Shown here in pieces: positions 1 to 64,000 of a DNA stretch of 64,000 bases (its first letter is position 1; each line of letters begins with the position of its first letter). Source of the DNA: an uncultured Lachnospiraceae bacterium (GTDB lineage Bacteria > Bacillota > Clostridia > Lachnospirales > Lachnospiraceae); assembly GCA_902767135.1 (NCBI GenBank), contig CACXGE010000038.1, forward strand, positions 1-64,000, in the 5' to 3' direction. The notes under the pieces were generated by a model, which ran no database searches, was not told the DNA's origin, and was given only the letters and a program-made list of their open reading frames with translations. Made by a program: the position numbers and the translations under genes.

Positions 1-64
1 ACCACTTGTGGAGAGAAAATTTATATAAAATATATAAGAAAACCCAGTAAAATCAATGGGTTGG

Positions 65-81
65 GGCGTTTGTTAAACGCC
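65..81. other. Perfect inverted repeat upstream of the HAD gene
   Basis: GGCGTTT and AAACGCC pair around a 3-base loop, giving a 7-bp stem about 30 bases before the HAD start codon. No T-run follows on either strand, so it does not look like a terminator. It could be the 3' hairpin of an upstream transcript or a leader hairpin. Confidence 0.3.
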
Positions 82-112
82 TAATTAAAAAATATACAAG
101 GAGAACATATCT

Positions 113-748
113 ATGGTTGATAGCATTTTATTTGATTTGGACGGAACCCTTTGGGATTCCACCGATATTGTTGCAACTGCCTGGAACAAAGCAATTGCAG
201 AGGACAAACGGTTACAGCTGACTTTTACTGGTGATGATTTAAAGAAACTTTTTGGAAAACCTCTCCCAGAAATTGCCAGTATCATCTTCGGCGAACTTCC
301 AAGAAAAGACCAATTAGAACTTATGGACAGGTGTTGCCACGAAGAACATACTGCCCTTCTAAAAACCTGTGGAACACTATTTCCAAAACTAGAAGAAACC
401 TTAAAGGAATTGTCCACAAAATATACATTATGTATTGTTAGCAACTGCGAGGACGGGTATATTGAGACATTTCTTAAAGCCAGTGGACTGACAGCATACT
501 TTACTGATTTTGAATGTCCTGGAAACAGCGGACTTTTAAAAGGGGATAACATCAAGCTGGTAGTAGAACGAAATCACTTCAAGCAACCAGTTTATCTTGG
601 AGATACTCAGGGTGATGCAGATGCTTGTGCCTACGCTAAAGTTCCTTTTATCCATGCTTCTTATGGATTTGGTACCGTAAGTAACAACAAATACAAAATA
701 TCCGCATTTAGTGAATTACCTTCTTATATTGAAAAAACCTGGGCGTGA
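113..748 (+). CDS. HAD-family hydrolase (phosphoglycolate phosphatase-like)
   Basis: A 211-residue cytosolic haloacid dehalogenase-type phosphatase. The nucleophile motif DLDGT (Asp8, acid/base Asp10) is at the N-terminus, a small helical cap of the C1 type follows, and the acidic metal-binding motif GDTQGDADA lies near residue 163. The start has a good AAGGAG ribosome binding site 8 bases upstream. The family dephosphorylates small phosphoesters such as 2-phosphoglycolate or nucleotides; the substrate here cannot be told from sequence. It stands alone on the plus strand and ends inside a terminator hairpin shared with the convergent membrane-protein gene. Confidence 0.85.
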   Translation: MVDSILFDLDGTLWDSTDIVATAWNKAIAEDKRLQLTFTGDDLKKLFGKPLPEIASIIFGELPRKDQLELMDRCCHEEHTALLKTCGTLFPKLEETLKELSTKYTLCIVSNCEDGYIETFLKASGLTAYFTDFECPGNSGLLKGDNIKLVVERNHFKQPVYLGDTQGDADACAYAKVPFIHASYGFGTVSNNKYKISAFSELPSYIEKTWA

Positions 749-762
749 TACCCAGGTTTTTT
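732..762. terminator. Bidirectional intrinsic terminator
   Basis: The stem AACCTGGG / CCCAGGTT has A-runs on the left and T-runs on the right, so it can end both the HAD transcript (plus) and the convergent 778-2523 transcript (minus). The HAD stop codon sits in the loop. Confidence 0.85.
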
Positions 763-777
763 ACTATATGTATCTGC

Positions 778-2523
778 TTATGAAGCATCAAAATTATCCT
801 GTTTTTGTTTCTGTTTTTCCTTCGCCTGCTGAATCTTCTTCATACGTTTCTCACGCACATTTTCTGAGACAAGTTTTGATGGGTCAATGGAAAGCTTGGA
901 AAGCAATTCTTCCAATTCCGGATCCACATTATCCGCTTCCTCCATTTCTTCTTCATCAAAGAAGTATTCCGCTTCCTCTTCTTCTGTCATTCCCTGGGTT
1001 TCACCTGGGACATTTCCTCCATGGAGTTTTCCAATCACACCTGCTGTCCACTGTTGTTTCTTTTTCTCTTCTTCCATCTGTCTCCTTCGGATTTCCTCAA
1101 TGGTATGAATGGTATCATCCCCTAGAGCCCTACGATAAAGAATAGAAACAATGGCACTGGAACAGATAGCCAGTATAAAGCCAAATTCCAATTGAACACC
1201 GGTACCAGTTTCAAACAATGCTCCTGCAAACACAAGGAGGCTTCCTACCCCCAAAACAAAGTTAATATATCCATGATGCTGTCTTTGCAATAATTCTATT
1301 GCCAGGATTCCCGTCCCCAGAAGGATTAATAAGTAATAAGCATCCTGTACAAAAATCATTTTACTAGCACTCATATCTACACGGATGGCAAGGTCATATC
1401 CACATCCAAACACATACTGAGCCTTTTGTAAAATCATATTTACCGTACCGCCAAAATTTTCACTTACTCTGTCATATACTTTTCCAAGACAAAGCATCTG
1501 GGCATCCTTTGGATTATTGCCTTCTTTATAATTATTCATCAAATAATCATAATCTTCTTTATTTTCCTTGCCCTTGCTTTCTTCATTAAACCCGGTCAAC
1601 ATGGCGTATCCATTCATTCCAGTTACTTTAGATGAAGGAAGATCCAAGGATGTTGCCACCATACCGTTTACACCTATGTTCACAATAAGAGCCACACCAA
1701 GGGAAACTGCAACTGCAGGAATCCGTTTCATAAAATTCTCTCCAAGGGTTCTCTCTTTGCCTTCATCGCCTCTCACAAATAGAGATGCCAGCAACACTAC
1801 CACGAAAAGAATCATTCCTGTCTGCATATAAATCAACAACCCCAGTGCTACACCGGTCAGTGCTGCAAACACATACCATAAGGCTCCTTTGCGTGATAAC
1901 ATAATGAAATAAATCACTGCAAGAAACAACATTCCACAAAAATACTGGGGATTGTAATACACAACTCCATACATATGCGACGGCCAGCATGCTGCTATGA
2001 ATAATGCTAAAATACCTCCGCTTCTTCCGTACATAGAACGAACGATAAGGTAAATAAATACCATAGCCACAATATTGCAGAAAATATTACACAATTCATA
2101 TCCGGAAATACTTCCGCCTGCCATCCCTTCAAAAATGCCAACAAAAGCCTCATATACCTTTCTTGCCGGGAAGAGTTGTGGTAATTTTTCATACTCTTCC
2201 CCAATAGTAGAAATCTGCACCCTGGCAGCTATTACAAAACGGCTTACCAGTGTAATCACTGCACATACCGAAATGCTGACAATCTCAGCAATCATCATTT
2301 TCCTTTTCATACAATATAGCAACACAAATACTTTTTCTTCTGCAAGATAAGTGATAATCTTATTGATTATCAATGCAACCATCAAAAACACCAGTAACAA
2401 AATTCCCATATATAGAAATTCTCTTCCACTTACATCGCCATAATTTGTCACTCCATTTACCAATAAGAACATACTTATAAGAGCGAAAACTGCCACTACA
2501 AATTTTTTCCCTACACTTAACAT
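778..2523 (-). CDS. Unrecognised polytopic membrane protein with acidic cytoplasmic tail
   Basis: A 581-residue protein I do not recognise. Hydrophobic segments lie near residues 8-24, 36-60, 78-98, 145-163, 168-184, 193-210, 214-248 and 268-290, then a soluble stretch of about 90 residues and two or three more segments between about 390 and 470. The last 100 residues are very acidic, then lysine-rich and probably helical (EEMEEADN, EKQKQKQ). The many-helix layout with large loops is reminiscent of GT-C glycosyltransferases, but no catalytic motif is obvious, so this is only a guess. It is followed at 17 bases by no other gene on its strand and is preceded by scpB 17 bases upstream, so it is probably transcribed with scpAB. 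Confidence 0.7.
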   Translation of the reverse strand: MLSVGKKFVVAVFALISMFLLVNGVTNYGDVSGREFLYMGILLLVFLMVALIINKIITYLAEEKVFVLLYCMKRKMMIAEIVSISVCAVITLVSRFVIAARVQISTIGEEYEKLPQLFPARKVYEAFVGIFEGMAGGSISGYELCNIFCNIVAMVFIYLIVRSMYGRSGGILALFIAACWPSHMYGVVYYNPQYFCGMLFLAVIYFIMLSRKGALWYVFAALTGVALGLLIYMQTGMILFVVVLLASLFVRGDEGKERTLGENFMKRIPAVAVSLGVALIVNIGVNGMVATSLDLPSSKVTGMNGYAMLTGFNEESKGKENKEDYDYLMNNYKEGNNPKDAQMLCLGKVYDRVSENFGGTVNMILQKAQYVFGCGYDLAIRVDMSASKMIFVQDAYYLLILLGTGILAIELLQRQHHGYINFVLGVGSLLVFAGALFETGTGVQLEFGFILAICSSAIVSILYRRALGDDTIHTIEEIRRRQMEEEKKKQQWTAGVIGKLHGGNVPGETQGMTEEEEAEYFFDEEEMEEADNVDPELEELLSKLSIDPSKLVSENVREKRMKKIQQAKEKQKQKQDNFDAS

Positions 2524-2540
2524 TTTTCTTCCCTTTCCTT

Positions 2541-3110
2541 TTACACTTTAAGTTTTAATTGTACTTCCTGTTCTGCCTCTGTCTTGAATTCTTCCACCTT
2601 ATCCTGAGATAACACCGGCAACTCATCGATGGATTGCACACCAAAACACCGCAAAAACTCTTCTGTAGTTCCAAACAACAACGGACGCCCCGGGGCATCT
2701 TTTCTACCCAATTCACACACCAGATTGTACTCTACCAGCTTGTTCACTGCGTGGTCCGTCTTTACTCCACGGATTTTTTCTATCTCCACTTTTGTGATGG
2801 GCTGCTTATAAGCCACAATAGACAATGTTTCCAACAATACATCTGTCAACACATGCTTTTTCGGCTGTGCTGCCAGCTTGATAAGATAATCATACATTTC
2901 TTTTTTGGTACACATTTGATAGGAGCCTTCCAATTCAATAATTTGAATCCCTCGATCCTCACTTGCGTATTTATCCATCAAATTATGTATCATTTTCTTT
3001 GTGGTTTCCTCATCATGGCCAATGGTTGATGCCAATCTGCTTAGTTCCACTGAATCTCCCATGGTAAAAAGCAAAGCTTCCATCACTGCCTCATATTTTT
3101 TAATTTCCAT
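2541..3110 (-). CDS. scpB: Segregation and condensation protein B
   Basis: A 189-residue ScpB, the kite subunit that dimerises and binds ScpA to close the SMC ring in chromosome segregation. Two winged-helix domains are visible: the first around residues 1-75 and the second around 85-165, with the conserved stretch YKQPITKVEIEKIRGV near residue 105. Length is typical. It overlaps the end of scpA by 11 bases, the usual translationally coupled scpA-scpB arrangement. Confidence 0.95.
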   Translation of the reverse strand: MEIKKYEAVMEALLFTMGDSVELSRLASTIGHDEETTKKMIHNLMDKYASEDRGIQIIELEGSYQMCTKKEMYDYLIKLAAQPKKHVLTDVLLETLSIVAYKQPITKVEIEKIRGVKTDHAVNKLVEYNLVCELGRKDAPGRPLLFGTTEEFLRCFGVQSIDELPVLSQDKVEEFKTEAEQEVQLKLKV

Positions 3111-3864
3111 TTACTGTTTCCTCATCTATCACTGTAATATATATTTCTCCAAAAGTTTCCTGCTGGGCAATGGTAATCCTCCCTGCTTTCATCAGCTCCA
3201 AAATTACCATAAAAGTGACAACAATCTCCATTTTGGTGCATTGTTTTTCCAATAACCCACGAAACGTAAATGCTTTGTGTTCCTGTATGTATTCCTCCAC
3301 ATCAATAAACTTGTCTTCAATGCTCACATCTTCTTTCTCAATATTGCCATACTGGCTTCGAATGGGGTCTATCCTGTCTTCCTGTCTTTTCATACAGGCT
3401 TTAAACACAGAATTCAACTTCCTCAGCGTTACATCACTTAGCAATTCACTGACATCAAATGGAGGAACATAATCCAGGACTTCCTTGGGAATGGTAGGGT
3501 TTTTATAAAGAGACCTACCTGCATCCCTTTGCCGGTCTTTTAATTCTTCTGCCATAAATTTATACATTTTGTATTCCAGCAATTGTTCCACCAGTTCTGC
3601 TCTCGGGTCAATTTCTTCCCCTTCTTCATCTACTTCCTTTGGCAGTAACATTTTACATTTGATGTCAATCAAAGTTGCCGCCATTACCAAAAACTCACTG
3701 ACTACATTCAAATCCTGACGTTCCATTTCTCTAATGTATGCCAGATACTGCTCTGTGATGTCAAAAATTGGAATGTCATATATATTTACCTTATTTTTGT
3801 CAATGAGATGCAGCAATAAATCTAAAGGCCCTTCAAAAGCCTGTAATTTTACTGTAATTGACAT
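3100..3864 (-). CDS. scpA: Segregation and condensation protein A
   Basis: A 254-residue ScpA kleisin that bridges the SMC ATPase heads. The N-terminal family signature FEGPLDLLLHLI is at residues 9-20 and a winged-helix C-terminus follows after an acidic middle section. It acts on the nucleoid with SMC and ScpB. It is the upstream member of a coupled pair with scpB. Confidence 0.95.
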   Translation of the reverse strand: MSITVKLQAFEGPLDLLLHLIDKNKVNIYDIPIFDITEQYLAYIREMERQDLNVVSEFLVMAATLIDIKCKMLLPKEVDEEGEEIDPRAELVEQLLEYKMYKFMAEELKDRQRDAGRSLYKNPTIPKEVLDYVPPFDVSELLSDVTLRKLNSVFKACMKRQEDRIDPIRSQYGNIEKEDVSIEDKFIDVEEYIQEHKAFTFRGLLEKQCTKMEIVVTFMVILELMKAGRITIAQQETFGEIYITVIDEETVNGN

Positions 3865-3922
3865 AACTTCCTACTTTCTTTCATCCATATATTCTTACTC
3901 AAAGTTTAGCCTATGGACAAAT

Positions 3923-4795
3923 CTATTCTTCCGAACCCAATCTTAACACAACCAATTCCGCCGGATTAAACAGTCGGATGGGAATGGTATGCACCCCCAA
4001 TCCCCTGCTAATAATGATTTCTTTTCCGAATTCTCTTTTCCTTCCACCGTCATATTTAGGAAAAATTCTTAAACTTGGCGAAATGACACCCCCAAGAAAA
4101 GGGAGTCTCATAATTCCCCCATGAACATGACCGGATAAAGTGACATCTGCCCCCCATCCGGCATAAGCCTTAAAATACTCAGGATTGTGTGCTAACAGCA
4201 TGGTATAAGCTTTTGGTTTCCTGCCCAATAAAGCTTCCACCCCTTCCTTACTAAGAATCTCGTGAAAAAATTTGTTATAAAACTCTTTGTCTATCTCGAT
4301 TCCAAAAATATGAATCTTTGTATCTTCCACATCTATGGTAGCGCTTTCATTTATCAACCAATGTATGGGAAGATGTTGTAATGCCTTCTCATAGCGCTTA
4401 TCCATATCCTGATAAACCTCCGGATACAGACGCAATCTGTGCTCATGATTCCCTGGGGCATAGAATACCTTATGCTCCTTACACAATTGTTCTAATAATT
4501 TTACTGCCACCGAAAAATCTGCCCCTGGTTTTGCCACAAGCAAATCTCCTCCAATCAAAACACATTCTGGCTTTAATTGGCGAATATGTTCTAGTAGTAT
4601 ATCATTGTCATTCCCATACACATGATTGTGTAAATCTGAGAGAAAAACAATATTGTGAGTTTCCTTCCACTTTGTACTGGGAACTGTTACATCATACATC
4701 TTCGTAACAAAAAAATGATTTTCTCTAACAATTTCACACAGTACAACTATCCCACAAATGATAATACCTACCAAAATTATGATAATAAATCTCAT
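3923..4795 (-). CDS. Membrane-anchored metallophosphoesterase
   Basis: A 290-residue calcineurin-like phosphoesterase (YkuE/YaeI type). A hydrophobic N-terminal helix (residues 2-20) should anchor it in the membrane. The five metal-binding blocks are in order: SDLHNH, GGDLL, GNHEHR, AHNPE and GHVHGG. Members of this group hydrolyse phosphodiesters, some acting on lipid precursors such as UDP-diacylglucosamine in Proteobacteria; the substrate in Firmicutes is not known. It is divergent from the carboxypeptidase gene and 58 bases downstream of the scpA start. Confidence 0.85.
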   Translation of the reverse strand: MRFIIIILVGIIICGIVVLCEIVRENHFFVTKMYDVTVPSTKWKETHNIVFLSDLHNHVYGNDNDILLEHIRQLKPECVLIGGDLLVAKPGADFSVAVKLLEQLCKEHKVFYAPGNHEHRLRLYPEVYQDMDKRYEKALQHLPIHWLINESATIDVEDTKIHIFGIEIDKEFYNKFFHEILSKEGVEALLGRKPKAYTMLLAHNPEYFKAYAGWGADVTLSGHVHGGIMRLPFLGGVISPSLRIFPKYDGGRKREFGKEIIISRGLGVHTIPIRLFNPAELVVLRLGSEE

Positions 4796-4933
4796 TTTTT
4801 CGCTCCTTAAATAAGGTTCTCAATGAATATTATACTAATTTATATCCCTTTCCTCAAGTCTTTCTTTTAATTTTTTTAATAAAATCTTCACATTATTTTC
4901 TTTCTTTTCGCATATTTATTAAAAAAGTGTTGG

Positions 4934-6121
4934 ATGATTCGGTATATGAAATATTTTTTTTCAAAACTTATTACGAACATAACCTTTATGCTATGTTTAC
5001 TTTGCCTGTTTTTTCAACCCAGCCTTTTGGCTTATGCCCAAGAAGAACCCAATTTATCCTCACAAAGTGCCATTTTGCTGGAACCTTCCACCAAAACTAT
5101 CCTTTATGAAAAAAATTCTCACGACAAACTCCCTCCTGCCAGCATCACGAAAATTATGACTTTACTCATCACCTTTGATCAACTGAAAGAAAGAAAAGTC
5201 CATCTTGAAGACTCTGTCACCGTATCAGAGCATGCCGCCTCCATGGGAGGCTCCCAGGTTTACTTAGAACCCGGGGAAACCCAGACCTTAGATACCATGA
5301 TTAAATGTGTTGTGGTATCCTCTGCCAATGATGCCTGTGTAGCCATCAGTGAACATATTGCAGGATCGGAAGATGCCTTCGTTGCTATGATGAATGAGCG
5401 TGCGAAAGGTCTTGGAATGCAGGATACTACCTTTCTAAACTGTAATGGTCTGGACGTGGAAGGACACCAAACCTCTGCTCATGATATCGCATTAATGTCT
5501 GCAGAACTTATGACCAAATATCCTGAAATCGAGAAATATACTACCATATGGATGGATACCGTCACTCACACCACAGCCCGTGGCGAATCACAGTTTGGCC
5601 TATCCAGCACAAACAAATTGTTAAAAATGAGTCCGGACATTACCGGATTAAAGACTGGTTTTACCTCTAAAGCTAAGTTTTGTGTCTCTGCAAGTGCCCG
5701 TCGAAACGATATAAACTTAATTTCTGTGATTTTGGCAGCCCCGGATACCAAAACCCGATTTGGCGAAGCGCTTTCCTTGCTAAACTACGGTTTTTCCAAA
5801 TGCCAGATGTACACCGCCCCTCAGCCAAAAGCATTGTCATTACCTGTAAGATTTGCAACCAAGGAACAGGTTTCTTTGGTGCCTAATGAAACTTTTCGAT
5901 ATTTAGATACCGCTGGAAGCGACCTTAGCTCAATTACGGAAAAATATCAACTACCTGAGTATGCTACCGCCCCAATACATGCCAAGGACAAAGCCGGTAC
6001 CATTGAATACTTTCTCAACGGCACAAAAATTGGCAGTTGTAATCTTGTCTATAAAGAAGATATTGACAAAATCACCTATTTCTGGTGCTTTCGCCATCTC
6101 TTATCCCAACTTTTACTATAA
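4934..6121 (+). CDS. D-alanyl-D-alanine carboxypeptidase (DacF-like PBP)
   Basis: A 395-residue low-molecular-weight penicillin-binding protein that trims the terminal D-Ala of peptidoglycan pentapeptides outside the cell. A signal peptide covers about residues 1-35. The three active-site motifs are SITK (Ser70, Lys73), SAN (130-132) and KTG (240-242). A C-terminal PBP5-like domain ends in a short hydrophobic tail. Two starts are possible, the listed ATG and an in-frame ATG 12 bases later; neither has a strong ribosome binding site. It is related to sporulation DacF and vegetative DacA, which I cannot separate here. Confidence 0.9.
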   Translation: MIRYMKYFFSKLITNITFMLCLLCLFFQPSLLAYAQEEPNLSSQSAILLEPSTKTILYEKNSHDKLPPASITKIMTLLITFDQLKERKVHLEDSVTVSEHAASMGGSQVYLEPGETQTLDTMIKCVVVSSANDACVAISEHIAGSEDAFVAMMNERAKGLGMQDTTFLNCNGLDVEGHQTSAHDIALMSAELMTKYPEIEKYTTIWMDTVTHTTARGESQFGLSSTNKLLKMSPDITGLKTGFTSKAKFCVSASARRNDINLISVILAAPDTKTRFGEALSLLNYGFSKCQMYTAPQPKALSLPVRFATKEQVSLVPNETFRYLDTAGSDLSSITEKYQLPEYATAPIHAKDKAGTIEYFLNGTKIGSCNLVYKEDIDKITYFWCFRHLLSQLLL

Positions 6122-6125
6122 CAGA

Positions 6126-6150
6126 AAAACGGCAGTCTTACTGCCGTTTT
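6126..6150. terminator. Bidirectional intrinsic terminator
   Basis: The stem AAAACGGCAG / CTGCCGTTTT lies between the convergent carboxypeptidase and CmpB-like genes, with T-runs on both strands. Confidence 0.85.
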
Positions 6151-6164
6151 CACTATACCAGAAC

Positions 6165-6740
6165 TCATTCTTCGTTGGTATTTACCATCTTGATTCCTGG
6201 CATTTCTTTCATATTTTTGGTTTCCATCAAGGCTCTCACAAAGGCAATCACATAGTAAACAGTTAACAACAGTGACAAAACATGTCCTGTCTCCACCGAA
6301 ATTTTCTCAGTGAACGCCATAACTGCATTATGTAAAAAACCAAACATAATAATTGTATACAGGCCCCATGCCAATGTGCTTTCAAGACAAAGTATCCCCT
6401 GGTAATTCAATGGTTTTTCACTATAATCCCACCAGACGCATCCTGTATATCTCATCATAATCTTCGCAACAATAAATTCCACCGCTGTAGCCAAAAGAGC
6501 TCCTATAATATAGAGCAGCACGTAATGGCCTTCTAATGGCTTTAGCACAAAATAGACAAACAAAGCCCCCACACCATAAATAGGACAGATGGGACCTTTT
6601 ATGATTCCTCGATTGGTAATCTTCTTAAAGCAAACGGACATATATATGGATTCCACAAACCAGCCTAAAATACTATATACCCAAAACCATGCACATATAT
6701 GATAAATATCCGTTCCAAATAATTGATACGTCCAAATCAT
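6165..6740 (-). CDS. CmpB-type membrane protein (putative ABC-transporter type IV)
   Basis: A 191-residue integral membrane protein with about five hydrophobic segments. The family signature is near the N-terminus: GWFVESIY followed by NRGIIKGP and PIYGVGA (residues about 26-60). This matches the family named ABC_trans_CmpB (PF06541), common in Clostridia; its biochemical role is not established. It has its own predicted promoter and terminator, so it is monocistronic. Confidence 0.8.
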   Translation of the reverse strand: MIWTYQLFGTDIYHICAWFWVYSILGWFVESIYMSVCFKKITNRGIIKGPICPIYGVGALFVYFVLKPLEGHYVLLYIIGALLATAVEFIVAKIMMRYTGCVWWDYSEKPLNYQGILCLESTLAWGLYTIIMFGFLHNAVMAFTEKISVETGHVLSLLLTVYYVIAFVRALMETKNMKEMPGIKMVNTNEE

Positions 6741-6789
6741 AACATCAACTCCCTATAAATCCAAACATTTTTCATGAACTATTTATTGC

Positions 6790-6818
6790 ATTATACTTTA
6801 TAATTATTTTATACACAA
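6790..6818 (-). promoter_or_regulatory. Sigma-A promoter for the CmpB-like gene
   Basis: On the minus strand TTGTGT (6813-6818) and TATAAT (6790-6795) are separated by 17 bases, about 50 bases before the start codon. Confidence 0.6.
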
Positions 6819-6883
6819 GAAAGATTTCCTTAAGATTCTCTAAAAATGTAACCTATAACCAATAAACGTTTCGGTTGTAACAT

Positions 6884-6913
6884 AAAAATTCCCTGGTAAA
6901 CATCGCCAGGGAA
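6884..6913 (-). terminator. Intrinsic terminator of rpsU
   Basis: On the minus strand TTCCCTGG pairs with CCAGGGAA across a 9-base loop, followed by five T residues. It lies 14 bases after the rpsU stop. Confidence 0.85.
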
Positions 6914-6927
6914 CTTTATAGCACTAA

Positions 6928-7104
6928 TTAATTATATTTACGCTTTCTAGCCGCTTCAGACTTTTTCTTACGTTTTACGCTTGGCTTTTCGTAATGTTCT
7001 CTTTTACGAATTTCCTGCTGGATTCCTGCCTTCGCGCAGTTTCTCTTGAATCTACGTAAAGCGCTATCTAAAGTCTCATTATCTTTTACGATTACATTTG
7101 ACAT
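6928..7104 (-). CDS. rpsU: 30S ribosomal protein S21
   Basis: A 58-residue S21. The translation starts [19 protein letters not shown] and ends in a long Lys/Arg-rich tail ([18 protein letters not shown]), exactly the S21 pattern. A strong GGAGGGAGG-type ribosome binding site is about 14 bases upstream. S21 joins the 30S subunit near the anti-Shine-Dalgarno region. It has its own promoter and terminator. Confidence 0.97.
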
Positions 7105-7182
7105 AGTATCACACCTAACCTCCCTCCAGTTGCGTATTGTGCTAAATACAACTGTTTGGGTATTTTTTTCGCACTGAAATTA

Positions 7183-7210
7183 ATTATAACAGAAACTTTC
7201 TATTCGTCAA
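7183..7210 (-). promoter_or_regulatory. Sigma-A promoter of rpsU
   Basis: On the minus strand TTGACG (7205-7210) and TATAAT (7183-7188) are 16 bases apart, giving a leader of about 70 bases before rpsU. Confidence 0.75.
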
Positions 7211-7281
7211 GCCTATTTCTTGAAAAAAATTATATTTTTTAATTTTTAGTCATTTTATCCATAATTATCCAAAGATTATAT

Positions 7282-9930
7282 TTATTTTTTTAGCTGTTCT
7301 TCTAGAACTTCTTCTGCTTTCTTTAATGCATTTTCTATTCCCTCTGGATTCTTACCTCCAGCCTGCGCCATATTCGGACGGCCGCCACCGCCACCGCCTA
7401 CTTCCGCTGCAATTCCCTTGATTAAGTTTCCAGCGTGAGCCCCAGCTTTCATGGCAGAATCTGTTGCCATTGCCATCAGATTCACCTTGCCATCTTTTGT
7501 AGACGCCAATACAACTACTCCGTCACCTAATTTGGTCTTTAACTCATCTCCAAGGTCACGAAGCTGGTTCATATCTACACCTTCCACCTTCGTAGCAAGG
7601 AACTTAATTCCCTTGATTTCTGTTACCTGATTCATAACATCTCCCAAAGCATCCTTTGCTGCCTTGCTCTTTAAAGATTCATTCTCGCTCTGTAATTCCT
7701 TGATTTCACTCATCAAATGTGTAAGTTTATCTGTAAGTTCCAATGGAGTGGTCTTTACAATGGCTGCTGCACTTGCGATTTTCTCCTCTAACTCCTTATA
7801 ATATGCTAATACACCTGTACCTGTAAGTGCCTCAATTCTACGAACACCTGCTGCAACACCAGATTCAGAGACAATTTTAAACAAACTGATATTACTTGTA
7901 TTTGCCACATGGGTACCACCACATAATTCCTTTGAGAAATCTCCCATAGTAACCACTCGAACGGAATCTGAATACTTTTCACCAAACAAAGCCATAGCTC
8001 CACTTTTCTTGGCAGCCTCTAAATCCATGACCTCTGTTCCCACTGGAATCGCCGCCATAATCTGCTCATTTACAAGCTTCTCCGCCTGAGCAATCTCTTC
8101 TGCAGTCATTGCCTGGTTATGGGCAAAGTCAAAACGGAGTCTGTCTGGCGTAACCAAGGAACCTTTCTGCTCTACATGGTTTCCCAATACTGTCTTTAAT
8201 GCTTTCTGTAAAAGATGAGTAGCACTGTGGTTCTTACAGGTATTATTTCTTCCCTCTGTATTTACCTTTAATGTCACCTCATCCCCGGTCTTAAACATTC
8301 CCTTGGTAACCTTACCTACATGTCCAATCTTTCCACCAGCAAGCTTGATGGTATCGTAAACTTCAAATTCTGCATCATTTGCCTTGGAAACAATTACACC
8401 GGTGTCTCCCTGCTGTCCACCCATAGTTGCATAGAATGGAGTATGCTCCACGAAAATAGTAGCCTCCTCTCCATCCACAACTGCTTCTGCAATTGCCTCT
8501 GTGTTTGTTAAAACCAATACCTTGGACGTGTCTTCCAGTTTGTCGTATCCTGTGAAATCGCTTGTAATTGCCGAGTCAATATCATCATATACAGTGGCAT
8601 CAGCTCCCATGTAATTTGATACCTTACGCGCATTTCTTGCCTGCACACGCTGTTCTTCCATGTGCTTGTGGAATCCCTCTTCATCAACGGTGAAACCCTT
8701 TTCTTCTAAGATTTCCATAGTTAAATCCAGCGGGAACCCGTAAGTGTCATATAATTTAAATGCATCTGCTCCATCTAAGACCTTTTTGCCAGACTTCTGA
8801 AGATTTTCTTCCATCTCTGCCAGGATTCCAAGTCCTTGATCAATGGTCTTATTGAAACGGTCTTCTTCCTTTGTCAATACATTAAAGATAAAATTCTTCT
8901 TCTCATCTAATTCTGGATATCCATCCTTAGAACCTTCAATGACAGTTTCTGAAAGCTTTGCTAAGAATTTTCCTTCAATTCCAAGCAATCTTCCGTGTCT
9001 TGCTGCACGACGAATCAAACGACGAAGTACATATCCTCTTCCTTCATTGCTTGGCATAATACCATCCGAAATCATGAAAGTTGAAGAACGAATATGGTCT
9101 GTAATCAGTCGGATGGAAACATCCTGTTTTTCGTCTTCCTGGTATTTCACCCCCGCGAACTCACACACTTTGTTGCGAAGTGCCTGTAATGTATCCACAT
9201 CAAAAATAGAATCCACATCCTGTACTACCACTGCAAGACGTTCCAGTCCCATACCAGTATCAATATTTTTCTGTACTAACTCTGTATAATTTCCTTTTCC
9301 ATCATTTTCAAACTGTGTAAACACGTTATTCCAGATTTCCATAAAGCGGTCACACTCACAGCCAACTTTACAGTCAGGGCTTCCACATCCATACTTAATT
9401 CCTCTGTCATAGTAAATTTCAGAACATGGACCACATGGACCTGCCCCGTGCTCCCAGAAATTATCTTCTTTTCCAAGACGTGTAATTTTTTCTGCTGGGA
9501 CCCCAATCATCTTATTCCACAATTCAAAAGCCTCATCATCGTCCTGATATACAGAAGGATAAAGTCTTTCCGGGTCCAAACCAACCACTTCAGTCAAAAA
9601 CTCCCATGACCATGTAATGGCCTCTTTTTTAAAGTAATCCCCAAAGGAGAAATTTCCAAGCATTTCAAAAAATGTTCCGTGCCTTGCTGTCTTACCAACA
9701 TTCTCAATATCACCGGTACGAATACATTTCTGACAGGTGGTCACTCTTCTTTTGGGTGGTATTTCCTGCCCGGTAAAATATGGCTTTAAAGGTGCCATAC
9801 CTGAGTTGATTAATAATAAACTATTGTCATTATGTGGAACCAGCGAAAAACTCTTCATCGCCAAATGTTCCTTGCTTTCAAAAAATTCAAGGTACATCTT
9901 TCGCAGTTCATTTACACCATACTTCTTCAC
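7282..9930 (-). CDS. alaS: Alanyl-tRNA synthetase
   Basis: An 882-residue AlaRS charging tRNA-Ala. The class-II catalytic domain is N-terminal (motif 2 around RHGTFFEMLGNFSFGDYF), the editing domain has the zinc ligands HSATH and CGGTH, and the C-terminal DHHA1 domain carries a glycine-rich GGGGGGRPNMAQAGG loop. I place the start at GTG 9930: GGAGG lies 8 bases before it, and family members begin (M)KKYGVNELRKMYLEFF. The longer frame from ATG 9945 would put the ribosome binding site inside the coding region. It follows a 48-residue membrane protein gene and tyrS on the same strand. Confidence 0.97.
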   Translation of the reverse strand: MKKYGVNELRKMYLEFFESKEHLAMKSFSLVPHNDNSLLLINSGMAPLKPYFTGQEIPPKRRVTTCQKCIRTGDIENVGKTARHGTFFEMLGNFSFGDYFKKEAITWSWEFLTEVVGLDPERLYPSVYQDDDEAFELWNKMIGVPAEKITRLGKEDNFWEHGAGPCGPCSEIYYDRGIKYGCGSPDCKVGCECDRFMEIWNNVFTQFENDGKGNYTELVQKNIDTGMGLERLAVVVQDVDSIFDVDTLQALRNKVCEFAGVKYQEDEKQDVSIRLITDHIRSSTFMISDGIMPSNEGRGYVLRRLIRRAARHGRLLGIEGKFLAKLSETVIEGSKDGYPELDEKKNFIFNVLTKEEDRFNKTIDQGLGILAEMEENLQKSGKKVLDGADAFKLYDTYGFPLDLTMEILEEKGFTVDEEGFHKHMEEQRVQARNARKVSNYMGADATVYDDIDSAITSDFTGYDKLEDTSKVLVLTNTEAIAEAVVDGEEATIFVEHTPFYATMGGQQGDTGVIVSKANDAEFEVYDTIKLAGGKIGHVGKVTKGMFKTGDEVTLKVNTEGRNNTCKNHSATHLLQKALKTVLGNHVEQKGSLVTPDRLRFDFAHNQAMTAEEIAQAEKLVNEQIMAAIPVGTEVMDLEAAKKSGAMALFGEKYSDSVRVVTMGDFSKELCGGTHVANTSNISLFKIVSESGVAAGVRRIEALTGTGVLAYYKELEEKIASAAAIVKTTPLELTDKLTHLMSEIKELQSENESLKSKAAKDALGDVMNQVTEIKGIKFLATKVEGVDMNQLRDLGDELKTKLGDGVVVLASTKDGKVNLMAMATDSAMKAGAHAGNLIKGIAAEVGGGGGGRPNMAQAGGKNPEGIENALKKAEEVLEEQLKK

Positions 9931-9992
9931 GGTTGTTTCCTCCATCTATCTATACGTTTCATATCATTTACTTTAATTTTTTCTATATCTTG

Positions 9993-10139
9993 TTACTTAT
10001 CTTCTTTGATTTCCTGATTTATCTTCTTTGCATCTTTGTTATCCCGCATTTTTTTTCCAATCATGACACATACAAATGCAAGCAACATAGAACCTACAAA
10101 AAGAATCACATAAGTAATTAATGTTGACCAGAATGCCAT
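9993..10139 (-). CDS. Small single-span membrane protein (48 residues)
   Basis: A short gene between tyrS and alaS. It starts MAFWSTLITYVILFVGSMLL, continues as one hydrophobic helix to about residue 27, then has a charged cytoplasmic tail rich in Lys and Asp (KKMRDNKDAKK). The preceding minus-strand sequence GGTAGGGATTGAT, at the tyrS stop, supplies a ribosome binding site. The compact helix plus charged tail, good start context and position in a tRNA-synthetase cluster argue that it is real. Function unknown. Confidence 0.65.
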   Translation of the reverse strand: MAFWSTLITYVILFVGSMLLAFVCVMIGKKMRDNKDAKKINQEIKEDK

Positions 10140-10147
10140 ATCAATCC

Positions 10148-11380
10148 CTACCCTTCTTTTACCTGGCAAAATCCTTTTTTACCTTTTTTAATCAATAATG
10201 CTCCATCTTCATTAAAATCATTTTTTGTAAACACCTGCTTGAAATCAGCAACTTTTACACCATTTACCATAACTCCACCTTGAGTTACCAGACGTCTTGC
10301 CTCAGAACGTGTTGCAGACAACTTTGTGTCCACCAACAAGGTAAGAATATCCTTTCCTTCTTCTAACTCTGCTGCATTGTAAGTGTGAGTTGGAACATCC
10401 TGACTCATACCACCGTTGGCAAACAACGCCCTTGCCGCCTCCTGTGCTTTGGTTGCTTCCTCTTCTCCATGTACAATCTTTGTAATTTCAAAAGCAAGTA
10501 CTTCCTTTGCCTTGTTAATCTCTGCGTCTTTTAATGCAGAAAGACGGTTTACTTCCTCCATAGGAAGGAAGGTGAGAAGTTTCAGACATTTTTCCACATC
10601 GGCATCTTCCACATTTCTCCAATACTGATAAAAATCGTAAGGCGATGTCTTTTCAGGGTCCAGCCATAATGCTCCACCCACTGTTTTTCCCATCTTCTGC
10701 CCCTGGCTGTTTGTAAGCAGAGTACAGGTCATGGCATATGCCTCGCCCTGAGCTTTTCTACGAACCAATTCTACCCCTGCAATCATATTAGACCACTGGT
10801 CATCTCCACCCAGCTCCATCTTGCAGCCGTATTTTTGATTTAATACGTAAAAATCAAATCCCTGCATCAACATATAGTTAAATTCCAGGAAGGAAAGTCC
10901 CTTTTCCATTCTCTGTTTGAAACATTCTGCTGTCAACATACGATTGACCGTAAAATGCACGCCTACCTCACGTAAAAATTCCACATAATTCTGCTCTAAT
11001 AGCCAGTCTGCATTGTTTACCAGCAATGCCTTCCCATCACTAAAATCAATAAAGCGTTCCATTTGTTTCTTGATAGAATCCACATTGTGCTGAATCTGCT
11101 CCTTGGTAAGCATTTTTCTCATATCTGTTTTTCCGGTAGGATCTCCTACCATGGCGGTACCACCTCCAATCAAAGCAATTGGTCTGTGTCCTGCCTGCTG
11201 CATATATCGCATAAACATCATGGCAATAAAATGTCCTACGTGAAGACTGTCTGCCGTTGGATCAAATCCAATATAAAATGTAATTTTTTCCTTTTCTAAT
11301 AATTCTCTGATTTCTTTTTCGTGAGTCATCTGCTTAATGTACCCACGTTCCACAAGGGTGTCATATACATTCTGTGACAT
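10148..11380 (-). CDS. tyrS: Tyrosyl-tRNA synthetase
   Basis: A 410-residue class-I TyrRS. The HIGH motif appears as HVGHF near residue 48, the KMSKS loop as KMGKT near residue 230, and a C-terminal S4 RNA-binding domain follows ([16 protein letters not shown]). A GGAGG ribosome binding site precedes the ATG. The 92-base gap upstream is too short for a T-box leader, so tyrosine-dependent control by that route is unlikely here. Confidence 0.96.
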
Positions 11381-11472
11381 CTTTTTTCCTCCTGTTTCTT
11401 ATTTGCGGTTACATAACCGTCACCGTTATTCTTCATCATAACATACGACCTATTTGATTTCAAGGACTGTTT

Positions 11473-12060
11473 TTAAATCCCCAAAGCCTGTTTTGCCAGT
11501 AAATCCACCCTTTCATTTCCATCCACACCGGAATGCCCTTTTACATGATGAAAGGTCACCTGAAGCTTATCCTTAATTTCATCATAAAATCTTTTGTAGT
11601 TTATGGTTCCCGTTTTGTTACACTTCCACGCCCCGGTACACCATTTCTCCACGCCCTCATAATCATAATGAAGAAGCAGACTGGAAATTCCATGCTCCAT
11701 ACAAAATTTCATGGCAGCCATAGCCCCCTCAATCTCTCCTGCCACATTTCGCATAGTTGCCATTTCCTGGTCTGAAAACGCTTCGCTAAGTTCATATTCT
11801 TTGCCCTGATAGATAATCAACGCCCCGTAGGAATAACGCTTTGTACTGTGGTCGTAACTACCATCCGTGTAGCACTCTGCCTCACAGGATAGGTCCATTT
11901 TCATCACACCACCTTCTACATACATTAACGCCTCATCCTTTGTGGGAAAACTTTTATATTCTGCCCCCGAGAATCCATCTACCTGTTGCCTGCACTGATC
12001 CCAGGTTTCGAAAACCCCAGTATTTCTGCCTTTTCTTACTGCATAATATTTTTTTGCCAT
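11473..12060 (-). CDS. rnhA: Ribonuclease H with N-terminal hybrid-binding domain
   Basis: A 195-residue RNase H1 that cleaves the RNA strand of RNA-DNA hybrids. The N-terminal caulimovirus-type hybrid-binding domain (KKYYAVRKGRNTGVF, residues 3-50) is followed by the RNase H domain with the carboxylates in YTDGSYD, GEIEGA, HYDYEG and NERVDLLA. I place the start at 12060, where GAGGAG sits 7 bases upstream and the protein begins MAKKYYAVRKG; the longer frame would overlap the MutS-like gene. It is probably cotranscribed with that gene. Confidence 0.92.
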   Translation of the reverse strand: MAKKYYAVRKGRNTGVFETWDQCRQQVDGFSGAEYKSFPTKDEALMYVEGGVMKMDLSCEAECYTDGSYDHSTKRYSYGALIIYQGKEYELSEAFSDQEMATMRNVAGEIEGAMAAMKFCMEHGISSLLLHYDYEGVEKWCTGAWKCNKTGTINYKRFYDEIKDKLQVTFHHVKGHSGVDGNERVDLLAKQALGI

Positions 12061-12074
12061 TGATTTCTCCTCTT

Positions 12075-13763
12075 CTATTGCCATCTTCCGGTTGCTTCAA
12101 AATACTGTGCTAACCGGAAAGACTGATTTACAATTTTTTCTTCGTACCCCATGATTCTTAATAGACCGATAGCGTTTCTACTTTCGGAACGTCCCGAATT
12201 TAATTCATAAGAAAAAGTCATATCATTTTCTTTGATTTCTTCCCGAAAATGATAATTATCATATTCCTTTTCCAGTAGATACGTAAGTTCTATATCATGG
12301 GTTGCTCCAAAGCACAGACACTTTTCTGTGTTTAACGTCCTTAAAATCTGTGTGGAGGCAGCTATCCGCTCTGTGGTATTGGTGCCTCTGAGCACCTCAT
12401 CCACAAAACACAGTAATGGAGTCGCTACTTTCTTTTCTGCATCAAGAATGCGTTTCAACGCCTTAATTTCTGCCATATAATAACTTTCTCCATCCTGAAG
12501 ATTATCCCGCAGAGCCATAGAACTTAAAATAGTAAAACAGGGAGCTTTGTATCTTTTTGCCGCCACAGTATCAATAGTCTGCGCCAGAATACTATTCACT
12601 GCCACCGTTTTTAAAAAAGTGGATTTGCCCGATGCATTTGAGCCGGTCACTAATACCCCCTTATCAGTTCCCACCTGAATACTATTTCCCACAGCCTGGG
12701 AAAGCAGCGGATGATAACCATCTCTAAGGCAGTAGGTCGCCTTAGTCTCCTGTGTAAGTTCCGGTTTACAATAGAATGGCAATGCCTGCCGAAAAGATGC
12801 TATGGCTATCGCCACGTCCAATTCTGATAAGATCTTCATCATTTCCTGACACTCTTTTGTTTTTTTCTTTATCTGCTCTACCATCTGCAAAAACTTAATA
12901 AAATCAATATGAGTAAACATTCTGATGTAATCAAATCCAGTATCCATTGGACTTCCACTGCTTTTCATTGACATTACAATGCCTGCATGCTGTTCCAATT
13001 TGTGAAATTCTCCCGCCAGCTGTGATAATCTCTCTCCTGTATCCTTTGGCAGAAGTCCTTCCTTTCCTAGCAATCCTGCTGCCTTTAGGGTCCTCAATAA
13101 AAATGCAAAATTTACCAAATAGGACTGGTATTCTGCTTTTTTTCGATAATAGGTGTAAGCATTGAGGACAAAAACCACACAAAAGGCAATAATCCCGTAC
13201 ACTGGTGTCACAAAAATACTGCCAACTGCAGTCAAAGCCAACAAAGCCGCCACGATATCCTTTAGCGGCGACTTTGTTTCATATTTTTGTAATGTTTCCA
13301 CATACTCAGTAATAGAAGATGTGGTTGTTCTCCCTATGAAAGTTAAAATTTCCTGTACTTTTTTTCTGTTTTCCCTGTGGTCTGAAAAAAACTCCGCGGT
13401 CTCATCCAGCGCTTCCAAGTTCTCGCTACTATTCTGTGGCGTTCGAAGAATTTCATAGAGTCGTTCCGAACCTAAGGAGCAACTGGTGGTATCCAAAATC
13501 CGAAACACCTGATCTAACTCCAAGTCCTGAAAGGTAATGTCATCAATATAATTTTTGTAGCTCCCCTCTGACATATTTTTATAAAATTTTCTCTTTATGC
13601 TTTCATATTCCTGCTGGGAATAATCTCGATTCCCAAAGTGTCCCCACTGGTTTTCTAATTCCTGTAACAAACATTTTTTTCTGTTCTTTTCTGCTCTAAA
13701 AATATTGAAGATTACCACCACAACCCCAAAAGCAATTATAGTCCAATAAAAATATAACTCCAT
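12075..13763 (-). CDS. Membrane-anchored MutS-like ATPase
   Basis: A 562-residue protein with the MutS ATPase domain but without the mismatch-recognition domain. Walker A is GSNASGKST (374-382) and the Walker B region reads LCFVDEVLRGT. A hydrophobic helix occupies residues 6-22 and a longer hydrophobic stretch 170-203, so the protein is probably membrane-bound with the ATPase inside the cell. This subgroup is annotated as DNA mismatch repair protein MutS, but membrane segments and the lost clamp domain make a role in mismatch repair doubtful. It forms a block with rnhA and the MBL-fold gene. Confidence 0.8.
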   Translation of the reverse strand: MELYFYWTIIAFGVVVVIFNIFRAEKNRKKCLLQELENQWGHFGNRDYSQQEYESIKRKFYKNMSEGSYKNYIDDITFQDLELDQVFRILDTTSCSLGSERLYEILRTPQNSSENLEALDETAEFFSDHRENRKKVQEILTFIGRTTTSSITEYVETLQKYETKSPLKDIVAALLALTAVGSIFVTPVYGIIAFCVVFVLNAYTYYRKKAEYQSYLVNFAFLLRTLKAAGLLGKEGLLPKDTGERLSQLAGEFHKLEQHAGIVMSMKSSGSPMDTGFDYIRMFTHIDFIKFLQMVEQIKKKTKECQEMMKILSELDVAIAIASFRQALPFYCKPELTQETKATYCLRDGYHPLLSQAVGNSIQVGTDKGVLVTGSNASGKSTFLKTVAVNSILAQTIDTVAAKRYKAPCFTILSSMALRDNLQDGESYYMAEIKALKRILDAEKKVATPLLCFVDEVLRGTNTTERIAASTQILRTLNTEKCLCFGATHDIELTYLLEKEYDNYHFREEIKENDMTFSYELNSGRSESRNAIGLLRIMGYEEKIVNQSFRLAQYFEATGRWQ

Positions 13764-13769
13764 ACTTAC

Positions 13770-14492
13770 CTATCCCTCTATAACCCAGCTTTCATTTTCT
13801 TTATCTACCGTGATAATTTTATTTCTGTAGCTTTTCGTAATTTCACTGCGCTTAAACTTTTCTATAATTTCGTATTTTCTCCACATATGCATTGGGAAAA
13901 TCAATTCCGCTTTTGTAGTCCTTGCAAAATAGTCCACTCCTTTATAAAAAGAAGTATTCAATCTGGAGTCTAATGGTACAAATGCCACATCAATTTTATG
14001 GTTTTTAATTCTGTCGATTTCATTGGTATACTTAAACGCCAGACCTGCATTGTAGCTTTCCGTCTCACCTTCCCAGTGCCACCAGTTTAAATCCCCTGCA
14101 TGATAAATACATTTCCCATCCACAGTAACCAAAAAAGCTACCCCTAGGTCATTTGATTTTAATGTCTCCACCTTGATGTCATCTATCTGCTTTTCTTCCC
14201 GTTTGTACATGTACACTATTCTTTCCTTTATGGACTTATCATATCCATTCTGTTCTAAATACTTTTCCGAGATGCGAATATCATTGGACAAGACATAGGT
14301 AATATTGGGATACATTTTTGCAAATTTAAACACATTCATACTAAAATGATCCTGATGTTTATGACTGTGGAAAAAATATATCCTTTTATTTTTATCAAAT
14401 TCCGGCATTCTTCCCATAAAATAATCGAATACCAGAATGTCATTTTCAAATTCTACCACATAACAACTGTGATACACATAAGTAACCTTCAT
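13770..14492 (-). CDS. MBL-fold metallo-hydrolase
   Basis: A 240-residue protein of the metallo-beta-lactamase fold. The zinc motif HSHKHQDH is near residue 43, and later His/Asp ligands occur in YHAGDLNWWHWEG and FPMHMW. It resembles the UlaG/RNase Z-like single-domain group, whose substrates vary; none can be assigned. It ends 6 bases before the MutS-like start, so the two are likely cotranscribed. Confidence 0.8.
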   Translation of the reverse strand: MKVTYVYHSCYVVEFENDILVFDYFMGRMPEFDKNKRIYFFHSHKHQDHFSMNVFKFAKMYPNITYVLSNDIRISEKYLEQNGYDKSIKERIVYMYKREEKQIDDIKVETLKSNDLGVAFLVTVDGKCIYHAGDLNWWHWEGETESYNAGLAFKYTNEIDRIKNHKIDVAFVPLDSRLNTSFYKGVDYFARTTKAELIFPMHMWRKYEIIEKFKRSEITKSYRNKIITVDKENESWVIEG

Positions 14493-14524
14493 GTTCCTCC
14501 CTCATTTCTTATACGTTTAGCTGA

Positions 14525-15442
14525 TTAGTATTTACTGTCCTTTGCTTTTGCTATATCTGCATCCATTTGATTTTTCAGCGCAGCAAGATCCTTAAACTTC
14601 ATTTCTGGACGTTCATAATGGTAAAGCTCTACCGTCAGTCTCTTTCCATATAAATCTCCACTGAAATCAAATAGATAAGTTTCAACGCCTCGTCTCAATT
14701 CTTCCGCAACGGTCGGTTTGCATCCAATATTTGTAATACCTTTGTAGGATATCCCTCCAACCTTTGTTCTGGTAAAATACACCCCATAAGGTGGCAATAA
14801 TTTTTCATCTGTTGGCATAATGTTAATGGTTGGAATTCCGATGGTTCTCCCTAATGCTTTTCCGTGTTGAATCTCACCGGAAATCAAAAACGGATGGCCT
14901 AGAAGTTCCTGCACCTCTTCCATTCTTCCCATTTCCACCTCACTGCGCACATAAGTGGAACTAATGTCTCTGCCTTCATACTGCTCTTTCTCCACAATGT
15001 GAACCTTAAAACATCCATGGTGCTCATATCGCTTTAAAGTATCTGTGTTTCCTCTTCTTCCACACCCAAACCTAAAGTCTACACCTACCACAATGTGTTC
15101 TGCCTTAAGCTGCTTAATTAAAATCTCTTCCACAAAATCTTCCGGCTCCATGGTAGCAATTTCTTCCACAAAAGGACACTCGATAAGGTAATCAAAGCCT
15201 AAATCCGACAGGAAATCAAAGCGCTCCTGATTCGTCATCAACATCCGGGATTTTTCCCCTTTTAAGTAGACCGAGGGATGGGTTCCAAAAGTAAAAACTA
15301 CCGTAGCAAATTCCTTCCCCGCCAATGCTCTCACCTTTTTTAACAGTTTGGTATGTCCTCTGTGTACACCATCAAATTTTCCTAATGTAACTACACTCTG
15401 TTTTTCTATTTCAAAGGTGGTAGTACCCTTTATATATTCCAT
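14525..15442 (-). CDS. ribF: Bifunctional riboflavin kinase / FAD synthetase
   Basis: A 305-residue RibF making FMN from riboflavin and FAD from FMN. The N-terminal adenylyltransferase domain has TLGKFDGVHRGH near residue 20; the C-terminal kinase domain has GRTIGIPTINI near 200 and GVYF / GKRLTVEL blocks. Length is normal. It follows truB by about 50 bases, the standard truB-ribF order at the end of the nusA-infB operon. Confidence 0.95.
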   Translation of the reverse strand: MEYIKGTTTFEIEKQSVVTLGKFDGVHRGHTKLLKKVRALAGKEFATVVFTFGTHPSVYLKGEKSRMLMTNQERFDFLSDLGFDYLIECPFVEEIATMEPEDFVEEILIKQLKAEHIVVGVDFRFGCGRRGNTDTLKRYEHHGCFKVHIVEKEQYEGRDISSTYVRSEVEMGRMEEVQELLGHPFLISGEIQHGKALGRTIGIPTINIMPTDEKLLPPYGVYFTRTKVGGISYKGITNIGCKPTVAEELRRGVETYLFDFSGDLYGKRLTVELYHYERPEMKFKDLAALKNQMDADIAKAKDSKY

Positions 15443-15494
15443 ATCTTTCTTCCTTTATCCTAACATAACGGTTCAGCCAGTGGCTAAACAATAT

Positions 15495-16397
15495 CTACTC
15501 TGACACAGGCAGAAATAATTTCCAAGGTTTAAAAAATTCCTTTTCCTGGTTCCATTGGTAGACCCCAATAAAATGTCCTGCCCTGTCATACACCAGCAAA
15601 TTTTCATCTATCTTTACCTCTGATTCGAACTGATGCAAAAGCAATGGATTCCCATTGTACAAAAATTTTTCATATTCTGGTTTCACAACTGTTTTTTGCC
15701 ATCCCGAAAACATTTCATCAATAGATAGAAGGTACTGCTCCAAACATCCCTGTTCCCGAAACTGTTCAATCTGTGCCAGTGTAAGACTGTCCTTAATATA
15801 AAAAGAACTCACCCTGGTTCGCACCAGACTTTCCATAGCAGCACCACAGCCTAACTTATCGCCAATATCCTGGCACAAGGAACGAATGTAAGTGCCCTTG
15901 GAGCACTCCACCTGAAACCACACAAGAGGAAGCTCTATTTTGGTAATCTCTATGGAATAAATTGTAACCTTTCTTGGCTTTCTCTCTATGGTGATTCCCT
16001 CCCTGGCATACTCATAGAGTTTTTTTCCATTGACTTTCAATGCCGAATACATAGGTGGAATCTGCCCATATTCTCCCAGAAACGAATGAATTGCCTCCTT
16101 CACTTCATTCACAGATACATTCACCTGGGTCTGGCTCAGAATATTCCCTGTCATATCCTGAGTGTCAGTAATAATTCCTAACCGCATACAGGCTTCGTAG
16201 GTTTTATCCTTATCCGTCATAGTCTCACATAGCTTTGTTGCCTTTCCAAGACACACAGGCAATACTCCCTCTGCATCCGGGTCTAAGGTCCCTGTGTGGC
16301 CAATTTTTTTCTGTCTGCAAATACCTCTCAGTTTTGCCACCACATCATGGGAGGTAAAACCTTTTTCTTTGTACACATTTATAATACCATGATACAT
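15495..16397 (-). CDS. truB: tRNA pseudouridine(55) synthase
   Basis: A 300-residue TruB that converts U55 of tRNAs to pseudouridine. The catalytic Asp is in GHTGTLDPDAEGVLPV near residue 30; other family blocks are YSALKVNGKKLYEYAR and CSKGTYIRSLCQDIG. I place the start at ATG 16397 (MYHGIINVYKEKGF), which aligns with the family N-terminus and has AAAAAGG upstream; the longer frame runs through the nrnA stop. Start and upstream stop are 1 base apart, so the two genes are translationally coupled. Confidence 0.95.
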   Translation of the reverse strand: MYHGIINVYKEKGFTSHDVVAKLRGICRQKKIGHTGTLDPDAEGVLPVCLGKATKLCETMTDKDKTYEACMRLGIITDTQDMTGNILSQTQVNVSVNEVKEAIHSFLGEYGQIPPMYSALKVNGKKLYEYAREGITIERKPRKVTIYSIEITKIELPLVWFQVECSKGTYIRSLCQDIGDKLGCGAAMESLVRTRVSSFYIKDSLTLAQIEQFREQGCLEQYLLSIDEMFSGWQKTVVKPEYEKFLYNGNPLLLHQFESEVKIDENLLVYDRAGHFIGVYQWNQEKEFFKPWKLFLPVSE

Positions 16398-16398
16398 A

Positions 16399-17379
16399 TT
16401 AATTGTTACCTTTTTCTTCCTGTCTTTTTGCCAGAATCTGTTTTTCAATGTGCTCTGTCAGGTTATTCACCACATCATGCATACTTCCCTGCATAGTACA
16501 ACCTGCTGCCCGCACATGACCACCACCGCCAAAAAACGTTGCAATCTGGCTCACATCTACATATTGGTTTGATCTCATGCTGACTTTGTAGACCTGAGGA
16601 GATAATTCGTATATAAAGATTGCCACCTCAACCCCTGTCGTTGTTCTCAGTTGTCCTACAATGCCATCCATGTCCTTTGGAGTCACACCATAAAATTCCA
16701 TTTCTTTTGCACTTACAGAACTAAAAATCACATTGCCATCCAAGACCATCATACTTTCCAACAATGCCCTTCCTGTTATCTGCTGCTGTCGATAGGTTTT
16801 TGTATAGATAGTTCTATCGATAATACTTGTAAAATCAAAACCTTTATTCATTAACATTCCCACTGTGGCCAACGTCTTTGCTGTGGTATTGGAATACTGA
16901 AACACTCCGGTATCATGGGCAATGCCTGTATACAAACATTTTGCTGCCTCCACTGAAATTTTTTCTTCCTCAAAAAATTCACATAAATACTCACAGGTAG
17001 AACTAAGTTCTCCCTGGATAAAGTTTTCGTCCGCAAATCCCTGATTACTAATGTGATGATCGATGCAGATGGTATGCAATGCAGTATCAAAATACTTCAC
17101 ACCCTTTCCCAAACGCTCCTTATCACCACTATCCAATGCAAAAAATACATCATATTGTTTGTCAGTATCGTAATCGTAGCATATTGCGTCTGCCGGAATC
17201 AAAAAGTCAAAAACATCTGCTGGCTTTTCAATGAACACATCCACCTCTGCCCCGGCAAAATTATCCTTGATATACCGATATAATGCCATGCAGGAACCTA
17301 CACAGTCCCCATCTGGTCTTACATGTCCGCCAATGGCAACTGTCTTTCCATCAGCTAACCAGTTTTCGAGAAACTTCAT
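16399..17379 (-). CDS. nrnA: Bifunctional oligoribonuclease / PAP phosphatase
   Basis: A 326-residue DHH/DHHA1 phosphoesterase that degrades short RNA oligomers (and pGpG) and dephosphorylates 3'-phosphoadenosine 5'-phosphate. Motifs are HVRPDGDCVGS near residue 20, the DHH triad in CIDHHISN, and the DHHA1 GGGGHVRAAG near residue 285. It replaces Orn in Firmicutes. It sits between rbfA and truB with GAGGTG before the ATG. Confidence 0.95.
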   Translation of the reverse strand: MKFLENWLADGKTVAIGGHVRPDGDCVGSCMALYRYIKDNFAGAEVDVFIEKPADVFDFLIPADAICYDYDTDKQYDVFFALDSGDKERLGKGVKYFDTALHTICIDHHISNQGFADENFIQGELSSTCEYLCEFFEEEKISVEAAKCLYTGIAHDTGVFQYSNTTAKTLATVGMLMNKGFDFTSIIDRTIYTKTYRQQQITGRALLESMMVLDGNVIFSSVSAKEMEFYGVTPKDMDGIVGQLRTTTGVEVAIFIYELSPQVYKVSMRSNQYVDVSQIATFFGGGGHVRAAGCTMQGSMHDVVNNLTEHIEKQILAKRQEEKGNN

Positions 17380-17390
17380 GTTTCACACCT

Positions 17391-17759
17391 CTATTCAATC
17401 TCATCATCTTTTTTTGTGATTTTATCTATCATACTTGTCATATTTACCCCATACTCAATGGAAGAATCCATAATGAAGGTTAGCTCTGGTGTGTTTCTCA
17501 GATTTATAGAGCGGGCAAGTTTGCTGCGGATGACTCCCGCAGCAGACTTTAATCCCTTTAATGTATCAGCTTTTTCCTGTTCACTGCCCAGGACACTTAC
17601 ATAAATTTTTGCACTCTTTAAATCCGGCGCAACTTCCACAGCTACCACACTTGTCATTGGATGGATACGTGGATCTTTTACTTCATTTCGAAGAATATTA
17701 CTGATTTCCTTTTGTACTTCTCCATTGATTCTGGTGTTTTTAATGCTGTTCTTTCTCAT
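17391..17759 (-). CDS. rbfA: 30S ribosome-binding factor A
   Basis: A 122-residue RbfA, a KH-fold factor needed for 16S rRNA 5' maturation and cold growth. The family stretch INGEVQKEISNILRNEVKDP is near the N-terminus and PELTFIMDSSIEYG near the C-terminus. Its ATG shares one base with the infB stop (TAATG), a tight translational coupling. Confidence 0.95.
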   Translation of the reverse strand: MRKNSIKNTRINGEVQKEISNILRNEVKDPRIHPMTSVVAVEVAPDLKSAKIYVSVLGSEQEKADTLKGLKSAAGVIRSKLARSINLRNTPELTFIMDSSIEYGVNMTSMIDKITKKDDEIE

Positions 17760-20020
17760 TATCTAGGCACCTCTACCATCTTATATGCTTCCACCTGATC
17801 TGATTCTGCAAGGTCATTGAATTTTTCAAATACAAGACCGCATTCATAGCCGGCTTTTACTTCTTTTACATCATCTTTAAATCTCTTAAGAGAAGCTAAT
17901 GCTCCCTCAAAAATCTTCTCTCCTTCACGGAAAATACGAACCATACAATCTCTTTCAAAGGAACCATCTAATACATAAGAACCTGCAATGGTTCCTACTC
18001 CGGAAGCCTTAAATAACTGACGAATCTCTGCGTGTCCAATTACCTTTTCTTCATAAACCGGCTCTAGCATACCCTTCATCGCTGCTTCTACGTCTTCGAT
18101 TGCATTGTAGATTACTCTATATAATCTTAAGTCAACACCTTCTCTATCGGCTGTAGATTTTGCCATTGGGTCCGGTCTCACGTTAAATCCAATGATAATA
18201 GCATTAGATGCCGCTGCAAGGCTCACATCGGATTCATTAATGGCACCAACGCCACCATGAATTACCTTAACCATAACTTCTTCGTTTGACAATTTCACCA
18301 GGCTCTGCTTTACAGCTTCTACAGAACCCTGTACGTCAGCCTTTACAATTAAGTTTAATTCTTTCACATTTCCTGCCTGAATTTGTGAGAACAAATCATC
18401 TAAGGACATCTTGCTCTTAGTTTCTTCCAACATTTTATTTCTTCCTTCAGAAATGAACGTCTGGGCAAAATTCCTTGCTTCTTTTTCATTCTTTGGCGAA
18501 ACTACAATTTCACCTGCGTTTGGTACATCGCTAAAGCCAAGTACGGAAACAGGTGTAGAAGGACCTGCCTCTTTTACCTTTCTTCCCTTGTCATCAATCA
18601 TAGCACGTACTCTACCATAACATGACCCTGCTGCAATAGGATCCCCTACCCGTAGGGTACCCTTCTGCACTAACACTGTGGCTACTGGACCTTTTCCCTT
18701 ATCAAGCTCTGCTTCGATAACCATTCCTCTCGCATCACGCTTTGGATTTGCCTTTAATTCCAACACTTCTGCTGTAAGGAGAATCATTTCCAATAATTCC
18801 TCGATTCCCTGCTGTGTCTTTGCTGAAACCGGAACAAAAACAGTACTTCCTCCCCAGTCTTCTGCGATCAGTTCATATTCTGCCAATTCCTGTTTTACTC
18901 TTTCAATATTTGCACTTGGCTTATCAATTTTGTTGATTGCGACAATAATTTCCGTTCCCGCTGCCTTGGCATGGTTGATAGCTTCTACTGTCTGTGGCAT
19001 TACACCGTCGTCTGCTGCAACTACCAAGATAGCAATGTCTGTAGCATTTGCTCCACGCATACGCATAGCTGTAAACGCTTCATGTCCAGGTGTATCTAAG
19101 AATGTAATATTCTGTCCATTGCAGCTAACGGTATAGGCACCGATATGCTGTGTAATACCGCCAGCTTCCCTTCCGATAACGTTGGTATTTCGAATCGCAT
19201 CCAATAAAGAAGTTTTACCGTGGTCAACATGACCCATGACACAGACTACCGGTGGTCTGGCAACTAATTTACTTTCATCCTCATCAGCTTCCTTTAATAG
19301 CTCTGCAATCACGTCTACTTTTTCTTCTGCTTCACAGATAACATCATATTCCAGAGCAATTTCTTCCGCTTTATCAAAATCAATCTCCTGGTTTACAGTA
19401 ACCATAGTTCCCTGCATAAACAATTTTTTTACAATTGCAGCCGGTTGAATTTTCATTTTATCTGCCAATTCTTTAATAGTCAAAGTTTCTGGAATTGTGA
19501 TGGTCTTAATGGTCTCCTCTTTTGGAGCCTGCTGCTGTGGTTTTTCCGTATTATTGTTGTTATTGTTTCGATTATTATTATTATTTTTATTGTTGTTATT
19601 TTTGTTCTTATTGTTGTTATTGTTGTTATTTTTGTTTTTATTATTTTTATTGTTGAAACCATTCTGGCTGTTGGACTGATTATGGTTGTTCTGATTATTA
19701 TCCCGATTACCATTATTGTTTTTATTTGCCTTAGCCTTATCATTCTTTTGGCTGTTTTGTGAATTTTTCTGTCTCTCCTTTGAAGCATCCTCCTCTTTTT
19801 TCTCTACTGACTTCCCCTGAGGATTTTCCTGCTTTTTTTCCACTGGCTTTGGTGCTGATTCTTTTTCTTTCTTGGGATTCAGAATAGATTTTACCATCTG
19901 AATTTCTTCTTCATTCACGGAAGACTGTGCCTTTTTACCAGTAACTCCATTTTGTTCTAATATTGAAATAATTTCTTTACTATCTTTTTCTAATTCTTTT
20001 GCCAATTCATGTACTCTCAT
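17759..20020 (-). CDS. infB: Translation initiation factor IF-2
   Basis: A 753-residue IF-2 that places initiator tRNA on the 30S subunit. A short IF2N domain ([17 protein letters not shown]) is followed by a low-complexity linker, residues about 55-165, dominated by Asn and Lys with runs of up to six Asn. The GTPase domain has [17 protein letters not shown] and NKID motifs; beta-barrel and C-terminal domains follow. The Asn-rich linker is unusual in composition but linkers in this protein vary widely. It is central in the nusA operon. Confidence 0.96.
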
Positions 20021-20037
20021 ATTTGACGATTACCTCC

Positions 20038-20358
20038 TTATTCAGTTGTTAATAGTGCAAACTGCTTTTCCATTGCCTTCGCAAAGCCTTCATCTAATAC
20101 TGCCAAAGATGCACGAATCTCTTTTCCCATAGCATGGCCAAGACTTTCTTTTTCACTAAAAATAATGATAGGCACATGGTAAAACTCACACATATTACGA
20201 AATTTCTTTTTTGTATTATCCGATGCATCTCCTGCAACAATCACAAGATATGCCTTATTCTGCTTTACTGCATTCTCTGTCATAAACTCACCGCTGGCAG
20301 TCTTACCTGCCTTGGTAGCAATTCCAATCAATGAAGTCAACTTATTATTTTGTGCCAA
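20038..20358 (-). CDS. ylxQ: L7Ae-family RNA-binding protein YlxQ
   Basis: A 106-residue member of the L7Ae/L30e/S12e fold that binds kink-turn RNA. Recognisable blocks are SLIGIATKAGKTASGE and YLVIVAGDASDNTKKKF. I prefer a TTG start at 20358: AAAAGGAG lies 10 bases before it and the protein then begins (M)AQNNKLTSLIG. Longer frames from 20388 start inside ylxR without such a site. It overlaps the 3' end of ylxR by 14 bases. Confidence 0.88.
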   Translation of the reverse strand: MAQNNKLTSLIGIATKAGKTASGEFMTENAVKQNKAYLVIVAGDASDNTKKKFRNMCEFYHVPIIIFSEKESLGHAMGKEIRASLAVLDEGFAKAMEKQFALLTTE

Positions 20359-20623
20359 GTAAATCAAACTCCTTTTGTAAACTTTCATAGACTTCCTTAC
20401 TGATTGCCATTTTAAAGGAACGCTCCAAGCCTTTGGATTTTATCGCTTTTTCCAGACATTCCCGATGATAGCAAAGGTACGCTCCTCTTCCATTTTTCTT
20501 TCCTGTGGTATCAACAAGGAACTCATTCTCCTGGGTCTTTATTACCCTTAACATATCGCGCTTATCCTTCATCTCCCCACATCCAACACATTTTCGAAGT
20601 GGAATTCTTTTTCCTGTACTCAA
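20345..20623 (-). CDS. ylxR: YlxR-family RNA-binding protein (RnpM)
   Basis: A 92-residue DUF448 protein. It has RKCVGCGEMKDKRDMLRV at the N-terminus and GRGAYLC in the middle, both family signatures. YlxR has been reported to bind and modulate RNase P (RnpM). It lies between nusA and ylxQ in the conserved order, with a 14-base overlap into ylxQ. Confidence 0.93.
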   Translation of the reverse strand: MSTGKRIPLRKCVGCGEMKDKRDMLRVIKTQENEFLVDTTGKKNGRGAYLCYHRECLEKAIKSKGLERSFKMAISKEVYESLQKEFDLLGTK

Positions 20624-20644
20624 ACCATCACTTCCTTTTTATTT

Positions 20645-21733
20645 TTATTCTTCCTCAAACTGGCTTTCAGACATTGTTTCTTCTTCCAGTCCGCCTAATT
20701 CTCTTGCCTGGCTTTCGCTCTTGATATCAATCTTAAAGCCTGTAAGTCTCGCGGCTAATCTTGCATTCTGTCCTTCCTTACCAATCGCTAATGACAACTG
20801 ATAATCTGGAACTACTACCCTTGCAGTCTTTTCTTCTTCGTTTACTTCCACAGAGACAACTTTCGCCGGGCTTAAGGCATTCTCAATTAAAATTGCTGGA
20901 TTTTCGTTCCAGTTAATAATGTCAATTTTTTCTCCCCGCAATTCATTTACGATAGCATTCACTCTGGCACCATTCATACCAACACAGGCGCCCACTGGGT
21001 CAACATCCGGATTGTTTGACCACACTGCAATCTTTGTTCTGGAACCTGCCTCTCTGGCAATACTCTTGATTTCCACGGTACCGTCCTTGACTTCTGTTAC
21101 TTCTGCTTCAAATAATCTTTTTACCAATTCCGGATGTGTTCTTGAAACCAGAATACGTGGCCCTTTCGGTGTGTCCTTGACTTCCAGGATATAAACCTTA
21201 ATTCTCTCTGTTGGCATAAACACTTCACTCTTGACCTGCTCCACGTCATTTAATATAGCATCTGCCTTACCTAGGTTAATGCTGATTTTTCTTCCATTCT
21301 GACGCTGCACAATACCTGTCACCACATCTTTTTCTTTTCCGTAGTACTGGTTATAGATCACTTTTCTTTCTTCTTCACGAATTTTCTGCAAAATAACGTT
21401 CTTTGCACTCTGGGTTGCAATACGTCCAAATTCCTTTGATTTCACTTCCACATTTACGATATCTCCTAAATCATATTTAGAATCTATCATTTTTGCATCC
21501 ACTAAGCTGATTTCGCTGGTAGCATCTTCCACTTCCTCTACAACTGTCTTTTCAGCATAAACTCTGAATTCCCCGTTGTCCTTGTTAATCTCTACCTTAA
21601 TGTTATCAGACTTTCCAAAATGGTTCTTACAAGCAATGATAAGAGAATTTTCAATTGCCTCCAGCATCGTCTCTTTGCTAATATCCTTTTCTCTTTCCAG
21701 TGTATCTAATGCTTCTAATAATTCTGTGTTCAT
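20645..21733 (-). CDS. nusA: Transcription termination/antitermination protein NusA
   Basis: A 362-residue NusA with an N-terminal RNA-polymerase-binding domain (residues 1-125), an S1 domain (about 135-205) and two KH domains (VGACVGMNGARVNAI and LAIGKEGQNARLAARLTG). Firmicute NusA lacks the C-terminal acidic repeats of E. coli, as here; instead there is a short acidic tail. It controls pausing and termination and is cotranscribed with rimP and infB. Confidence 0.96.
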   Translation of the reverse strand: MNTELLEALDTLEREKDISKETMLEAIENSLIIACKNHFGKSDNIKVEINKDNGEFRVYAEKTVVEEVEDATSEISLVDAKMIDSKYDLGDIVNVEVKSKEFGRIATQSAKNVILQKIREEERKVIYNQYYGKEKDVVTGIVQRQNGRKISINLGKADAILNDVEQVKSEVFMPTERIKVYILEVKDTPKGPRILVSRTHPELVKRLFEAEVTEVKDGTVEIKSIAREAGSRTKIAVWSNNPDVDPVGACVGMNGARVNAIVNELRGEKIDIINWNENPAILIENALSPAKVVSVEVNEEEKTARVVVPDYQLSLAIGKEGQNARLAARLTGFKIDIKSESQARELGGLEEETMSESQFEEE

Positions 21734-21762
21734 TTTTTTCTTATCCTCCTAATGAATCTACT

Positions 21763-22230
21763 TTAAAAATCTAATGCCATTCTGATTAATGCAATATTGT
21801 TTCTTTCAATTACAATTTCTTTTTCTTCATCTAACTGCAGTGTTACGGTTTCCTTATCATATGTATTCAATAATCCTACAAATTCCTTACACTTGTCAAT
21901 CGCCCGATAGGTTCTGACTTCCACCTCATCTCCCAAAGCTCTTTGAAAATCTTTCTCTTTCTTTAAAGGTCTCCCCAATCCTGGAGAACTAACCTCCAAA
22001 ATATACGAATCCTCAATAAAATCTTCTGCGTCCAGCAAATCATTTAATGCTCTTGACACCAGTTCGCAGTCATTGATATTGATTCCGCCTTCTTTGTCAA
22101 TATAAGCACGAAGATAATAGGTGCCAGCTTCCTTTACATACTCCACATCTACCAATTCAAAATTATTCTGTTGAACAATTGGAGTAATCAGCTGTTCTGT
22201 TCTCGCCTCATACTGTTCTCTTTTTGACAT
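21763..22230 (-). CDS. rimP: Ribosome maturation factor RimP
   Basis: A 155-residue RimP needed for 30S assembly. The family signature ILEVSSPGLGRPLKKEKDF is near residue 78, and LRAYIDKEGGININDCE near 45. It is the first gene of the nusA-infB operon. The only space for the operon promoter is the 220 bases upstream, which is largely filled by a structured repeat. Confidence 0.95.
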   Translation of the reverse strand: MSKREQYEARTEQLITPIVQQNNFELVDVEYVKEAGTYYLRAYIDKEGGININDCELVSRALNDLLDAEDFIEDSYILEVSSPGLGRPLKKEKDFQRALGDEVEVRTYRAIDKCKEFVGLLNTYDKETVTLQLDEEKEIVIERNNIALIRMALDF

Positions 22231-22264
22231 TTCTATCCCTTCTTTCCTCTTCCCGGATATCTGT

Positions 22265-22437
22265 TACAACATAACAATTCAGTACTGTCCTGGCATTTAC
22301 TGCCAAGGCCGTAAGGAACTGTAAATTTTACAAGAATCGAGCAATTTTGCATTTGTCGCCATTGCCCAATTACCGTATCTGTTCCGTGGTTCTAAACAGA
22401 TACGAAACAACAATTCGGGTTACCGTTTCTTGTTGTC
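22265..22437 (+). repeat. Structured intergenic repeat, copy D
   Basis: The most complete copy of a dispersed element. Hairpin 1 is CCTGGCA-TTTAC-TGCCAAGG (22289-22308), then a spacer reading GTAAGGAACTGTAAATTT. Hairpin 2 pairs GCAAT (22341) with ATTGC (22361). Hairpin 3 pairs CGTATCTGTT with AAACAGATACG (22374-22404). A fourth pairs ACAACAA with TTGTTGT (22407-22436). Copies A, B and C at 28.1, 32.6 and 51.4 kb share hairpin 1 and its flanks. Here it is antisense to rimP and fills most of the rimP upstream region. Confidence 0.6.
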
Positions 22438-22449
22438 ACTACGTAACAT

Positions 22450-22474
22450 AAAAGAGTGGGTGCATCACCCACTC
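22450..22474 (-). terminator. Intrinsic terminator of the kinase-like gene
   Basis: On the minus strand GAGTGGGTG pairs with CACCCACTC around a 3-base loop, followed by TTTTATG. It lies about 70 bases after the 22545-23207 stop. Confidence 0.8.
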
Positions 22475-22544
22475 CTTATCCTTCATTCACTATAATCATC
22501 CTATAAAGGATAACACCATTTTTAAACTATTTCAAGTGTTTTTT

Positions 22545-23207
22545 CTAAAACTCCATAAAAAAATCATATTTCTTATAAAGATTTTTACCAAACTCATCCA
22601 ATGTATATTCCACATACACATTTTCCTGGTTCTCTCTGTCATTTACAAGCACCTTGCAAGGAAATGCCTGTTTTTCATAGGCCTGATACTGTCTGATAAT
22701 CTCATCAGCAATCTGTTCCGGCTTTGCCATTGTGCTTTCAATCACCAAATTGTAATTGCCCGCATTGTAATAATTAATCTGGTATAAATCTTTGAATCTG
22801 TTTTTTTCCAGATTTGCTCTGTTTACCAATCCCTCTTTTGCCTGTTCTACACTTTCATAGCTTTCTGCGTTTCTTTCACTGTCAGCATACACTCTTTTTG
22901 CAGCCTCATCCGTCTCCACCAAAAGAAATACTTTGAAACTTTCCGGCACAAAGTTCCATGCCAGTCTCGAGTCAAAAACCACATGGTCCAATGTTTTCCC
23001 AAGTTCCGTTGTCTTATTGTCTAATAAGTCATCTATACTTCTATCTTTTTTTGCCATTTCATTTAATTCTATCACAGTAACATTTTTTTCCGCTGCGATA
23101 TCTCTGAAAATTTTTCCCGTAGATACAATTTCATATCCTCTTTCCTTTAAAATATTACAAATAGTAGTTTTTCCTGAACCCAAATTACCTGTCAATGTTA
23201 AATTCAT
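22545..23207 (-). CDS. Cytidylate kinase-like P-loop kinase
   Basis: A 220-residue P-loop kinase. Walker A is GNLGSGKTT (residues 7-15), followed by the GRGKIFRDIA-like stretch STGKIFRDIAAEKN that matches the Cytidylate_kin2 family, and a lid region rich in Asn/Lys near 130-145. True CMP kinase begins differently, so the nucleotide specificity is uncertain; the family also includes enzymes of unknown substrate. AAAGGAG precedes the start. It has its own promoter and terminator. Confidence 0.75.
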   Translation of the reverse strand: MNLTLTGNLGSGKTTICNILKERGYEIVSTGKIFRDIAAEKNVTVIELNEMAKKDRSIDDLLDNKTTELGKTLDHVVFDSRLAWNFVPESFKVFLLVETDEAAKRVYADSERNAESYESVEQAKEGLVNRANLEKNRFKDLYQINYYNAGNYNLVIESTMAKPEQIADEIIRQYQAYEKQAFPCKVLVNDRENQENVYVEYTLDEFGKNLYKKYDFFMEF

Positions 23208-23252
23208 TTCTTTCTCCTTTTCGCCAACTCATAAAGTTCTATCCTACCCATG

Positions 23253-23281
23253 AGTATATCAAATCACAGTATTTTTTTCAA
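23253..23281 (-). promoter_or_regulatory. Sigma-A promoter of the kinase-like gene
   Basis: On the minus strand TTGAAA (23276-23281) and TATACT (23253-23258) are 17 bases apart, about 45 bases before the start codon. Confidence 0.6.
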
Positions 23282-23361
23282 ACCTTTGGGACTATAATTT
23301 ATATCATTTTGTCAAAAAAAATATGTTTTTTGAATTTTTTAAAAAATTTTGATTTTTTTGC

Positions 23362-23390
23362 TTGACACCAACAATATTTTACTGTAATAT
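23362..23390 (+). promoter_or_regulatory. Sigma-A promoter of tRNA-Glu
   Basis: Consensus TTGACA (23362-23367) and TAATAT (23385-23390) are spaced by 17 bases and end 15 bases before the mature tRNA. Confidence 0.8.
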
Positions 23391-23405
23391 ATGTAATTGT
23401 GATGT

Positions 23406-23477
23406 GGCTCGTTGGTCAAGCGGTCAAGACGCTGCCCTCTCACGGCGGAAACAGGGGTTCGATTCCCCTACGAGCTG
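23406..23477 (+). tRNA. tRNA-Glu (anticodon CUC)
   Basis: A full cloverleaf: acceptor GGCTCGT / ACGAGCT, D arm TGGTCAAGCGGTCAAGAC, anticodon stem CTGCC / GGCGG around loop CTCTCAC (anticodon CTC), and T arm CAGGGGTTCGATTCCCCT. The discriminator is G and no CCA is encoded. CUC is the minor glutamate anticodon, decoding GAG; another tRNA-Glu(UUC) is expected elsewhere. Confidence 0.95.
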
Positions 23478-23510
23478 TTGACTATTTTAATAGAATAGCC
23501 CAACCCGAAA

Positions 23511-23544
23511 GAAACCGGTAAACTTTGTTTACCGGTTTCTTTTT
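23511..23544. terminator. Bidirectional intrinsic terminator
   Basis: GAAACCGGTAAAC pairs with GTTTACCGGTTTC almost perfectly and is followed by TTTTTG on the plus strand. It ends the tRNA-Glu transcript and probably the convergent Fn3 protein transcript. Confidence 0.85.
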
Positions 23545-23553
23545 GTCTTTCTG

Positions 23554-26334
23554 TTATTTTTTTGCAGTGGTTACATTCATCTTTTTTATCGTGAGCTTCT
23601 TCACATCTGATGATTTCCCCTCTACTGTTTCACCACCAATATTATCGTAAGTTGCCACCACCTTATAAGAATACTTCTTTCCCACAGTCACATATTTTTG
23701 TGTAAAGCTGTTCTTTGATGCTTTACAAGTAGCAAGTTTATAATACGTTCCGCCTTGTTTTTTACAGTACACAACATAACCAGATGCATTAGATACCTTG
23801 CTCCATGTAATTTCCACCCTACTATTTGAAACCTGTTTTACCTTCAAGTTCTTTGGTTTGTTCAGCGTAATACGCACCTTTTCACTCTTGCTCATACTGC
23901 TTGCAAACTTCAGGGTTTTATTTACCGGCTGGATGTAATATATGTAGGTAATTCCAGTCGCAAGCCCCTTATCTGTGTAACTATTCTTCTTGGTGGTTCC
24001 CACTAAAGCTTTAGTTCTTCCGTTGGAGCGGTAAATATTGTAGCTTTCTGCCGCCACTACCTTACTCCAGCTAAGGTTTGCCTTGCTTCCACTCAATTCC
24101 ACTTTGATATCCTTAACATTTGACAATTTTACATCAACATTCACAGTGTCTCCAATCAGAATGTTTCCATTTTGATAAGCCGAAACTCGATAAGACTGCT
24201 GTACTATCTTATCTGATACTGTGTTTTCTACCGTAAAACTGTTTTCATTGTATTTCTTGATGTTCTTGATTGGAGCAAATTTCTTTGTAACCGGATTAAA
24301 TTGCTCAATATAATATCCATCCGCACCATATACTTTCTGCCAGCTGATGGTATCTTTCTGCGTTAGTACATTTTTATTTAACTTATATGTGGTGTTGGAA
24401 ATTTTCACCTCTGTTGGTGCCACAAAGCCGGTCTCCAAAACCACCTCTCCCTGTGTAAACTTTGTAACTGAATCCAACTTTCCACACGCTTTCACCATGT
24501 AATGATACGTACTTCCTGATGTTACTTTTACATTCAGTGTGGTTTTATCCGTCTTTTTCAGCAGCTTATAACTGTCACCTGTGACTCCTGTTTTATAGTA
24601 CACCTCATATTTCTTTGCATATGCCACTTTATTCCAGCTTATCTGCGCATTATTTTTATCAAGTATTTTTGCTGTTACCTTGATGTCTCCCATTTCATTT
24701 ATGATATTCACCGTTTTCGACATATCGCCATAAGTCATGGTCTTTTGTTTTGTATCATAATAATACGCTCTGACTTTATATGTGTACTCCGCCGACGGTT
24801 CCAGCTTCTTATCCGTATAAGTGTTTCCAGAAACAGTTGCAATCTTTTTGTACGCCTCTTTTCCCTTTCTTCTATAAATCTGATATCCGGAAACAATATC
24901 CTTATTGCAACTCATCTTCAACGTAATCTGATTTTCCCTTGCTACACTAGCGCTAACCTGTGCTCTTGGTATGGTAACTTCCACGCAGTCCGCTTCCGAC
25001 ATAGCTGAGGATAATTCTGACTGTACATAATCATCTTCCTTGATAACTTTCCGTAATGCATAGTAACAAAATCCGGTTCCACATTTTGTATCTGTGTATG
25101 TGTAGATACCTGCTTCCTTTGTCTTTACCGTTCCGATATACGAATATGCTCTCTTACTGTCTGATTTTGCATAATAAATTTCATAAGTAGCATTGGCTTC
25201 CCCATGGATTGTTATCATTGCCGCAGGCTTGTATAATCCCGTAAAGTTCCCCTTACTGTCTGTAGCTGGCACAGAAGTTTCTTTTACTGTTGGCATTATC
25301 GGTGCATCCAGTTCCCCTAGTGAGTAAACTGTGCTCGCCAAATCCCCCTCTGATTCATTTTTGTTCACCGGGGTAACATCAATCCGATAAGTGGCACCAG
25401 ACTGTACCGGCACCTTTACCTGACACACACCGTTTTTGTATTCACCATCTATTTGCAAATCATTGATAGATACCACCCCATATGCAATATTACTTCCACT
25501 CCAGGTAATCTTCATTATACCCGTTTTTACATCATAGACAGCCTCCACTTCCTCAATCTTTGCATCCAGATCTGCCACATCTAATTCCACTGTTTTTTCC
25601 GTGGAACTTTCATTGATTGCATTGTAAGGTACTACCTTATATACGTGTTTACTCAAAGGAGCAAGTTCTCTTTCCACTACATACTTCTCTCCTTTGACCT
25701 GGCTTACCAGCAACTGGTCATCCTCGTAAATATCTACCATGGAAATATAACTTCCCTCCCAGCTAATTTCCAGTTTTTTGTTTTCCAGTGTGTAATCCGC
25801 ATCCACACCTTCCAGTATTGCTGTGTGATAGCCTACCTCCACTGACACTTTTAGAGGCACGCCCTTTTTTTCAATATTCTTGTATGGGATTACTTCAATC
25901 TGGTATGTAATCCCTTCCACCCCTGCTTCAAAAGCATAACTATTTCTGTCACACTCATCTTCCTGCAACACTTCGTTGACATAAATCTGCGCTTTCACCC
26001 CCAAATCACCTTCTGTAGCTGTTTCCCAGTTCAGTGTCACCAAATTGGTTTTATCATCATAAGTGGCTTTCAGATTTTTTATCAGTTCCTGTGGTGCTTC
26101 CGGGGTTTCTTCCTCCTTAGAATCTCCCGTTTCTTCCTCCCTAGAATCTCCCGTTTCTTCCTCATCTTCTGGTTCATCCCCCTCCTGTGGAACCTGAGAC
26201 GGGGTCGCATCTAATAGATTTGATTCCGTAATCTCCATCTCGCTTGCCTGTGCATTGACAAAGAGAATTTCATTTCCCATGGTTGCTGTAATACTGCTCA
26301 CTAGAAGCAGTGCCATAATTTTTTTTCGTTTCAT
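23554..26334 (-). CDS. Large secreted protein with tandem fibronectin type III domains
   Basis: A 926-residue secreted protein. A signal peptide covers residues 1-32 with a likely cut after AQA. A Glu/Asp-rich linker (about 45-85) contains a repeated GDSREEET-type unit. The rest is a chain of roughly nine Fn3-like modules of about 90 residues, marked by recurring ITWSKV / YKVRAYY / YTDKGL motifs. No LPXTG, lipobox, transmembrane tail, enzyme domain or cell-wall-binding repeat is visible, so how it stays on the surface is unclear. It may be an adhesin or matrix component. Confidence 0.8.
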   Translation of the reverse strand: MKRKKIMALLLVSSITATMGNEILFVNAQASEMEITESNLLDATPSQVPQEGDEPEDEEETGDSREEETGDSKEEETPEAPQELIKNLKATYDDKTNLVTLNWETATEGDLGVKAQIYVNEVLQEDECDRNSYAFEAGVEGITYQIEVIPYKNIEKKGVPLKVSVEVGYHTAILEGVDADYTLENKKLEISWEGSYISMVDIYEDDQLLVSQVKGEKYVVERELAPLSKHVYKVVPYNAINESSTEKTVELDVADLDAKIEEVEAVYDVKTGIMKITWSGSNIAYGVVSINDLQIDGEYKNGVCQVKVPVQSGATYRIDVTPVNKNESEGDLASTVYSLGELDAPIMPTVKETSVPATDSKGNFTGLYKPAAMITIHGEANATYEIYYAKSDSKRAYSYIGTVKTKEAGIYTYTDTKCGTGFCYYALRKVIKEDDYVQSELSSAMSEADCVEVTIPRAQVSASVARENQITLKMSCNKDIVSGYQIYRRKGKEAYKKIATVSGNTYTDKKLEPSAEYTYKVRAYYYDTKQKTMTYGDMSKTVNIINEMGDIKVTAKILDKNNAQISWNKVAYAKKYEVYYKTGVTGDSYKLLKKTDKTTLNVKVTSGSTYHYMVKACGKLDSVTKFTQGEVVLETGFVAPTEVKISNTTYKLNKNVLTQKDTISWQKVYGADGYYIEQFNPVTKKFAPIKNIKKYNENSFTVENTVSDKIVQQSYRVSAYQNGNILIGDTVNVDVKLSNVKDIKVELSGSKANLSWSKVVAAESYNIYRSNGRTKALVGTTKKNSYTDKGLATGITYIYYIQPVNKTLKFASSMSKSEKVRITLNKPKNLKVKQVSNSRVEITWSKVSNASGYVVYCKKQGGTYYKLATCKASKNSFTQKYVTVGKKYSYKVVATYDNIGGETVEGKSSDVKKLTIKKMNVTTAKK

Positions 26335-26419
26335 ACCTTTTTCCTCCTTCTATTTCTTTCCCCATAGGAGTTATATCGGATTTTTCACAAATTTATTTAG
26401 ATATTTTCACATTTTTTCG

Positions 26420-27130
26420 TCATTTTATCAAATCTTTTATCACTTCTCCTGCAAGAATCAGTCCCACCACCGACGGTACAAAAGAGATACTTCCCGGAAC
26501 CGGCCGCTGCATCCTTCCTTTTGTCTCTTCGCTCTGTCCTGGGGTTAAAGGCTGTTCTTTCGAGTACACTACCTTAAGATGATAAATTCCCCTTTTTTTT
26601 AATTCTCTACGCATCACTTTTGCCAAAGGACATACACTGGTTTTAGAAATATCCTCCACCAAAAATGCTGATGGATCCATTTTATTTCCTGCTCCCATAG
26701 CAGAAATAATTGGTGTTTTTGTCCTGTTTGCCTGTTCTACAAGCATCAGTTTTCCTGCCACAGTATCAATGGCATCGACCACGTAGTCATATTGGGTGAA
26801 ATCAAACGCTTCTGCTGTCTCTGGCAGATAAAAAGTCTCATGTACGTTTACTTTGATATCCGGGTTAATATCCAAAACTCTTGCCTTTGCCACCTGTACC
26901 TTAGACTGTCCAATGGTACTGTGAAGGGCAATAATCTGCCGGTTAATATTTGTCAATGAAACCGTATCGTTATCAATAAGATCTAAGGTACCCACTCCTG
27001 CTCTGGCTAATGCCTCTACCACAAATCCTCCGACACCACCCACACCAAACACTGCCACTCTCATCTTTTGCAATTTCTCTATGCTTTCTTCTCCAATCAA
27101 TAAAGCTGTTCTTGAAAATTGATTTAACAT
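26420..27130 (-). CDS. tcdA: tRNA threonylcarbamoyladenosine dehydratase
   Basis: A 236-residue E1-like (ThiF fold) enzyme that cyclises t6A37 in tRNAs to ct6A using ATP. The nucleotide motif GVGGVGGFV is near residue 30, DNDTVSLTNINRQ near 60, and VDAIDTV near 110. The C-terminal MQRPVPGSISFVPSV stretch is typical of TcdA. It starts 5 bases after the metA stop and is cotranscribed with it. Confidence 0.9.
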   Translation of the reverse strand: MLNQFSRTALLIGEESIEKLQKMRVAVFGVGGVGGFVVEALARAGVGTLDLIDNDTVSLTNINRQIIALHSTIGQSKVQVAKARVLDINPDIKVNVHETFYLPETAEAFDFTQYDYVVDAIDTVAGKLMLVEQANRTKTPIISAMGAGNKMDPSAFLVEDISKTSVCPLAKVMRRELKKRGIYHLKVVYSKEQPLTPGQSEETKGRMQRPVPGSISFVPSVVGLILAGEVIKDLIK

Positions 27131-27135
27131 CTTCC

Positions 27136-28068
27136 TTATCTCCCTAAAATAATATCATTGTCAATAAACTCATAAGGTGTCTGCTGGTAAACGTAATAGT
27201 TCAGCCAATTAGAATAGAAAATATTACAGTGGGATCTCCATTGAAGTAACGGTCTGTTTTCCACGTTGTTTTTGGGATAATAATTCTTAGGGATTTGGAT
27301 TTGCATTCCTTTGCCCAAATCCCTTTTATACTCATTGTCCAATGTTAATCTGTCATACTCCGGATGCCCCATAACAAAAATCTTCTTTCCATTTTCTGCC
27401 ACAGCGAGAAACACACCGGCTTCCTCTGACTCTGCTAAAACTGTTAAATCTTTACAGTTGTAAATATCCTCAGAGGCTACCGTTGTGTGCCTGGAATGTG
27501 GTGCCATGAACACATCATCAAATCCCCTTACCAAAGGAATCTTTCGATTCAGCACTTTATGCTCGTAAACACCAAACAATTTCTCCGAAAGCTTTCTTTT
27601 CTCCAATCCATAATGATAATACACACCAGCCTGAGCTCCCCAGCAAATATGGACAGTAGAAGTTACATTGGTATTGGTCCACTGAAAAATCTCTTCCATT
27701 TCTTTCCAATAATTTACTTCTTCAAATTCTAAGTTTTCCACTGGCGCACCAGTGATGATAAATCCGTCAAATTTTCTGTGTTTCACCTCTCGAAACAACT
27801 GATAAAACTGGTTCAAATGACTGGTAGGTGTATTTTTGGACACGTGAGATTCCACATACACAAATGTTACATTTATCTGTAGCGGCGTGTTGGATAAGGC
27901 TCTGAGCAGTTGAAGTTCCGTATCCTGTTTAATGGGCATCAAATTCAGGATTCCGATTTCCAGTGGTCTGATATCCTGAGTAGATGCTCTGTTCTCGTCC
28001 ATCACAAATATATTTTCATTTTCTAAAATTCCCTTTGCAGGTAAATCTCCCTGTACCTTAATAGGCAT
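27136..28068 (-). CDS. metA: Homoserine O-acetyltransferase (MetA type)
   Basis: A 310-residue MetA activating homoserine for methionine synthesis. The catalytic Cys is in HICWGAQAG near residue 142, the His in MGHPEYDRLTL. Residue 111 is Glu (GAPVENL); in characterised MetA proteins Glu at this place selects acetyl-CoA whereas Gly selects succinyl-CoA, so the product should be O-acetylhomoserine. No SAM riboswitch or T-box is visible upstream; the gap to ligA holds a structured repeat. Confidence 0.92.
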   Translation of the reverse strand: MPIKVQGDLPAKGILENENIFVMDENRASTQDIRPLEIGILNLMPIKQDTELQLLRALSNTPLQINVTFVYVESHVSKNTPTSHLNQFYQLFREVKHRKFDGFIITGAPVENLEFEEVNYWKEMEEIFQWTNTNVTSTVHICWGAQAGVYYHYGLEKRKLSEKLFGVYEHKVLNRKIPLVRGFDDVFMAPHSRHTTVASEDIYNCKDLTVLAESEEAGVFLAVAENGKKIFVMGHPEYDRLTLDNEYKRDLGKGMQIQIPKNYYPKNNVENRPLLQWRSHCNIFYSNWLNYYVYQQTPYEFIDNDIILGR

Positions 28069-28089
28069 ATTCTATCACTCCTTTACCAT

Positions 28090-28228
28090 ATCATATCTGT
28101 TCAGAACTCCCGAACAGATACGTAAATGGGGCAATGCTTACGCATGCATAATTGCCCCATTTTATTGAAATTTACATTTTTTCACGGTCTCAGCAGTAAA
28201 TGCTGAGACCTGTACTAACTAGTTACAC
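28090..28228 (-). repeat. Structured intergenic repeat, copy A
   Basis: Three hairpins fill the ligA-metA gap. Hairpin 1, GGTCTCAGCA-loop-TGCTGAGACC, is a perfect 10-bp stem (28186-28210). Hairpin 2 pairs ATGGGGCAAT with ATTGCCCCAT (28126-28160). Hairpin 3 pairs TATCTGTTC with GAACAGATA (28094-28120). Order, loop sequence and the spacer CCGTGAAAAAATGTAAATTT match copy D. It lies in the sense direction of ligA and metA transcription and touches the ligA stop. Confidence 0.65.
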
Positions 28229-30175
28229 CATACCCAATAATTCCTGTTCCGAAATAATAGGAATCTTTAATTCCATAGCTTTTTTATTCTTTGAAGACGT
28301 GGATGTTGTATCGTTATTAATCAGATATGATGTCTTACCAGTTACACTTCCGGTAACCTTTCCTCCATGTTCTTCAATAAAAGACTTTACTTCACTTCTA
28401 TTTGCAAACTGCTCCACGCTGCCTGTAATTACAAATACCATATTTTCCAAAGTATGTTTTTTCTCCTCTTGTTTGGGAATGCTCAAAATTTCATTTAATT
28501 CCATAAACTGTTCCCGGTTTTCTTTTCTTTGGAAATAATCATAAAATGATTTTGCAATCACCTCTCCAATTCCATTCATTCCACTTAACGTCTCCACATC
28601 TGCATCCATTAACACCTGAGGATTTTGTCCCAAATCCCCGCAAATTATTTTTGCCGTGGACAATCCTACATTGGGAATCCCAAGGGAATAGAGCAATCTT
28701 GGCATTGTGGTAGTCTTTGCCTTTTCAATGCTCTCCATCATGTTTTCATAAGATTTTTCTCCAAACCCATCCATCTGAACCAACTGCTCATAGTATCGAT
28801 CCAAACGAAAGATATCTCCATAGGATTTGACAAATCCCCTATCGACAAATTTTTCCAGTGTGGCTTCCGATAGTCCTTCAATATTCATTGCATCCCTGCT
28901 TACAAACAGGCTAAAGGATTTGATACGCTTTGCCTGACACTGTTCATTGGTACAATACAAAGATTCACCTTCCTTGACTTTTCGAACTTCCGTAACACCA
29001 CCACACACCGGACAGCAGCTTGGAATCTCTAAGTTATCACTTTTTGTCAGGTTCTCTGAAATCTGGGGAATAATCATATTTGCCTTATACACCATAATAC
29101 TGTCTCCAATTCCAAGTTTCAGACTACGCAGCACACTGATATTATGCACACTTGCTCTACTGACTGTAGTTCCTTCCAATTCCACCGGTTCGAACACTGC
29201 CACCGGATTTATCAGCCCTGTTCTTGATGCACTCCACTCCACATCCAACAATCGTGTCATTGCCGTTTCGTCTGCCCATTTAAAGGCAATGGCATTTCTT
29301 GGAAATTTCGCCGTTCTCCCTAAAGATTCACCATAAGCAATATCATCAAAAATCACAACCAGTCCGTCTGATGGAAATTCATTCTTTGTAATGGCTTCTG
29401 AAAAATATTTCACACGGTCTTCCACATTCCGGGCATTTATTCGATAGTGTTCCACTACATCGAATCCCTGTTGCTCCAACCATAAAAATTGCTGTTGTAC
29501 TGAATTATGAAAATCCACCCCTTCTGCCCTCACTAAGGCAAAAGCATAAAAATTAACTTTTCTTTGTGCCGTAATCTGATTGTTTAGTTGTCTCACTGAA
29601 CCGCTGCACAGATTTCTTGGATTTTTATATTTTTCATTTGGATCACTGATTTTTTTGTTAATCTCTTCAAAATCTGCATATTTAATTACCGCCTCACCAC
29701 GAAGCACCAACTGACCTTTATAATCTATCTGCAAAGGAATGTTCTGAAACGTCTTTGCATTGTTTGTAATGACCTCACCGATCACACCGTTTCCTCTGGT
29801 CACCGCCTTGATTAACTGGCCATTCTCATAGGTTAATACCACGGTCAGACCGTCTAACTTCCAAGACATGATTGCCTCTTCATTTCCCAAGAAATCCCTA
29901 AGTGCTTCCACCTGCTTTGTCTTATCCAAGGAAAGCATGGGGGACTCATGATTCTCCTTTGGCAGTTCCGATAATGCTTCATATCCTACCTTTGTAGTAG
30001 GACTTTGCGATAGCACAATATGTTCTTCCTGTTCTAGTCGTACCAATTCATCATACAACTCATCATACTGATAATTTGTCATAATCTCTCTATCTTCTGA
30101 ATAATAGGCTTTTCCTGCCTCATTTAATATTTGTATGAGTTCCTTCATACGCTTCATATTTTTTTCTTTACTCAT
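28223..30175 (-). CDS. ligA: NAD-dependent DNA ligase
   Basis: A 650-residue LigA sealing nicks in replication and repair. The adenylated Lys is in SWKLDGLTV near residue 115; an OB domain, the four-Cys zinc finger (CCPVCGG and CTNEQC), helix-hairpin-helix repeats and a C-terminal BRCT domain (VFVITGSVEQFANRSEV) follow. Slightly shorter than the 670-residue E. coli enzyme but with all domains. Its start overlaps the rluF stop by 8 bases. Confidence 0.96.
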   Translation of the reverse strand: MSKEKNMKRMKELIQILNEAGKAYYSEDREIMTNYQYDELYDELVRLEQEEHIVLSQSPTTKVGYEALSELPKENHESPMLSLDKTKQVEALRDFLGNEEAIMSWKLDGLTVVLTYENGQLIKAVTRGNGVIGEVITNNAKTFQNIPLQIDYKGQLVLRGEAVIKYADFEEINKKISDPNEKYKNPRNLCSGSVRQLNNQITAQRKVNFYAFALVRAEGVDFHNSVQQQFLWLEQQGFDVVEHYRINARNVEDRVKYFSEAITKNEFPSDGLVVIFDDIAYGESLGRTAKFPRNAIAFKWADETAMTRLLDVEWSASRTGLINPVAVFEPVELEGTTVSRASVHNISVLRSLKLGIGDSIMVYKANMIIPQISENLTKSDNLEIPSCCPVCGGVTEVRKVKEGESLYCTNEQCQAKRIKSFSLFVSRDAMNIEGLSEATLEKFVDRGFVKSYGDIFRLDRYYEQLVQMDGFGEKSYENMMESIEKAKTTTMPRLLYSLGIPNVGLSTAKIICGDLGQNPQVLMDADVETLSGMNGIGEVIAKSFYDYFQRKENREQFMELNEILSIPKQEEKKHTLENMVFVITGSVEQFANRSEVKSFIEEHGGKVTGSVTGKTSYLINNDTTSTSSKNKKAMELKIPIISEQELLGMV

Positions 30176-30932
30176 ATCTTTTCTTCTCCCTCATAGCCAT
30201 TGGTCTGTTGTCTGAATTTGATAATAATCTCATTAACTCTTCTCTCTCTTTTGGAGTTACATCTCTGTACTCTCCCACTTTCAAATCACCTAACTTGATA
30301 TTCATCACCCGGATTCTGCGCAGGGCAACTACACGATAATTTAACTGTCGGCACATCCTTCGAATTTGCCTGTTAAGCCCCTGGGTCAAAATGATTTTAA
30401 ACGTGAAATCATCTACCTTTTTCACCTTACAGGGCTTTGTGAGAACTCCCAGTTCTTCAATAAAAACACCTTTTGACATCCGTTCTAAAAATTCCTTAGT
30501 CAACCTTTTATTTACCTTCACCACATATTCTTTCTCATGGCCATTGGCACTTCGCATCATTTTATTCACAATATCACCATAATTTGTCAGAAGTATCAAT
30601 CCTTCCGAATCCTTATCCAGTCTTCCTGCATAATAAATTCTTTTGGGATAATTCAGGTAATCAATGATATTATCTTTTTCTCTTTTTTCGGCAGTGCAAA
30701 CAATCCCTTTGGGTTTATGAAAAGCAATCAACACCTTTTCTTCTGATTCTTCCCGCGAAATAGCTTTCCCATTCACACAGACAATCTGTCCGTTTTGAAC
30801 GCGCATTCCTGTATCTGCCATCTTTCCATCAATGGTCACATCACCATGTTCAATCAAGCGGTCTGCTTCTCTTCTGGAACACACCCCCGCCTCTGCAATA
30901 TATTTATTTAACCGAATTCCTTTTTCTTCCAT
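30168..30932 (-). CDS. rluF: 23S rRNA pseudouridine synthase, RluF type
   Basis: A 254-residue RsuA/RluB-family enzyme. An N-terminal S4 domain (LNKYIAEAGVCSRREADRL) is followed by the catalytic domain with the Asp in GRLDKDSEGLILLT. The C-terminal block GLNRQIRRMCRQLNYRV and the ending VMNIKLGDLKVGEYRD resemble RluF, which modifies U2604. I place the start at 30932 (MEEKGIRLNKY), preceded by AGGAAAGG; the longer frame has no binding site. Coupled to ligA by overlap. Confidence 0.88.
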   Translation of the reverse strand: MEEKGIRLNKYIAEAGVCSRREADRLIEHGDVTIDGKMADTGMRVQNGQIVCVNGKAISREESEEKVLIAFHKPKGIVCTAEKREKDNIIDYLNYPKRIYYAGRLDKDSEGLILLTNYGDIVNKMMRSANGHEKEYVVKVNKRLTKEFLERMSKGVFIEELGVLTKPCKVKKVDDFTFKIILTQGLNRQIRRMCRQLNYRVVALRRIRVMNIKLGDLKVGEYRDVTPKEREELMRLLSNSDNRPMAMREKKRYE

Positions 30933-30995
30933 AGTCAAAATATCCTTTCCTCTCATGTCTTACCTTTTCCCTGCACCTACTGTCTTAAATGTACA

Positions 30996-31024
30996 GAAAA
31001 GACATGCGTTTCCACATGTCTTTT
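30996..31024 (-). terminator. Intrinsic terminator of the SH3-domain gene
   Basis: On the minus strand AAAAGACATG pairs with CATGTCTTTT around an 8-base loop, ending in TTTTCTG. It lies about 40 bases after the 31063 stop. Confidence 0.75.
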
Positions 31025-31062
31025 CCGATGCATATTTGGCTTCTCTCGTATAGACTAATATC

Positions 31063-32316
31063 TTACTCTAAAAATTCCGATTTAATATAACCTGTTTTTC
31101 CATTATAGTCAATCTTTGTCCATCCATCTGCGTATTCTTCAATCATTGGATAAGAATCACCCACAAATGCTGTTCCCAACTTATTAGACTCCTGACTCAT
31201 GCTCTCACGTACATTGGCAGTCTCTTTCAAACGAACAGTTCCTTTTGCTGTGCTTGCAGTTTCTGTTGTCTCTTCCTTCTTTTCTTCCTCTTTTTCCTCA
31301 GTTGTTCCCTCTGAATTGACTGTTCCGGAAACAAAATTATCATTTTTTGAAGATTCCTGAACAAAGTCGCCCTTTACGTAACCTTCCTGCCCCTTGTAAT
31401 TAATGCAAATCCAGCCATCTTTTTCACCAGTTTTCTCTGCCGTTTCTCCGCCAGCCAGTTTACCAATTGGGTCCGCTGTTTCTGAAGCACCATTACGAAC
31501 ATTTACATTTTCTTTGGCTTCAACATAGGTCTTTCCTTGGGAAGAATCAGAATTGGTTCCCTGCTCTTCCTCTTTCTTTTCCGGAACTTCCGTTGGTTCA
31601 GGAGCCTGTGTGCTCTCTGCTTCCTCTTTTGTTCCTTCTTCGTTCTTAGCAACCTCTGTTGACTTGTTTGCCAAGCCGTCAACAAATTCCTTTAACTGAG
31701 CATCATCTGTCAACGCCTGTTCGTATCTCTTTTGTGATGCCTCAAACAAATCTGCTACTTCCTTATCCTCTACCACCATATTCTGTATATATTCTTTCAT
31801 TTTTTCATCCAGTTTGTTCTGTATTGCATACTTGCCATCTTCCTTGGTAATAATATAGAATGACAAAACTCCTGGTGCTGTAGTCTTCACATCTACAAAT
31901 TTAACCTCATAGCTGGCAAAAACTACATAACTTCCATCTTCTTGTCCCTTCTTTGTATACAATACAATATTATTATAACTTTCTGTATACTGACTGGTCT
32001 TCTCAACGGTAGCCTCTTCTTCCTCTTCCATTTCCACCAGGATGTCCTGCAAAGTATCTACATCATTGCCTGCCATTGCATCAAAATATTTATATACCAG
32101 AGTTTCTACTTCCTCCGTTTCCTTAGAGACATTGGTCGCTTCCTCTCCTTTTTCTTTTCCTTTCAACTCTTCCGTAGCACTTGCTTCTACCTGCTGTTCT
32201 TTTTCTTTTTTTGGAGTGGTGCTCTCTGATGACAGCTTTACCAATATTACAACTAAAACAATAAAGCCTAATCCATATAACATATATTTCCAATTATCTT
32301 TCAAAAACTTTTTCAT
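31063..32316 (-). CDS. Membrane-anchored protein with two bacterial SH3 domains
   Basis: A 417-residue protein. One N-terminal hydrophobic helix (about 11-27) anchors it with the bulk outside. A region near 70-210 resembles an NTF2-like fold of unknown role. Two SH3b modules lie at about 262-319 (ENVNVRNGAS ... EGYVKGDFV) and 358-416 (ANVRESMSQ ... TGYIKSEFLE), separated by acidic low-complexity linkers. SH3b modules often bind peptidoglycan. No hydrolase domain is seen. The start at 32316 has GGAGG 7 bases upstream; a longer frame begins at a TTG inside that site. Confidence 0.8.
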   Translation of the reverse strand: MKKFLKDNWKYMLYGLGFIVLVVILVKLSSESTTPKKEKEQQVEASATEELKGKEKGEEATNVSKETEEVETLVYKYFDAMAGNDVDTLQDILVEMEEEEEATVEKTSQYTESYNNIVLYTKKGQEDGSYVVFASYEVKFVDVKTTAPGVLSFYIITKEDGKYAIQNKLDEKMKEYIQNMVVEDKEVADLFEASQKRYEQALTDDAQLKEFVDGLANKSTEVAKNEEGTKEEAESTQAPEPTEVPEKKEEEQGTNSDSSQGKTYVEAKENVNVRNGASETADPIGKLAGGETAEKTGEKDGWICINYKGQEGYVKGDFVQESSKNDNFVSGTVNSEGTTEEKEEEKKEETTETASTAKGTVRLKETANVRESMSQESNKLGTAFVGDSYPMIEEYADGWTKIDYNGKTGYIKSEFLE

Positions 32317-32380
32317 TTTTACCTCCAAATCATTTGGGTTTCCTGCTTAGTAGGCTCGGACATCGCTTTTCCTTACCAGA

Positions 32381-32453
32381 TGCGTCTGGAGGGATTCGAA
32401 CCCCCGCCACACGGTACCGGAAACCGTTGCTCTATCCCCTGAGCTACAGACGC
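32381..32453 (-). tRNA. tRNA-Arg (anticodon CCG)
   Basis: Acceptor GCGTCTG / CAGACGC, D arm AGCTCAGGGGATAGAGC, anticodon stem ACGGT / ACCGT around loop TTCCGGT (anticodon CCG), T arm GGGGGTTCGAATCCCTC. Discriminator A; CCA is not encoded. Confidence 0.95.
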
Positions 32454-32475
32454 ACTTTTAAGTCAAATCGAATTT

Positions 32476-32504
32476 ACTATACCATAGCAGAAGATTTATT
32501 TCAA
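32476..32504 (-). promoter_or_regulatory. Sigma-A promoter of tRNA-Arg
   Basis: On the minus strand TTGAAA (32499-32504) and TATAGT (32476-32481) are 17 bases apart, ending about 22 bases before the tRNA. Confidence 0.75.
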
Positions 32505-32532
32505 GTTTTTTTCAAACAAAGTTATATTTTTC

Positions 32533-32611
32533 CATAACAGTTTAGACAGATCTGCACATTTACTGCGCTGACCGTGCAAAAATGTGCATGGATCAAAAAT
32601 CGGGCAATGCT
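32533..32611 (+). repeat. Structured intergenic repeat, copy B (partial)
   Basis: Reads AACAGTTTAGACAG, then the hairpin arm TCTGCACA-TTTAC-TGCGCTGA, then CCGTGCAAAAATGTGCAT, and ends with the first arm of hairpin 2 (CGGGCAATG). It matches the reverse strand of copy C over about 53 bases with only a few differences. The element is cut off next to the 32618 stop codon, so the gene's end may lie at its edge. Confidence 0.55.
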
Positions 32612-32617
32612 TCTTTG

Positions 32618-33550
32618 TTAATCTACCACACCAAAACCTCTCTTCTCCCTGGAATACAGATATACTTCATCGGACAAAATCTCCTCTTTGGGAACCTGGG
32701 TTGCATTTACCTCCTTTACCATATCCTTTATATTTTCCTTATCCATTCCCGAAGTACATGGAATAAGTATCAATTCATGGACACTGCTTGGAATGATGTA
32801 TATATCGGAATTATGTTGTTGGGCAAACATCTCTAATACATCTTCATATACCATACAGGCTGCTCCATATTTTTTTTCGCAGTTTGTCAGCACATACATT
32901 GGAAAGCGGTCCTCTTTCTCTACCTGCCATATACAATCTAACACTTCCCTGGCATACAAATCTCCTGCCGATTCATATAATTGCTGCAAAAGTTCTTCCA
33001 CCTGATAAATCTGGGGCGGGAGAATTTTACTGGTATTCTTCCCCGCCCACTGAAAAATCTCATCGCTGGTTATTTCCCACATTTCTAAATGCTGATTACT
33101 GACTTTTACCGCCCCCTTTACGTGGTGATCTAGCGCAATTTCCACATATGGCACAATAGCCAAATCAAGAAAATCTATATATGGGGTATCCTGCAAGATT
33201 TCTCTATTCTTTTCTCTGTTAAGCAAGCGGTATACCACCTTTTTTTTAATATATTCCTTATCCCGGAATGCTTCTGCAATCCATGTATGATCCAGTCTTT
33301 GGTTTTCATATACCCCCCATATCTGCTCTAATATTTTTTCCAAATCTATTCCCTGAGTATAAGCTCCATAAAATTCTTCCATAAATATTGTAGGTGCAAT
33401 GCATTCTCCCTTCCCCCGAAGGATAACCCCTGTCTTTTTCACCCCATTATTTTTCGGGACAACTACAACGGTAGTCTCCACCTTATCTACATATTTTTTC
33501 TTTATTTCACTTTCTACCAGCCTGGCAAACTCCAAAATACTCTTCTCCAT
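32618..33550 (-). CDS. DUF5688-like protein of unknown function
   Basis: A 310-residue soluble protein without signal peptide or membrane helix. Its overall pattern (N-terminal helix, VVVVPKNNGVKKTGV, then a long alpha/beta body with IPSSVHELILIP and a C-terminal YLYSREKRGFGVV) is like the DUF5688 proteins frequent in Lachnospiraceae; the assignment is from memory of the pattern. No catalytic motif is recognised. Start at 33550 follows TTGGAGG by 7 bases; the longer frame begins in that site. Confidence 0.65.
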   Translation of the reverse strand: MEKSILEFARLVESEIKKKYVDKVETTVVVVPKNNGVKKTGVILRGKGECIAPTIFMEEFYGAYTQGIDLEKILEQIWGVYENQRLDHTWIAEAFRDKEYIKKKVVYRLLNREKNREILQDTPYIDFLDLAIVPYVEIALDHHVKGAVKVSNQHLEMWEITSDEIFQWAGKNTSKILPPQIYQVEELLQQLYESAGDLYAREVLDCIWQVEKEDRFPMYVLTNCEKKYGAACMVYEDVLEMFAQQHNSDIYIIPSSVHELILIPCTSGMDKENIKDMVKEVNATQVPKEEILSDEVYLYSREKRGFGVVD

Positions 33551-33685
33551 ATTTACCTCCAAAATTTGGGGAAAATTGCACGATTGTGCCGAGTCTTTAT
33601 GACATTGATTATCATAACATATATTTACCCATAAATCTGCATGTTTATGTTTTTTTAATTTTTTTTGCCATTTTGCATAAATTCA

Positions 33686-33717
33686 GAAAAAAAACAAGGC
33701 CCTTATTCAAAGCCCTG
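33686..33717 (-). terminator. Intrinsic terminator of aroD-aroK
   Basis: On the minus strand CAGGGCTTT pairs with GGGCCTTG (two G-T pairs) and is followed by eight T residues. Confidence 0.75.
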
Positions 33718-33755
33718 TACTTTTTATATCTTTATATCTTTATACTTTTATATTT

Positions 33756-34268
33756 TTATATTTTTTCTAATATTTCATCACAAATTTGCTCTACGGTTTT
33801 GCCATCTGTTGCCACCATAATATCGGCAGCAGCCTGATACCGCTCCTGACGTTTTGCCATCAATTCTCCTATGTATTCTACATTCATATTCCCGTTTAAC
33901 ACCGGACGGTCTGTACTGTCTTTCACTCGTTCATATACTGTCTGCGGTGTTGCTGTCAACCAGACAATCTTCCCCTGGCCTTTCATAATATCCACATTTT
34001 CATCTCTCAACACGACTCCACCACCACAAGAGACAACCACTGGTTTTAAATCCTTAAATTTTCGCAACATATCTGTTTCTAACTGTCGGAAGTGTTCTTC
34101 TCCATATGTAGCAAAAATGTCCGAAATACTCATTCCAGCTTCTTTTGCAATCAATGCATCCATTTCAATCTGCTCTACCCCTAACCTCTTGGTTAGCTCT
34201 GCTGCCACTGTGGATTTTCCACACCCCATAAATCCGATTAACATAATATTAATATCTTTTCCTTTCAT
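33756..34268 (-). CDS. aroK: Shikimate kinase
   Basis: A 170-residue shikimate kinase phosphorylating the 3-hydroxyl of shikimate in aromatic amino acid synthesis. Walker A is GFMGCGKST near residue 13; the substrate-binding block EEHFRQLETDML and the GGGVVLRDEN loop follow, with the lid Arg in DRPVL. Its ATG follows the aroD TAG directly, so translation is coupled. An alternative start at the internal MLIGFMG is possible but has no better binding site. Confidence 0.95.
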   Translation of the reverse strand: MKGKDINIMLIGFMGCGKSTVAAELTKRLGVEQIEMDALIAKEAGMSISDIFATYGEEHFRQLETDMLRKFKDLKPVVVSCGGGVVLRDENVDIMKGQGKIVWLTATPQTVYERVKDSTDRPVLNGNMNVEYIGELMAKRQERYQAAADIMVATDGKTVEQICDEILEKI

Positions 34269-35021
34269 CTATCCTAATACCTCCAATATTTTTTTTAAGT
34301 CTTCCAATTTTATCTGTCCTGGTGCCGACGCTTTGGTAAGACTTCCAAAGGTTATGGCAGAAGAAAAGGTCTGTCCACTGATTCTGCTCAATTTCCCCAT
34401 CTGTCCCATGGACATGGTCACAATGGGCTTTCTGGTTTCGGTTTCCATCTGTTCTGTAGCACCAAGAAGTGTAAGTACATCTCTTTTATTTTGGGGCATG
34501 ACAGCTATCTTTAAAATATCCGCGCCCTGCTCATCCATATACTTTAATCTTTTTACAATTTCCTCTTTTTTCGGTGTGCCGTCAAAATCATGGTTCGAAC
34601 CTACAACCTTTCCACCTATCTCATGTATCCTTCCGATAAAATCCAGAGTATCTAACTCCTTCCGAAAAACCTCAACATCTACCAGATCACTGACTTTTGC
34701 CGCTGCCAATACAGCCTGTTGATATTGTTCCGTATTCCCTTCAAATTCTCCACCTTCTGCCCGGGTTCTGATGGTAAACAATAAAGGTTTATTTTTTAAA
34801 ACTTTTTTAAGTTCCTTTATCATTTCTACCACGGTTTCCTCCGTCAGATTCTCCTTCCACAAATCCGCTCTCCATTCTACCAAATCAGCCACAGACTCCC
34901 AAGCCTTCTTTGCTTCAGCCAGAATCCTTTCCTTGGTATCAGCCACAATTGGCACACATATTTTGGGAATTCCTGTTCCTATAGATACATCTTTTATTCT
35001 TACTTCCTGTACTGCTTTCAT
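34269..35021 (-). CDS. aroD: Type I 3-dehydroquinate dehydratase
   Basis: A 250-residue class-I dehydroquinase forming dehydroshikimate through a Schiff base. The catalytic His is in GSNHDFDGTP near residue 143 and the Schiff-base Lys in ADILKIAVMP near residue 170; substrate-binding residues occur in VEWRADLW and SMGQMGKLSR. It pairs with aroK as a two-gene shikimate operon. Confidence 0.95.
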   Translation of the reverse strand: MKAVQEVRIKDVSIGTGIPKICVPIVADTKERILAEAKKAWESVADLVEWRADLWKENLTEETVVEMIKELKKVLKNKPLLFTIRTRAEGGEFEGNTEQYQQAVLAAAKVSDLVDVEVFRKELDTLDFIGRIHEIGGKVVGSNHDFDGTPKKEEIVKRLKYMDEQGADILKIAVMPQNKRDVLTLLGATEQMETETRKPIVTMSMGQMGKLSRISGQTFSSAITFGSLTKASAPGQIKLEDLKKILEVLG

Positions 35022-35064
35022 GTTTTTGCTCCCTGATGTTTATTTTTATGTTACTTACTGTTCC

Positions 35065-36108
35065 CTATTCTCCATCAACGCACTGCTCTAACGTAGACTT
35101 TGCACACTTAAAACATTCTGTAATTTTAGGTGAAAATACTCCACACTGCCCATCTAAAATCATTTTATATGCTGTCTCTTTGTCATAAGGTTTTTTGTAT
35201 ACTCGTTCACTTACCAACGCCTCATACACATCAACCAGTGATACGATTTGGGCGGACAATGGGATTTCGTCCCCTTTTAGGCCATCCGGATAACCTTTTC
35301 CATCATATCTTTCATGGTGATAGCGACAAATATCATAACATGCCTGATACTGTTCCTTATCCTGCACACCTACAATCATGTTTAAAATTTCACACCCCTT
35401 ATTGGTATGAGTCATCATAATCTCACGTTCTTCTTGGGTCAATCTCCCCGGTTTCAATAAAATACTATCTGGAACTGCAATTTTTCCTATATCGTGGGTA
35501 GCCGAAGCACGCACTATAATTTCTACTGACTCATCAGTAAGTCCATCTTCTGGATATAACATTTGATACATAGCTGCCATAATCCTAGTCAACTGTTTCA
35601 CACGCTTTACATGCATCCCTGTTTCCAGATTACGAAACTCAACCAAATTACTGATGGTTTCCAATAATTTTCCTTGAAAATCAGCTAATTTTTTATGCTC
35701 CTGGTCCAATTGTTCTTCCAGCAAATCCATATTTTCATGCATTTCAATAATGGATTCCACTCTTTTCTTTACGATTTTACCCACAAAAGGCTTGCTGATA
35801 ACTGCACTTGCCCCTAATTGGTAACAGGAAAACTCTATTTTTTCATCTGTTTGTGCTGTTATCAAAATTACCGGTATCTTCTCTATTATTTTTCTGGAAT
35901 GTAGAATTTGCATTACCTGGTAACCATTAAACACTGGCATAACAATATCAAGCAAAATCACCGCAATCTCATCTGAATATTTTCCAATTTTACGAACAGC
36001 TTCTTTTCCGTTTTCCGCCATGAGAATATCATATTCATCCTCAAATATCTTTCGAAGCAATTCTCTGTTAAGTTCCTCATCATCTACAATCAAAATTTTT
36101 TTTCTCAT
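35065..36108 (-). CDS. Response regulator with HD-GYP domain
   Basis: A 347-residue signalling protein. The receiver domain (1-120) has the acidic pair Asp9-Asp10, phosphoacceptor Asp54 and a switch Lys in ISKPFVG. A coiled helix (125-150) leads to an HD-GYP domain with HDIGK (205-209) and HHERYDGKGYP (264-274). HD-GYP proteins hydrolyse cyclic di-GMP to pGpG or GMP, or act on cGAMP. No sensor kinase gene is adjacent. No GGDEF gene appears in the window. Confidence 0.9.
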   Translation of the reverse strand: MRKKILIVDDEELNRELLRKIFEDEYDILMAENGKEAVRKIGKYSDEIAVILLDIVMPVFNGYQVMQILHSRKIIEKIPVILITAQTDEKIEFSCYQLGASAVISKPFVGKIVKKRVESIIEMHENMDLLEEQLDQEHKKLADFQGKLLETISNLVEFRNLETGMHVKRVKQLTRIMAAMYQMLYPEDGLTDESVEIIVRASATHDIGKIAVPDSILLKPGRLTQEEREIMMTHTNKGCEILNMIVGVQDKEQYQACYDICRYHHERYDGKGYPDGLKGDEIPLSAQIVSLVDVYEALVSERVYKKPYDKETAYKMILDGQCGVFSPKITECFKCAKSTLEQCVDGE

Positions 36109-36204
36109 TGTAACATCCCCTCTGTATTTCTCCTGTTTTGTACAATATCACTCTTAGCACATAATCTGACGATACCTGTCAGGTTGCCACTAATCAGCAA
36201 CCTT

Positions 36205-36233
36205 ATTCTATCATAATTTTCCATTGTATTCAA
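36205..36233 (-). promoter_or_regulatory. Putative promoter of the HD-GYP regulator
   Basis: On the minus strand TTGAAT (36228-36233) and TAGAAT (36205-36210) are 17 bases apart. Downstream hairpins AGGTTGC / GCAACCT (36181-36203) and CTGAC / GTCAG (36166-36182) lie in or next to the leader. Confidence 0.45.
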
Positions 36234-36256
36234 GATACACCCAAATGTGGTACAAT
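36229..36256 (+). promoter_or_regulatory. Putative promoter of the M20 amidohydrolase
   Basis: TTCAAG (36229-36234) and TACAAT (36251-36256) are 16 bases apart. Its -35 overlaps the -35 of the divergent HD-GYP promoter. Confidence 0.4.
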
Positions 36257-36284
36257 ATATTGTAACACATTGTTACTGTACAGA

Positions 36285-36316
36285 CGCAAGCTTAACACTT
36301 GCTGTTAAGCTATGCG
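36285..36316 (+). other. Long hairpin in the M20 gene leader
   Basis: CGCA-AGCTTAACA pairs with TGTTAAGCT-A-TGCG around the loop CTTGC, a 13-bp stem with a single bulge. It is preceded by TTACTGTACAG, similar to the flank of the structured repeats, but the sequence after it differs. No T-run follows. The rest of the 36109-36410 gap shows no gene. Confidence 0.45.
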
Positions 36317-36410
36317 CCAAGAATGATATTACGCGAAATTTCAGCCCCATATCAAATGATTCACATACCCAAAATATCAATATCAATATCAAAAGGAAAA
36401 GGAGTGTATT

Positions 36411-37619
36411 ATGTCAAACCCAAACAACAATCTTTTTAAATTTGCCAATATCCTAAAACAGGAAGGCAGTAATATAACCCCATATCTACAAGACTGTTTC
36501 AAATATTTACATCAAAATCCCGAGTTAAGCTTTCAGGAATTTGAAACTTCCTGTTTTATTCAAAAGGAACTAACCTCCTTTGGTGTTAAATTACAGGACA
36601 TAGACAGTAAGGTAGGAGTTGTGGGACTGTTACAAGGTGGAAAACCTGGACCGTGTGTTGCCTTAAGAGCCGATATCGATGCACTTCCTATCAAAGAGGA
36701 AAGTTCCTGTACCTTTCCTTCCAAAAAACAAGGAATTTTCCATGGTTGTGGTCACGATGCCCATACCGCAGCTTTGCTTGGTGCCGCCAAAATTTTATCC
36801 AGCCTAAAAGAAGAACTACCAGGAACCGTAAAATTTATCTTTCAGCCGGCAGAGGAAGGCGCAGGAGGTGCCAAGTATCTTACTCAGAAAGGCTGCATGG
36901 ACCATCCAAAAGTGGATGCTGTCTTTGGATTACATAATGCCCCTACGGTAGCCTCATATAAACTAGGTTTAAAAACCGGAGGGATTATGGCGGCTGTTCA
37001 CAAATTTACTGTTACCCTCACAGGCAAAGGCGGACATGGGGCTATCCCCGAAACCAACATAGATTCTATTGTGGCTGCTGCCGCAATGATTCAAAGCCTG
37101 CAGACAATTACCAGCAGAAATGTGCCCCCTTCCAAGGCATGTGTGGTATCCATTTGCAGTATACATGGTGGTGATGGACTTACCTTCAATGTAAATCCTG
37201 AAACAGTAACATTTTGTGGTACCTGCAGATGTTATTCTCCCGAGATGGAAATATTAATCCAAAAACGTTTCCACGATATCGTGGAAAATATGGCTTCTGC
37301 CTATCAGGTAAAAGCTAAGATTCAATATGAAACTCTCCACAGTGCTGTCATAAACCCCAAAGAGCTTTACGAAACTGCAGTCTCCGTGGCAGAAGTGTTA
37401 AATATTCCCTACGAATGTCCCATTGCTTCCACTGCCGGAGATGACTTTAGTACCTTTTCTGAATATGCACCTTCCTACTTCTACTGGCTTGGAAATTATG
37501 CAGAAGAAAAAGATACCGTCTATCCATTACATAGCCCTAAGTTTAAAATAGACACCGACACCCTAAGTCTTGGTGCCAGCGTCTATGCCATGAGTGCTAT
37601 TATGTACTTAATGAAGTAA
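36411..37619 (+). CDS. M20-family amidohydrolase
   Basis: A 402-residue zinc aminoacylase-like enzyme (HipO/AmaA type) that removes acyl groups from N-acyl amino acids or related amides. Zinc and catalytic residues are in GCGHDAHTAALLG near residue 108 and PAEEGAGGA near 145; the dimerisation lid occupies the middle third. No signal peptide, so cytosolic. AAAGGAG precedes the ATG. Substrate cannot be told; relatives include hippurate hydrolase and N-acetyl-diaminopimelate deacetylase. Confidence 0.9.
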   Translation: MSNPNNNLFKFANILKQEGSNITPYLQDCFKYLHQNPELSFQEFETSCFIQKELTSFGVKLQDIDSKVGVVGLLQGGKPGPCVALRADIDALPIKEESSCTFPSKKQGIFHGCGHDAHTAALLGAAKILSSLKEELPGTVKFIFQPAEEGAGGAKYLTQKGCMDHPKVDAVFGLHNAPTVASYKLGLKTGGIMAAVHKFTVTLTGKGGHGAIPETNIDSIVAAAAMIQSLQTITSRNVPPSKACVVSICSIHGGDGLTFNVNPETVTFCGTCRCYSPEMEILIQKRFHDIVENMASAYQVKAKIQYETLHSAVINPKELYETAVSVAEVLNIPYECPIASTAGDDFSTFSEYAPSYFYWLGNYAEEKDTVYPLHSPKFKIDTDTLSLGASVYAMSAIMYLMK

Positions 37620-37703
37620 GCTAAAACTTACCACGGATTCACCCTCTGCAATCAGAACCTTACATACCCGTTAAAACAGCAAGGCGATACACAGCTTACA
37701 AAG

Positions 37704-37745
37704 TCGGGCAATCTTCTATATATGAACATTGCCCGATTCTTTTCT
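37704..37745 (+). terminator. Intrinsic terminator of the M20 gene
   Basis: TCGGGCAAT pairs with ATTGCCCGA, followed by TTCTTTTCT. The stem is the same GGGCAAT / ATTGCCC sequence as hairpin 2 of the structured repeats. Confidence 0.7.
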
Positions 37746-37828
37746 GTCTATATTCTTGGAAAGATACCGATTCTTTCACATTTCAAAATGTTTCGTGCTT
37801 TTAACGTTACAAAACAATGACACTTCTT

Positions 37829-40800
37829 CTATAACATATCAAAAATAGATAACTGATTGGTTTCCGGCAGGCCTGACAAAATTCCTAAGTCAGACATTAA
37901 ATCTATTACCGTCTTACTCACCTTGGTCCTCTGTCTGAAATCATCTTTGGATAAGAAAATTCCATCCTTTGCTGCCTCTTCCACTGCATCTGCAGCTTTA
38001 TCTCCCAATCCTTCTATGGTACTTAACGCAGGCATTAATTTTCCATCGATAATCTGAAAATCCCTGGCTTTTGCCTTATAAATGTCCATGGTATGAAATT
38101 CAAATCCCCGGGCATACATTTCCTGTACTATTTTCATATCTTTTAGGGTATCCTGCTCTTTTTTACTCAGGGTATCTTTTCTCTTTTGATAATCTGCAAG
38201 ATAATAATTTAGTTTTTCTTTACCCTGACACATAATTTCGTAGTTAAAAGCAGTGGCTCGAATACTGAAAAATGCTGCATAGTATGCCAGAGGATAGTGA
38301 ATTTTACAGTAGGCAATTCTCCATGCCATAGTCACGTAGGCAACCGCATGGGCCTTTGGAAACATATACTTAATCTTCTTGCAGGACCAGATATACCAGT
38401 CTGGTACCCCCTTTTCTTTCATAGCCTCTTCCCACTCCGGTTTCAGTCCTTTGCCTTTTCGCACGCTTTCCATTATGGTAAAAGACAATTCACTCTCCAC
38501 TCCCTGATAAATCAAAAAGGTCATAATATCATCTCTGGTACAGATGGCTGTTGAAATGGTGGCTTTCCCTTCTTCAATCAAAGTCTGTGCGTTTCCCAGC
38601 CACACATCGGTACCATGGGACAAACCGGAAATTCGCACCAAATCCGAGAATGTCTGGGGTTTGGTATCCACAAGCATCTGAATTACAAAGTCTGTTCCAA
38701 ATTCCGGTATTCCAAGAGACCCCAAAGGACATCCTCCAATATCTTCCGGTTGAATATTTAACGCACCAGTATTCTGAAATAAAGACATTACCTCTTTGCT
38801 GTCCAATGGAATTTTCTTCGCATCGATTCCGGTAATATCTTCCAACATACGAATCATGGTAGGATCGTCGTGTCCTAAGATATCTAGTTTTAATAAATTG
38901 TGGTCAATGGAATGATAGTCAAAATGTGTTGTTATAATATCCGTGGTCATATCGTTGGCCGGATGCTGCACCGGGGTAAAAGAATAAATCTCTTCCCCTA
39001 AGGGAAGAACGATAATTCCTCCCGGATGCTGCCCTGTAGTTCTTCGAACTCCTGTACATCCTTCTACGATTCTGGAAATTTCGCAGTTTCTCTTGTGCAC
39101 CCCTCGTTCTTCATAATAATTTTTCACATAACCAAAGGCTGTCTTATCAGCTAAGGTACCAACCGTTCCTGCCCGGAAGGTCTGTCCATCTCCAAAAATT
39201 ACTTCCGTATATCTATGAGCTTTTGACTGATAATCTCCGGAAAAATTCAAATCGATATCCGGCTCCTTATTTCCCTTAAATCCAAGGAAGGTTTCAAATG
39301 GAATATCAAATCCTTCCTTCATCAAAGGTACTCCACACACAGGACAATTTCTATCCGGCATATCACAGCCGGCTGCCCCGGCACTGGCATATTTTTTTAC
39401 TTCCTCTGAATCAAAATCACTATAATGACATTCCTTACATATATAGTGGGGGGGGAGGGGATTGACTTCCGTGATACCGGACATGGTAGCCACAAAGGAA
39501 GAACCAACAGAACCTCTGGAACCTACCAGATATCCATCCTCGTTTGACTTCCACACCAATTTCTGGGCGATAATATACATTACGGCAAATCCGTTACTAA
39601 TGATGGAATTCAACTCACGTTCCAAACGTTCCCGAACAATTTCAGGCAGGTTCTCTCCATAAATTTCTGTCGCCTTATCATAACAGATATTACGTAGCAT
39701 TTTGTCCGAATCCGGAATTACCGGGGGACATTTATCCGGTCGCACCGGCGAAATTTTCTCTATCATGTCTGCAATTTTATTGGTGTTGGTGATAACCACT
39801 TCCCTTGCTTTTTCTTCCCCCAGATACAAAAATTCGTTTAACATCTCCTCTGTGGTTCTCAAAAACAGGGGCGCCTGATTATCTGCATCCTTAAATCCCT
39901 TCCCTGCCATGATGATTCTGCGGTACACTTCATCCTCAGGGTCTAAGAAATGTACATCACAGGTAGCCACCACCGGCTTATTAAACTCCTCTCCCAATCG
40001 GACAATCTTTCGATTTATTTCCTGTAAATCTTCTACAGATTCCACCGGGGTCCTGTCTGATTCCACCATAAACATATTGTTACCTAAAGGCTGAATTTCC
40101 AAATAGTCATAAAACTCTACCAATCTGGTAATCTCTTCCTGTGGACGTCCATTTAATATAGCCTGATACAATTCTCCCGCTTCACAGGCGGAGCCAATGA
40201 TTAAGCCCTCACAGTATTTTAGATATACCGACTTTGGAATCCTTGGTCTACGATTATAATACTGCAAGTGAGAATAGGAAATCAAACGATACAAGTTTAC
40301 TCTTCCCACTTCATTTTTTGCAAGAATAATGGCGTGGTATGTAGGAAGCTTTTTCACTCTTTTTTCCGACATCACAGATATGTTATTAATGTCATCCAAT
40401 AACTTTACATCTCTCTCTTCCAACATTGGGATAAACTTTACAAAAATCTCCGCCGTTGCCTCTGCATCATCCACTGCTCTGTGATGATGTTCCAAAGATA
40501 CTCCCAGCGCTTTTGCCACTGCATCTAGCGTGTGTTTGTTTAATGCTGGCAGCAGCATTCTCGCCAGACCAACTGTGTCAACCACAGTAAATTCCTTCGT
40601 TATATTTAGGTTCATACAATTCTGCTTTATAAAACACATATCAAACCCTGCATTGTGAGCAACCATTACACAGCCTTCACAAAATTCAAGAAATTCCGGC
40701 AGAATCTCATGTATCTGCCTTGCATTTTCCACCATGCTGTCATTGATATTTGTAAGATTTTCTATTTTGTATGGAATGGGTTCCTTAGGATTTACAAAAG

Positions 40801-42310
40801 TGGAATAACGGTCTGTAATTTTTCCATCTACTACTTTCACGGCACCGATTTCAATAATTTTATTTTTCTCTGGCGAAAACCCTGTAGTCTCTAAGTCAAA
40901 TACTACAAAACTTCCGTGTAAATCCTGTCCCTTTGCATTTTCCACAATATCCTTTAAGTCATCAACAAGATATGCCTCCACTCCATAAATCACTTTGAAA
41001 TCGCTGTCAGCAGGTACTGCATGATTTGCATCCGGAAACGCCTGCACCACTCCATGGTCTGTAATTGCAATCGCTTTATGTCCCCACTTCATGGCTCTTT
41101 TGATGATGTCTTTTACATCTGAGACGCCATCCATATCGCTCATTTTCGTATGACAGTGCAATTCCACTCTTTTATCCGGATAATTATCCTCCCTTGACAC
41201 TGTAAAATCTGGAATTTTCTTAATTCCTACAACCGAGGCTATGGTCAGTTCACTGTCAAATTTATCAATGGTGGTAACCCCCTTGACCTTGACAAATCCT
41301 CCTTTTTTTACCCCTTCCTTAATTTCTGGAAGCTGTTCATCCCGACAGAACATTTTAACCATAATGGTGTCTGTAAAATCTGTGATGCTAAAAGAAAGGA
41401 TGGTTTTTTCATTTCTTATGGGACGTTCCGTTACCTCTAAAATCTTACCACGAATGACAACTTCTCCCATTTCTCCTTGAATGGTCTTGATTTCCACATA
41501 ATCCTGTTCAAAAATATTTTTACCGTATATTACATCCGGGTCATCATCCTTTTTGAAACCTCCATAAGAATGACCACCTTTTTTTCCGCTGAAAGAAGAA
41601 CGTATAAATTCCTTTCCTGAATTTTTATTTTTGCTTACAACCGTTGCTTTCTTTTCTTTCTTCTCCTTTGCGGTTTCAGCCGAAGTTCCCCCTGCGTCTC
41701 CTGCCGCCGTTTCTTCCTTTTCCCCTACCGTCAGAGAGGTATGTTCAATAATCTGGGATATTTTTTTATCCAGAATATAATCATCGGTATCTTTATATAG
41801 CACTTCTTTGACAATCACATTCATTCTAATCTGAACATCCATATTGCAACGATTTCGAAATACCTTGTACAATATGTTCTCTAAATCCTCCACTTTTTCC
41901 TTTGTAACCGTGGTTGCCTCCACCGTAAATTCCATAATCCCCGGTGTAGAAAAATCACAGACAGAATCCTTAAACATTAAGTATTCCATATGATTGTATC
42001 CCTTAAGTTCCAATTCTAAGCTTTCTTTGTAAAGCCCTAACAGATTTTCAGGAGTATACTGATTCGAAAGGAAGAATTTTTCATAAATTTTCACCCGGAT
42101 ATTTCTATTCCGGAACAATTGTTTCACTATGGCCTCTTCCATTGCAAATACATATTTTTTTTCTATCAAACGGCTGCTCTCAATATAAACCCGGATAAAA
42201 TCTTTTGAGGAAGTAGTGGTAACCTTGGTCACCACCACTTCCTCGAATATTCCACTAAGTTCATCTGAGAGTTTTAAATCCACAAATACGTCAAAAAACA
42301 TATTTGCCAT
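37829..42310 (-). CDS. polC: DNA polymerase III alpha subunit, PolC type
   Basis: A 1493-residue replicative polymerase of low-GC Gram-positives. Order: N-terminal domains (1-250) with a charged low-complexity linker near 205-255, OB domain (about 270-360), PHP domain beginning VELHCHTKMSDMDG near 390, an inserted DnaQ-like proofreading exonuclease (VVFDLETTGFSP), the remaining PHP part, then the polymerase core with a four-Cys zinc motif (CKEC ... CPVCG) and PDIDLNFSGDYQ. Close to the usual 1430-1500 length. A run of eight C residues in the coding strand lies near 39450. It ends the rpsB-to-polC gene series. Confidence 0.97.
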   Translation of the reverse strand: MANMFFDVFVDLKLSDELSGIFEEVVVTKVTTTSSKDFIRVYIESSRLIEKKYVFAMEEAIVKQLFRNRNIRVKIYEKFFLSNQYTPENLLGLYKESLELELKGYNHMEYLMFKDSVCDFSTPGIMEFTVEATTVTKEKVEDLENILYKVFRNRCNMDVQIRMNVIVKEVLYKDTDDYILDKKISQIIEHTSLTVGEKEETAAGDAGGTSAETAKEKKEKKATVVSKNKNSGKEFIRSSFSGKKGGHSYGGFKKDDDPDVIYGKNIFEQDYVEIKTIQGEMGEVVIRGKILEVTERPIRNEKTILSFSITDFTDTIMVKMFCRDEQLPEIKEGVKKGGFVKVKGVTTIDKFDSELTIASVVGIKKIPDFTVSREDNYPDKRVELHCHTKMSDMDGVSDVKDIIKRAMKWGHKAIAITDHGVVQAFPDANHAVPADSDFKVIYGVEAYLVDDLKDIVENAKGQDLHGSFVVFDLETTGFSPEKNKIIEIGAVKVVDGKITDRYSTFVNPKEPIPYKIENLTNINDSMVENARQIHEILPEFLEFCEGCVMVAHNAGFDMCFIKQNCMNLNITKEFTVVDTVGLARMLLPALNKHTLDAVAKALGVSLEHHHRAVDDAEATAEIFVKFIPMLEERDVKLLDDINNISVMSEKRVKKLPTYHAIILAKNEVGRVNLYRLISYSHLQYYNRRPRIPKSVYLKYCEGLIIGSACEAGELYQAILNGRPQEEITRLVEFYDYLEIQPLGNNMFMVESDRTPVESVEDLQEINRKIVRLGEEFNKPVVATCDVHFLDPEDEVYRRIIMAGKGFKDADNQAPLFLRTTEEMLNEFLYLGEEKAREVVITNTNKIADMIEKISPVRPDKCPPVIPDSDKMLRNICYDKATEIYGENLPEIVRERLERELNSIISNGFAVMYIIAQKLVWKSNEDGYLVGSRGSVGSSFVATMSGITEVNPLPPHYICKECHYSDFDSEEVKKYASAGAAGCDMPDRNCPVCGVPLMKEGFDIPFETFLGFKGNKEPDIDLNFSGDYQSKAHRYTEVIFGDGQTFRAGTVGTLADKTAFGYVKNYYEERGVHKRNCEISRIVEGCTGVRRTTGQHPGGIIVLPLGEEIYSFTPVQHPANDMTTDIITTHFDYHSIDHNLLKLDILGHDDPTMIRMLEDITGIDAKKIPLDSKEVMSLFQNTGALNIQPEDIGGCPLGSLGIPEFGTDFVIQMLVDTKPQTFSDLVRISGLSHGTDVWLGNAQTLIEEGKATISTAICTRDDIMTFLIYQGVESELSFTIMESVRKGKGLKPEWEEAMKEKGVPDWYIWSCKKIKYMFPKAHAVAYVTMAWRIAYCKIHYPLAYYAAFFSIRATAFNYEIMCQGKEKLNYYLADYQKRKDTLSKKEQDTLKDMKIVQEMYARGFEFHTMDIYKAKARDFQIIDGKLMPALSTIEGLGDKAADAVEEAAKDGIFLSKDDFRQRTKVSKTVIDLMSDLGILSGLPETNQLSIFDML

Positions 42311-42311
42311 G

Positions 42312-43367
42312 CTAATCCCTCCAATGTTCTAACTCGTATCTTAAATTTTTTAAAAGTTCCTCTTCTTTTACTTTACGAACAATCTGACCTTTTTTTATAA
42401 TCAAACCTTCGCCCTTTCCTCCGGCAATACCAATATCTGCTTCTTTGGCTTCTCCCGGTCCATTTACAACACAGCCCATGACAGCTACCTTTATATCTAA
42501 GTCAAAATCGGCTACCATCTCTTCCACTGAGTTTGCCAACCCAATCAAATCTATCTGGGTTCTTCCACAGGTAGGACAGGAAACAATCTCCACTCCACCC
42601 TTTTTTAGTCCCAGAGTTTTTAATATCATTTTGGCTGTCTTTATTTCCTCTACCGGATTCCCGGTTAAAGAAACACGCATGGTATCTCCAATTCCCATAT
42701 ACAAAAGAATACCTAAGCCCACAGAAGATTTAATATTTCCCGACGATAGGGTTCCCGATTCTGTGATACCAATATGAATGGGATAATCTGTCTGTTTTGC
42801 CAGTTCTTCATGGGCAGCCACACACATTAACACATCGGATGATTTAATACTTATCACCAGATTGTGATAATCAAATTCCTCTATCATACCGACTTTATCC
42901 AAAGCAGACTCCACAATTCCCTGGGCTGTAACCCTTCCATATTTTTCAAGATATTCCTTTTCCAAAGAACCGCTGTTTACCCCCACACGAATGGGAATAT
43001 TTTTTTCTTTTGCCTTTTCCACCACTGCCCGGATATTGTCTTTTCCACCAATATTTCCCGGATTAATTCGAATTTTATCCGCTCCATGTTCCATCGCCGC
43101 AATAGCAAGTCGATAGTCAAAATGAATATCTGCCACCAACGGAATGTGAATTTGTTTCTTAATTTCTTCTATTGCCCTGGCAGCCTCCATGGTTGGAACA
43201 GCACATCTTATAATGTCACATCCCGCCTTCTCTAACTGAAGAATCTGGGACACAGTTTCCTCAACATTTTCTGTTTTTGTATTGGTCATAGACTGAATGA
43301 GGATGGGATTTCCACCACCAATTTTCTTATCACCAATGGTAATCACCCTTGTTTGTTCTCTATGCAT
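42312..43367 (-). CDS. ispG: 4-Hydroxy-3-methylbut-2-enyl diphosphate synthase
   Basis: A 351-residue IspG (GcpE) converting MEcPP to HMBPP in the MEP isoprenoid pathway. A TIM barrel is followed by an iron-sulfur domain whose [4Fe-4S] cysteines are in CPTCGRTQ and GCVVNGPGEA. Length is that of the short bacterial form. It stops 1 base before polC and follows rseP, the standard order. Confidence 0.96.
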   Translation of the reverse strand: MHREQTRVITIGDKKIGGGNPILIQSMTNTKTENVEETVSQILQLEKAGCDIIRCAVPTMEAARAIEEIKKQIHIPLVADIHFDYRLAIAAMEHGADKIRINPGNIGGKDNIRAVVEKAKEKNIPIRVGVNSGSLEKEYLEKYGRVTAQGIVESALDKVGMIEEFDYHNLVISIKSSDVLMCVAAHEELAKQTDYPIHIGITESGTLSSGNIKSSVGLGILLYMGIGDTMRVSLTGNPVEEIKTAKMILKTLGLKKGGVEIVSCPTCGRTQIDLIGLANSVEEMVADFDLDIKVAVMGCVVNGPGEAKEADIGIAGGKGEGLIIKKGQIVRKVKEEELLKNLRYELEHWRD

Positions 43368-43382
43368 ATCGACTCCTCCATA

Positions 43383-44423
43383 TTATAAACGTTTAATATC
43401 ATTTATCATTACAAAGACCATCAATGCCATTAACAGTACAATTCCAACAAAGTGTACCATCCCCTCTTTTTCCGGAGGTACTCTTTTTTTCGTTATGGCC
43501 TCCCAGAACAAAAATACAAGTCTCCCTCCATCCAATGCTGGTAATGGCAACAAATTCATAACTCCCAGGTTAGCACTTAACAAAATAGAGAAATTCAACA
43601 TACTCATCACAACGGCAAAGGTACTAATCTTGCTACTCTCTTCATAAGTCTGGCTAATGGTGCTTACAATTCCCACAGGCCCGGACAACTCTGATGCCTT
43701 TACCTTACCAGTAAAGAGCATTTGCAGACTTTTGACAACATATTTTATCCACCAACGGACTTCATATACACTATATTTCACCACTTCAAAGCCGTTGCCT
43801 TTGACACGACCAACGGAACTCATTCCCATAAGGTAATACCCTGCCTCTTTGCTGTATTTTGGCGTTATGGTAGCAGTATGTTTTTCTCCATCTCTTAGAT
43901 AGGTTACATCAATGGTCTTGTCGCCGTTAAGTTGCATAAATAAACTGATTTCACGGTAAACCTTAATGTTTTCCCCGTTTAATTTGAGGATAACATCCCC
44001 TTCCTTCATCCCTGCCTCAGCCATTGGGTATCCTTTTACCGTTTCACCTACCTGTGGCTTATCAAATCCCATACAGCCAATTAAAATAATTGCCAGTACA
44101 AATGCCAGGATAAAATTGAAAATCGGGCCGGCTGCAATCACTGCAATTCTTGCCCACACAGATTTTGCCTGAAAGGATCTGCTTTTATCAATTCCCTCTG
44201 CAATTTCTTCTCCATCCTCACCAAGCATCATACAAGAACCACCTATAGGTAGCAACTTAAGGCAGTACTCCGTTTCCCCTTTTTGGAAATGCAACAATCT
44301 GGGACCCATTCCTACAGAAAACTGGGTAACATACACTCCATTTTTCTTTGCAATAAGAAAATGCCCCAATTCATGAATAATAACTACCAATCCAAATATA
44401 AGCAACGACCATACGATTTTCAA
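43383..44423 (-). CDS. rseP: RIP-family site-2 zinc metalloprotease
   Basis: A 346-residue intramembrane protease (RasP/RseP) that cuts anti-sigma factors and leftover signal peptides within the membrane. The zinc motif HELGHFL is in the first helix (residues 18-24), one PDZ domain spans about 125-190, and the third metal ligand is in NLLPLPALDGGRL. About four transmembrane helices. It lies between dxr and ispG. Confidence 0.95.
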   Translation of the reverse strand: MKIVWSLLIFGLVVIIHELGHFLIAKKNGVYVTQFSVGMGPRLLHFQKGETEYCLKLLPIGGSCMMLGEDGEEIAEGIDKSRSFQAKSVWARIAVIAAGPIFNFILAFVLAIILIGCMGFDKPQVGETVKGYPMAEAGMKEGDVILKLNGENIKVYREISLFMQLNGDKTIDVTYLRDGEKHTATITPKYSKEAGYYLMGMSSVGRVKGNGFEVVKYSVYEVRWWIKYVVKSLQMLFTGKVKASELSGPVGIVSTISQTYEESSKISTFAVVMSMLNFSILLSANLGVMNLLPLPALDGGRLVFLFWEAITKKRVPPEKEGMVHFVGIVLLMALMVFVMINDIKRL

Positions 44424-44424
44424 A

Positions 44425-45567
44425 TTACCACCTACCTTCTATATACTCATAAACCTGTTGTTCCACACCCAAAATTTCTTCCACTTTAGGATTTTGTATT
44501 ACCTTATGCCCCTTCATTGCATCCTCGATAATATCAATAATTTCAAGATACTTTATTTTTTTATCCAAAAATTTTGCTACTGCAAGCTCGTTTGCCGCGT
44601 TAAACACTGTTGGCATGGAACCACCTGTTTTGGAAGCCTCTATTGCCAAAGCTAATCCTCTGAAATTTTCCATATCCGGTGCTTCAAAGGTCATAGTTTT
44701 TAGTTTTGCAAAATCCAGGCGATCTCCTGCCAGAAATTTTCTGTCCGGATAATACAGGGCGTACTGGATTGGAAGTTTCATATCCGGCGTGCCTAACTGG
44801 GCAATGATTGCACCATCTTTAAATTCCACCATGGAATGAATCACGCTTTGGGGGTGTACCACAACCTGAATATCCTCTAATTCCATTCCAAACAGCCACT
44901 TTGCTTCTATTACTTCCAGGCCTTTGTTTACCAAAGTGGAGGAATCAATGGTTATCTTTCTTCCCATAACCCAGTTGGGATGTTTCAAGGCATCCTCCAC
45001 CTGTATATTTTTCAGTTCTTCTTTTCGTCTTCCACGAAACGGACCGCCGGATGCAGTAATGATAAGTTTGCTTACCTGCTCCCTTTTTTCACCCTGCAGA
45101 CACTGAAAAATTGCACTGTGCTCACTATCCACTGGTAAAATACTCACATTTTTTTCTTTTGCCAAAGGCATAATAATGTGTCCTGCTGTCACTAAAGTCT
45201 CTTTATTTGCCAAAGCAATATCTTTTCCTGCCTCTATAGCAGCTATGGTGGGGCGAATCCCTATCATTCCCATAATTGCCGTCACAAGAATCTCCGACTC
45301 TGGCATGGTTGCAATCTCAAGAAGTCCTTCCATCCCACACAATACTTTTGTGTCTGTATCTTTGATACGCAGACTTAGTTCCTTTGCCTTATCTTCTTTT
45401 GAAACACATGCAAGACGTGGTCTGAACTGGCGCACCTGTTTTTCTAATAATTCCACATTGTTTCCTGCTGCAAGTGCAACAACTTCCAAATCATCATTGG
45501 CCCTTACAACGTCTAGAGTCTGTGTTCCGATAGAGCCTGTGGAACCAATAATAGCAATTTTTCTCAT
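44425..45567 (-). CDS. dxr: 1-Deoxy-D-xylulose-5-phosphate reductoisomerase
   Basis: A 380-residue Dxr making MEP from DXP with NADPH. The dinucleotide motif GSTGSIGTQ is at the N-terminus; metal and substrate residues are in PVDSEHSAIFQ and SGGPFRGR. I place the start at 45567 (MRKIAIIGSTG), with AAGGAAGG 8 bases upstream; a longer frame runs into the cdsA end. With ispG, it shows isoprenoids are made by the MEP pathway. Confidence 0.95.
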   Translation of the reverse strand: MRKIAIIGSTGSIGTQTLDVVRANDDLEVVALAAGNNVELLEKQVRQFRPRLACVSKEDKAKELSLRIKDTDTKVLCGMEGLLEIATMPESEILVTAIMGMIGIRPTIAAIEAGKDIALANKETLVTAGHIIMPLAKEKNVSILPVDSEHSAIFQCLQGEKREQVSKLIITASGGPFRGRRKEELKNIQVEDALKHPNWVMGRKITIDSSTLVNKGLEVIEAKWLFGMELEDIQVVVHPQSVIHSMVEFKDGAIIAQLGTPDMKLPIQYALYYPDRKFLAGDRLDFAKLKTMTFEAPDMENFRGLALAIEASKTGGSMPTVFNAANELAVAKFLDKKIKYLEIIDIIEDAMKGHKVIQNPKVEEILGVEQQVYEYIEGRW

Positions 45568-45581
45568 ATCCATTTCCTTCC

Positions 45582-46415
45582 TTACTGTGCTGCCAGCACA
45601 AAACACAAGAATATAATAGGTGCTGTAGCTATCACACTGTCAAATCTGTCTAAAATACCACCATGGCCTGGAATTAAGTTTCCGTAATCTTTTACATCAT
45701 AGTTTCTCTTAACTGCAGAAGCCGCTAAATCCCCCACCTGAGATATCATGGCTCCCAATCCCCCAATCAAACCAAATGCAATGATAGGAGAAATGCTCAG
45801 TGTAATCACATCCTTTAAAAAGAATCCATAGACCGCTCCCACAATGATGGAACCTAGAATCCCGCCCAAAGATCCTTCTATGGATTTCTTTGGACTTAGC
45901 ACTGGTGCTAATTTATGTTTTCCTATGAGACTTCCCACACAATATGCGCAGGTATCACATACCCAGGAGCACACAAAAACAAGCCATACCAGATACTGAC
46001 CTACCTCTGCCACCATTCGAATTTTATATATAAACGAAAGCATAACTGCCACATAAAAGAATCCTAAAAAAGTCATTCCAATATCTGTGGCGGTATATTT
46101 TGGATATGTAAACACATACACTGCCAGCAGCCCTAACAGAAAAGCCAAGGAGATGATTTCATAATAATTGCTTTCCACCACAACCTTGCTTATATTATTT
46201 TCTCCAAAAATAAGGCAGATATAATATATGATACAGATTCCATAAGATATCACACCTAGGGCATTTTTTTCATTTTTTAGTACCCGGTTCAATTCAAACA
46301 TTCCAACCAAGGAGATAGCCAATGTAAGGCACCACAATACATTCCCGCCAACGAATAGTGCAGCCGCAAAAATAATAACTAAAACAATGCTGCTGATTAA
46401 TCTGGTCTTAAACAT
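45582..46415 (-). CDS. cdsA: Phosphatidate cytidylyltransferase
   Basis: A 277-residue integral membrane enzyme forming CDP-diacylglycerol from phosphatidate and CTP. About eight transmembrane helices; the family signature is near the C-terminus, VGDLAASAVKRNYDVKD followed by LIPGHGGILDRFDS. It lies between uppS and dxr, spaced by one and 14 bases. Confidence 0.95.
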   Translation of the reverse strand: MFKTRLISSIVLVIIFAAALFVGGNVLWCLTLAISLVGMFELNRVLKNEKNALGVISYGICIIYYICLIFGENNISKVVVESNYYEIISLAFLLGLLAVYVFTYPKYTATDIGMTFLGFFYVAVMLSFIYKIRMVAEVGQYLVWLVFVCSWVCDTCAYCVGSLIGKHKLAPVLSPKKSIEGSLGGILGSIIVGAVYGFFLKDVITLSISPIIAFGLIGGLGAMISQVGDLAASAVKRNYDVKDYGNLIPGHGGILDRFDSVIATAPIIFLCFVLAAQ

Positions 46416-46416
46416 A

Positions 46417-47124
46417 TTACTCCTCCTTTACTCCTCCGTATCTTCGTTCTCTTCCATTGTAATATTCAATGGCCTTTTCTAACTCTGCTTTATCAAAATC
46501 CGGCCAGTGAACAGGGGTGAAATAAAACTCTGCATAGCCTAACTGCCACAATAAAAAATTGGACAATCTCATTTCACCACTGGTACGTATCATTAAGTCC
46601 GGATCTGGAATTCCTTTCGTATCCAGATAGGAGGCAATCAATTCCTCACTAATATTCTCTGGGGATACTTTTTCATCTTTCACATCTTTTGCAAGCTTTG
46701 TCACCGCTCTTCTGATTTCATCCCTGCTTCCATAGTTGATAGCAATCTGAAAGTGTAGGCCTGTATTATTTTTGGTTGCTTCCTCCAATTCCAGTATTCT
46801 GGTTCGAATATCTTCATCCAGTCTGGTAATATCCCCAATCACTCTTACACACATATTATTCTTTTCTGCCGTTTTTAAGCATGTTTTCATATAGTTTCGT
46901 AAAAGCTTCATCAATGCGTCTACTTCATCTTTAGAACGCTTCCAGTTTTCTGTGGAAAAAGCGTATACCGTCAAATACTGGATTCCCATTTTATATGCGG
47001 TTTCACAGATTACCTCCACATTCTTTGCTCCCTGCATATGTCCGTAGTTTCTTGGCATTCCCTTTGATTTTGCCCAACGTCCATTGCCATCCAAAATAAT
47101 AGCAACATGATTTGGAATTTTCAT
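46417..47124 (-). CDS. uppS: Isoprenyl (undecaprenyl diphosphate) synthase
   Basis: A 235-residue cis-prenyltransferase making the C55 lipid carrier for cell-wall synthesis. The diphosphate-binding motif is IILDGNGRWAK at residues 9-19; RTSGEMRLSNFLLWQ is near 190. I place the start at 47124 (MKIPNHVAI), which has TTGGAGGAAG upstream; the longer frame would run into the frr terminator region. Confidence 0.96.
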   Translation of the reverse strand: MKIPNHVAIILDGNGRWAKSKGMPRNYGHMQGAKNVEVICETAYKMGIQYLTVYAFSTENWKRSKDEVDALMKLLRNYMKTCLKTAEKNNMCVRVIGDITRLDEDIRTRILELEEATKNNTGLHFQIAINYGSRDEIRRAVTKLAKDVKDEKVSPENISEELIASYLDTKGIPDPDLMIRTSGEMRLSNFLLWQLGYAEFYFTPVHWPDFDKAELEKAIEYYNGRERRYGGVKEE

Positions 47125-47162
47125 CTGACTTCCTCCAATTATCTTTCTTAAATTAAAACTTA

Positions 47163-47196
47163 AAAACCAATAGGGCATAGCCGAAACCATGCCCTA
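47163..47196 (-). terminator. Terminator-like hairpin between frr and uppS
   Basis: On the minus strand TAGGGCAT pairs with ATGCCCTA, followed by TTGGTTTTTAAG. It could attenuate transcription between frr and uppS rather than end it. Confidence 0.55.
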
Positions 47197-47204
47197 AAGA
47201 CTTG

Positions 47205-47753
47205 TTAAACCGTAAGAATATCCTTTGACTTTTCCTCCACAGCTTTATCTACTTCTGCAATATACTTATCTGTAGTTTTTTGTAGCTGATTCTCTAAATC
47301 TTTAATTTCATCTTCTGAAATTTCTTTTCCAAGCTTCTTTAAGGAATCATTTCCATCACGTCTGATGTTTCTGATTGCCACCTTTGCCTGTTCTCCCTTT
47401 TTCTTTATATCCTTGACTAATTCTTTTCTTCTGTCTTCTGTAAGTTCAGGGAACAGCAGACGAATCACTTTACCATCATTGGTGGGGTTGATACCTAGAT
47501 CAGAACACAAAATTGCCTTTTCAATTTCTTTCACCAAAGATGCTTCCCAAGGCTGAATCTGAATCATTCTTGGTTCTGGAACAGTTACATTTGCCACCTG
47601 CTGTAGTGAAGAAGGAGTTCCATAATAATCTACACGAATCTTGTCTAGTACATGGGGATTGGCACGTCCTGCCCTGATTGTACTAAATTCTCCAAGTAAA
47701 TTATCATATGATTTCTGCATTTTTTCATCATACTGCGCTAATCTTTCATCCAT
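47205..47753 (-). CDS. frr: Ribosome recycling factor
   Basis: A 182-residue RRF that splits post-termination ribosomes with EF-G. Typical blocks are FSTIRAGRANPHVLDKIRV near residue 25 and LTEDRRKELVKDIKKKGEQ near 120. It follows pyrH by 14 bases. Confidence 0.97.
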   Translation of the reverse strand: MDERLAQYDEKMQKSYDNLLGEFSTIRAGRANPHVLDKIRVDYYGTPSSLQQVANVTVPEPRMIQIQPWEASLVKEIEKAILCSDLGINPTNDGKVIRLLFPELTEDRRKELVKDIKKKGEQAKVAIRNIRRDGNDSLKKLGKEISEDEIKDLENQLQKTTDKYIAEVDKAVEEKSKDILTV

Positions 47754-47767
47754 TTTAACTTATCCTC

Positions 47768-48463
47768 CTAAACTGTCACTTTTGTTCCTGTAAACTTACC
47801 GTTTACGGTATTTACTATACTATTTTCTTCATTTAATCCAAACACCATCATTGGCATTTTGTTTTCCATGCACATAATAGATGCCGTCAAATCAATGACT
47901 CCGAGTTTCTTTTCTACCACTTCGTCAATAGAAATTTCGTCATATTTCTTTGCATCTTTGTTTACCTTTGGATCTGAGTCATATACACCATCAATAGCTT
48001 TGGCTAGTAGAATAGCTTCTGCCTCTATTTCCACAGCCCGAAGCACTGTGGCTGTATCTGTTGAAAAATATGGATGGCCAGTGCCTCCGGCAAAAAATAC
48101 AACCATACCCTTTGCAAAATATTTTTCTGTTCTGTCCTTCGAATATAACTTAGAAAAATTTCCACATTCAAACGGTGTCAGAACTGCTGTCTTCATTCCC
48201 ACAAAGCGAAAAATTTCCGATACATAAATACAATTCATAACGGTAGCAAGCATACCTATCTGATCTGCCTTTGTCCTTTCAATGGTTTCGCTGGTTCTTC
48301 CTCTCCAAAAATTTCCTCCACCAATGACAATACCAACCTGTACTCCTGTATCAACCAACTGTTTTACCTGATTTGCTACCTTAATACATGTAGCTTCATC
48401 AAAACCAGTTTTCTTTTCTCCAGCAAGGGCCTCTCCACTTAGCTTTAATAATACTCTTTTCAT
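47768..48463 (-). CDS. pyrH: UMP kinase
   Basis: A 231-residue hexameric UMP kinase of the amino-acid-kinase fold, allosterically set by GTP and UTP in this family. LLKLSGEAL is at the N-terminus, GGGNFWRGR near residue 48 and DSDPKVNKDAKKYDEI near 158. It starts the pyrH-frr-uppS series and follows the bactofilin gene by 24 bases. Confidence 0.97.
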   Translation of the reverse strand: MKRVLLKLSGEALAGEKKTGFDEATCIKVANQVKQLVDTGVQVGIVIGGGNFWRGRTSETIERTKADQIGMLATVMNCIYVSEIFRFVGMKTAVLTPFECGNFSKLYSKDRTEKYFAKGMVVFFAGGTGHPYFSTDTATVLRAVEIEAEAILLAKAIDGVYDSDPKVNKDAKKYDEISIDEVVEKKLGVIDLTASIMCMENKMPMMVFGLNEENSIVNTVNGKFTGTKVTV

Positions 48464-48487
48464 TTATCTTACTTCCTTTACAAACTT

Positions 48488-50053
48488 TTATTCCTCAGAA
48501 CTGCTAAAAATACCTTTTACATCTACCTCATCGTTGTAGCACTGTGAAAATGTACCTTCAATCACCGCACCTGAATTAATCTGTACAGAACGAGATTTAA
48601 TATTTCCTACTACAACAGCAGATGCATCCACCACAACCGGTCCATTCACATCGATATCTCCCTTTACAGCTCCTGCTATCACTGCCGAAGTGGCCGAAAT
48701 ATTTCCTAGAATAACAGTTCCATTTCCTACCTTAACAGCTTCGCTGCTGATAATTTCACCTTCAATTCTTGCCTGGTTGACAAAAATCTCACTGGCTGTG
48801 GAGTTTCCATTTACCTTACCTGAAATGGTCAGCTTTCCTTTACATGTAACATTTCCCACAATATCACCAACTACTTCAATAGAACCATCGGATTCCACAT
48901 CTCCTTTAATGCGCATACCCTTTGTAATAACTGCAACATCTTCACTCTTTGGTGCTCCATCATCTAATACACTTGTTTCTGCTTCCATCTTTACTATTTC
49001 CTCCTGAATTTGATTTTCTTCTACTGGGACTTCTTCTATTTCTATCACCTCTGGTGCAATCTGCTCTGCATCTAAATTCAACTGTTGCATCAACTCATCT
49101 ACCTCCGCTGATGTAGCTACTTCTTCTACACCTGGCTCCTCCACTTGCTCTGTTGCCTCTTTTTCCACTTTCTCAAATACTAACATATCTTTCTCCACTA
49201 CTTCTTCTGTTTCCACTGGTTTTTCTGCTTCTTTTATCATATCATCCATGGACATCTGCTGGAACACTTGTTCCATTGGAGTATTATCTTCTTTTACAAG
49301 GATTTCCTCTGGCATTGCCATTTCCTGTAATAAATCATCCATATTGGCAGAAATTTCTTCCGAAACCGGCTCTACTGCCACTGCTTCCTCTACTACTGGA
49401 TTTTCTACTGTCGGCATCTCTTCTACCACCGATTCCTCCGCTGTCGGCATCTCTTCTACCACTGGTTCCCCTGCCACTGGTTCCTCCGCTGTCGGCATCT
49501 CTTCTGCCATTGTTTCCTCTGTCACTGGTTCTTCTATTGCCGGTATTTCTTCTACCACTGGTTCCTCTGTCACTGGCTCTTCTACCGCTGGTTCCCCTGT
49601 CACTGGTTCTTCTATTGCCGGTATTTCTTCTACCACTGGTTCCTCCGTCACTGGCTCTTCTATTGACGGTATTTCTTCTACCACTGGTTCCTCTGTCGCT
49701 GGCTCTTCTACTGCTGGTTCCCCTGTCACTGGTTCCTTTTCCAAATTTTCTACAAATGCTGATACCTCGTCTGGAACCACATAATCTTCTTCTTGCAACA
49801 CAGGTGCTGCAGTCCCAGCTACCGGCATTGCTTCCTGAGCTATTTCTGGTACTTCTGAATCCTCTGGAATTACAAAATCACTACTTCTGTCCAACTCTTT
49901 TTGTGCTTTGGCCTCCGCCATAACCGAAGCAACGGTCTCCGCAACAGTGTCAGTAGGCGTTGTCTCTTCCTCTGGAATTACAAATCCTTCTGTTGGAATC
50001 AATTCGTCAACCGCCTGTTTTAAATCTTCCTTAAATTCTTTAAAAAAGCTCAT
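48488..50053 (-). CDS. Bactofilin-type protein with long Glu/Pro/Val repeat region
   Basis: A 521-residue protein. The C-terminal domain (about 405-520) is a bactofilin/DUF583 right-handed beta-helix of short repeats (GDVESDGSIEVVGDIVGNV and following), which polymerises into filaments in known members. The N-terminal two thirds are acidic and repetitive: units such as EEPVTEEPVVEEIPAI recur about ten times between residues 120 and 260. Start at 50053 (MSFFKEFKEDL) follows GGAGG by 8 bases. No membrane segment. Such long acidic repeats are unusual for bactofilins, which are normally under 200 residues. Confidence 0.85.
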   Translation of the reverse strand: MSFFKEFKEDLKQAVDELIPTEGFVIPEEETTPTDTVAETVASVMAEAKAQKELDRSSDFVIPEDSEVPEIAQEAMPVAGTAAPVLQEEDYVVPDEVSAFVENLEKEPVTGEPAVEEPATEEPVVEEIPSIEEPVTEEPVVEEIPAIEEPVTGEPAVEEPVTEEPVVEEIPAIEEPVTEETMAEEMPTAEEPVAGEPVVEEMPTAEESVVEEMPTVENPVVEEAVAVEPVSEEISANMDDLLQEMAMPEEILVKEDNTPMEQVFQQMSMDDMIKEAEKPVETEEVVEKDMLVFEKVEKEATEQVEEPGVEEVATSAEVDELMQQLNLDAEQIAPEVIEIEEVPVEENQIQEEIVKMEAETSVLDDGAPKSEDVAVITKGMRIKGDVESDGSIEVVGDIVGNVTCKGKLTISGKVNGNSTASEIFVNQARIEGEIISSEAVKVGNGTVILGNISATSAVIAGAVKGDIDVNGPVVVDASAVVVGNIKSRSVQINSGAVIEGTFSQCYNDEVDVKGIFSSSEE

Positions 50054-50193
50054 ACCCTTACCTCCATCCTGTACTGTTCCATATTTTTCCGGGCGATACT
50101 TATATATCATCATAAATAGCCCTATGTTTATAAAATCAATACTTTCATAGGATATCCACAATCAATGCTTCCACCCACCTTGAATCGTATCGA

Positions 50194-51132
50194 CTAGTTT
50201 ACATCTTCCGCTTTCAAATGTTGAATTGGATTTGTCTCATCTGTAATCGGCAAAAATTCAACATCCATCTCTCTTAATTTTTCTATCATTTCAGGTAATG
50301 CCCTTACCGTGTTTTCCTTGTTTGCACCATCATGCATAAGCACAACCGAGTTTTTATATAGCTTTACATCACTAAGCACATTTTGCACTACTTCTTCCGG
50401 CTCAAGCTCCTGACTAGTAGCATCACCACTGGATACGTTCCAGTCATAGTACACAATATCTTTTTCCTTTAGATAACGGATAAATTCCTCCATCCCGATA
50501 TTGCTGACTTTATTACTGCTTCCACCTGGAAATCGGTACAACGTTATTTCTTTTCCCGTAGCTGACTTTAACAAGCTTTGCAAGTTTTCTAAATCCTGCG
50601 AGAAACTTTCCACCGACTGATAAATTGTACTATATTGGTGTGAAAAAGAATGCATTCCCAACGTGTGCCCGTCTTCTACAATCCTACGATACATTTCCAT
50701 GGATGCATCATCTTCTTTTCCTACAACGAAAAAGCTTGCCTTCACATTGTACTCTTCTAACACATCCAGTATAGCTTCGGTATTTGAACTAGGCCCGTCG
50801 TCAAAAGTCAGATACACTCTTTTCTTTTGATTTTGTTCTTCCTCAGATGCCTCTGAGGTTTGGGGAAGTTCATCTACCAGAAGCTCTGCCTGGCTTTGTT
50901 CCAACTCTTCCGATTGCGAAGCCACCATCTCCATTTGTTTCTTCTCTAATTTCATCAGATACAGTGTATCTATCTGTTTTTGCATAGAGTTCACCTTAAA
51001 CAATAGACATATGCACATTACAATAGGAATCAATATAGAACAAACCACAGCGATGATAATTCCACGTTTCAAGCTTTCCACACGCTTTTTTCGTCTTGCA
51101 ATTTCTGCATTCTTTTCATTGACTGTCTCCAT
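50194..51132 (-). CDS. Membrane-anchored polysaccharide deacetylase
   Basis: A 312-residue CE4 (NodB) enzyme. A single membrane helix lies at about 25-45, then a linker rich in Glu/Gln, then the catalytic domain outside the cell. Motifs: TFDDGPS (catalytic Asp and metal Asp), HSFSH (metal His pair) and RFPGGSSN. It likely removes acetyl groups from peptidoglycan or another surface glycan. Start at 51132 has GGAGAG upstream; a longer GTG frame lacks this. Confidence 0.88.
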   Translation of the reverse strand: METVNEKNAEIARRKKRVESLKRGIIIAVVCSILIPIVMCICLLFKVNSMQKQIDTLYLMKLEKKQMEMVASQSEELEQSQAELLVDELPQTSEASEEEQNQKKRVYLTFDDGPSSNTEAILDVLEEYNVKASFFVVGKEDDASMEMYRRIVEDGHTLGMHSFSHQYSTIYQSVESFSQDLENLQSLLKSATGKEITLYRFPGGSSNKVSNIGMEEFIRYLKEKDIVYYDWNVSSGDATSQELEPEEVVQNVLSDVKLYKNSVVLMHDGANKENTVRALPEMIEKLREMDVEFLPITDETNPIQHLKAEDVN

Positions 51133-51297
51133 ATTTCTCTCCACACTTTTTCCAATGTACACCCAGGACTGTCCTCCACATTTCGTACCTGCTCGTTCAT
51201 AGCAGGTTCACAGATTTCCGTGTCAAATGAGAAAACAACCTTTTCACGTATAGCATAAGGATAACCATTTCTGATTATCCCTATTAAAAAACGTACA
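51133..51297 (-). promoter_or_regulatory. Structured leader of the deacetylase gene
   Basis: The 160-base leader contains perfect hairpins ACCTGCT / AGCAGGT (51187-51207) and AGGAC / GTCCT (51165-51175), and GGATAA / TTATCC further upstream. A weak -10, TATGAT, lies at 51303-51308. I recognise no riboswitch class. No gene is seen from 51133 to 51411. Confidence 0.3.
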
Positions 51298-51361
51298 AAG
51301 ATATCATAACATATTTTGATTTATTCGTACAGCTTTTTTTGATTTTTCATTTTTGTTAAAT

Positions 51362-51417
51362 ACACATTTTTGCACGGTCAGCGCAGTGAATGCGCAGACC
51401 TGCCTGAACTATTACTT
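51362..51417 (-). repeat. Structured intergenic repeat, copy C (partial)
   Basis: On the minus strand AATAGTTCAGGCAG is followed by the hairpin GGTCTGCGCA-TTCAC-TGCGCTGACC (51376-51400; one mismatch) and CGTGCAAAAATGTGTAT. Hairpins 2 and 3 are absent. It is nearly the same as copy B. The stop codon of the small gene at 51412 lies in its edge. Confidence 0.6.
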
Positions 51418-51558
51418 GTTCCCCTTCATTTTTCTAAAATGTTCCGAAATCTTTTGTTCGCTCATTTTTATATCCGAAAACGGAACTTCATAATCCAAAC
51501 CTTTTTTCCCACGATATAATGATTTTTTCCCTCCCCTTTTTTTTCTTTTATCTTCCAT
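51412..51558 (-). CDS. Possible small basic protein (48 residues)
   Basis: A 48-codon frame beginning MEDKRKKRGGKKSLYRGKKG and ending SEHFRKMKGNK; strongly basic, no membrane helix. The binding site (AAGGGATAGG) is modest. It lies after the tsf terminator and ends at the edge of repeat C. The basic composition could mean an RNA-binding protein, but I do not recognise it and it may be a chance frame. Confidence 0.35.
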   Translation of the reverse strand: MEDKRKKRGGKKSLYRGKKGLDYEVPFSDIKMSEQKISEHFRKMKGNK

Positions 51559-51631
51559 TGTCCCTATCCCTTCACACCTCCATGCCCAATCGTTTTCGTA
51601 TCCGTCCTGAAACATGGCACAGATACGGCAA

Positions 51632-51660
51632 AAAAGCGCAGGAATTCTCCTGCGCTTTTT
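51632..51660. terminator. Intrinsic terminator of rpsB-tsf
   Basis: AAAGCGCAGGA pairs with TCCTGCGCTTT with T-runs on both strands. It lies about 35 bases after the tsf stop. Confidence 0.85.
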
Positions 51661-51695
51661 ACTTACTCCAAAGTACTCTCCGCCAATTGCGAAAA

Positions 51696-52625
51696 CTACT
51701 GTAACTGTGCTGCTACTTCTGCCGCAAAGTCAGTTTCAACCTTTTCAATTCCTTCGCCTGTCTCAAAACGAACAAATTTCTTAATCTTGATGTTTGCATT
51801 GTTAGCCTTTGCAACTTCTTCCACGTACTTGCTTACAATCTGCTTTCCATCTTCTGCTTTGACATAAACCTGATCTAAAAGACAAATCTCTTTTAATTCT
51901 TTGTTGATACGTCCCATAACCATACCATCGATAATCTTATCGTTAGCATCTGGCTTTTCATTCTTTGCTGCTGCCTTTAAGATTTCTTTTTCTTTTTCAA
52001 TGTAATCAGCATCCACTTCATCTCTTGATGTGTAAAGTGGCTTTAATGCTGCTGCCTGCATTGCAACGTTTCTTGCCATTTCCTTAACAGCATCGTTTAC
52101 AACATCAGTTTCAACATCTACCAATACACCAATCTTACCACCTGCATGGATGTAAGAAGTAACAAAACCGTTCTGTTCTTCTACCTGCTCAAATCTTCTG
52201 ATATTCATGTTTTCACCAATCACAGCAATCTGTGCAGCTAAAACTTCGTTTACAGTCTTTGATGTATCAAGTGCCCATGGCTCTGCCAAGAAGCTTTCTG
52301 TATCCTGTGCAGTTGTATTTAATGCCTGTGCAGCAACTTCTGCTACATAGTTCTGGAATTTTTCGTTTTTCGCAACGAAGTCTGTCTCTGCATTTACTTC
52401 TACAACGACTGCTTTCTTTCCATCATCTGTAAGAGCAGTTGCAACAATACCTTCTGCTGCCACACGTCCAGCTTTTTTCTGTGCTGTTGCAAGTCCCTTT
52501 TCACGTAAGAATTCTACAGCTTTCTCCATATCGCCATCTGTGGCATTTAAAGCTTTCTTACAGTCCATCATACCTGCGCCAGTCATTTCTCTTAATTCTT
52601 TTACCATTCCTGCTGTAATAGCCAT
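51696..52625 (-). CDS. tsf: Elongation factor Ts
   Basis: A 309-residue EF-Ts, nucleotide exchange factor for EF-Tu. The N-terminal UBA-like block LREMTGAGMMDCKKALNAT and the core NAETDFVAKN are present. Length is typical of Firmicutes. It follows rpsB by 27 bases and is ended by a strong terminator, so rpsB-tsf is a bicistronic unit separated from pyrH. Confidence 0.97.
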   Translation of the reverse strand: MAITAGMVKELREMTGAGMMDCKKALNATDGDMEKAVEFLREKGLATAQKKAGRVAAEGIVATALTDDGKKAVVVEVNAETDFVAKNEKFQNYVAEVAAQALNTTAQDTESFLAEPWALDTSKTVNEVLAAQIAVIGENMNIRRFEQVEEQNGFVTSYIHAGGKIGVLVDVETDVVNDAVKEMARNVAMQAAALKPLYTSRDEVDADYIEKEKEILKAAAKNEKPDANDKIIDGMVMGRINKELKEICLLDQVYVKAEDGKQIVSKYVEEVAKANNANIKIKKFVRFETGEGIEKVETDFAAEVAAQLQ

Positions 52626-52652
52626 CTTAACGTCCTCCGATTTTGAATTATT

Positions 52653-53387
52653 TTATTCTGCAACTTCTTCTACAGCTTCTTCTGCTGCTTCTGATACGAA
52701 CTGTTCTCCCTGGTTAGCTTCGATAACAGCATCAGCCATCTTAGAAACGATTAACTTAACTGCACGAATTGCATCATCATTTCCTGGGATTACATAATCT
52801 AATTCTTCTGGATCACAGTTAGTATCTGCAATACCAATCAAAGGAATTCCTAATGCATGTGCTTCCTGTACACAGATTCTTTCCTTCTTTGGATCTACGA
52901 TAAAGATTGCATCTGGAATCTTCTTCATATCCTTGATTCCGCCAAGGTTCTTCTCTAACTTTTCAAGTTCTTTCTTTAATTCGATAACTTCTTTCTTTGG
53001 AAGAACATCTGCTGTTCCATCTTCCATCATGGTTTCGATTTCTTTTAACTTAGCACATCTCTTCTGGATGGTCTTGAAGTTTGTCAACATACCACCTAAC
53101 CATCTTTCGTTTACATAGTACATTCCACAACGTTCAGCTTCTGTCTTGATTGCATCCTGTGCCTGCTTCTTTGTACCAACAAAAAGAACAGTTCCACCTT
53201 CTGCTACGATATCAGAGATTGCCTTGTAAGCTTCATCTACTTTACCTACAGATTTCTGTAAGTCAATGATATAAATACCATTTCTCTCTGTGTAGATGTA
53301 CTCTGCCATCTTAGGGTTCCATCTTCTTGTCTGGTGTCCAAAGTGTACACCTGCTTCAAGTAACTGTTTCATTGAAATTACGCTCAT
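52653..53387 (-). CDS. rpsB: 30S ribosomal protein S2
   Basis: A 244-residue S2. It starts [20 protein letters not shown] and contains the family blocks [20 protein letters not shown] and [20 protein letters not shown]. The C-terminus is acidic. Strong GGAGG site. Transcribed from its own promoter with a structured leader. Confidence 0.97.
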
Positions 53388-53490
53388 TTTCTTTTCCTCC
53401 GTTTTTGGTTTTTTACTTTCATGTGTTTCCGATTACCAACAGACCACCCGTAGGCACCAGTCTGAAATCCACACATGTGCTTTTTTTGCC
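53388..53490 (-). promoter_or_regulatory. Structured rpsB leader
   Basis: In the leader RNA CATGTGT (53471-53477) pairs with ACACATG (53420-53426), enclosing an inner stem CAGAC / GTCTG (53440-53464) with a purine-rich apical loop. Long-range pairing with an internal hairpin resembles r-protein autoregulatory leaders; S2 leaders are known in other bacteria, but I cannot match this one to a described class. Confidence 0.5.
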
Positions 53491-53496
53491 TTGTGA

Positions 53497-53525
53497 ATTA
53501 TATCACAGAGTTTTTTTTTTTGCAA
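53497..53525 (-). promoter_or_regulatory. Sigma-A promoter of rpsB-tsf
   Basis: On the minus strand TTGCAA (53520-53525) and TATAAT (53497-53502) are 17 bases apart, with an A-rich spacer. About 100 bases of leader follow. Confidence 0.8.
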
Positions 53526-53576
53526 GCTATTTCTCTTCTTTTTTCACACGCTAGAACTTCCATATTACGTTCACAC

Positions 53577-55526
53577 CTATGGCGTGAACAGTAACGATTT
53601 CATTGCCATCTGCGCATGTTCTATAAATAGCTGCTGAATCTCCTTCATTTCTCCTAACCCTTTTACAATACATTCCACCTCATATCCTGCTGCTTCAAAA
53701 GTTGATTTCCATGACTCTTCTTCGCTCCCTGCCATATCATGATTCGCATGTTCTCCTGCCACAATCATTAATGGTTCTAGCACCACCCTATGGTATTGGC
53801 TCGCTTGAACCTTTGCTAACACATCTTCTAATGTTGGAGTTGCTTCTACAGTTCCCACAAAGTAATTTGTAAATCCATCTTTTGTGAGCTTCTCTTGCAT
53901 TTTGGCATAAACTTTATTACTCTCCGCCTCTGTTCCGTGCCCCATAAAACAAATTGCTGTCTTACCATCATCATAAGTCTTTGTTGCTTCTGTGATAATC
54001 TTTATCACACATTCTAAATCCTCTTCTGTGGAAAGAAGCGGTGCTCCAATAGCCACCTTTTCAAAAGCACCTGCATAGTGCTCTACTGTCTTCACCACAT
54101 CATTGTATTCCAACCCATTCATCAAATGCGTTGGCTGTACCACCAAATTCTTCACTTCATTGTTTACCGCCCGTTCCAACGCTTCCTTCACATTGTCAAT
54201 AACCACACTATCTCGATTCTTGATGCGTTCAATGATCATCCGGCTAGTGAAAGCACGTCTTACCGAATAATCTGCGAACGCTCCTTCTATGGCATTTTCT
54301 ATTGCACCGATACTCCGACATCGATTTTCATTGTAGCTTGTGCCAAAGCTTACTACGAGCAATTCTTTCTGTCCTATTTCATTTTGATTTCTTGTGTTTT
54401 CCAAATTTTCATCTCCTAATTTTATTTTGCTATTACACTTTCCCAGTTTTATTGCATAATCTCTCAATTCTTTATTTTCCCGATTGTAAGGTCCAAAATT
54501 TTCTAATGGACAATAACACTTTGCTGTCTTGTCAATCCATTGTTTCGCCAATTCCACCAGCTCTCTCTTTGCGGGGTAAAATGTTTTCGTTGCAAGTACC
54601 ATACTTGCGGTAGCTTTCGCTGTGGTGTACTCTACATCCTGTGGGCTCAAAATCCCTGCCACAAAAGGAATCTTCTCTCTTTGTAGTCTATGATACACAG
54701 AAATCCCGCTTCCACCTCCGCCAATCACAAACACTTGTGGCTGAGCCTTATTCCCTTTCAAATGAATGTTTCCTGTATTTTCATCAAAAGACTCCTTAGG
54801 AATCCCATAAATTTTCTGTAGGAATCCCCCAGCAAAAATTTCTTCTGGTGTTCCTATTGCTTGTAGCTTTTCTCCTGCCACACATAAAATTTCATCCGAT
54901 ATTTGTCTTGCCAGCTCAAGCTCATGAAGAGACATGACAACTGCCACTGACTTTTCTCTCGCAAAGCTTCTAATTTTTTCTAACAAATCCATTTTGTAGT
55001 ACAAATCAAGATAAGAGGTTGGTTCATCTAAAATCAACACTTTTGGTTCTTGACAAAAGGCGCGAGCAAGCATGACTCTCTGTCTTTGACCATCACTAAT
55101 TTTCTTAAAATTCTGTTGAGCAATCTCTGTTACCTCCATATATTCCATGGCTGCCTTCATTTTTTCCTTATCCTCATTTGAGAGAATCCCAAATCTTCCC
55201 GTAAACGGATATCTACCTGTTGCTACCATGTCCTCACAAGTCATACGTTCCACCTTCATAGGACTCGTCATCACCATAGAGATTTGTTTTGCAATTTCTG
55301 ACTGTTTTAGTGTCGTCATCGGGTTCCCTTGAAGTTCTATCACTCCTCCAAGACTCTTTAGTTGTCCTGTAATGGTCTTGAGTATCGTAGACTTTCCTGC
55401 TCCATTTGGTCCAATGAGAGTCAGTATCTTTCCTGGCTTTACCAAAAAGCTCACATCCGAAATCCATACTCTTTTTTCATAGCCAACCGAAACATTCTTT
55501 AATTCTATTGCTTTTTTTTTCATCAT
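53577..55526 (-). CDS. Fusion of ABC transporter ATPase and CbiK-type chelatase
   Basis: A 649-residue fusion. Residues 1-250 are a FecE/BtuD-type ATPase: Walker A GPNGAGKST (39-47), signature SDGQRQR (144-150), Walker B VLILDEPT, H-loop His201. Residues 260-380 are a separate alpha/beta domain with the nucleotide-binding-like loop GGGGSG and a CYCP motif. Residues 385-645 are a class-II chelatase like CbiK (sirohydrochlorin cobaltochelatase) with His530 in GHGT, Glu561 in GTVEATP and His593 in AGEHANHD, all active-site positions kept. It is the last gene of the cobalamin-riboswitch operon. A hairpin GTTCACGCC / GGTGTGAAC spans its stop codon. Confidence 0.9.
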   Translation of the reverse strand: MMKKKAIELKNVSVGYEKRVWISDVSFLVKPGKILTLIGPNGAGKSTILKTITGQLKSLGGVIELQGNPMTTLKQSEIAKQISMVMTSPMKVERMTCEDMVATGRYPFTGRFGILSNEDKEKMKAAMEYMEVTEIAQQNFKKISDGQRQRVMLARAFCQEPKVLILDEPTSYLDLYYKMDLLEKIRSFAREKSVAVVMSLHELELARQISDEILCVAGEKLQAIGTPEEIFAGGFLQKIYGIPKESFDENTGNIHLKGNKAQPQVFVIGGGGSGISVYHRLQREKIPFVAGILSPQDVEYTTAKATASMVLATKTFYPAKRELVELAKQWIDKTAKCYCPLENFGPYNRENKELRDYAIKLGKCNSKIKLGDENLENTRNQNEIGQKELLVVSFGTSYNENRCRSIGAIENAIEGAFADYSVRRAFTSRMIIERIKNRDSVVIDNVKEALERAVNNEVKNLVVQPTHLMNGLEYNDVVKTVEHYAGAFEKVAIGAPLLSTEEDLECVIKIITEATKTYDDGKTAICFMGHGTEAESNKVYAKMQEKLTKDGFTNYFVGTVEATPTLEDVLAKVQASQYHRVVLEPLMIVAGEHANHDMAGSEEESWKSTFEAAGYEVECIVKGLGEMKEIQQLFIEHAQMAMKSLLFTP

Positions 55527-55602
55527 GTTTTCCTATTCCATATGTTTAACTAATCAAAACCAACTGTAAAAATCCTACCACTTTCCTCGGTGTTTCGTAT
55601 CA

Positions 55603-56595
55603 TTATTCCTTTTTACATAACATCACCATAACTACTGGAACCAGGCAAACTGCTGTGACTGAGCTGATGCTTACCTCTGTAGGTGCAAATATAGTTCTAG
55701 CGATACCATCACAAAGCATTGTAATACAACCACCTCCCAAAAAGCACGCAGGAAGTAGCGCTAAGGGCTTTGCTGTCTTCATCAATCCCTTCATCAAGTG
55801 CGGAACTGCAATTCCTACAAAAGAAATCGGTCCTGCAAAGGAGGTAACACAAGCAGTAAGAAGACTAGAGCATAAAATAATACCAATCCGAATCCCTGAA
55901 ATATTGACTCCCATATTTCTAGCGTAAGCTTCTCCTAGCTGATAAGCATAAATCGGCTTAGACAAAAGAAAGGTTACTAAAAAAACTGGAAATACAATTC
56001 CCACAACACAATATAGCTCCTTCCAATTCATTCCTGAGAAGCTTCCTTGAGACCAATTGTGTAAATTCACAATATTGGAGTCTGCTGCGAAGGTTACGCA
56101 CAAATCTGTAATCGCGGAGCAAATATACCCAATCATAATTCCGCAAACCACAAGAAGTGACATGCTTTCTACCCTCTTAGAAATCACCAATACAAATAAC
56201 ATAGATACCATAGAGCCTGCAAAGGCAGCTCCCACCATTCCCATGGAGGAAATCTGCACCCCTCTTTCCAGTAAAAATATCATAGACATTGCCACAAAAA
56301 GCTTCGCCCCTGAAGAAATTCCTAACACATAAGGACCAGCAATCGGATTTCTGAAAAAGGTTTGTAGCAAAAAACCAGAAACGGATAAGGCACCACCCAA
56401 AAACAAGGCAGCCAATACTCTTGGTAATCGTATCTGTAAAATCACCTGATAGTTCATACCAGACTTCGTTTTTCCACTTATCATCTCTAAAAGCTCACCA
56501 AAAGCTATCACATGACTTCCTACACATATATTTCCCACAAATAGGAAACATACTAAAAACATTAAACCCAAATAGGCACAAACGGTTCTTTTCAT
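55603..56595 (-). CDS. FecCD/BtuC-family ABC permease
   Basis: A 330-residue permease for iron-siderophore, haem or cobalamin type importers. About ten transmembrane helices, with family stretches LRLPRVLAALFLGGALSVSG near residue 52 and GPISFVGIAVPHLMK near 245 (the latter contains the ATPase-coupling helix). Starts 9 bases after the binding-protein stop with GTAGGAG upstream. It should form a homodimer with the ATPase-CbiK fusion as the nucleotide-binding subunit. Substrate is inferred from the riboswitch. Confidence 0.93.
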   Translation of the reverse strand: MKRTVCAYLGLMFLVCFLFVGNICVGSHVIAFGELLEMISGKTKSGMNYQVILQIRLPRVLAALFLGGALSVSGFLLQTFFRNPIAGPYVLGISSGAKLFVAMSMIFLLERGVQISSMGMVGAAFAGSMVSMLFVLVISKRVESMSLLVVCGIMIGYICSAITDLCVTFAADSNIVNLHNWSQGSFSGMNWKELYCVVGIVFPVFLVTFLLSKPIYAYQLGEAYARNMGVNISGIRIGIILCSSLLTACVTSFAGPISFVGIAVPHLMKGLMKTAKPLALLPACFLGGGCITMLCDGIARTIFAPTEVSISSVTAVCLVPVVMVMLCKKE

Positions 56596-56604
56596 TTTTT
56601 TCTC

Positions 56605-58128
56605 CTACTTTAACTTCTTAAGATACGTGAAATTTTTTTCTTCTTTTTTCATTACACTGTGCAAATCCTGAATAAAAGCACAAGTTCCCGTAGATTCCTG
56701 AAAAAAATTACTTGTGGTACAGTAAACTTCATTTTCTTTGACTGCCTTAAATTCCTTGAAAATTTCATTTTTTCTAAGAAGCTCGTCTACACCTTCTAAT
56801 TCACCATCTATGGTGCTGTTATAAATCAAAATATCTGCATCCTTTGCTTTGTAATAAAAGCTTTCTATTTCCATATTCATGGTGGATAACCCGTTTTCTT
56901 CTGTTTCTAATGTATTCTTTAACACATATTCTCCACCTGCTAATTCTATCATTTTAGCTATATAATCATTTGGCTTCCTAACATTGATAGCTCCATTGGT
57001 CGTACAATAAAAATACGCAACCGTTTTTCCTGTCGCTTCTTGTTCTAAAACTGGCTCGATTTGCGATACCTGTTCTTCATAAAAATCACAAGCCGCCTCC
57101 TCTTTTCCAAACAAAGCCCCATAAGCCTTCACCCATTCCAAACGTCCCAGTGGATGCTTTTCGTAGCTGGAACGTTCTACAAATACAGGGATTTTCAATT
57201 CCTCTAATTTTTCCTTCACCTCGGGATTATGATAAATCATTGTATTTTCAATTGCTAAATCACATTGTTTCTCCAACAGCAGCTCATAATCTGGTGCACT
57301 ATACTTTCCTGCATATAAAAGCTTTTGTTTTTCCATAGCCTGTCTTGCTGGTTTTAAATACCAATCCTTCTTCTTTGTTCCTGTTAAGGTCACTTGAGAA
57401 AGTGCTCCCAGCTTATCTATGCAATCCATCACCGAGGTAGATACTAGGTAGGTATGCTGTATCGGCTGATTTATAACCTTTACCTCCTTTGGAAGACTCT
57501 TTGGAACTTTGGTATTCTTAGGCACAATCAAATACGTATCTCCGTTTTGAATCCGTATTACCTTATAATCACCGTAGGCCTCCAAAGAAAACTCCGTAGC
57601 ATAGTTTAGCGTAGAAACTTTTTTTTCTCCCAAATACGAAAAATCTATCTTCTCCTTTTGCTTCTCGTTCGCTTCTGCCGATTTCTCGGTTTCCTTCGCA
57701 TCACCATCATCCTTCTTCAAAGAGAGTTTGAGAATATATGAAATTTCATGTGGCGTACTCATTGCTGTTGTATCCGCTACCACAGGAATATCACAATCAA
57801 GCTGAGCAATAGGAATGGTAAACCTCGAAGGTTCTCCTAGCTCTGCTTCGTTTTCATATTTTTTTTCATCCACCAGCATATAATCATAATTGCTACTACT
57901 CCATATCAAAGTTGCATAGATGGTTTGTTCTTTTATCTCGATTTTCGTTGGATTCTCAAGCGTAGCCTTTCCCGTTCCTCCTGTCAAAGTGGCATAGCCT
58001 TCGTATAAGCCGTCAGTCAAAGAAAGACTCTCCACCACGTGAAGAGCCTCCTGTTTCCTTTGACCACAGCCTGTCATGGTCAGAATCAACCCCAAAAGAA
58101 TCCAAACCTTTGGTAATTTTATTTTCAT
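56605..58128 (-). CDS. Tetrapyrrole-type ABC substrate-binding lipoprotein with extra N-terminal domain
   Basis: A 507-residue lipoprotein with lipobox MTGC (Cys21). The C-terminal part (about 215-495) is a BtuF/FhuD-like periplasmic-binding fold (VSTSVMDCIDKLGAL, GGEYVLKN). The N-terminal part (about 35-140) is a beta-rich domain with DGLYEGYATLTGGTGKA and IWSSSNYDYMLVDEKKY, recalling NEAT-like ligand-binding modules; a similar opening, DGVYTAEF, occurs in the C-terminus of the neighbouring secreted chelatase. Start at 58128 (MKIKLPKVWI) is 1 base after the chelatase stop. The longer frame adds residues that would spoil the signal peptide. Confidence 0.85.
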   Translation of the reverse strand: MKIKLPKVWILLGLILTMTGCGQRKQEALHVVESLSLTDGLYEGYATLTGGTGKATLENPTKIEIKEQTIYATLIWSSSNYDYMLVDEKKYENEAELGEPSRFTIPIAQLDCDIPVVADTTAMSTPHEISYILKLSLKKDDGDAKETEKSAEANEKQKEKIDFSYLGEKKVSTLNYATEFSLEAYGDYKVIRIQNGDTYLIVPKNTKVPKSLPKEVKVINQPIQHTYLVSTSVMDCIDKLGALSQVTLTGTKKKDWYLKPARQAMEKQKLLYAGKYSAPDYELLLEKQCDLAIENTMIYHNPEVKEKLEELKIPVFVERSSYEKHPLGRLEWVKAYGALFGKEEAACDFYEEQVSQIEPVLEQEATGKTVAYFYCTTNGAINVRKPNDYIAKMIELAGGEYVLKNTLETEENGLSTMNMEIESFYYKAKDADILIYNSTIDGELEGVDELLRKNEIFKEFKAVKENEVYCTTSNFFQESTGTCAFIQDLHSVMKKEEKNFTYLKKLK

Positions 58129-58129
58129 A

Positions 58130-59782
58130 TTACTGTGCCTTTTCTGGATTAGAAACAGAAACCACATGATCATACCAGGTTCCCTTTTCTCCTACCAAAG
58201 CCAACTGGAAATCCTTTCCAATTTCCTCTACAGGTACATCAAAGCCATAAACCTCCTCTGTTGTTCCATCCTCATAAGTAACAGTATCGACGGTTGGCTG
58301 TAAAAGGGTGGCACCCTCTTTCTGAGCATCCTCGGCCATTCCTACATATAAATTCAAAATCTTCTTCGACACCAAACTAATGTGCATCGTCATTTTGCCA
58401 TCCTTTACCGTAAGCTCTCCCTTTCCGTTTTTTGCTTCATTTACACGAAACATACTGCTATCGGTATGAAATTCTGCTGTATATACTCCGTCCTCTAGCG
58501 TAGCAGAAGCCTCTGTCTTCGTTTCCTCTTGAGCTGATATTTCGCCTAAGTCCTTAACAGCTGCTGCTGTATGCTCTACATATAATTTCTGAATTGCTTC
58601 AATTCTGCCAAGACCTTCAATTTGAGTAGAGACAGCTTCAAAGGCTCCATCGGCTTCAAACATACTCTTCCACGAATCCTCTTCATCACCTGCCATATCA
58701 TTGTTTGCATGGTCACCTGCCACTACCATCAATGGTCTAAGGATAACCTTCTTGTAGCCTGCTTCCTTCACAGTTGCAATCACTTCTTCACAGGAGGTAC
58801 CCTCTGGCTCTCCCTCTACTGTTCCAATAAAGACGTTCTTATATCCAAGCTGCTCCATCTGTGTCTGCATCTGACTATAGCTTACCTTAGCTGTATGAGA
58901 GGTTCCATGCCCCATCAACACAATCGCTTCCCCTGCATTTTCTGCTTCCTCTAGGCTTTCATATTCTGATGCTGAAATTGCAGCTGACACTACTGCCTCT
59001 GCCACCGCCTTCTTATCCTCATTAATAACCGCTGCATCCTCTCCTACTTCGCCAAGTAAAGGCTCTGCTACCGTCACCTTTTCAAATTTATCTTTATATT
59101 TTTCTAAAGCTTCACTTAATTCATCATATTCCGCTCCATGCATCAAATGTGTTGGCTGTACCACAAGATACTTCACACCGTTGGAAACAGCTCTTTCTAA
59201 CGCCTGCTCCATATTATCAATTTTTTCATTATCTCTTGCCTGAATATGATTTATGATAATTTGAGCGGTAAACGCACGTCTCACTGACCAATCTGGGTTT
59301 TCTGACTGAATGTTTTTTTCCACCTGACTGATATCTGATACACGACTATCATTAAAGGAAGTACCAAAGCTTACTACAAGAATTTCCTTTTCTCCAATGC
59401 CATCTGCATTTAATGGATCATCCTTTGAAGCATCTCCTGTATCTCTTCCAAAATAGTCTGGATCTGCATTTTCTCCCTCTACCAATTCCTTCTGGGCATC
59501 TGTCAAAGCATCCCAAGCTGCCTTAGCCGCTTCACACTGGGCATCTGTTTGTTCTGTTCTTTGTTGTACATAGATAGCATCTATTAAGTCTGCTACCTCT
59601 TTAGCCTTTGCTTCGTCATCTACCTCTTCCTTTTCCTCAGTGACTTCGCTTTCTGGCTCTTTTGTTACTTCTGTTGTAACCTCCGCATTTTCTTTTGTGG
59701 TTTCTTTGTTTCCACAGCCTGTCATCATTCCTGCAACCATAGTACAAGATAATAACAATGCAACTACACTTTTTCTTTTCAT
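58130..59782 (-). CDS. cbiK: Extracytoplasmic CbiK-type chelatase lipoprotein
   Basis: A 550-residue lipoprotein with lipobox MTGC (Cys23), so the enzyme faces outwards. A Glu/Lys-rich helical linker (25-100) is followed by a CbiK chelatase domain (about 130-410): VVSFGTSFNDSR, His292 in MGHGT, Glu323 in GTVEGEP, His358 in AGDHANND, matching the catalytic His/Glu/His of characterised CbiK. The C-terminus (about 428-545) is a beta-rich domain (DGVYTAEF, GELTVKDGKMTMHISL) with a resemblance to that of the binding protein next door. CbiK normally inserts cobalt into sirohydrochlorin inside the cell; outside, metal loading, metal removal or tetrapyrrole binding are all possible. Confidence 0.88.
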   Translation of the reverse strand: MKRKSVVALLLSCTMVAGMMTGCGNKETTKENAEVTTEVTKEPESEVTEEKEEVDDEAKAKEVADLIDAIYVQQRTEQTDAQCEAAKAAWDALTDAQKELVEGENADPDYFGRDTGDASKDDPLNADGIGEKEILVVSFGTSFNDSRVSDISQVEKNIQSENPDWSVRRAFTAQIIINHIQARDNEKIDNMEQALERAVSNGVKYLVVQPTHLMHGAEYDELSEALEKYKDKFEKVTVAEPLLGEVGEDAAVINEDKKAVAEAVVSAAISASEYESLEEAENAGEAIVLMGHGTSHTAKVSYSQMQTQMEQLGYKNVFIGTVEGEPEGTSCEEVIATVKEAGYKKVILRPLMVVAGDHANNDMAGDEEDSWKSMFEADGAFEAVSTQIEGLGRIEAIQKLYVEHTAAAVKDLGEISAQEETKTEASATLEDGVYTAEFHTDSSMFRVNEAKNGKGELTVKDGKMTMHISLVSKKILNLYVGMAEDAQKEGATLLQPTVDTVTYEDGTTEEVYGFDVPVEEIGKDFQLALVGEKGTWYDHVVSVSNPEKAQ

Positions 59783-59821
59783 CTTCTTGTCTCCTTTTCT
59801 TTTTAGTTACCATTAAACTAT

Positions 59822-59911
59822 TTAGAGCAAGGCATCATATGACAGAAGCATATAGCTTCCATTCAGTACAATCAATACCTCGTGACCTGGAATTTCTTCC
59901 TGTACTATCAT
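59822..59911 (-). CDS. Possible 29-residue leader peptide after the riboswitch
   Basis: A 30-codon frame, MIVQEEIPGHEVLIVLNG then SYMLLSYDALL, starts at the last bases of the riboswitch and ends 39 bases before the cbiK start. An AGGA lies about 14 bases upstream, inside the conserved 3' arm of the aptamer, a weak binding site. It could be chance or a peptide whose translation reports the riboswitch state. Confidence 0.25.
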   Translation of the reverse strand: MIVQEEIPGHEVLIVLNGSYMLLSYDALL

Positions 59912-60160
59912 AACTGGCAGGTTTCCTGACTTAGGTTCATCGTAGTTATTACAGCTGGAAGCGTATATCTCCTTCTCAGTTCAAATACACCTCGGCTTAT
60001 TTGAATTCCTAGCTTAGCCATGATGATAACAAAGCTCCAGCCTTCCCAAGACAAATTTGTCTCAGTGGCTTCTATGGACTACTCCCCATCACAGTGACGA
60101 GATCGTTTCAGATTCACACTGACTTCCCTTTTACCCAAATTTTGGCACCAGCTACTCTTA
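59912..60160 (-). promoter_or_regulatory. Cobalamin riboswitch (class I)
   Basis: On the minus strand the conserved elements are in order: GGTGCC, GGGAAGTCAGTGTGAATCTG, the CTCGTCACTGTGA stretch, the B12 box GCCACTG (60063-60069), GGGAAGGC, and the 3' arm AAGTCAGGAAACCTGCC (59914-59930). This is the standard adenosyl-/methylcobalamin aptamer. No T-rich terminator is visible before the start codon, so control is probably at translation or by an unusual expression platform. It would lower operon expression when cobalamin is plentiful. Confidence 0.95.
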
Positions 60161-60173
60161 TGTAGTTGTTACA

Positions 60174-60202
60174 ATATTAATACTTATCACTTCTTTTGTC
60201 AA
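60174..60202 (-). promoter_or_regulatory. Sigma-A promoter of the riboswitch operon
   Basis: On the minus strand consensus TTGACA (60197-60202) and TAATAT (60174-60179) are 17 bases apart. The -35 ends 1 base from direct repeat 1, and the promoter lies in the reading frame of the truncated phosphatase fragment. Confidence 0.85.
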
Positions 60203-60230
60203 TGTGGCAGATGAAAAGCACCTTAATCAT
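60177..60230 (-). pseudogene. Truncated 5' end of a low-molecular-weight phosphatase gene, copy 1
   Basis: Within direct repeat 1, TAGGAG and ATG lead into MIKVLFICH, the usual start of low-molecular-weight tyrosine phosphatases (family consensus continues GNICRSP). Here the frame breaks after His9 and runs into the riboswitch promoter, stopping after 17 codons. Inferred from the first nine residues only. Confidence 0.5.
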
Positions 60231-60314
60231 AAATTTCTCCTATCTCAATATGCCGAGTTTTACAAGGTTTTACCGACTTTTCCGGGCATATGTATTTTTC
60301 AAGTGTAAACTACA
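60204..60314. repeat. 111-bp direct repeat, copy 1
   Basis: From GTGGCAGATGAAAAGCA to AAGTGTAAACTACA. It matches 63097-63207 at 106 of 111 positions by eye. It contains the phosphatase start fragment, its TAGGAG site, and an inverted repeat ATATGCC / GGCATAT. From 60315 to 60535 I see no gene. Confidence 0.9.
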
Positions 60315-60535
60315 TATTTTTCAAAATAGTGCAAAATGTAGCAAATGGGTGCCGTGTGTAGTAGTAAAATCGTAGTAGGAATGAAAGGTAATCACTACTG
60401 CGATTTCTTGGGTTCATTTGCAAACTTTGAATCCTTGTTTTTGGTTTCACTAGGTTCAAATCTTAGGTGCATGAACCTATATGCTTGGGTGCATAATATA
60501 ACAAAGGGTGTTCAAATTGGTTTCCCCATCAATCA

Positions 60536-61285
60536 TCACACACTTTCGCTGATGAGTTCTACCACTTTTTCTATTGATGAAGCAATTGCATTTCCATTCC
60601 ACCCCAAATGCCAACCTTCTTCATCAATCACGTCTGTAATTATGTAAAATGCTGTTGCAAGGCATTCTCGATATTTTGCTATTGCTACTAACCCAGCACA
60701 TTCCATTTCTACACACAATGCTCCTTTCAAACAATAATCTTGTATTTGTCCCCACGTCTCATGATAACCAGCATCCGTAGTCCAATGTTTTCCACGATGT
60801 GTACAAATATCACCAGCACTTAAAAGTTGTTGTATTTCTTCTGTTAATGATAGAGATGTTTCAAGAAAATTCACATCATACCCATACAATCTTGCTACAG
60901 CAGTGTCATTAAATGCTCCTTCTGTAATTACAATATCACTAATTTTTAAATTGCTACTTATTCCACCAGCTAAACCCACATGAATAAATTCTTTCACACC
61001 ACCTGCCACTAAATCTTCAGCTTGTGTAGCAATTCCAGGAGAACACATTTTCCCTTTAATAAAGCCAATTTGTGGATTGTTCTTAAACACATATAAATCT
61101 CCACCTAGAGGATATTTATACTCTCCATATCCCTTTTCAAGCATCGTATCATAAATATCATCAGCTAAAAGAAATACTCTTTGGGGCACCTGAATAGTAT
61201 CAATGTCAAATCCTTTATTCTTCAATTCCACTTTCACTAATTCTCGTGGCTCTGTCATTACTTTTTCTCTTGTCACTTTGTTCAC
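60536..61285 (-). CDS. Nucleoside phosphorylase-family protein
   Basis: A 249-residue member of the PNP/UDP phosphorylase fold. It has GLAGGISSNLKISDIVITE near residue 103, the substrate Glu in VEMECAG near 193 and the catalytic Asp region TDVIDEEGWHLG near 218. Family members cleave purine nucleosides, uridine, MTA or futalosine; the specificity is unclear. The likely start is GTG (61285) or a nearby GTG; the binding site is AAGAAGG. It is the last gene of the accessory set between the 111-bp repeats. Confidence 0.8.
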   Translation of the reverse strand: MNKVTREKVMTEPRELVKVELKNKGFDIDTIQVPQRVFLLADDIYDTMLEKGYGEYKYPLGGDLYVFKNNPQIGFIKGKMCSPGIATQAEDLVAGGVKEFIHVGLAGGISSNLKISDIVITEGAFNDTAVARLYGYDVNFLETSLSLTEEIQQLLSAGDICTHRGKHWTTDAGYHETWGQIQDYCLKGALCVEMECAGLVAIAKYRECLATAFYIITDVIDEEGWHLGWNGNAIASSIEKVVELISESV

Positions 61286-61411
61286 ACCTTCTTCATCACT
61301 TAATTTTTAATCAGTCTGTGTATTTCATCTATTAATTTCTAAATAAAGAATTTACTTCGTCCTTGTGATTAAATTCAAGCTTTTTATTTTGATAACGTTC
61401 TTCTCCACAAT

Positions 61412-62434
61412 CTAAGAATCTTTATCTACAGCATTCATCAATTTATCAAAATCGCTCTGATACGATTTATCCTGAAGCACTCTGTATTTTTCAAACTCGC
61501 TCTCAGCAAATTCTTTTGCAATAGCAGCAGTCACCTTTCCCTTATTCTCTAATACTTCAGCATCATTGAAACGCAAAAATGCATCCAACTTTGTTTTCCA
61601 ATCTTCCATTGTCATTGGTATTTGTCTTCTCGCTTGCCTAGTCGCATAATCCAGATACATTGTCACAATTTCATTTAATTCTGTAATTTCTTCTCTTTCC
61701 AAATAATTCTTTGCTATTGACACATCTGTCTTGACAATTTTCCCACCAGGTGCATTCTTCCATGAAGTTAGCCCCATATGTTCCTTTTCGTGATTTGCTC
61801 TATTTACAATCATTTCTGCTGCTGTCATTCCATGAACTGCGTAATGCATTTTATTTTGAACTGTCGCATAGAAATTCTTCGTTGTCAAAGCATCTTTGTC
61901 ATAATCAACTGCCGTTGCATAAATATCTGTAATCTTTTGATAAAATCTCCTTTCGCTAGCTCTGATTTCTTGAATTTCCGCAATCAAATGTTCAAAATAA
62001 TCTTCATCAAAAATCTGTCCATTGATTAATCGATTTTTATCCAAAACATATCCTTGCTTAGCAAAAGTATCAATCACCTTTATAGCCCAGCTTCTAAACT
62101 GAGTTGCTCTTTCAGAATTTGTTCTATAACCGACGGCTATAATTGCAGACAAGGAATAAAACTTATATTGATATGTTTTACCATCATCTGCAGTTTGTGC
62201 AAATTTTGCACAAACTGAATTTTCATCCAATTCTTTTTCCTCAAATATATTCTTTAAGTGCTTTGTAACCACACTTCTGTCTACGTCAAATAGTTGAGCT
62301 ATTGCCTTTTGTGTTAACCAAACATCCTGATTTTGCACCCTAACTTCTATTCCATCTTCCCCTGCATCTCTAGAAAAAACGAGGAAGTCCACAGTACTAT
62401 TTCGTATTTGAATTTCTTTTTTCACTTCGTTCAT
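61412..62434 (-). CDS. rhuM: RhuM-family protein
   Basis: A 340-residue RhuM (virulence protein family, first named in a Salmonella pathogenicity island). The N-terminal part has a helix-turn-helix-like block WLTQKAIAQLFDVDRSVVTK near residue 40; GYRTNSERATQFRSWA near 105 and MHYAVHGMTAAEMIVNRAN near 200 are family stretches. Biochemical role unknown. Start at 62434 is preceded by AAAGG; the gene overlaps the chorismate mutase gene by 38 bases. The family is often found on mobile or accessory DNA. Confidence 0.88.
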   Translation of the reverse strand: MNEVKKEIQIRNSTVDFLVFSRDAGEDGIEVRVQNQDVWLTQKAIAQLFDVDRSVVTKHLKNIFEEKELDENSVCAKFAQTADDGKTYQYKFYSLSAIIAVGYRTNSERATQFRSWAIKVIDTFAKQGYVLDKNRLINGQIFDEDYFEHLIAEIQEIRASERRFYQKITDIYATAVDYDKDALTTKNFYATVQNKMHYAVHGMTAAEMIVNRANHEKEHMGLTSWKNAPGGKIVKTDVSIAKNYLEREEITELNEIVTMYLDYATRQARRQIPMTMEDWKTKLDAFLRFNDAEVLENKGKVTAAIAKEFAESEFEKYRVLQDKSYQSDFDKLMNAVDKDS

Positions 62435-62723
62435 CAATTTCTATTCCTTTCACAAATTCCATCATTTCCATATTTATAAACCTGGAAATCATTTCTCTAT
62501 AAAGTGCCTCAACCATATCTGGATTTGCTCCGTATTGTTCCGCTTTTAATCTAACCTTAGATATTACCTTTTCAACACGCCCTGTGTCTTTTACGCCATC
62601 TTCATCTTTCTTGAATGCTGAAGCCTGAACAACATATGTACCTCGTTCTGCTATAAGCTTAATTATCTCACTATCAATTCTATCTATGTTTTCTCTTACT
62701 TGTTCTAAACTTTCACATTTCAT
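62397..62723 (-). CDS. AroQ-type chorismate mutase domain protein
   Basis: A 108-residue all-helical AroQ-fold protein. The pattern ENIDRIDSEIIKLIAERGTY near the N-terminus and RVEKVISKVRLKAEQYGA in the middle match monofunctional chorismate mutases and isochorismate-pyruvate lyases (PchB). Strong GAAGGAG site. First gene of the accessory set; its 3' end is read through by the start of rhuM in another frame. In this context it may have a role other than phenylalanine/tyrosine synthesis. Confidence 0.85.
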   Translation of the reverse strand: MKCESLEQVRENIDRIDSEIIKLIAERGTYVVQASAFKKDEDGVKDTGRVEKVISKVRLKAEQYGANPDMVEALYREMISRFINMEMMEFVKGIEIDERSEKRNSNTK

Positions 62724-62775
62724 TTTTCAATTCTCCTTCTTTATCTGCCCTAAAACAGAATTATTACCTCTCATA

Positions 62776-62804
62776 TTTTACATCCTTTAACGATTTATCT
62801 GAAT
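62776..62804 (-). promoter_or_regulatory. Putative promoter of the chorismate mutase operon
   Basis: On the minus strand TTCAGA (62799-62804) and TAAAAT (62776-62781) are 17 bases apart. A TCGTTAAA repeat (62787-62794) lies between them, as an operator would. Confidence 0.4.
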
Positions 62805-62938
62805 ACATTTTAACGAACCCTTTATACCTTATAACGATTTACCTGAACATTTTAACGATTTCACAAATGCACATAAATTAAAGCTTTAGGGTATTTCAAC
62901 TACTCTCTTCCCCGGATAACTACTAAACCTTTTAACGA
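62787..62938. repeat. Iteron-like TTTAACGA repeats
   Basis: TTTAACGA or a one-base variant occurs at 62787, 62810, 62830 (TATAACGA), 62851 and 62931. The first four are 23, 20 and 21 bases apart, about two helical turns. Units 1 and 3 also share TTTAYCTGAA. They stand in front of the chorismate mutase gene and overlap its predicted promoter. Confidence 0.65.
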
Positions 62939-63066
62939 AATTACTACTTACTACTCTGCACCCAAAGAATGTATAAAACTTGTTTTGCATTCCATTATTC
63001 GTAGCAATACCGTAGTCTGCACTCTTGCCTCTAGCCGTACTATGCACCATTTTGCCCCATAATACC

Positions 63067-63123
63067 CTAATTTGCAAAACATCCATCAGCATTGCCGTGG
63101 CAGATGAAAAGCATCTTAATCAT
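63067..63123 (-). pseudogene. Truncated 5' end of a low-molecular-weight phosphatase gene, copy 2
   Basis: Reads MIKMLFICHGNADGCFAN then stop. The first 11 residues match the phosphatase start (FICHGN); the conserved ICRS that should follow is missing. It overlaps direct repeat 2. Confidence 0.5.
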
Positions 63124-63207
63124 AAATTTCTCCTATCTCAATATGCCGAGTTTTACAAGGTTTTACCGACTTTTCCGGGCATTCGATTTTTTCAAGTGTA
63201 AACTACA
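63097..63207. repeat. 111-bp direct repeat, copy 2
   Basis: Second copy of the sequence at 60204-60314; the differences are one base near the phosphatase start and four just after CCGGGCAT. The two copies are 2893 bases apart and enclose the phosphorylase, rhuM and chorismate mutase genes. Confidence 0.9.
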
Positions 63208-63216
63208 GGCATATCT

Positions 63217-63801
63217 TTATTCTGGTTCCTTTTCGTTTGTCACCTTAACTGCTTTTGCCATATCTAATCGACTAATAGATGTAATAAATTCATCATTTAC
63301 TTTAAAATTAGTTGGTACGATATGCCCTTTATACTCATAAATTGTACAATACCAATTTTCCAATACATAAGTCGGATTCCAATACACTCCTTTCATTTCA
63401 TATCGCTTATCCCCATATTGAATAACAAGTATGTATGTCTTTACGGTTATTCCAGTTCCTTTACCATGTTGTATATGATCCCAGCCCTCTCGAATATCAA
63501 TTACCTTTGCTACATGTTTTGTCCCTTTTTTTATTATTACTCTCCTATAGAAGCTTGAGCAAACTGGAACAACTATACCTAGAGAAATATAAATATCATC
63601 TAAAATTGATAAAATACAAATAAACCACCATCTAAATTGTGAAGGATTATTTATACCTTGTTGTATCATATAAACCGTAAAATAAATGAATGGCAGAAGT
63701 AAACTAATATAAAGAACAAATGTAAAAATAATAGATGATACAGTTGAACCTATTAGTTCTTCTTTATAAATGTCGTTTTCTTCGTTTTGCAAATCCTCCA
63801 T
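63217..63801 (-). CDS. Unknown protein with two membrane helices
   Basis: A 194-residue protein I do not recognise. Hydrophobic helices lie at about 22-45 and 55-80, followed by a soluble beta-rich domain (VAKVIDIREGWDH, TYILVIQYGDKRYEMKG). This layout recalls DUF3592-type proteins but the match is loose. Start at 63801 (MEDLQNEEND) follows AGGGGG by 7 bases; the longer frame adds nine residues. It lies just outside direct repeat 2. Confidence 0.65.
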   Translation of the reverse strand: MEDLQNEENDIYKEELIGSTVSSIIFTFVLYISLLLPFIYFTVYMIQQGINNPSQFRWWFICILSILDDIYISLGIVVPVCSSFYRRVIIKKGTKHVAKVIDIREGWDHIQHGKGTGITVKTYILVIQYGDKRYEMKGVYWNPTYVLENWYCTIYEYKGHIVPTNFKVNDEFITSISRLDMAKAVKVTNEKEPE

Positions 63802-63857
63802 AAAATATCCCCCTCTCACCATATTCACACTGACATCGATATTCCGTATTTACTCCA

Positions 63858-64000
63858 TCATGTATTTTTAATTTTCTCTGCCAATTCCTCTAGATAGACA
63901 TATCTTTCCATTTTTTCCTCTAGCTTTTGTTCCGTTTCTTCCTTCTCCTTGGAAAGTTCATTTAATTTCACAAAATCTGTTGCAGCCTTCAAAATGAATC
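63858..64000 (-). CDS. C-terminal end of an ABC-F-type ATPase (partial)
   Basis: The window cuts this gene; about 47 codons remain. The visible end is a charged helical coiled coil (DFVKLNELSKEKEETEQK, then MERYVYLEELAEKI) ending in TGA at 63858-63860. This pattern is typical of the last helices of ABC-F ribosome-acting ATPases. The ATPase domains would be outside the window, so the assignment is tentative. Confidence 0.5.
   Translation of the reverse strand, partial: FILKAATDFVKLNELSKEKEETEQKLEEKMERYVYLEELAEKIKNT

Follow-up and report, generated by a model that had tools for sequence, protein, structure and literature searches.

A single gene of a gut bacterium, found in the window (the whole stretch of DNA analysed, 64,000 nucleotides), encodes a 649-residue polypeptide in which an ABC ATPase, a middle domain and a CbiK chelatase are joined in frame. 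The protein appears to be the ATPase of a BtuCD-like tetrapyrrole or corrinoid importer under cobalamin-riboswitch control. We give an even chance to the reading that its CbiK part is a cytoplasmic, importer-anchored cobalt chelatase, derived from an exported CbiK through replacement of one operon by another, with the tether itself incidental. The fusion is genuine in the available sequence and is also rare; for three complete in-frame domains, chance is no explanation.

Architecture of the fusion gene

The gene forms one open reading frame on the minus strand, uninterrupted from ATG to TAG (Table 1). An earlier note had described a three-part polypeptide, and its ATPase (residues 1–250), middle domain and full CbiK were all confirmed by ORF and Pfam analysis; the strand was missing from that note. 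ABC_tran (PF00005) matched residues 23–171 with 116 bits against a cut-off of 25, and CbiK (PF06180) matched residues 387–642 (E = 1.1e-81, 274 bits against a cut-off of 26.2), covering positions 1–261 of the 262 in the model. Direct reading of the ATPase identified Walker A (GPNGAGKST), signature (SDGQRQ), Walker B (VLILDEPTS) and H-loop (SLHE) motifs. A full-length AF2 model formed the domains, with unreliable relative placement (pTM 0.50); residues 364–378 of the linker had pLDDT values below 50 and are, as modelled, probably flexible.

The candidate internal start in Table 1, from which a free CbiK might be made, was considered suggestive yet within chance, an AGGAG–TTG site being expected here in 19% of synonymous shuffles, and was set aside. 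No second ATPase–CbiK fusion was found in overlapping samples of 200 and 397 genomes of the family, 392 genomes of the order and four genus mates. The fusion is known from one MAG, a draft genome of 171 contigs, and the literature searched held no paper describing it.

Table 1. Positions of the fusion gene, its parts and the surrounding operon in the window
Feature	Position	Strand	Evidence and remarks
rpsB, next gene downstream of the fusion	52653..53387	-	same neighbour in genus mate G203
Fusion gene: BtuD/FecE-type ABC ATPase, Rossmann-like C-terminal domain and CbiK chelatase	53577..55526	-	649 aa; ORF, Pfam and NCBIfam
CbiK domain, residues 386–645	53592..54371	-	H530 and H593 kept; D592E and N596H beside H593
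Linker, residues 367–385	54372..54428	-	second half (GDENLENTRNQNEIG) homologous to the exported CbiK lipoprotein linker; low model confidence
Possible internal start for a free CbiK: AGGAG, 8 nt, in-frame TTG (codon 375)	54402..54417	-	sole such site in the gene
Middle domain, residues ~262–366, predicted Rossmann-like	54429..54743	-	PRK09536 alignment, relatives, AF2 and fold search
ABC ATPase domain, residues 1–250	54777..55526	-	ABC_tran 2.4e-33; all nucleotide-binding motifs intact; best PDB match FhuC, 3.2e-39
FecCD/BtuC-type permease	55603..56595	-	PF01032, 1.8e-76
Substrate-binding lipoprotein (Peripla_BP_2) with extra N-terminal domain	56605..58128	-	PF01497, 8.3e-32; lipobox read directly
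Second CbiK of the operon, B-type exported lipoprotein with unnamed C-terminal domain	58130..59782	-	48% identical to the fused CbiK
Cobalamin riboswitch (RF00174), head of the operon	59899..60167	-	77.8 bits, gathering 31.5

The middle domain

Judged by its relatives, the middle domain is the usual C-terminal extension of a BtuD-like importer ATPase and no special adaptor. It lies behind the same ATPase in the loci of 67 relatives, nearly all such proteins stopping at about residue 366 (window numbering), and the NCBIfam model PRK09536 (corrinoid ABC ATPase, 402 positions) aligns across both domains, to residues 6–335, at 196 bits, below its curated cut-off of 537. Some related ATPases are without the domain, ATPase–CbiP fusions among them. 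The earlier note was right that a separate stretch with GGGGSG and CYCP motifs exists, and it folds alone when modelled; its description as something unnameable did not hold, and a novel adaptor was rejected, given the 67 loci and PRK09536. The pattern GG.GxG is conserved among middle-domain relatives, and CYCP is not (consensus VICC..FG).

Modelled alone, the domain was compact and alpha/beta (AF2 pLDDT 86, pTM 0.83). A fold search placed the N-terminal domain of Salmonella CysG (precorrin-2 dehydrogenase/ferrochelatase) first (Z 8.2) but tied with MurC (8.1), KefC (8.0) and PurK (8.0); there was no sequence match in Pfam or the PDB, and none to CysG. The predicted fold is Rossmann-like and generic, and our claim is limited to the fold. 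The new part of the protein is its CbiK tail, which is extra to the PRK09536 architecture.

Descent of the fused CbiK from an exported lipoprotein

In relatives, the operon usually runs in the order exported CbiK, substrate-binding protein(s), FecCD permease and ATPase. Exported CbiK fell into two groups in the tree, A type and B type, the former reaching 70% identity to the fused CbiK domain and the latter 80% identity to the window's own lipoprotein CbiK. The fused CbiK belongs to the A-type clade and matches exported A-type CbiK found in genus mates as well as in other genera. Part of its linker, GDENLENTRNQNEIG, matches GDASLDNTRNQDEIG in the CbiK lipoproteins of genus mates, and such a motif precedes the CbiK domain in 82 of 100 CbiK rows. 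No signal peptide or lipobox stands before the fused CbiK; the ATPase precedes it, and of the lipoprotein's leading part the linker alone remains. Because of the A-type membership and the linker shared with lipoproteins, the fused CbiK is taken to descend from an exported lipoprotein that has lost its signal peptide.

The earlier note had raised a sequencing error near residue 380 that would have run two separate genes together. Relatives stop near residue 366, and no chelatase gene restarts there in any of them; in their operons an exported CbiK comes first, encoded 3–4 kb upstream of the ATPase. A split gene or frameshift was accordingly rejected as the source of the fusion, the chelatase sitting at the opposite end of the operon.

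Proposed operon replacement at a shared chromosomal site

The window genome, G203 and G201 share one chromosomal site, flanked by coaBC/ABC-F and by rpsB, and differ in what it holds. In G203 it is occupied by an A-type operon, whose importer genes end in a plain ATPase followed by rpsB. In G201 a signal-less A-type CbiK occupies it, and the B-type operon of that genome lies at another place. In the window genome the site holds a B-type operon that ends in ATPase–CbiK(A). A B operon would have replaced an A operon at this site and left cbiK-A behind the new ATPase, an order of events that we infer. In the tree, the signal-less CbiK of G201 stands beside the G203 lipoprotein (support 99/87), and the fused copy takes another position within the A clade, one that is not strongly supported. 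Because these two copies are on different A-clade branches, internalisation of CbiK probably happened twice in the genus. Both internalising genomes also carry a B-type exported CbiK. The G201 copy (L119:6863-7687) is strongly diverged, with a branch of 1.02 and 27 departures from A-type conserved columns.

A cobalamin riboswitch heads the operon in all nine of the relatives' loci scanned. Domains of ~100–200 amino acids with no Pfam match were observed in the exported CbiK (58130–58507) and in the N-terminal part of the substrate-binding protein (within 56605–58128); they recur in most relatives, change places between genes and are NEAT-like by eye only. Elsewhere in the window, between pyrH and a polysaccharide deacetylase gene, positions 48488–50161 encode long E/P-rich repeats (EEPVTEEPVVEEIPAIEEP...) followed by a C-terminus that looks bactofilin-like by eye.

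Constraint on the fused CbiK

The catalytic histidines of Salmonella CbiK are His145 and His207 (PMC7689651), and H530 and H593 of the fused CbiK align with them. The fused copy reads GEHANHD at the loop of the second histidine, where Salmonella and each of the 96 exported rows have GDHAxND; this latter pattern is a feature of the rows compared here and is no published definition. As a mark of internal CbiK, GEHANHD was rejected: internal copies of Salmonella, G105, G138 and G159 keep GDHAxND. Those of G201, G200 and Ilyobacter also depart from it. The NCBIfam equivalog for sirohydrochlorin cobaltochelatase CbiK (NF047852) gave 231 bits, below its curated cut-off of 400.

Against A-type relatives, pN was 0.18–0.20 and pS 0.75–0.87, pS being saturated, hence giving no exact ratio; by this comparison the fused CbiK is under purifying selection. 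Its tree branch is 0.48 long, as against about 0.14 for exported relatives. Tajima's rate test gave 43 versus 20 (p 0.004) with one outgroup and was non-significant in three of six comparisons with two other outgroups. Eight departures from A-type conserved columns were counted, most rows having 0–3. Read together, the aligned sequences describe a domain that is constrained but altered.

The alteration could also belong to a decaying relic, in which cbiK-A, stranded by the operon replacement, is tolerated as a functionless tail. The longer branch, the changed loop and the excess of departures fit such decay, as does the signal-less copy of G201, further gone in both respects (27 departures, branch 1.02). 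However, neither a stop nor a frameshift has arisen across about 260 codons at ~30% amino acid divergence, pN is well below pS and the catalytic histidines are kept, and we regard a relic as unlikely.

Discussion

According to the reading favoured here, of an internalised chelatase, the former lipoprotein CbiK would have lost its signal peptide and would now face the cytoplasm, anchored to the importer, while the other CbiK of the operon would remain outside the cell. A cytoplasmic location follows by analogy with the family, from the topology of ABC nucleotide-binding domains. It is also as much as can be kept of the earlier note's proposal that the chelatase is placed at the permease exit for direct hand-over: proximity follows from the cytoplasmic tether, by way of a low-confidence, probably flexible linker. 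The tether is probably incidental, with no channel. The fused CbiK most likely continues to insert Co(II) into sirohydrochlorin, now in the cytoplasm, and it would supply the cobalt step absent from the genome's otherwise complete anaerobic B12 cluster. That cluster, on contig C142, encodes HemA, HemL, HemB, HemC, CobA–HemD, CbiL, CbiH, CbiF, CbiG, CbiD, CbiJ, CbiET, CbiC, CbiA, CbiP, CobD, CobU, CobS and CobT, and contains no CbiK or CbiX. A genome-wide search with PF06180 and PF01903 matched the fused and the exported CbiK alone; the fused copy is the sole non-exported chelatase of the CbiK/CbiX class found in the window genome. An internal CbiK is not obviously required, since five genomes with HemB, HemC, CobA and CbiD (G202, G029, G153, G333 and G276) have exported CbiK only, and the CbiK of the Sulfurospirillum cob cluster also bears an N-terminal export signal.

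Known systems share parts of this arrangement. Salmonella CbiK (1qgo/2xwp), a sirohydrochlorin cobaltochelatase, matches the fused CbiK over its full length (2.3e-41), with both catalytic histidines kept; the fused copy differs in not being a free enzyme, in the D-to-E and N-to-H changes beside the second histidine, and in its exported rather than cytosolic ancestry. The D. vulgaris chelatase 2xvx (periplasmic CbiKP) and P. gingivalis FetB/IhtB (9b86) belong to the same PF06180 family. The other CbiK of the operon is an exported lipoprotein of this style, whereas the fused one is without a signal peptide and predicted to be cytoplasmic. The norcobamide cluster of Sulfurospirillum contains CbiK–BtuCDF (PMC7755780); at that locus (L174) the exported CbiK stands beside BtuC, BtuD and BtuF, but the genes are separate and the ATPase is of ordinary length. 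Plasmid pILYOP01 of Ilyobacter polytropus (L173:3823-5837) encodes exported and cytosolic CbiK in tandem beside a permease, an ATPase and a substrate-binding protein, the same inside/outside pair, with the internal CbiK a separate gene.

Selection for hand-over is a distinct explanation of the fusion: the tethered CbiK would take tetrapyrrole leaving the permease and insert cobalt at once. A dimer of nucleotide-binding domains would bring two CbiK domains under one importer, and the same ATPase is fused to other enzymes of the corrin pathway. In four genera (L133–L136; G193, G080, G428 and G547), CbiP/CobQ is joined to an ATPase that has no middle domain (fusions of 772–817 aa; L133 and L135 confirmed by NCBIfam), and in one (L137:3518-5278, from a genome without HemB and HemC) the ATPase and middle domain are followed by CbiC (587 aa). 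Open reading frames of 767–801 aa at L168 and L169 resemble the ATPase–CbiP fusions by length only. CbiP and CbiC, however, catalyse steps that come long after any import, and they adjoin the ATPase in cob clusters, and that adjacency may explain their fusions. Read-through into a neighbour may be a common cause of the ATPase fusions, because every CbiP or CbiC tail derives from the cob cluster next to the ATPase. Two observations weaken hand-over by CbiK: the fused form is known from one genome, with no further case in the samples searched, and this genome encodes early tetrapyrrole enzymes of its own for a sirohydrochlorin precursor. The linker, moreover, looks flexible. Channelling is possible but unsupported, and we consider it distinctly unlikely.

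An assembly or sequencing artefact joining two genes is very unlikely. The fusion comes from one MAG and is in no relative, and a single-base error could have erased a stop; but both flanks (ABC-F/coaBC and rpsB–tsf) are syntenic with those of genus mates, the G+C is even across the junction, and the two CbiK copies of the operon are just 48% identical to each other, so a collapse is impossible. Even with a stop lost by base error, cbiK-A would lie directly behind the ATPase. A heme or porphyrin system, with heme as the cargo of the importer and FetB/IhtB-like CbiK domains acting in metal removal or exchange, draws on a PDB match to the heme-binding FetB of P. gingivalis (6.6e-40) and a weak resemblance of the substrate-binding protein to IsdE (39 bits, cut-off 299), but is highly improbable against the cobalamin riboswitch before the window operon and the nine relatives' operons, and against the running of the operon into cbi genes in several genomes.

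Beyond the fusion, the operon itself may be an uptake system for half-made B12 rings, a role that we put forward tentatively and at somewhat less than an even chance. The exported CbiK would load cobalt into sirohydrochlorin from the environment, or into a precursor further along the pathway, and the BtuCD-like importer would then carry the cobalt tetrapyrrole to the cbi enzymes. A link between uptake and the pathway would account for the ATPase having been fused repeatedly, to CbiP, to CbiC and to CbiK. CbiD was found in 24 of 26 genomes, which had been selected because they carry this locus or are related, and HemB, HemC and CobA were all absent from 11. These 11 (G193, G080, G428, G547, G158, G546, G479, G174, G177, G112 and G180) have CbiD, and their sole CbiK is exported. 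Of nine genomes that combine the early pathway with CbiD, four have an intracellular CbiK; of the 11 without the early pathway, none does (Fisher p 0.026, in a small chosen sample uncorrected for kinship). Since 6 of the 11 (G193, G428, G547, G158, G546 and G174) have no CbiL above the TIGR01467 cut-off, the ring imported there could be later than sirohydrochlorin, or CbiL could be divergent.

Tetrapyrrole-precursor salvagers were defined by Shelton et al. (PMC6461909), who stated that little further work had explored them; the 11 genomes fit that definition and are candidates for salvagers using this operon. No sirohydrochlorin importer, nor an importer of precursor salvagers, was identified in the literature searched. 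In the fusion, a chelatase of extracellular origin would have come to lie on the cytoplasmic face of its own importer, and the protein makes the importance of the tether readily testable. The operon is the more valuable lead: if the salvage role is true, it would supply precursor salvagers that have the corrin pathway but no HemB, HemC or CobA with their starting tetrapyrrole, and it is a candidate answer to where such bacteria obtain it.
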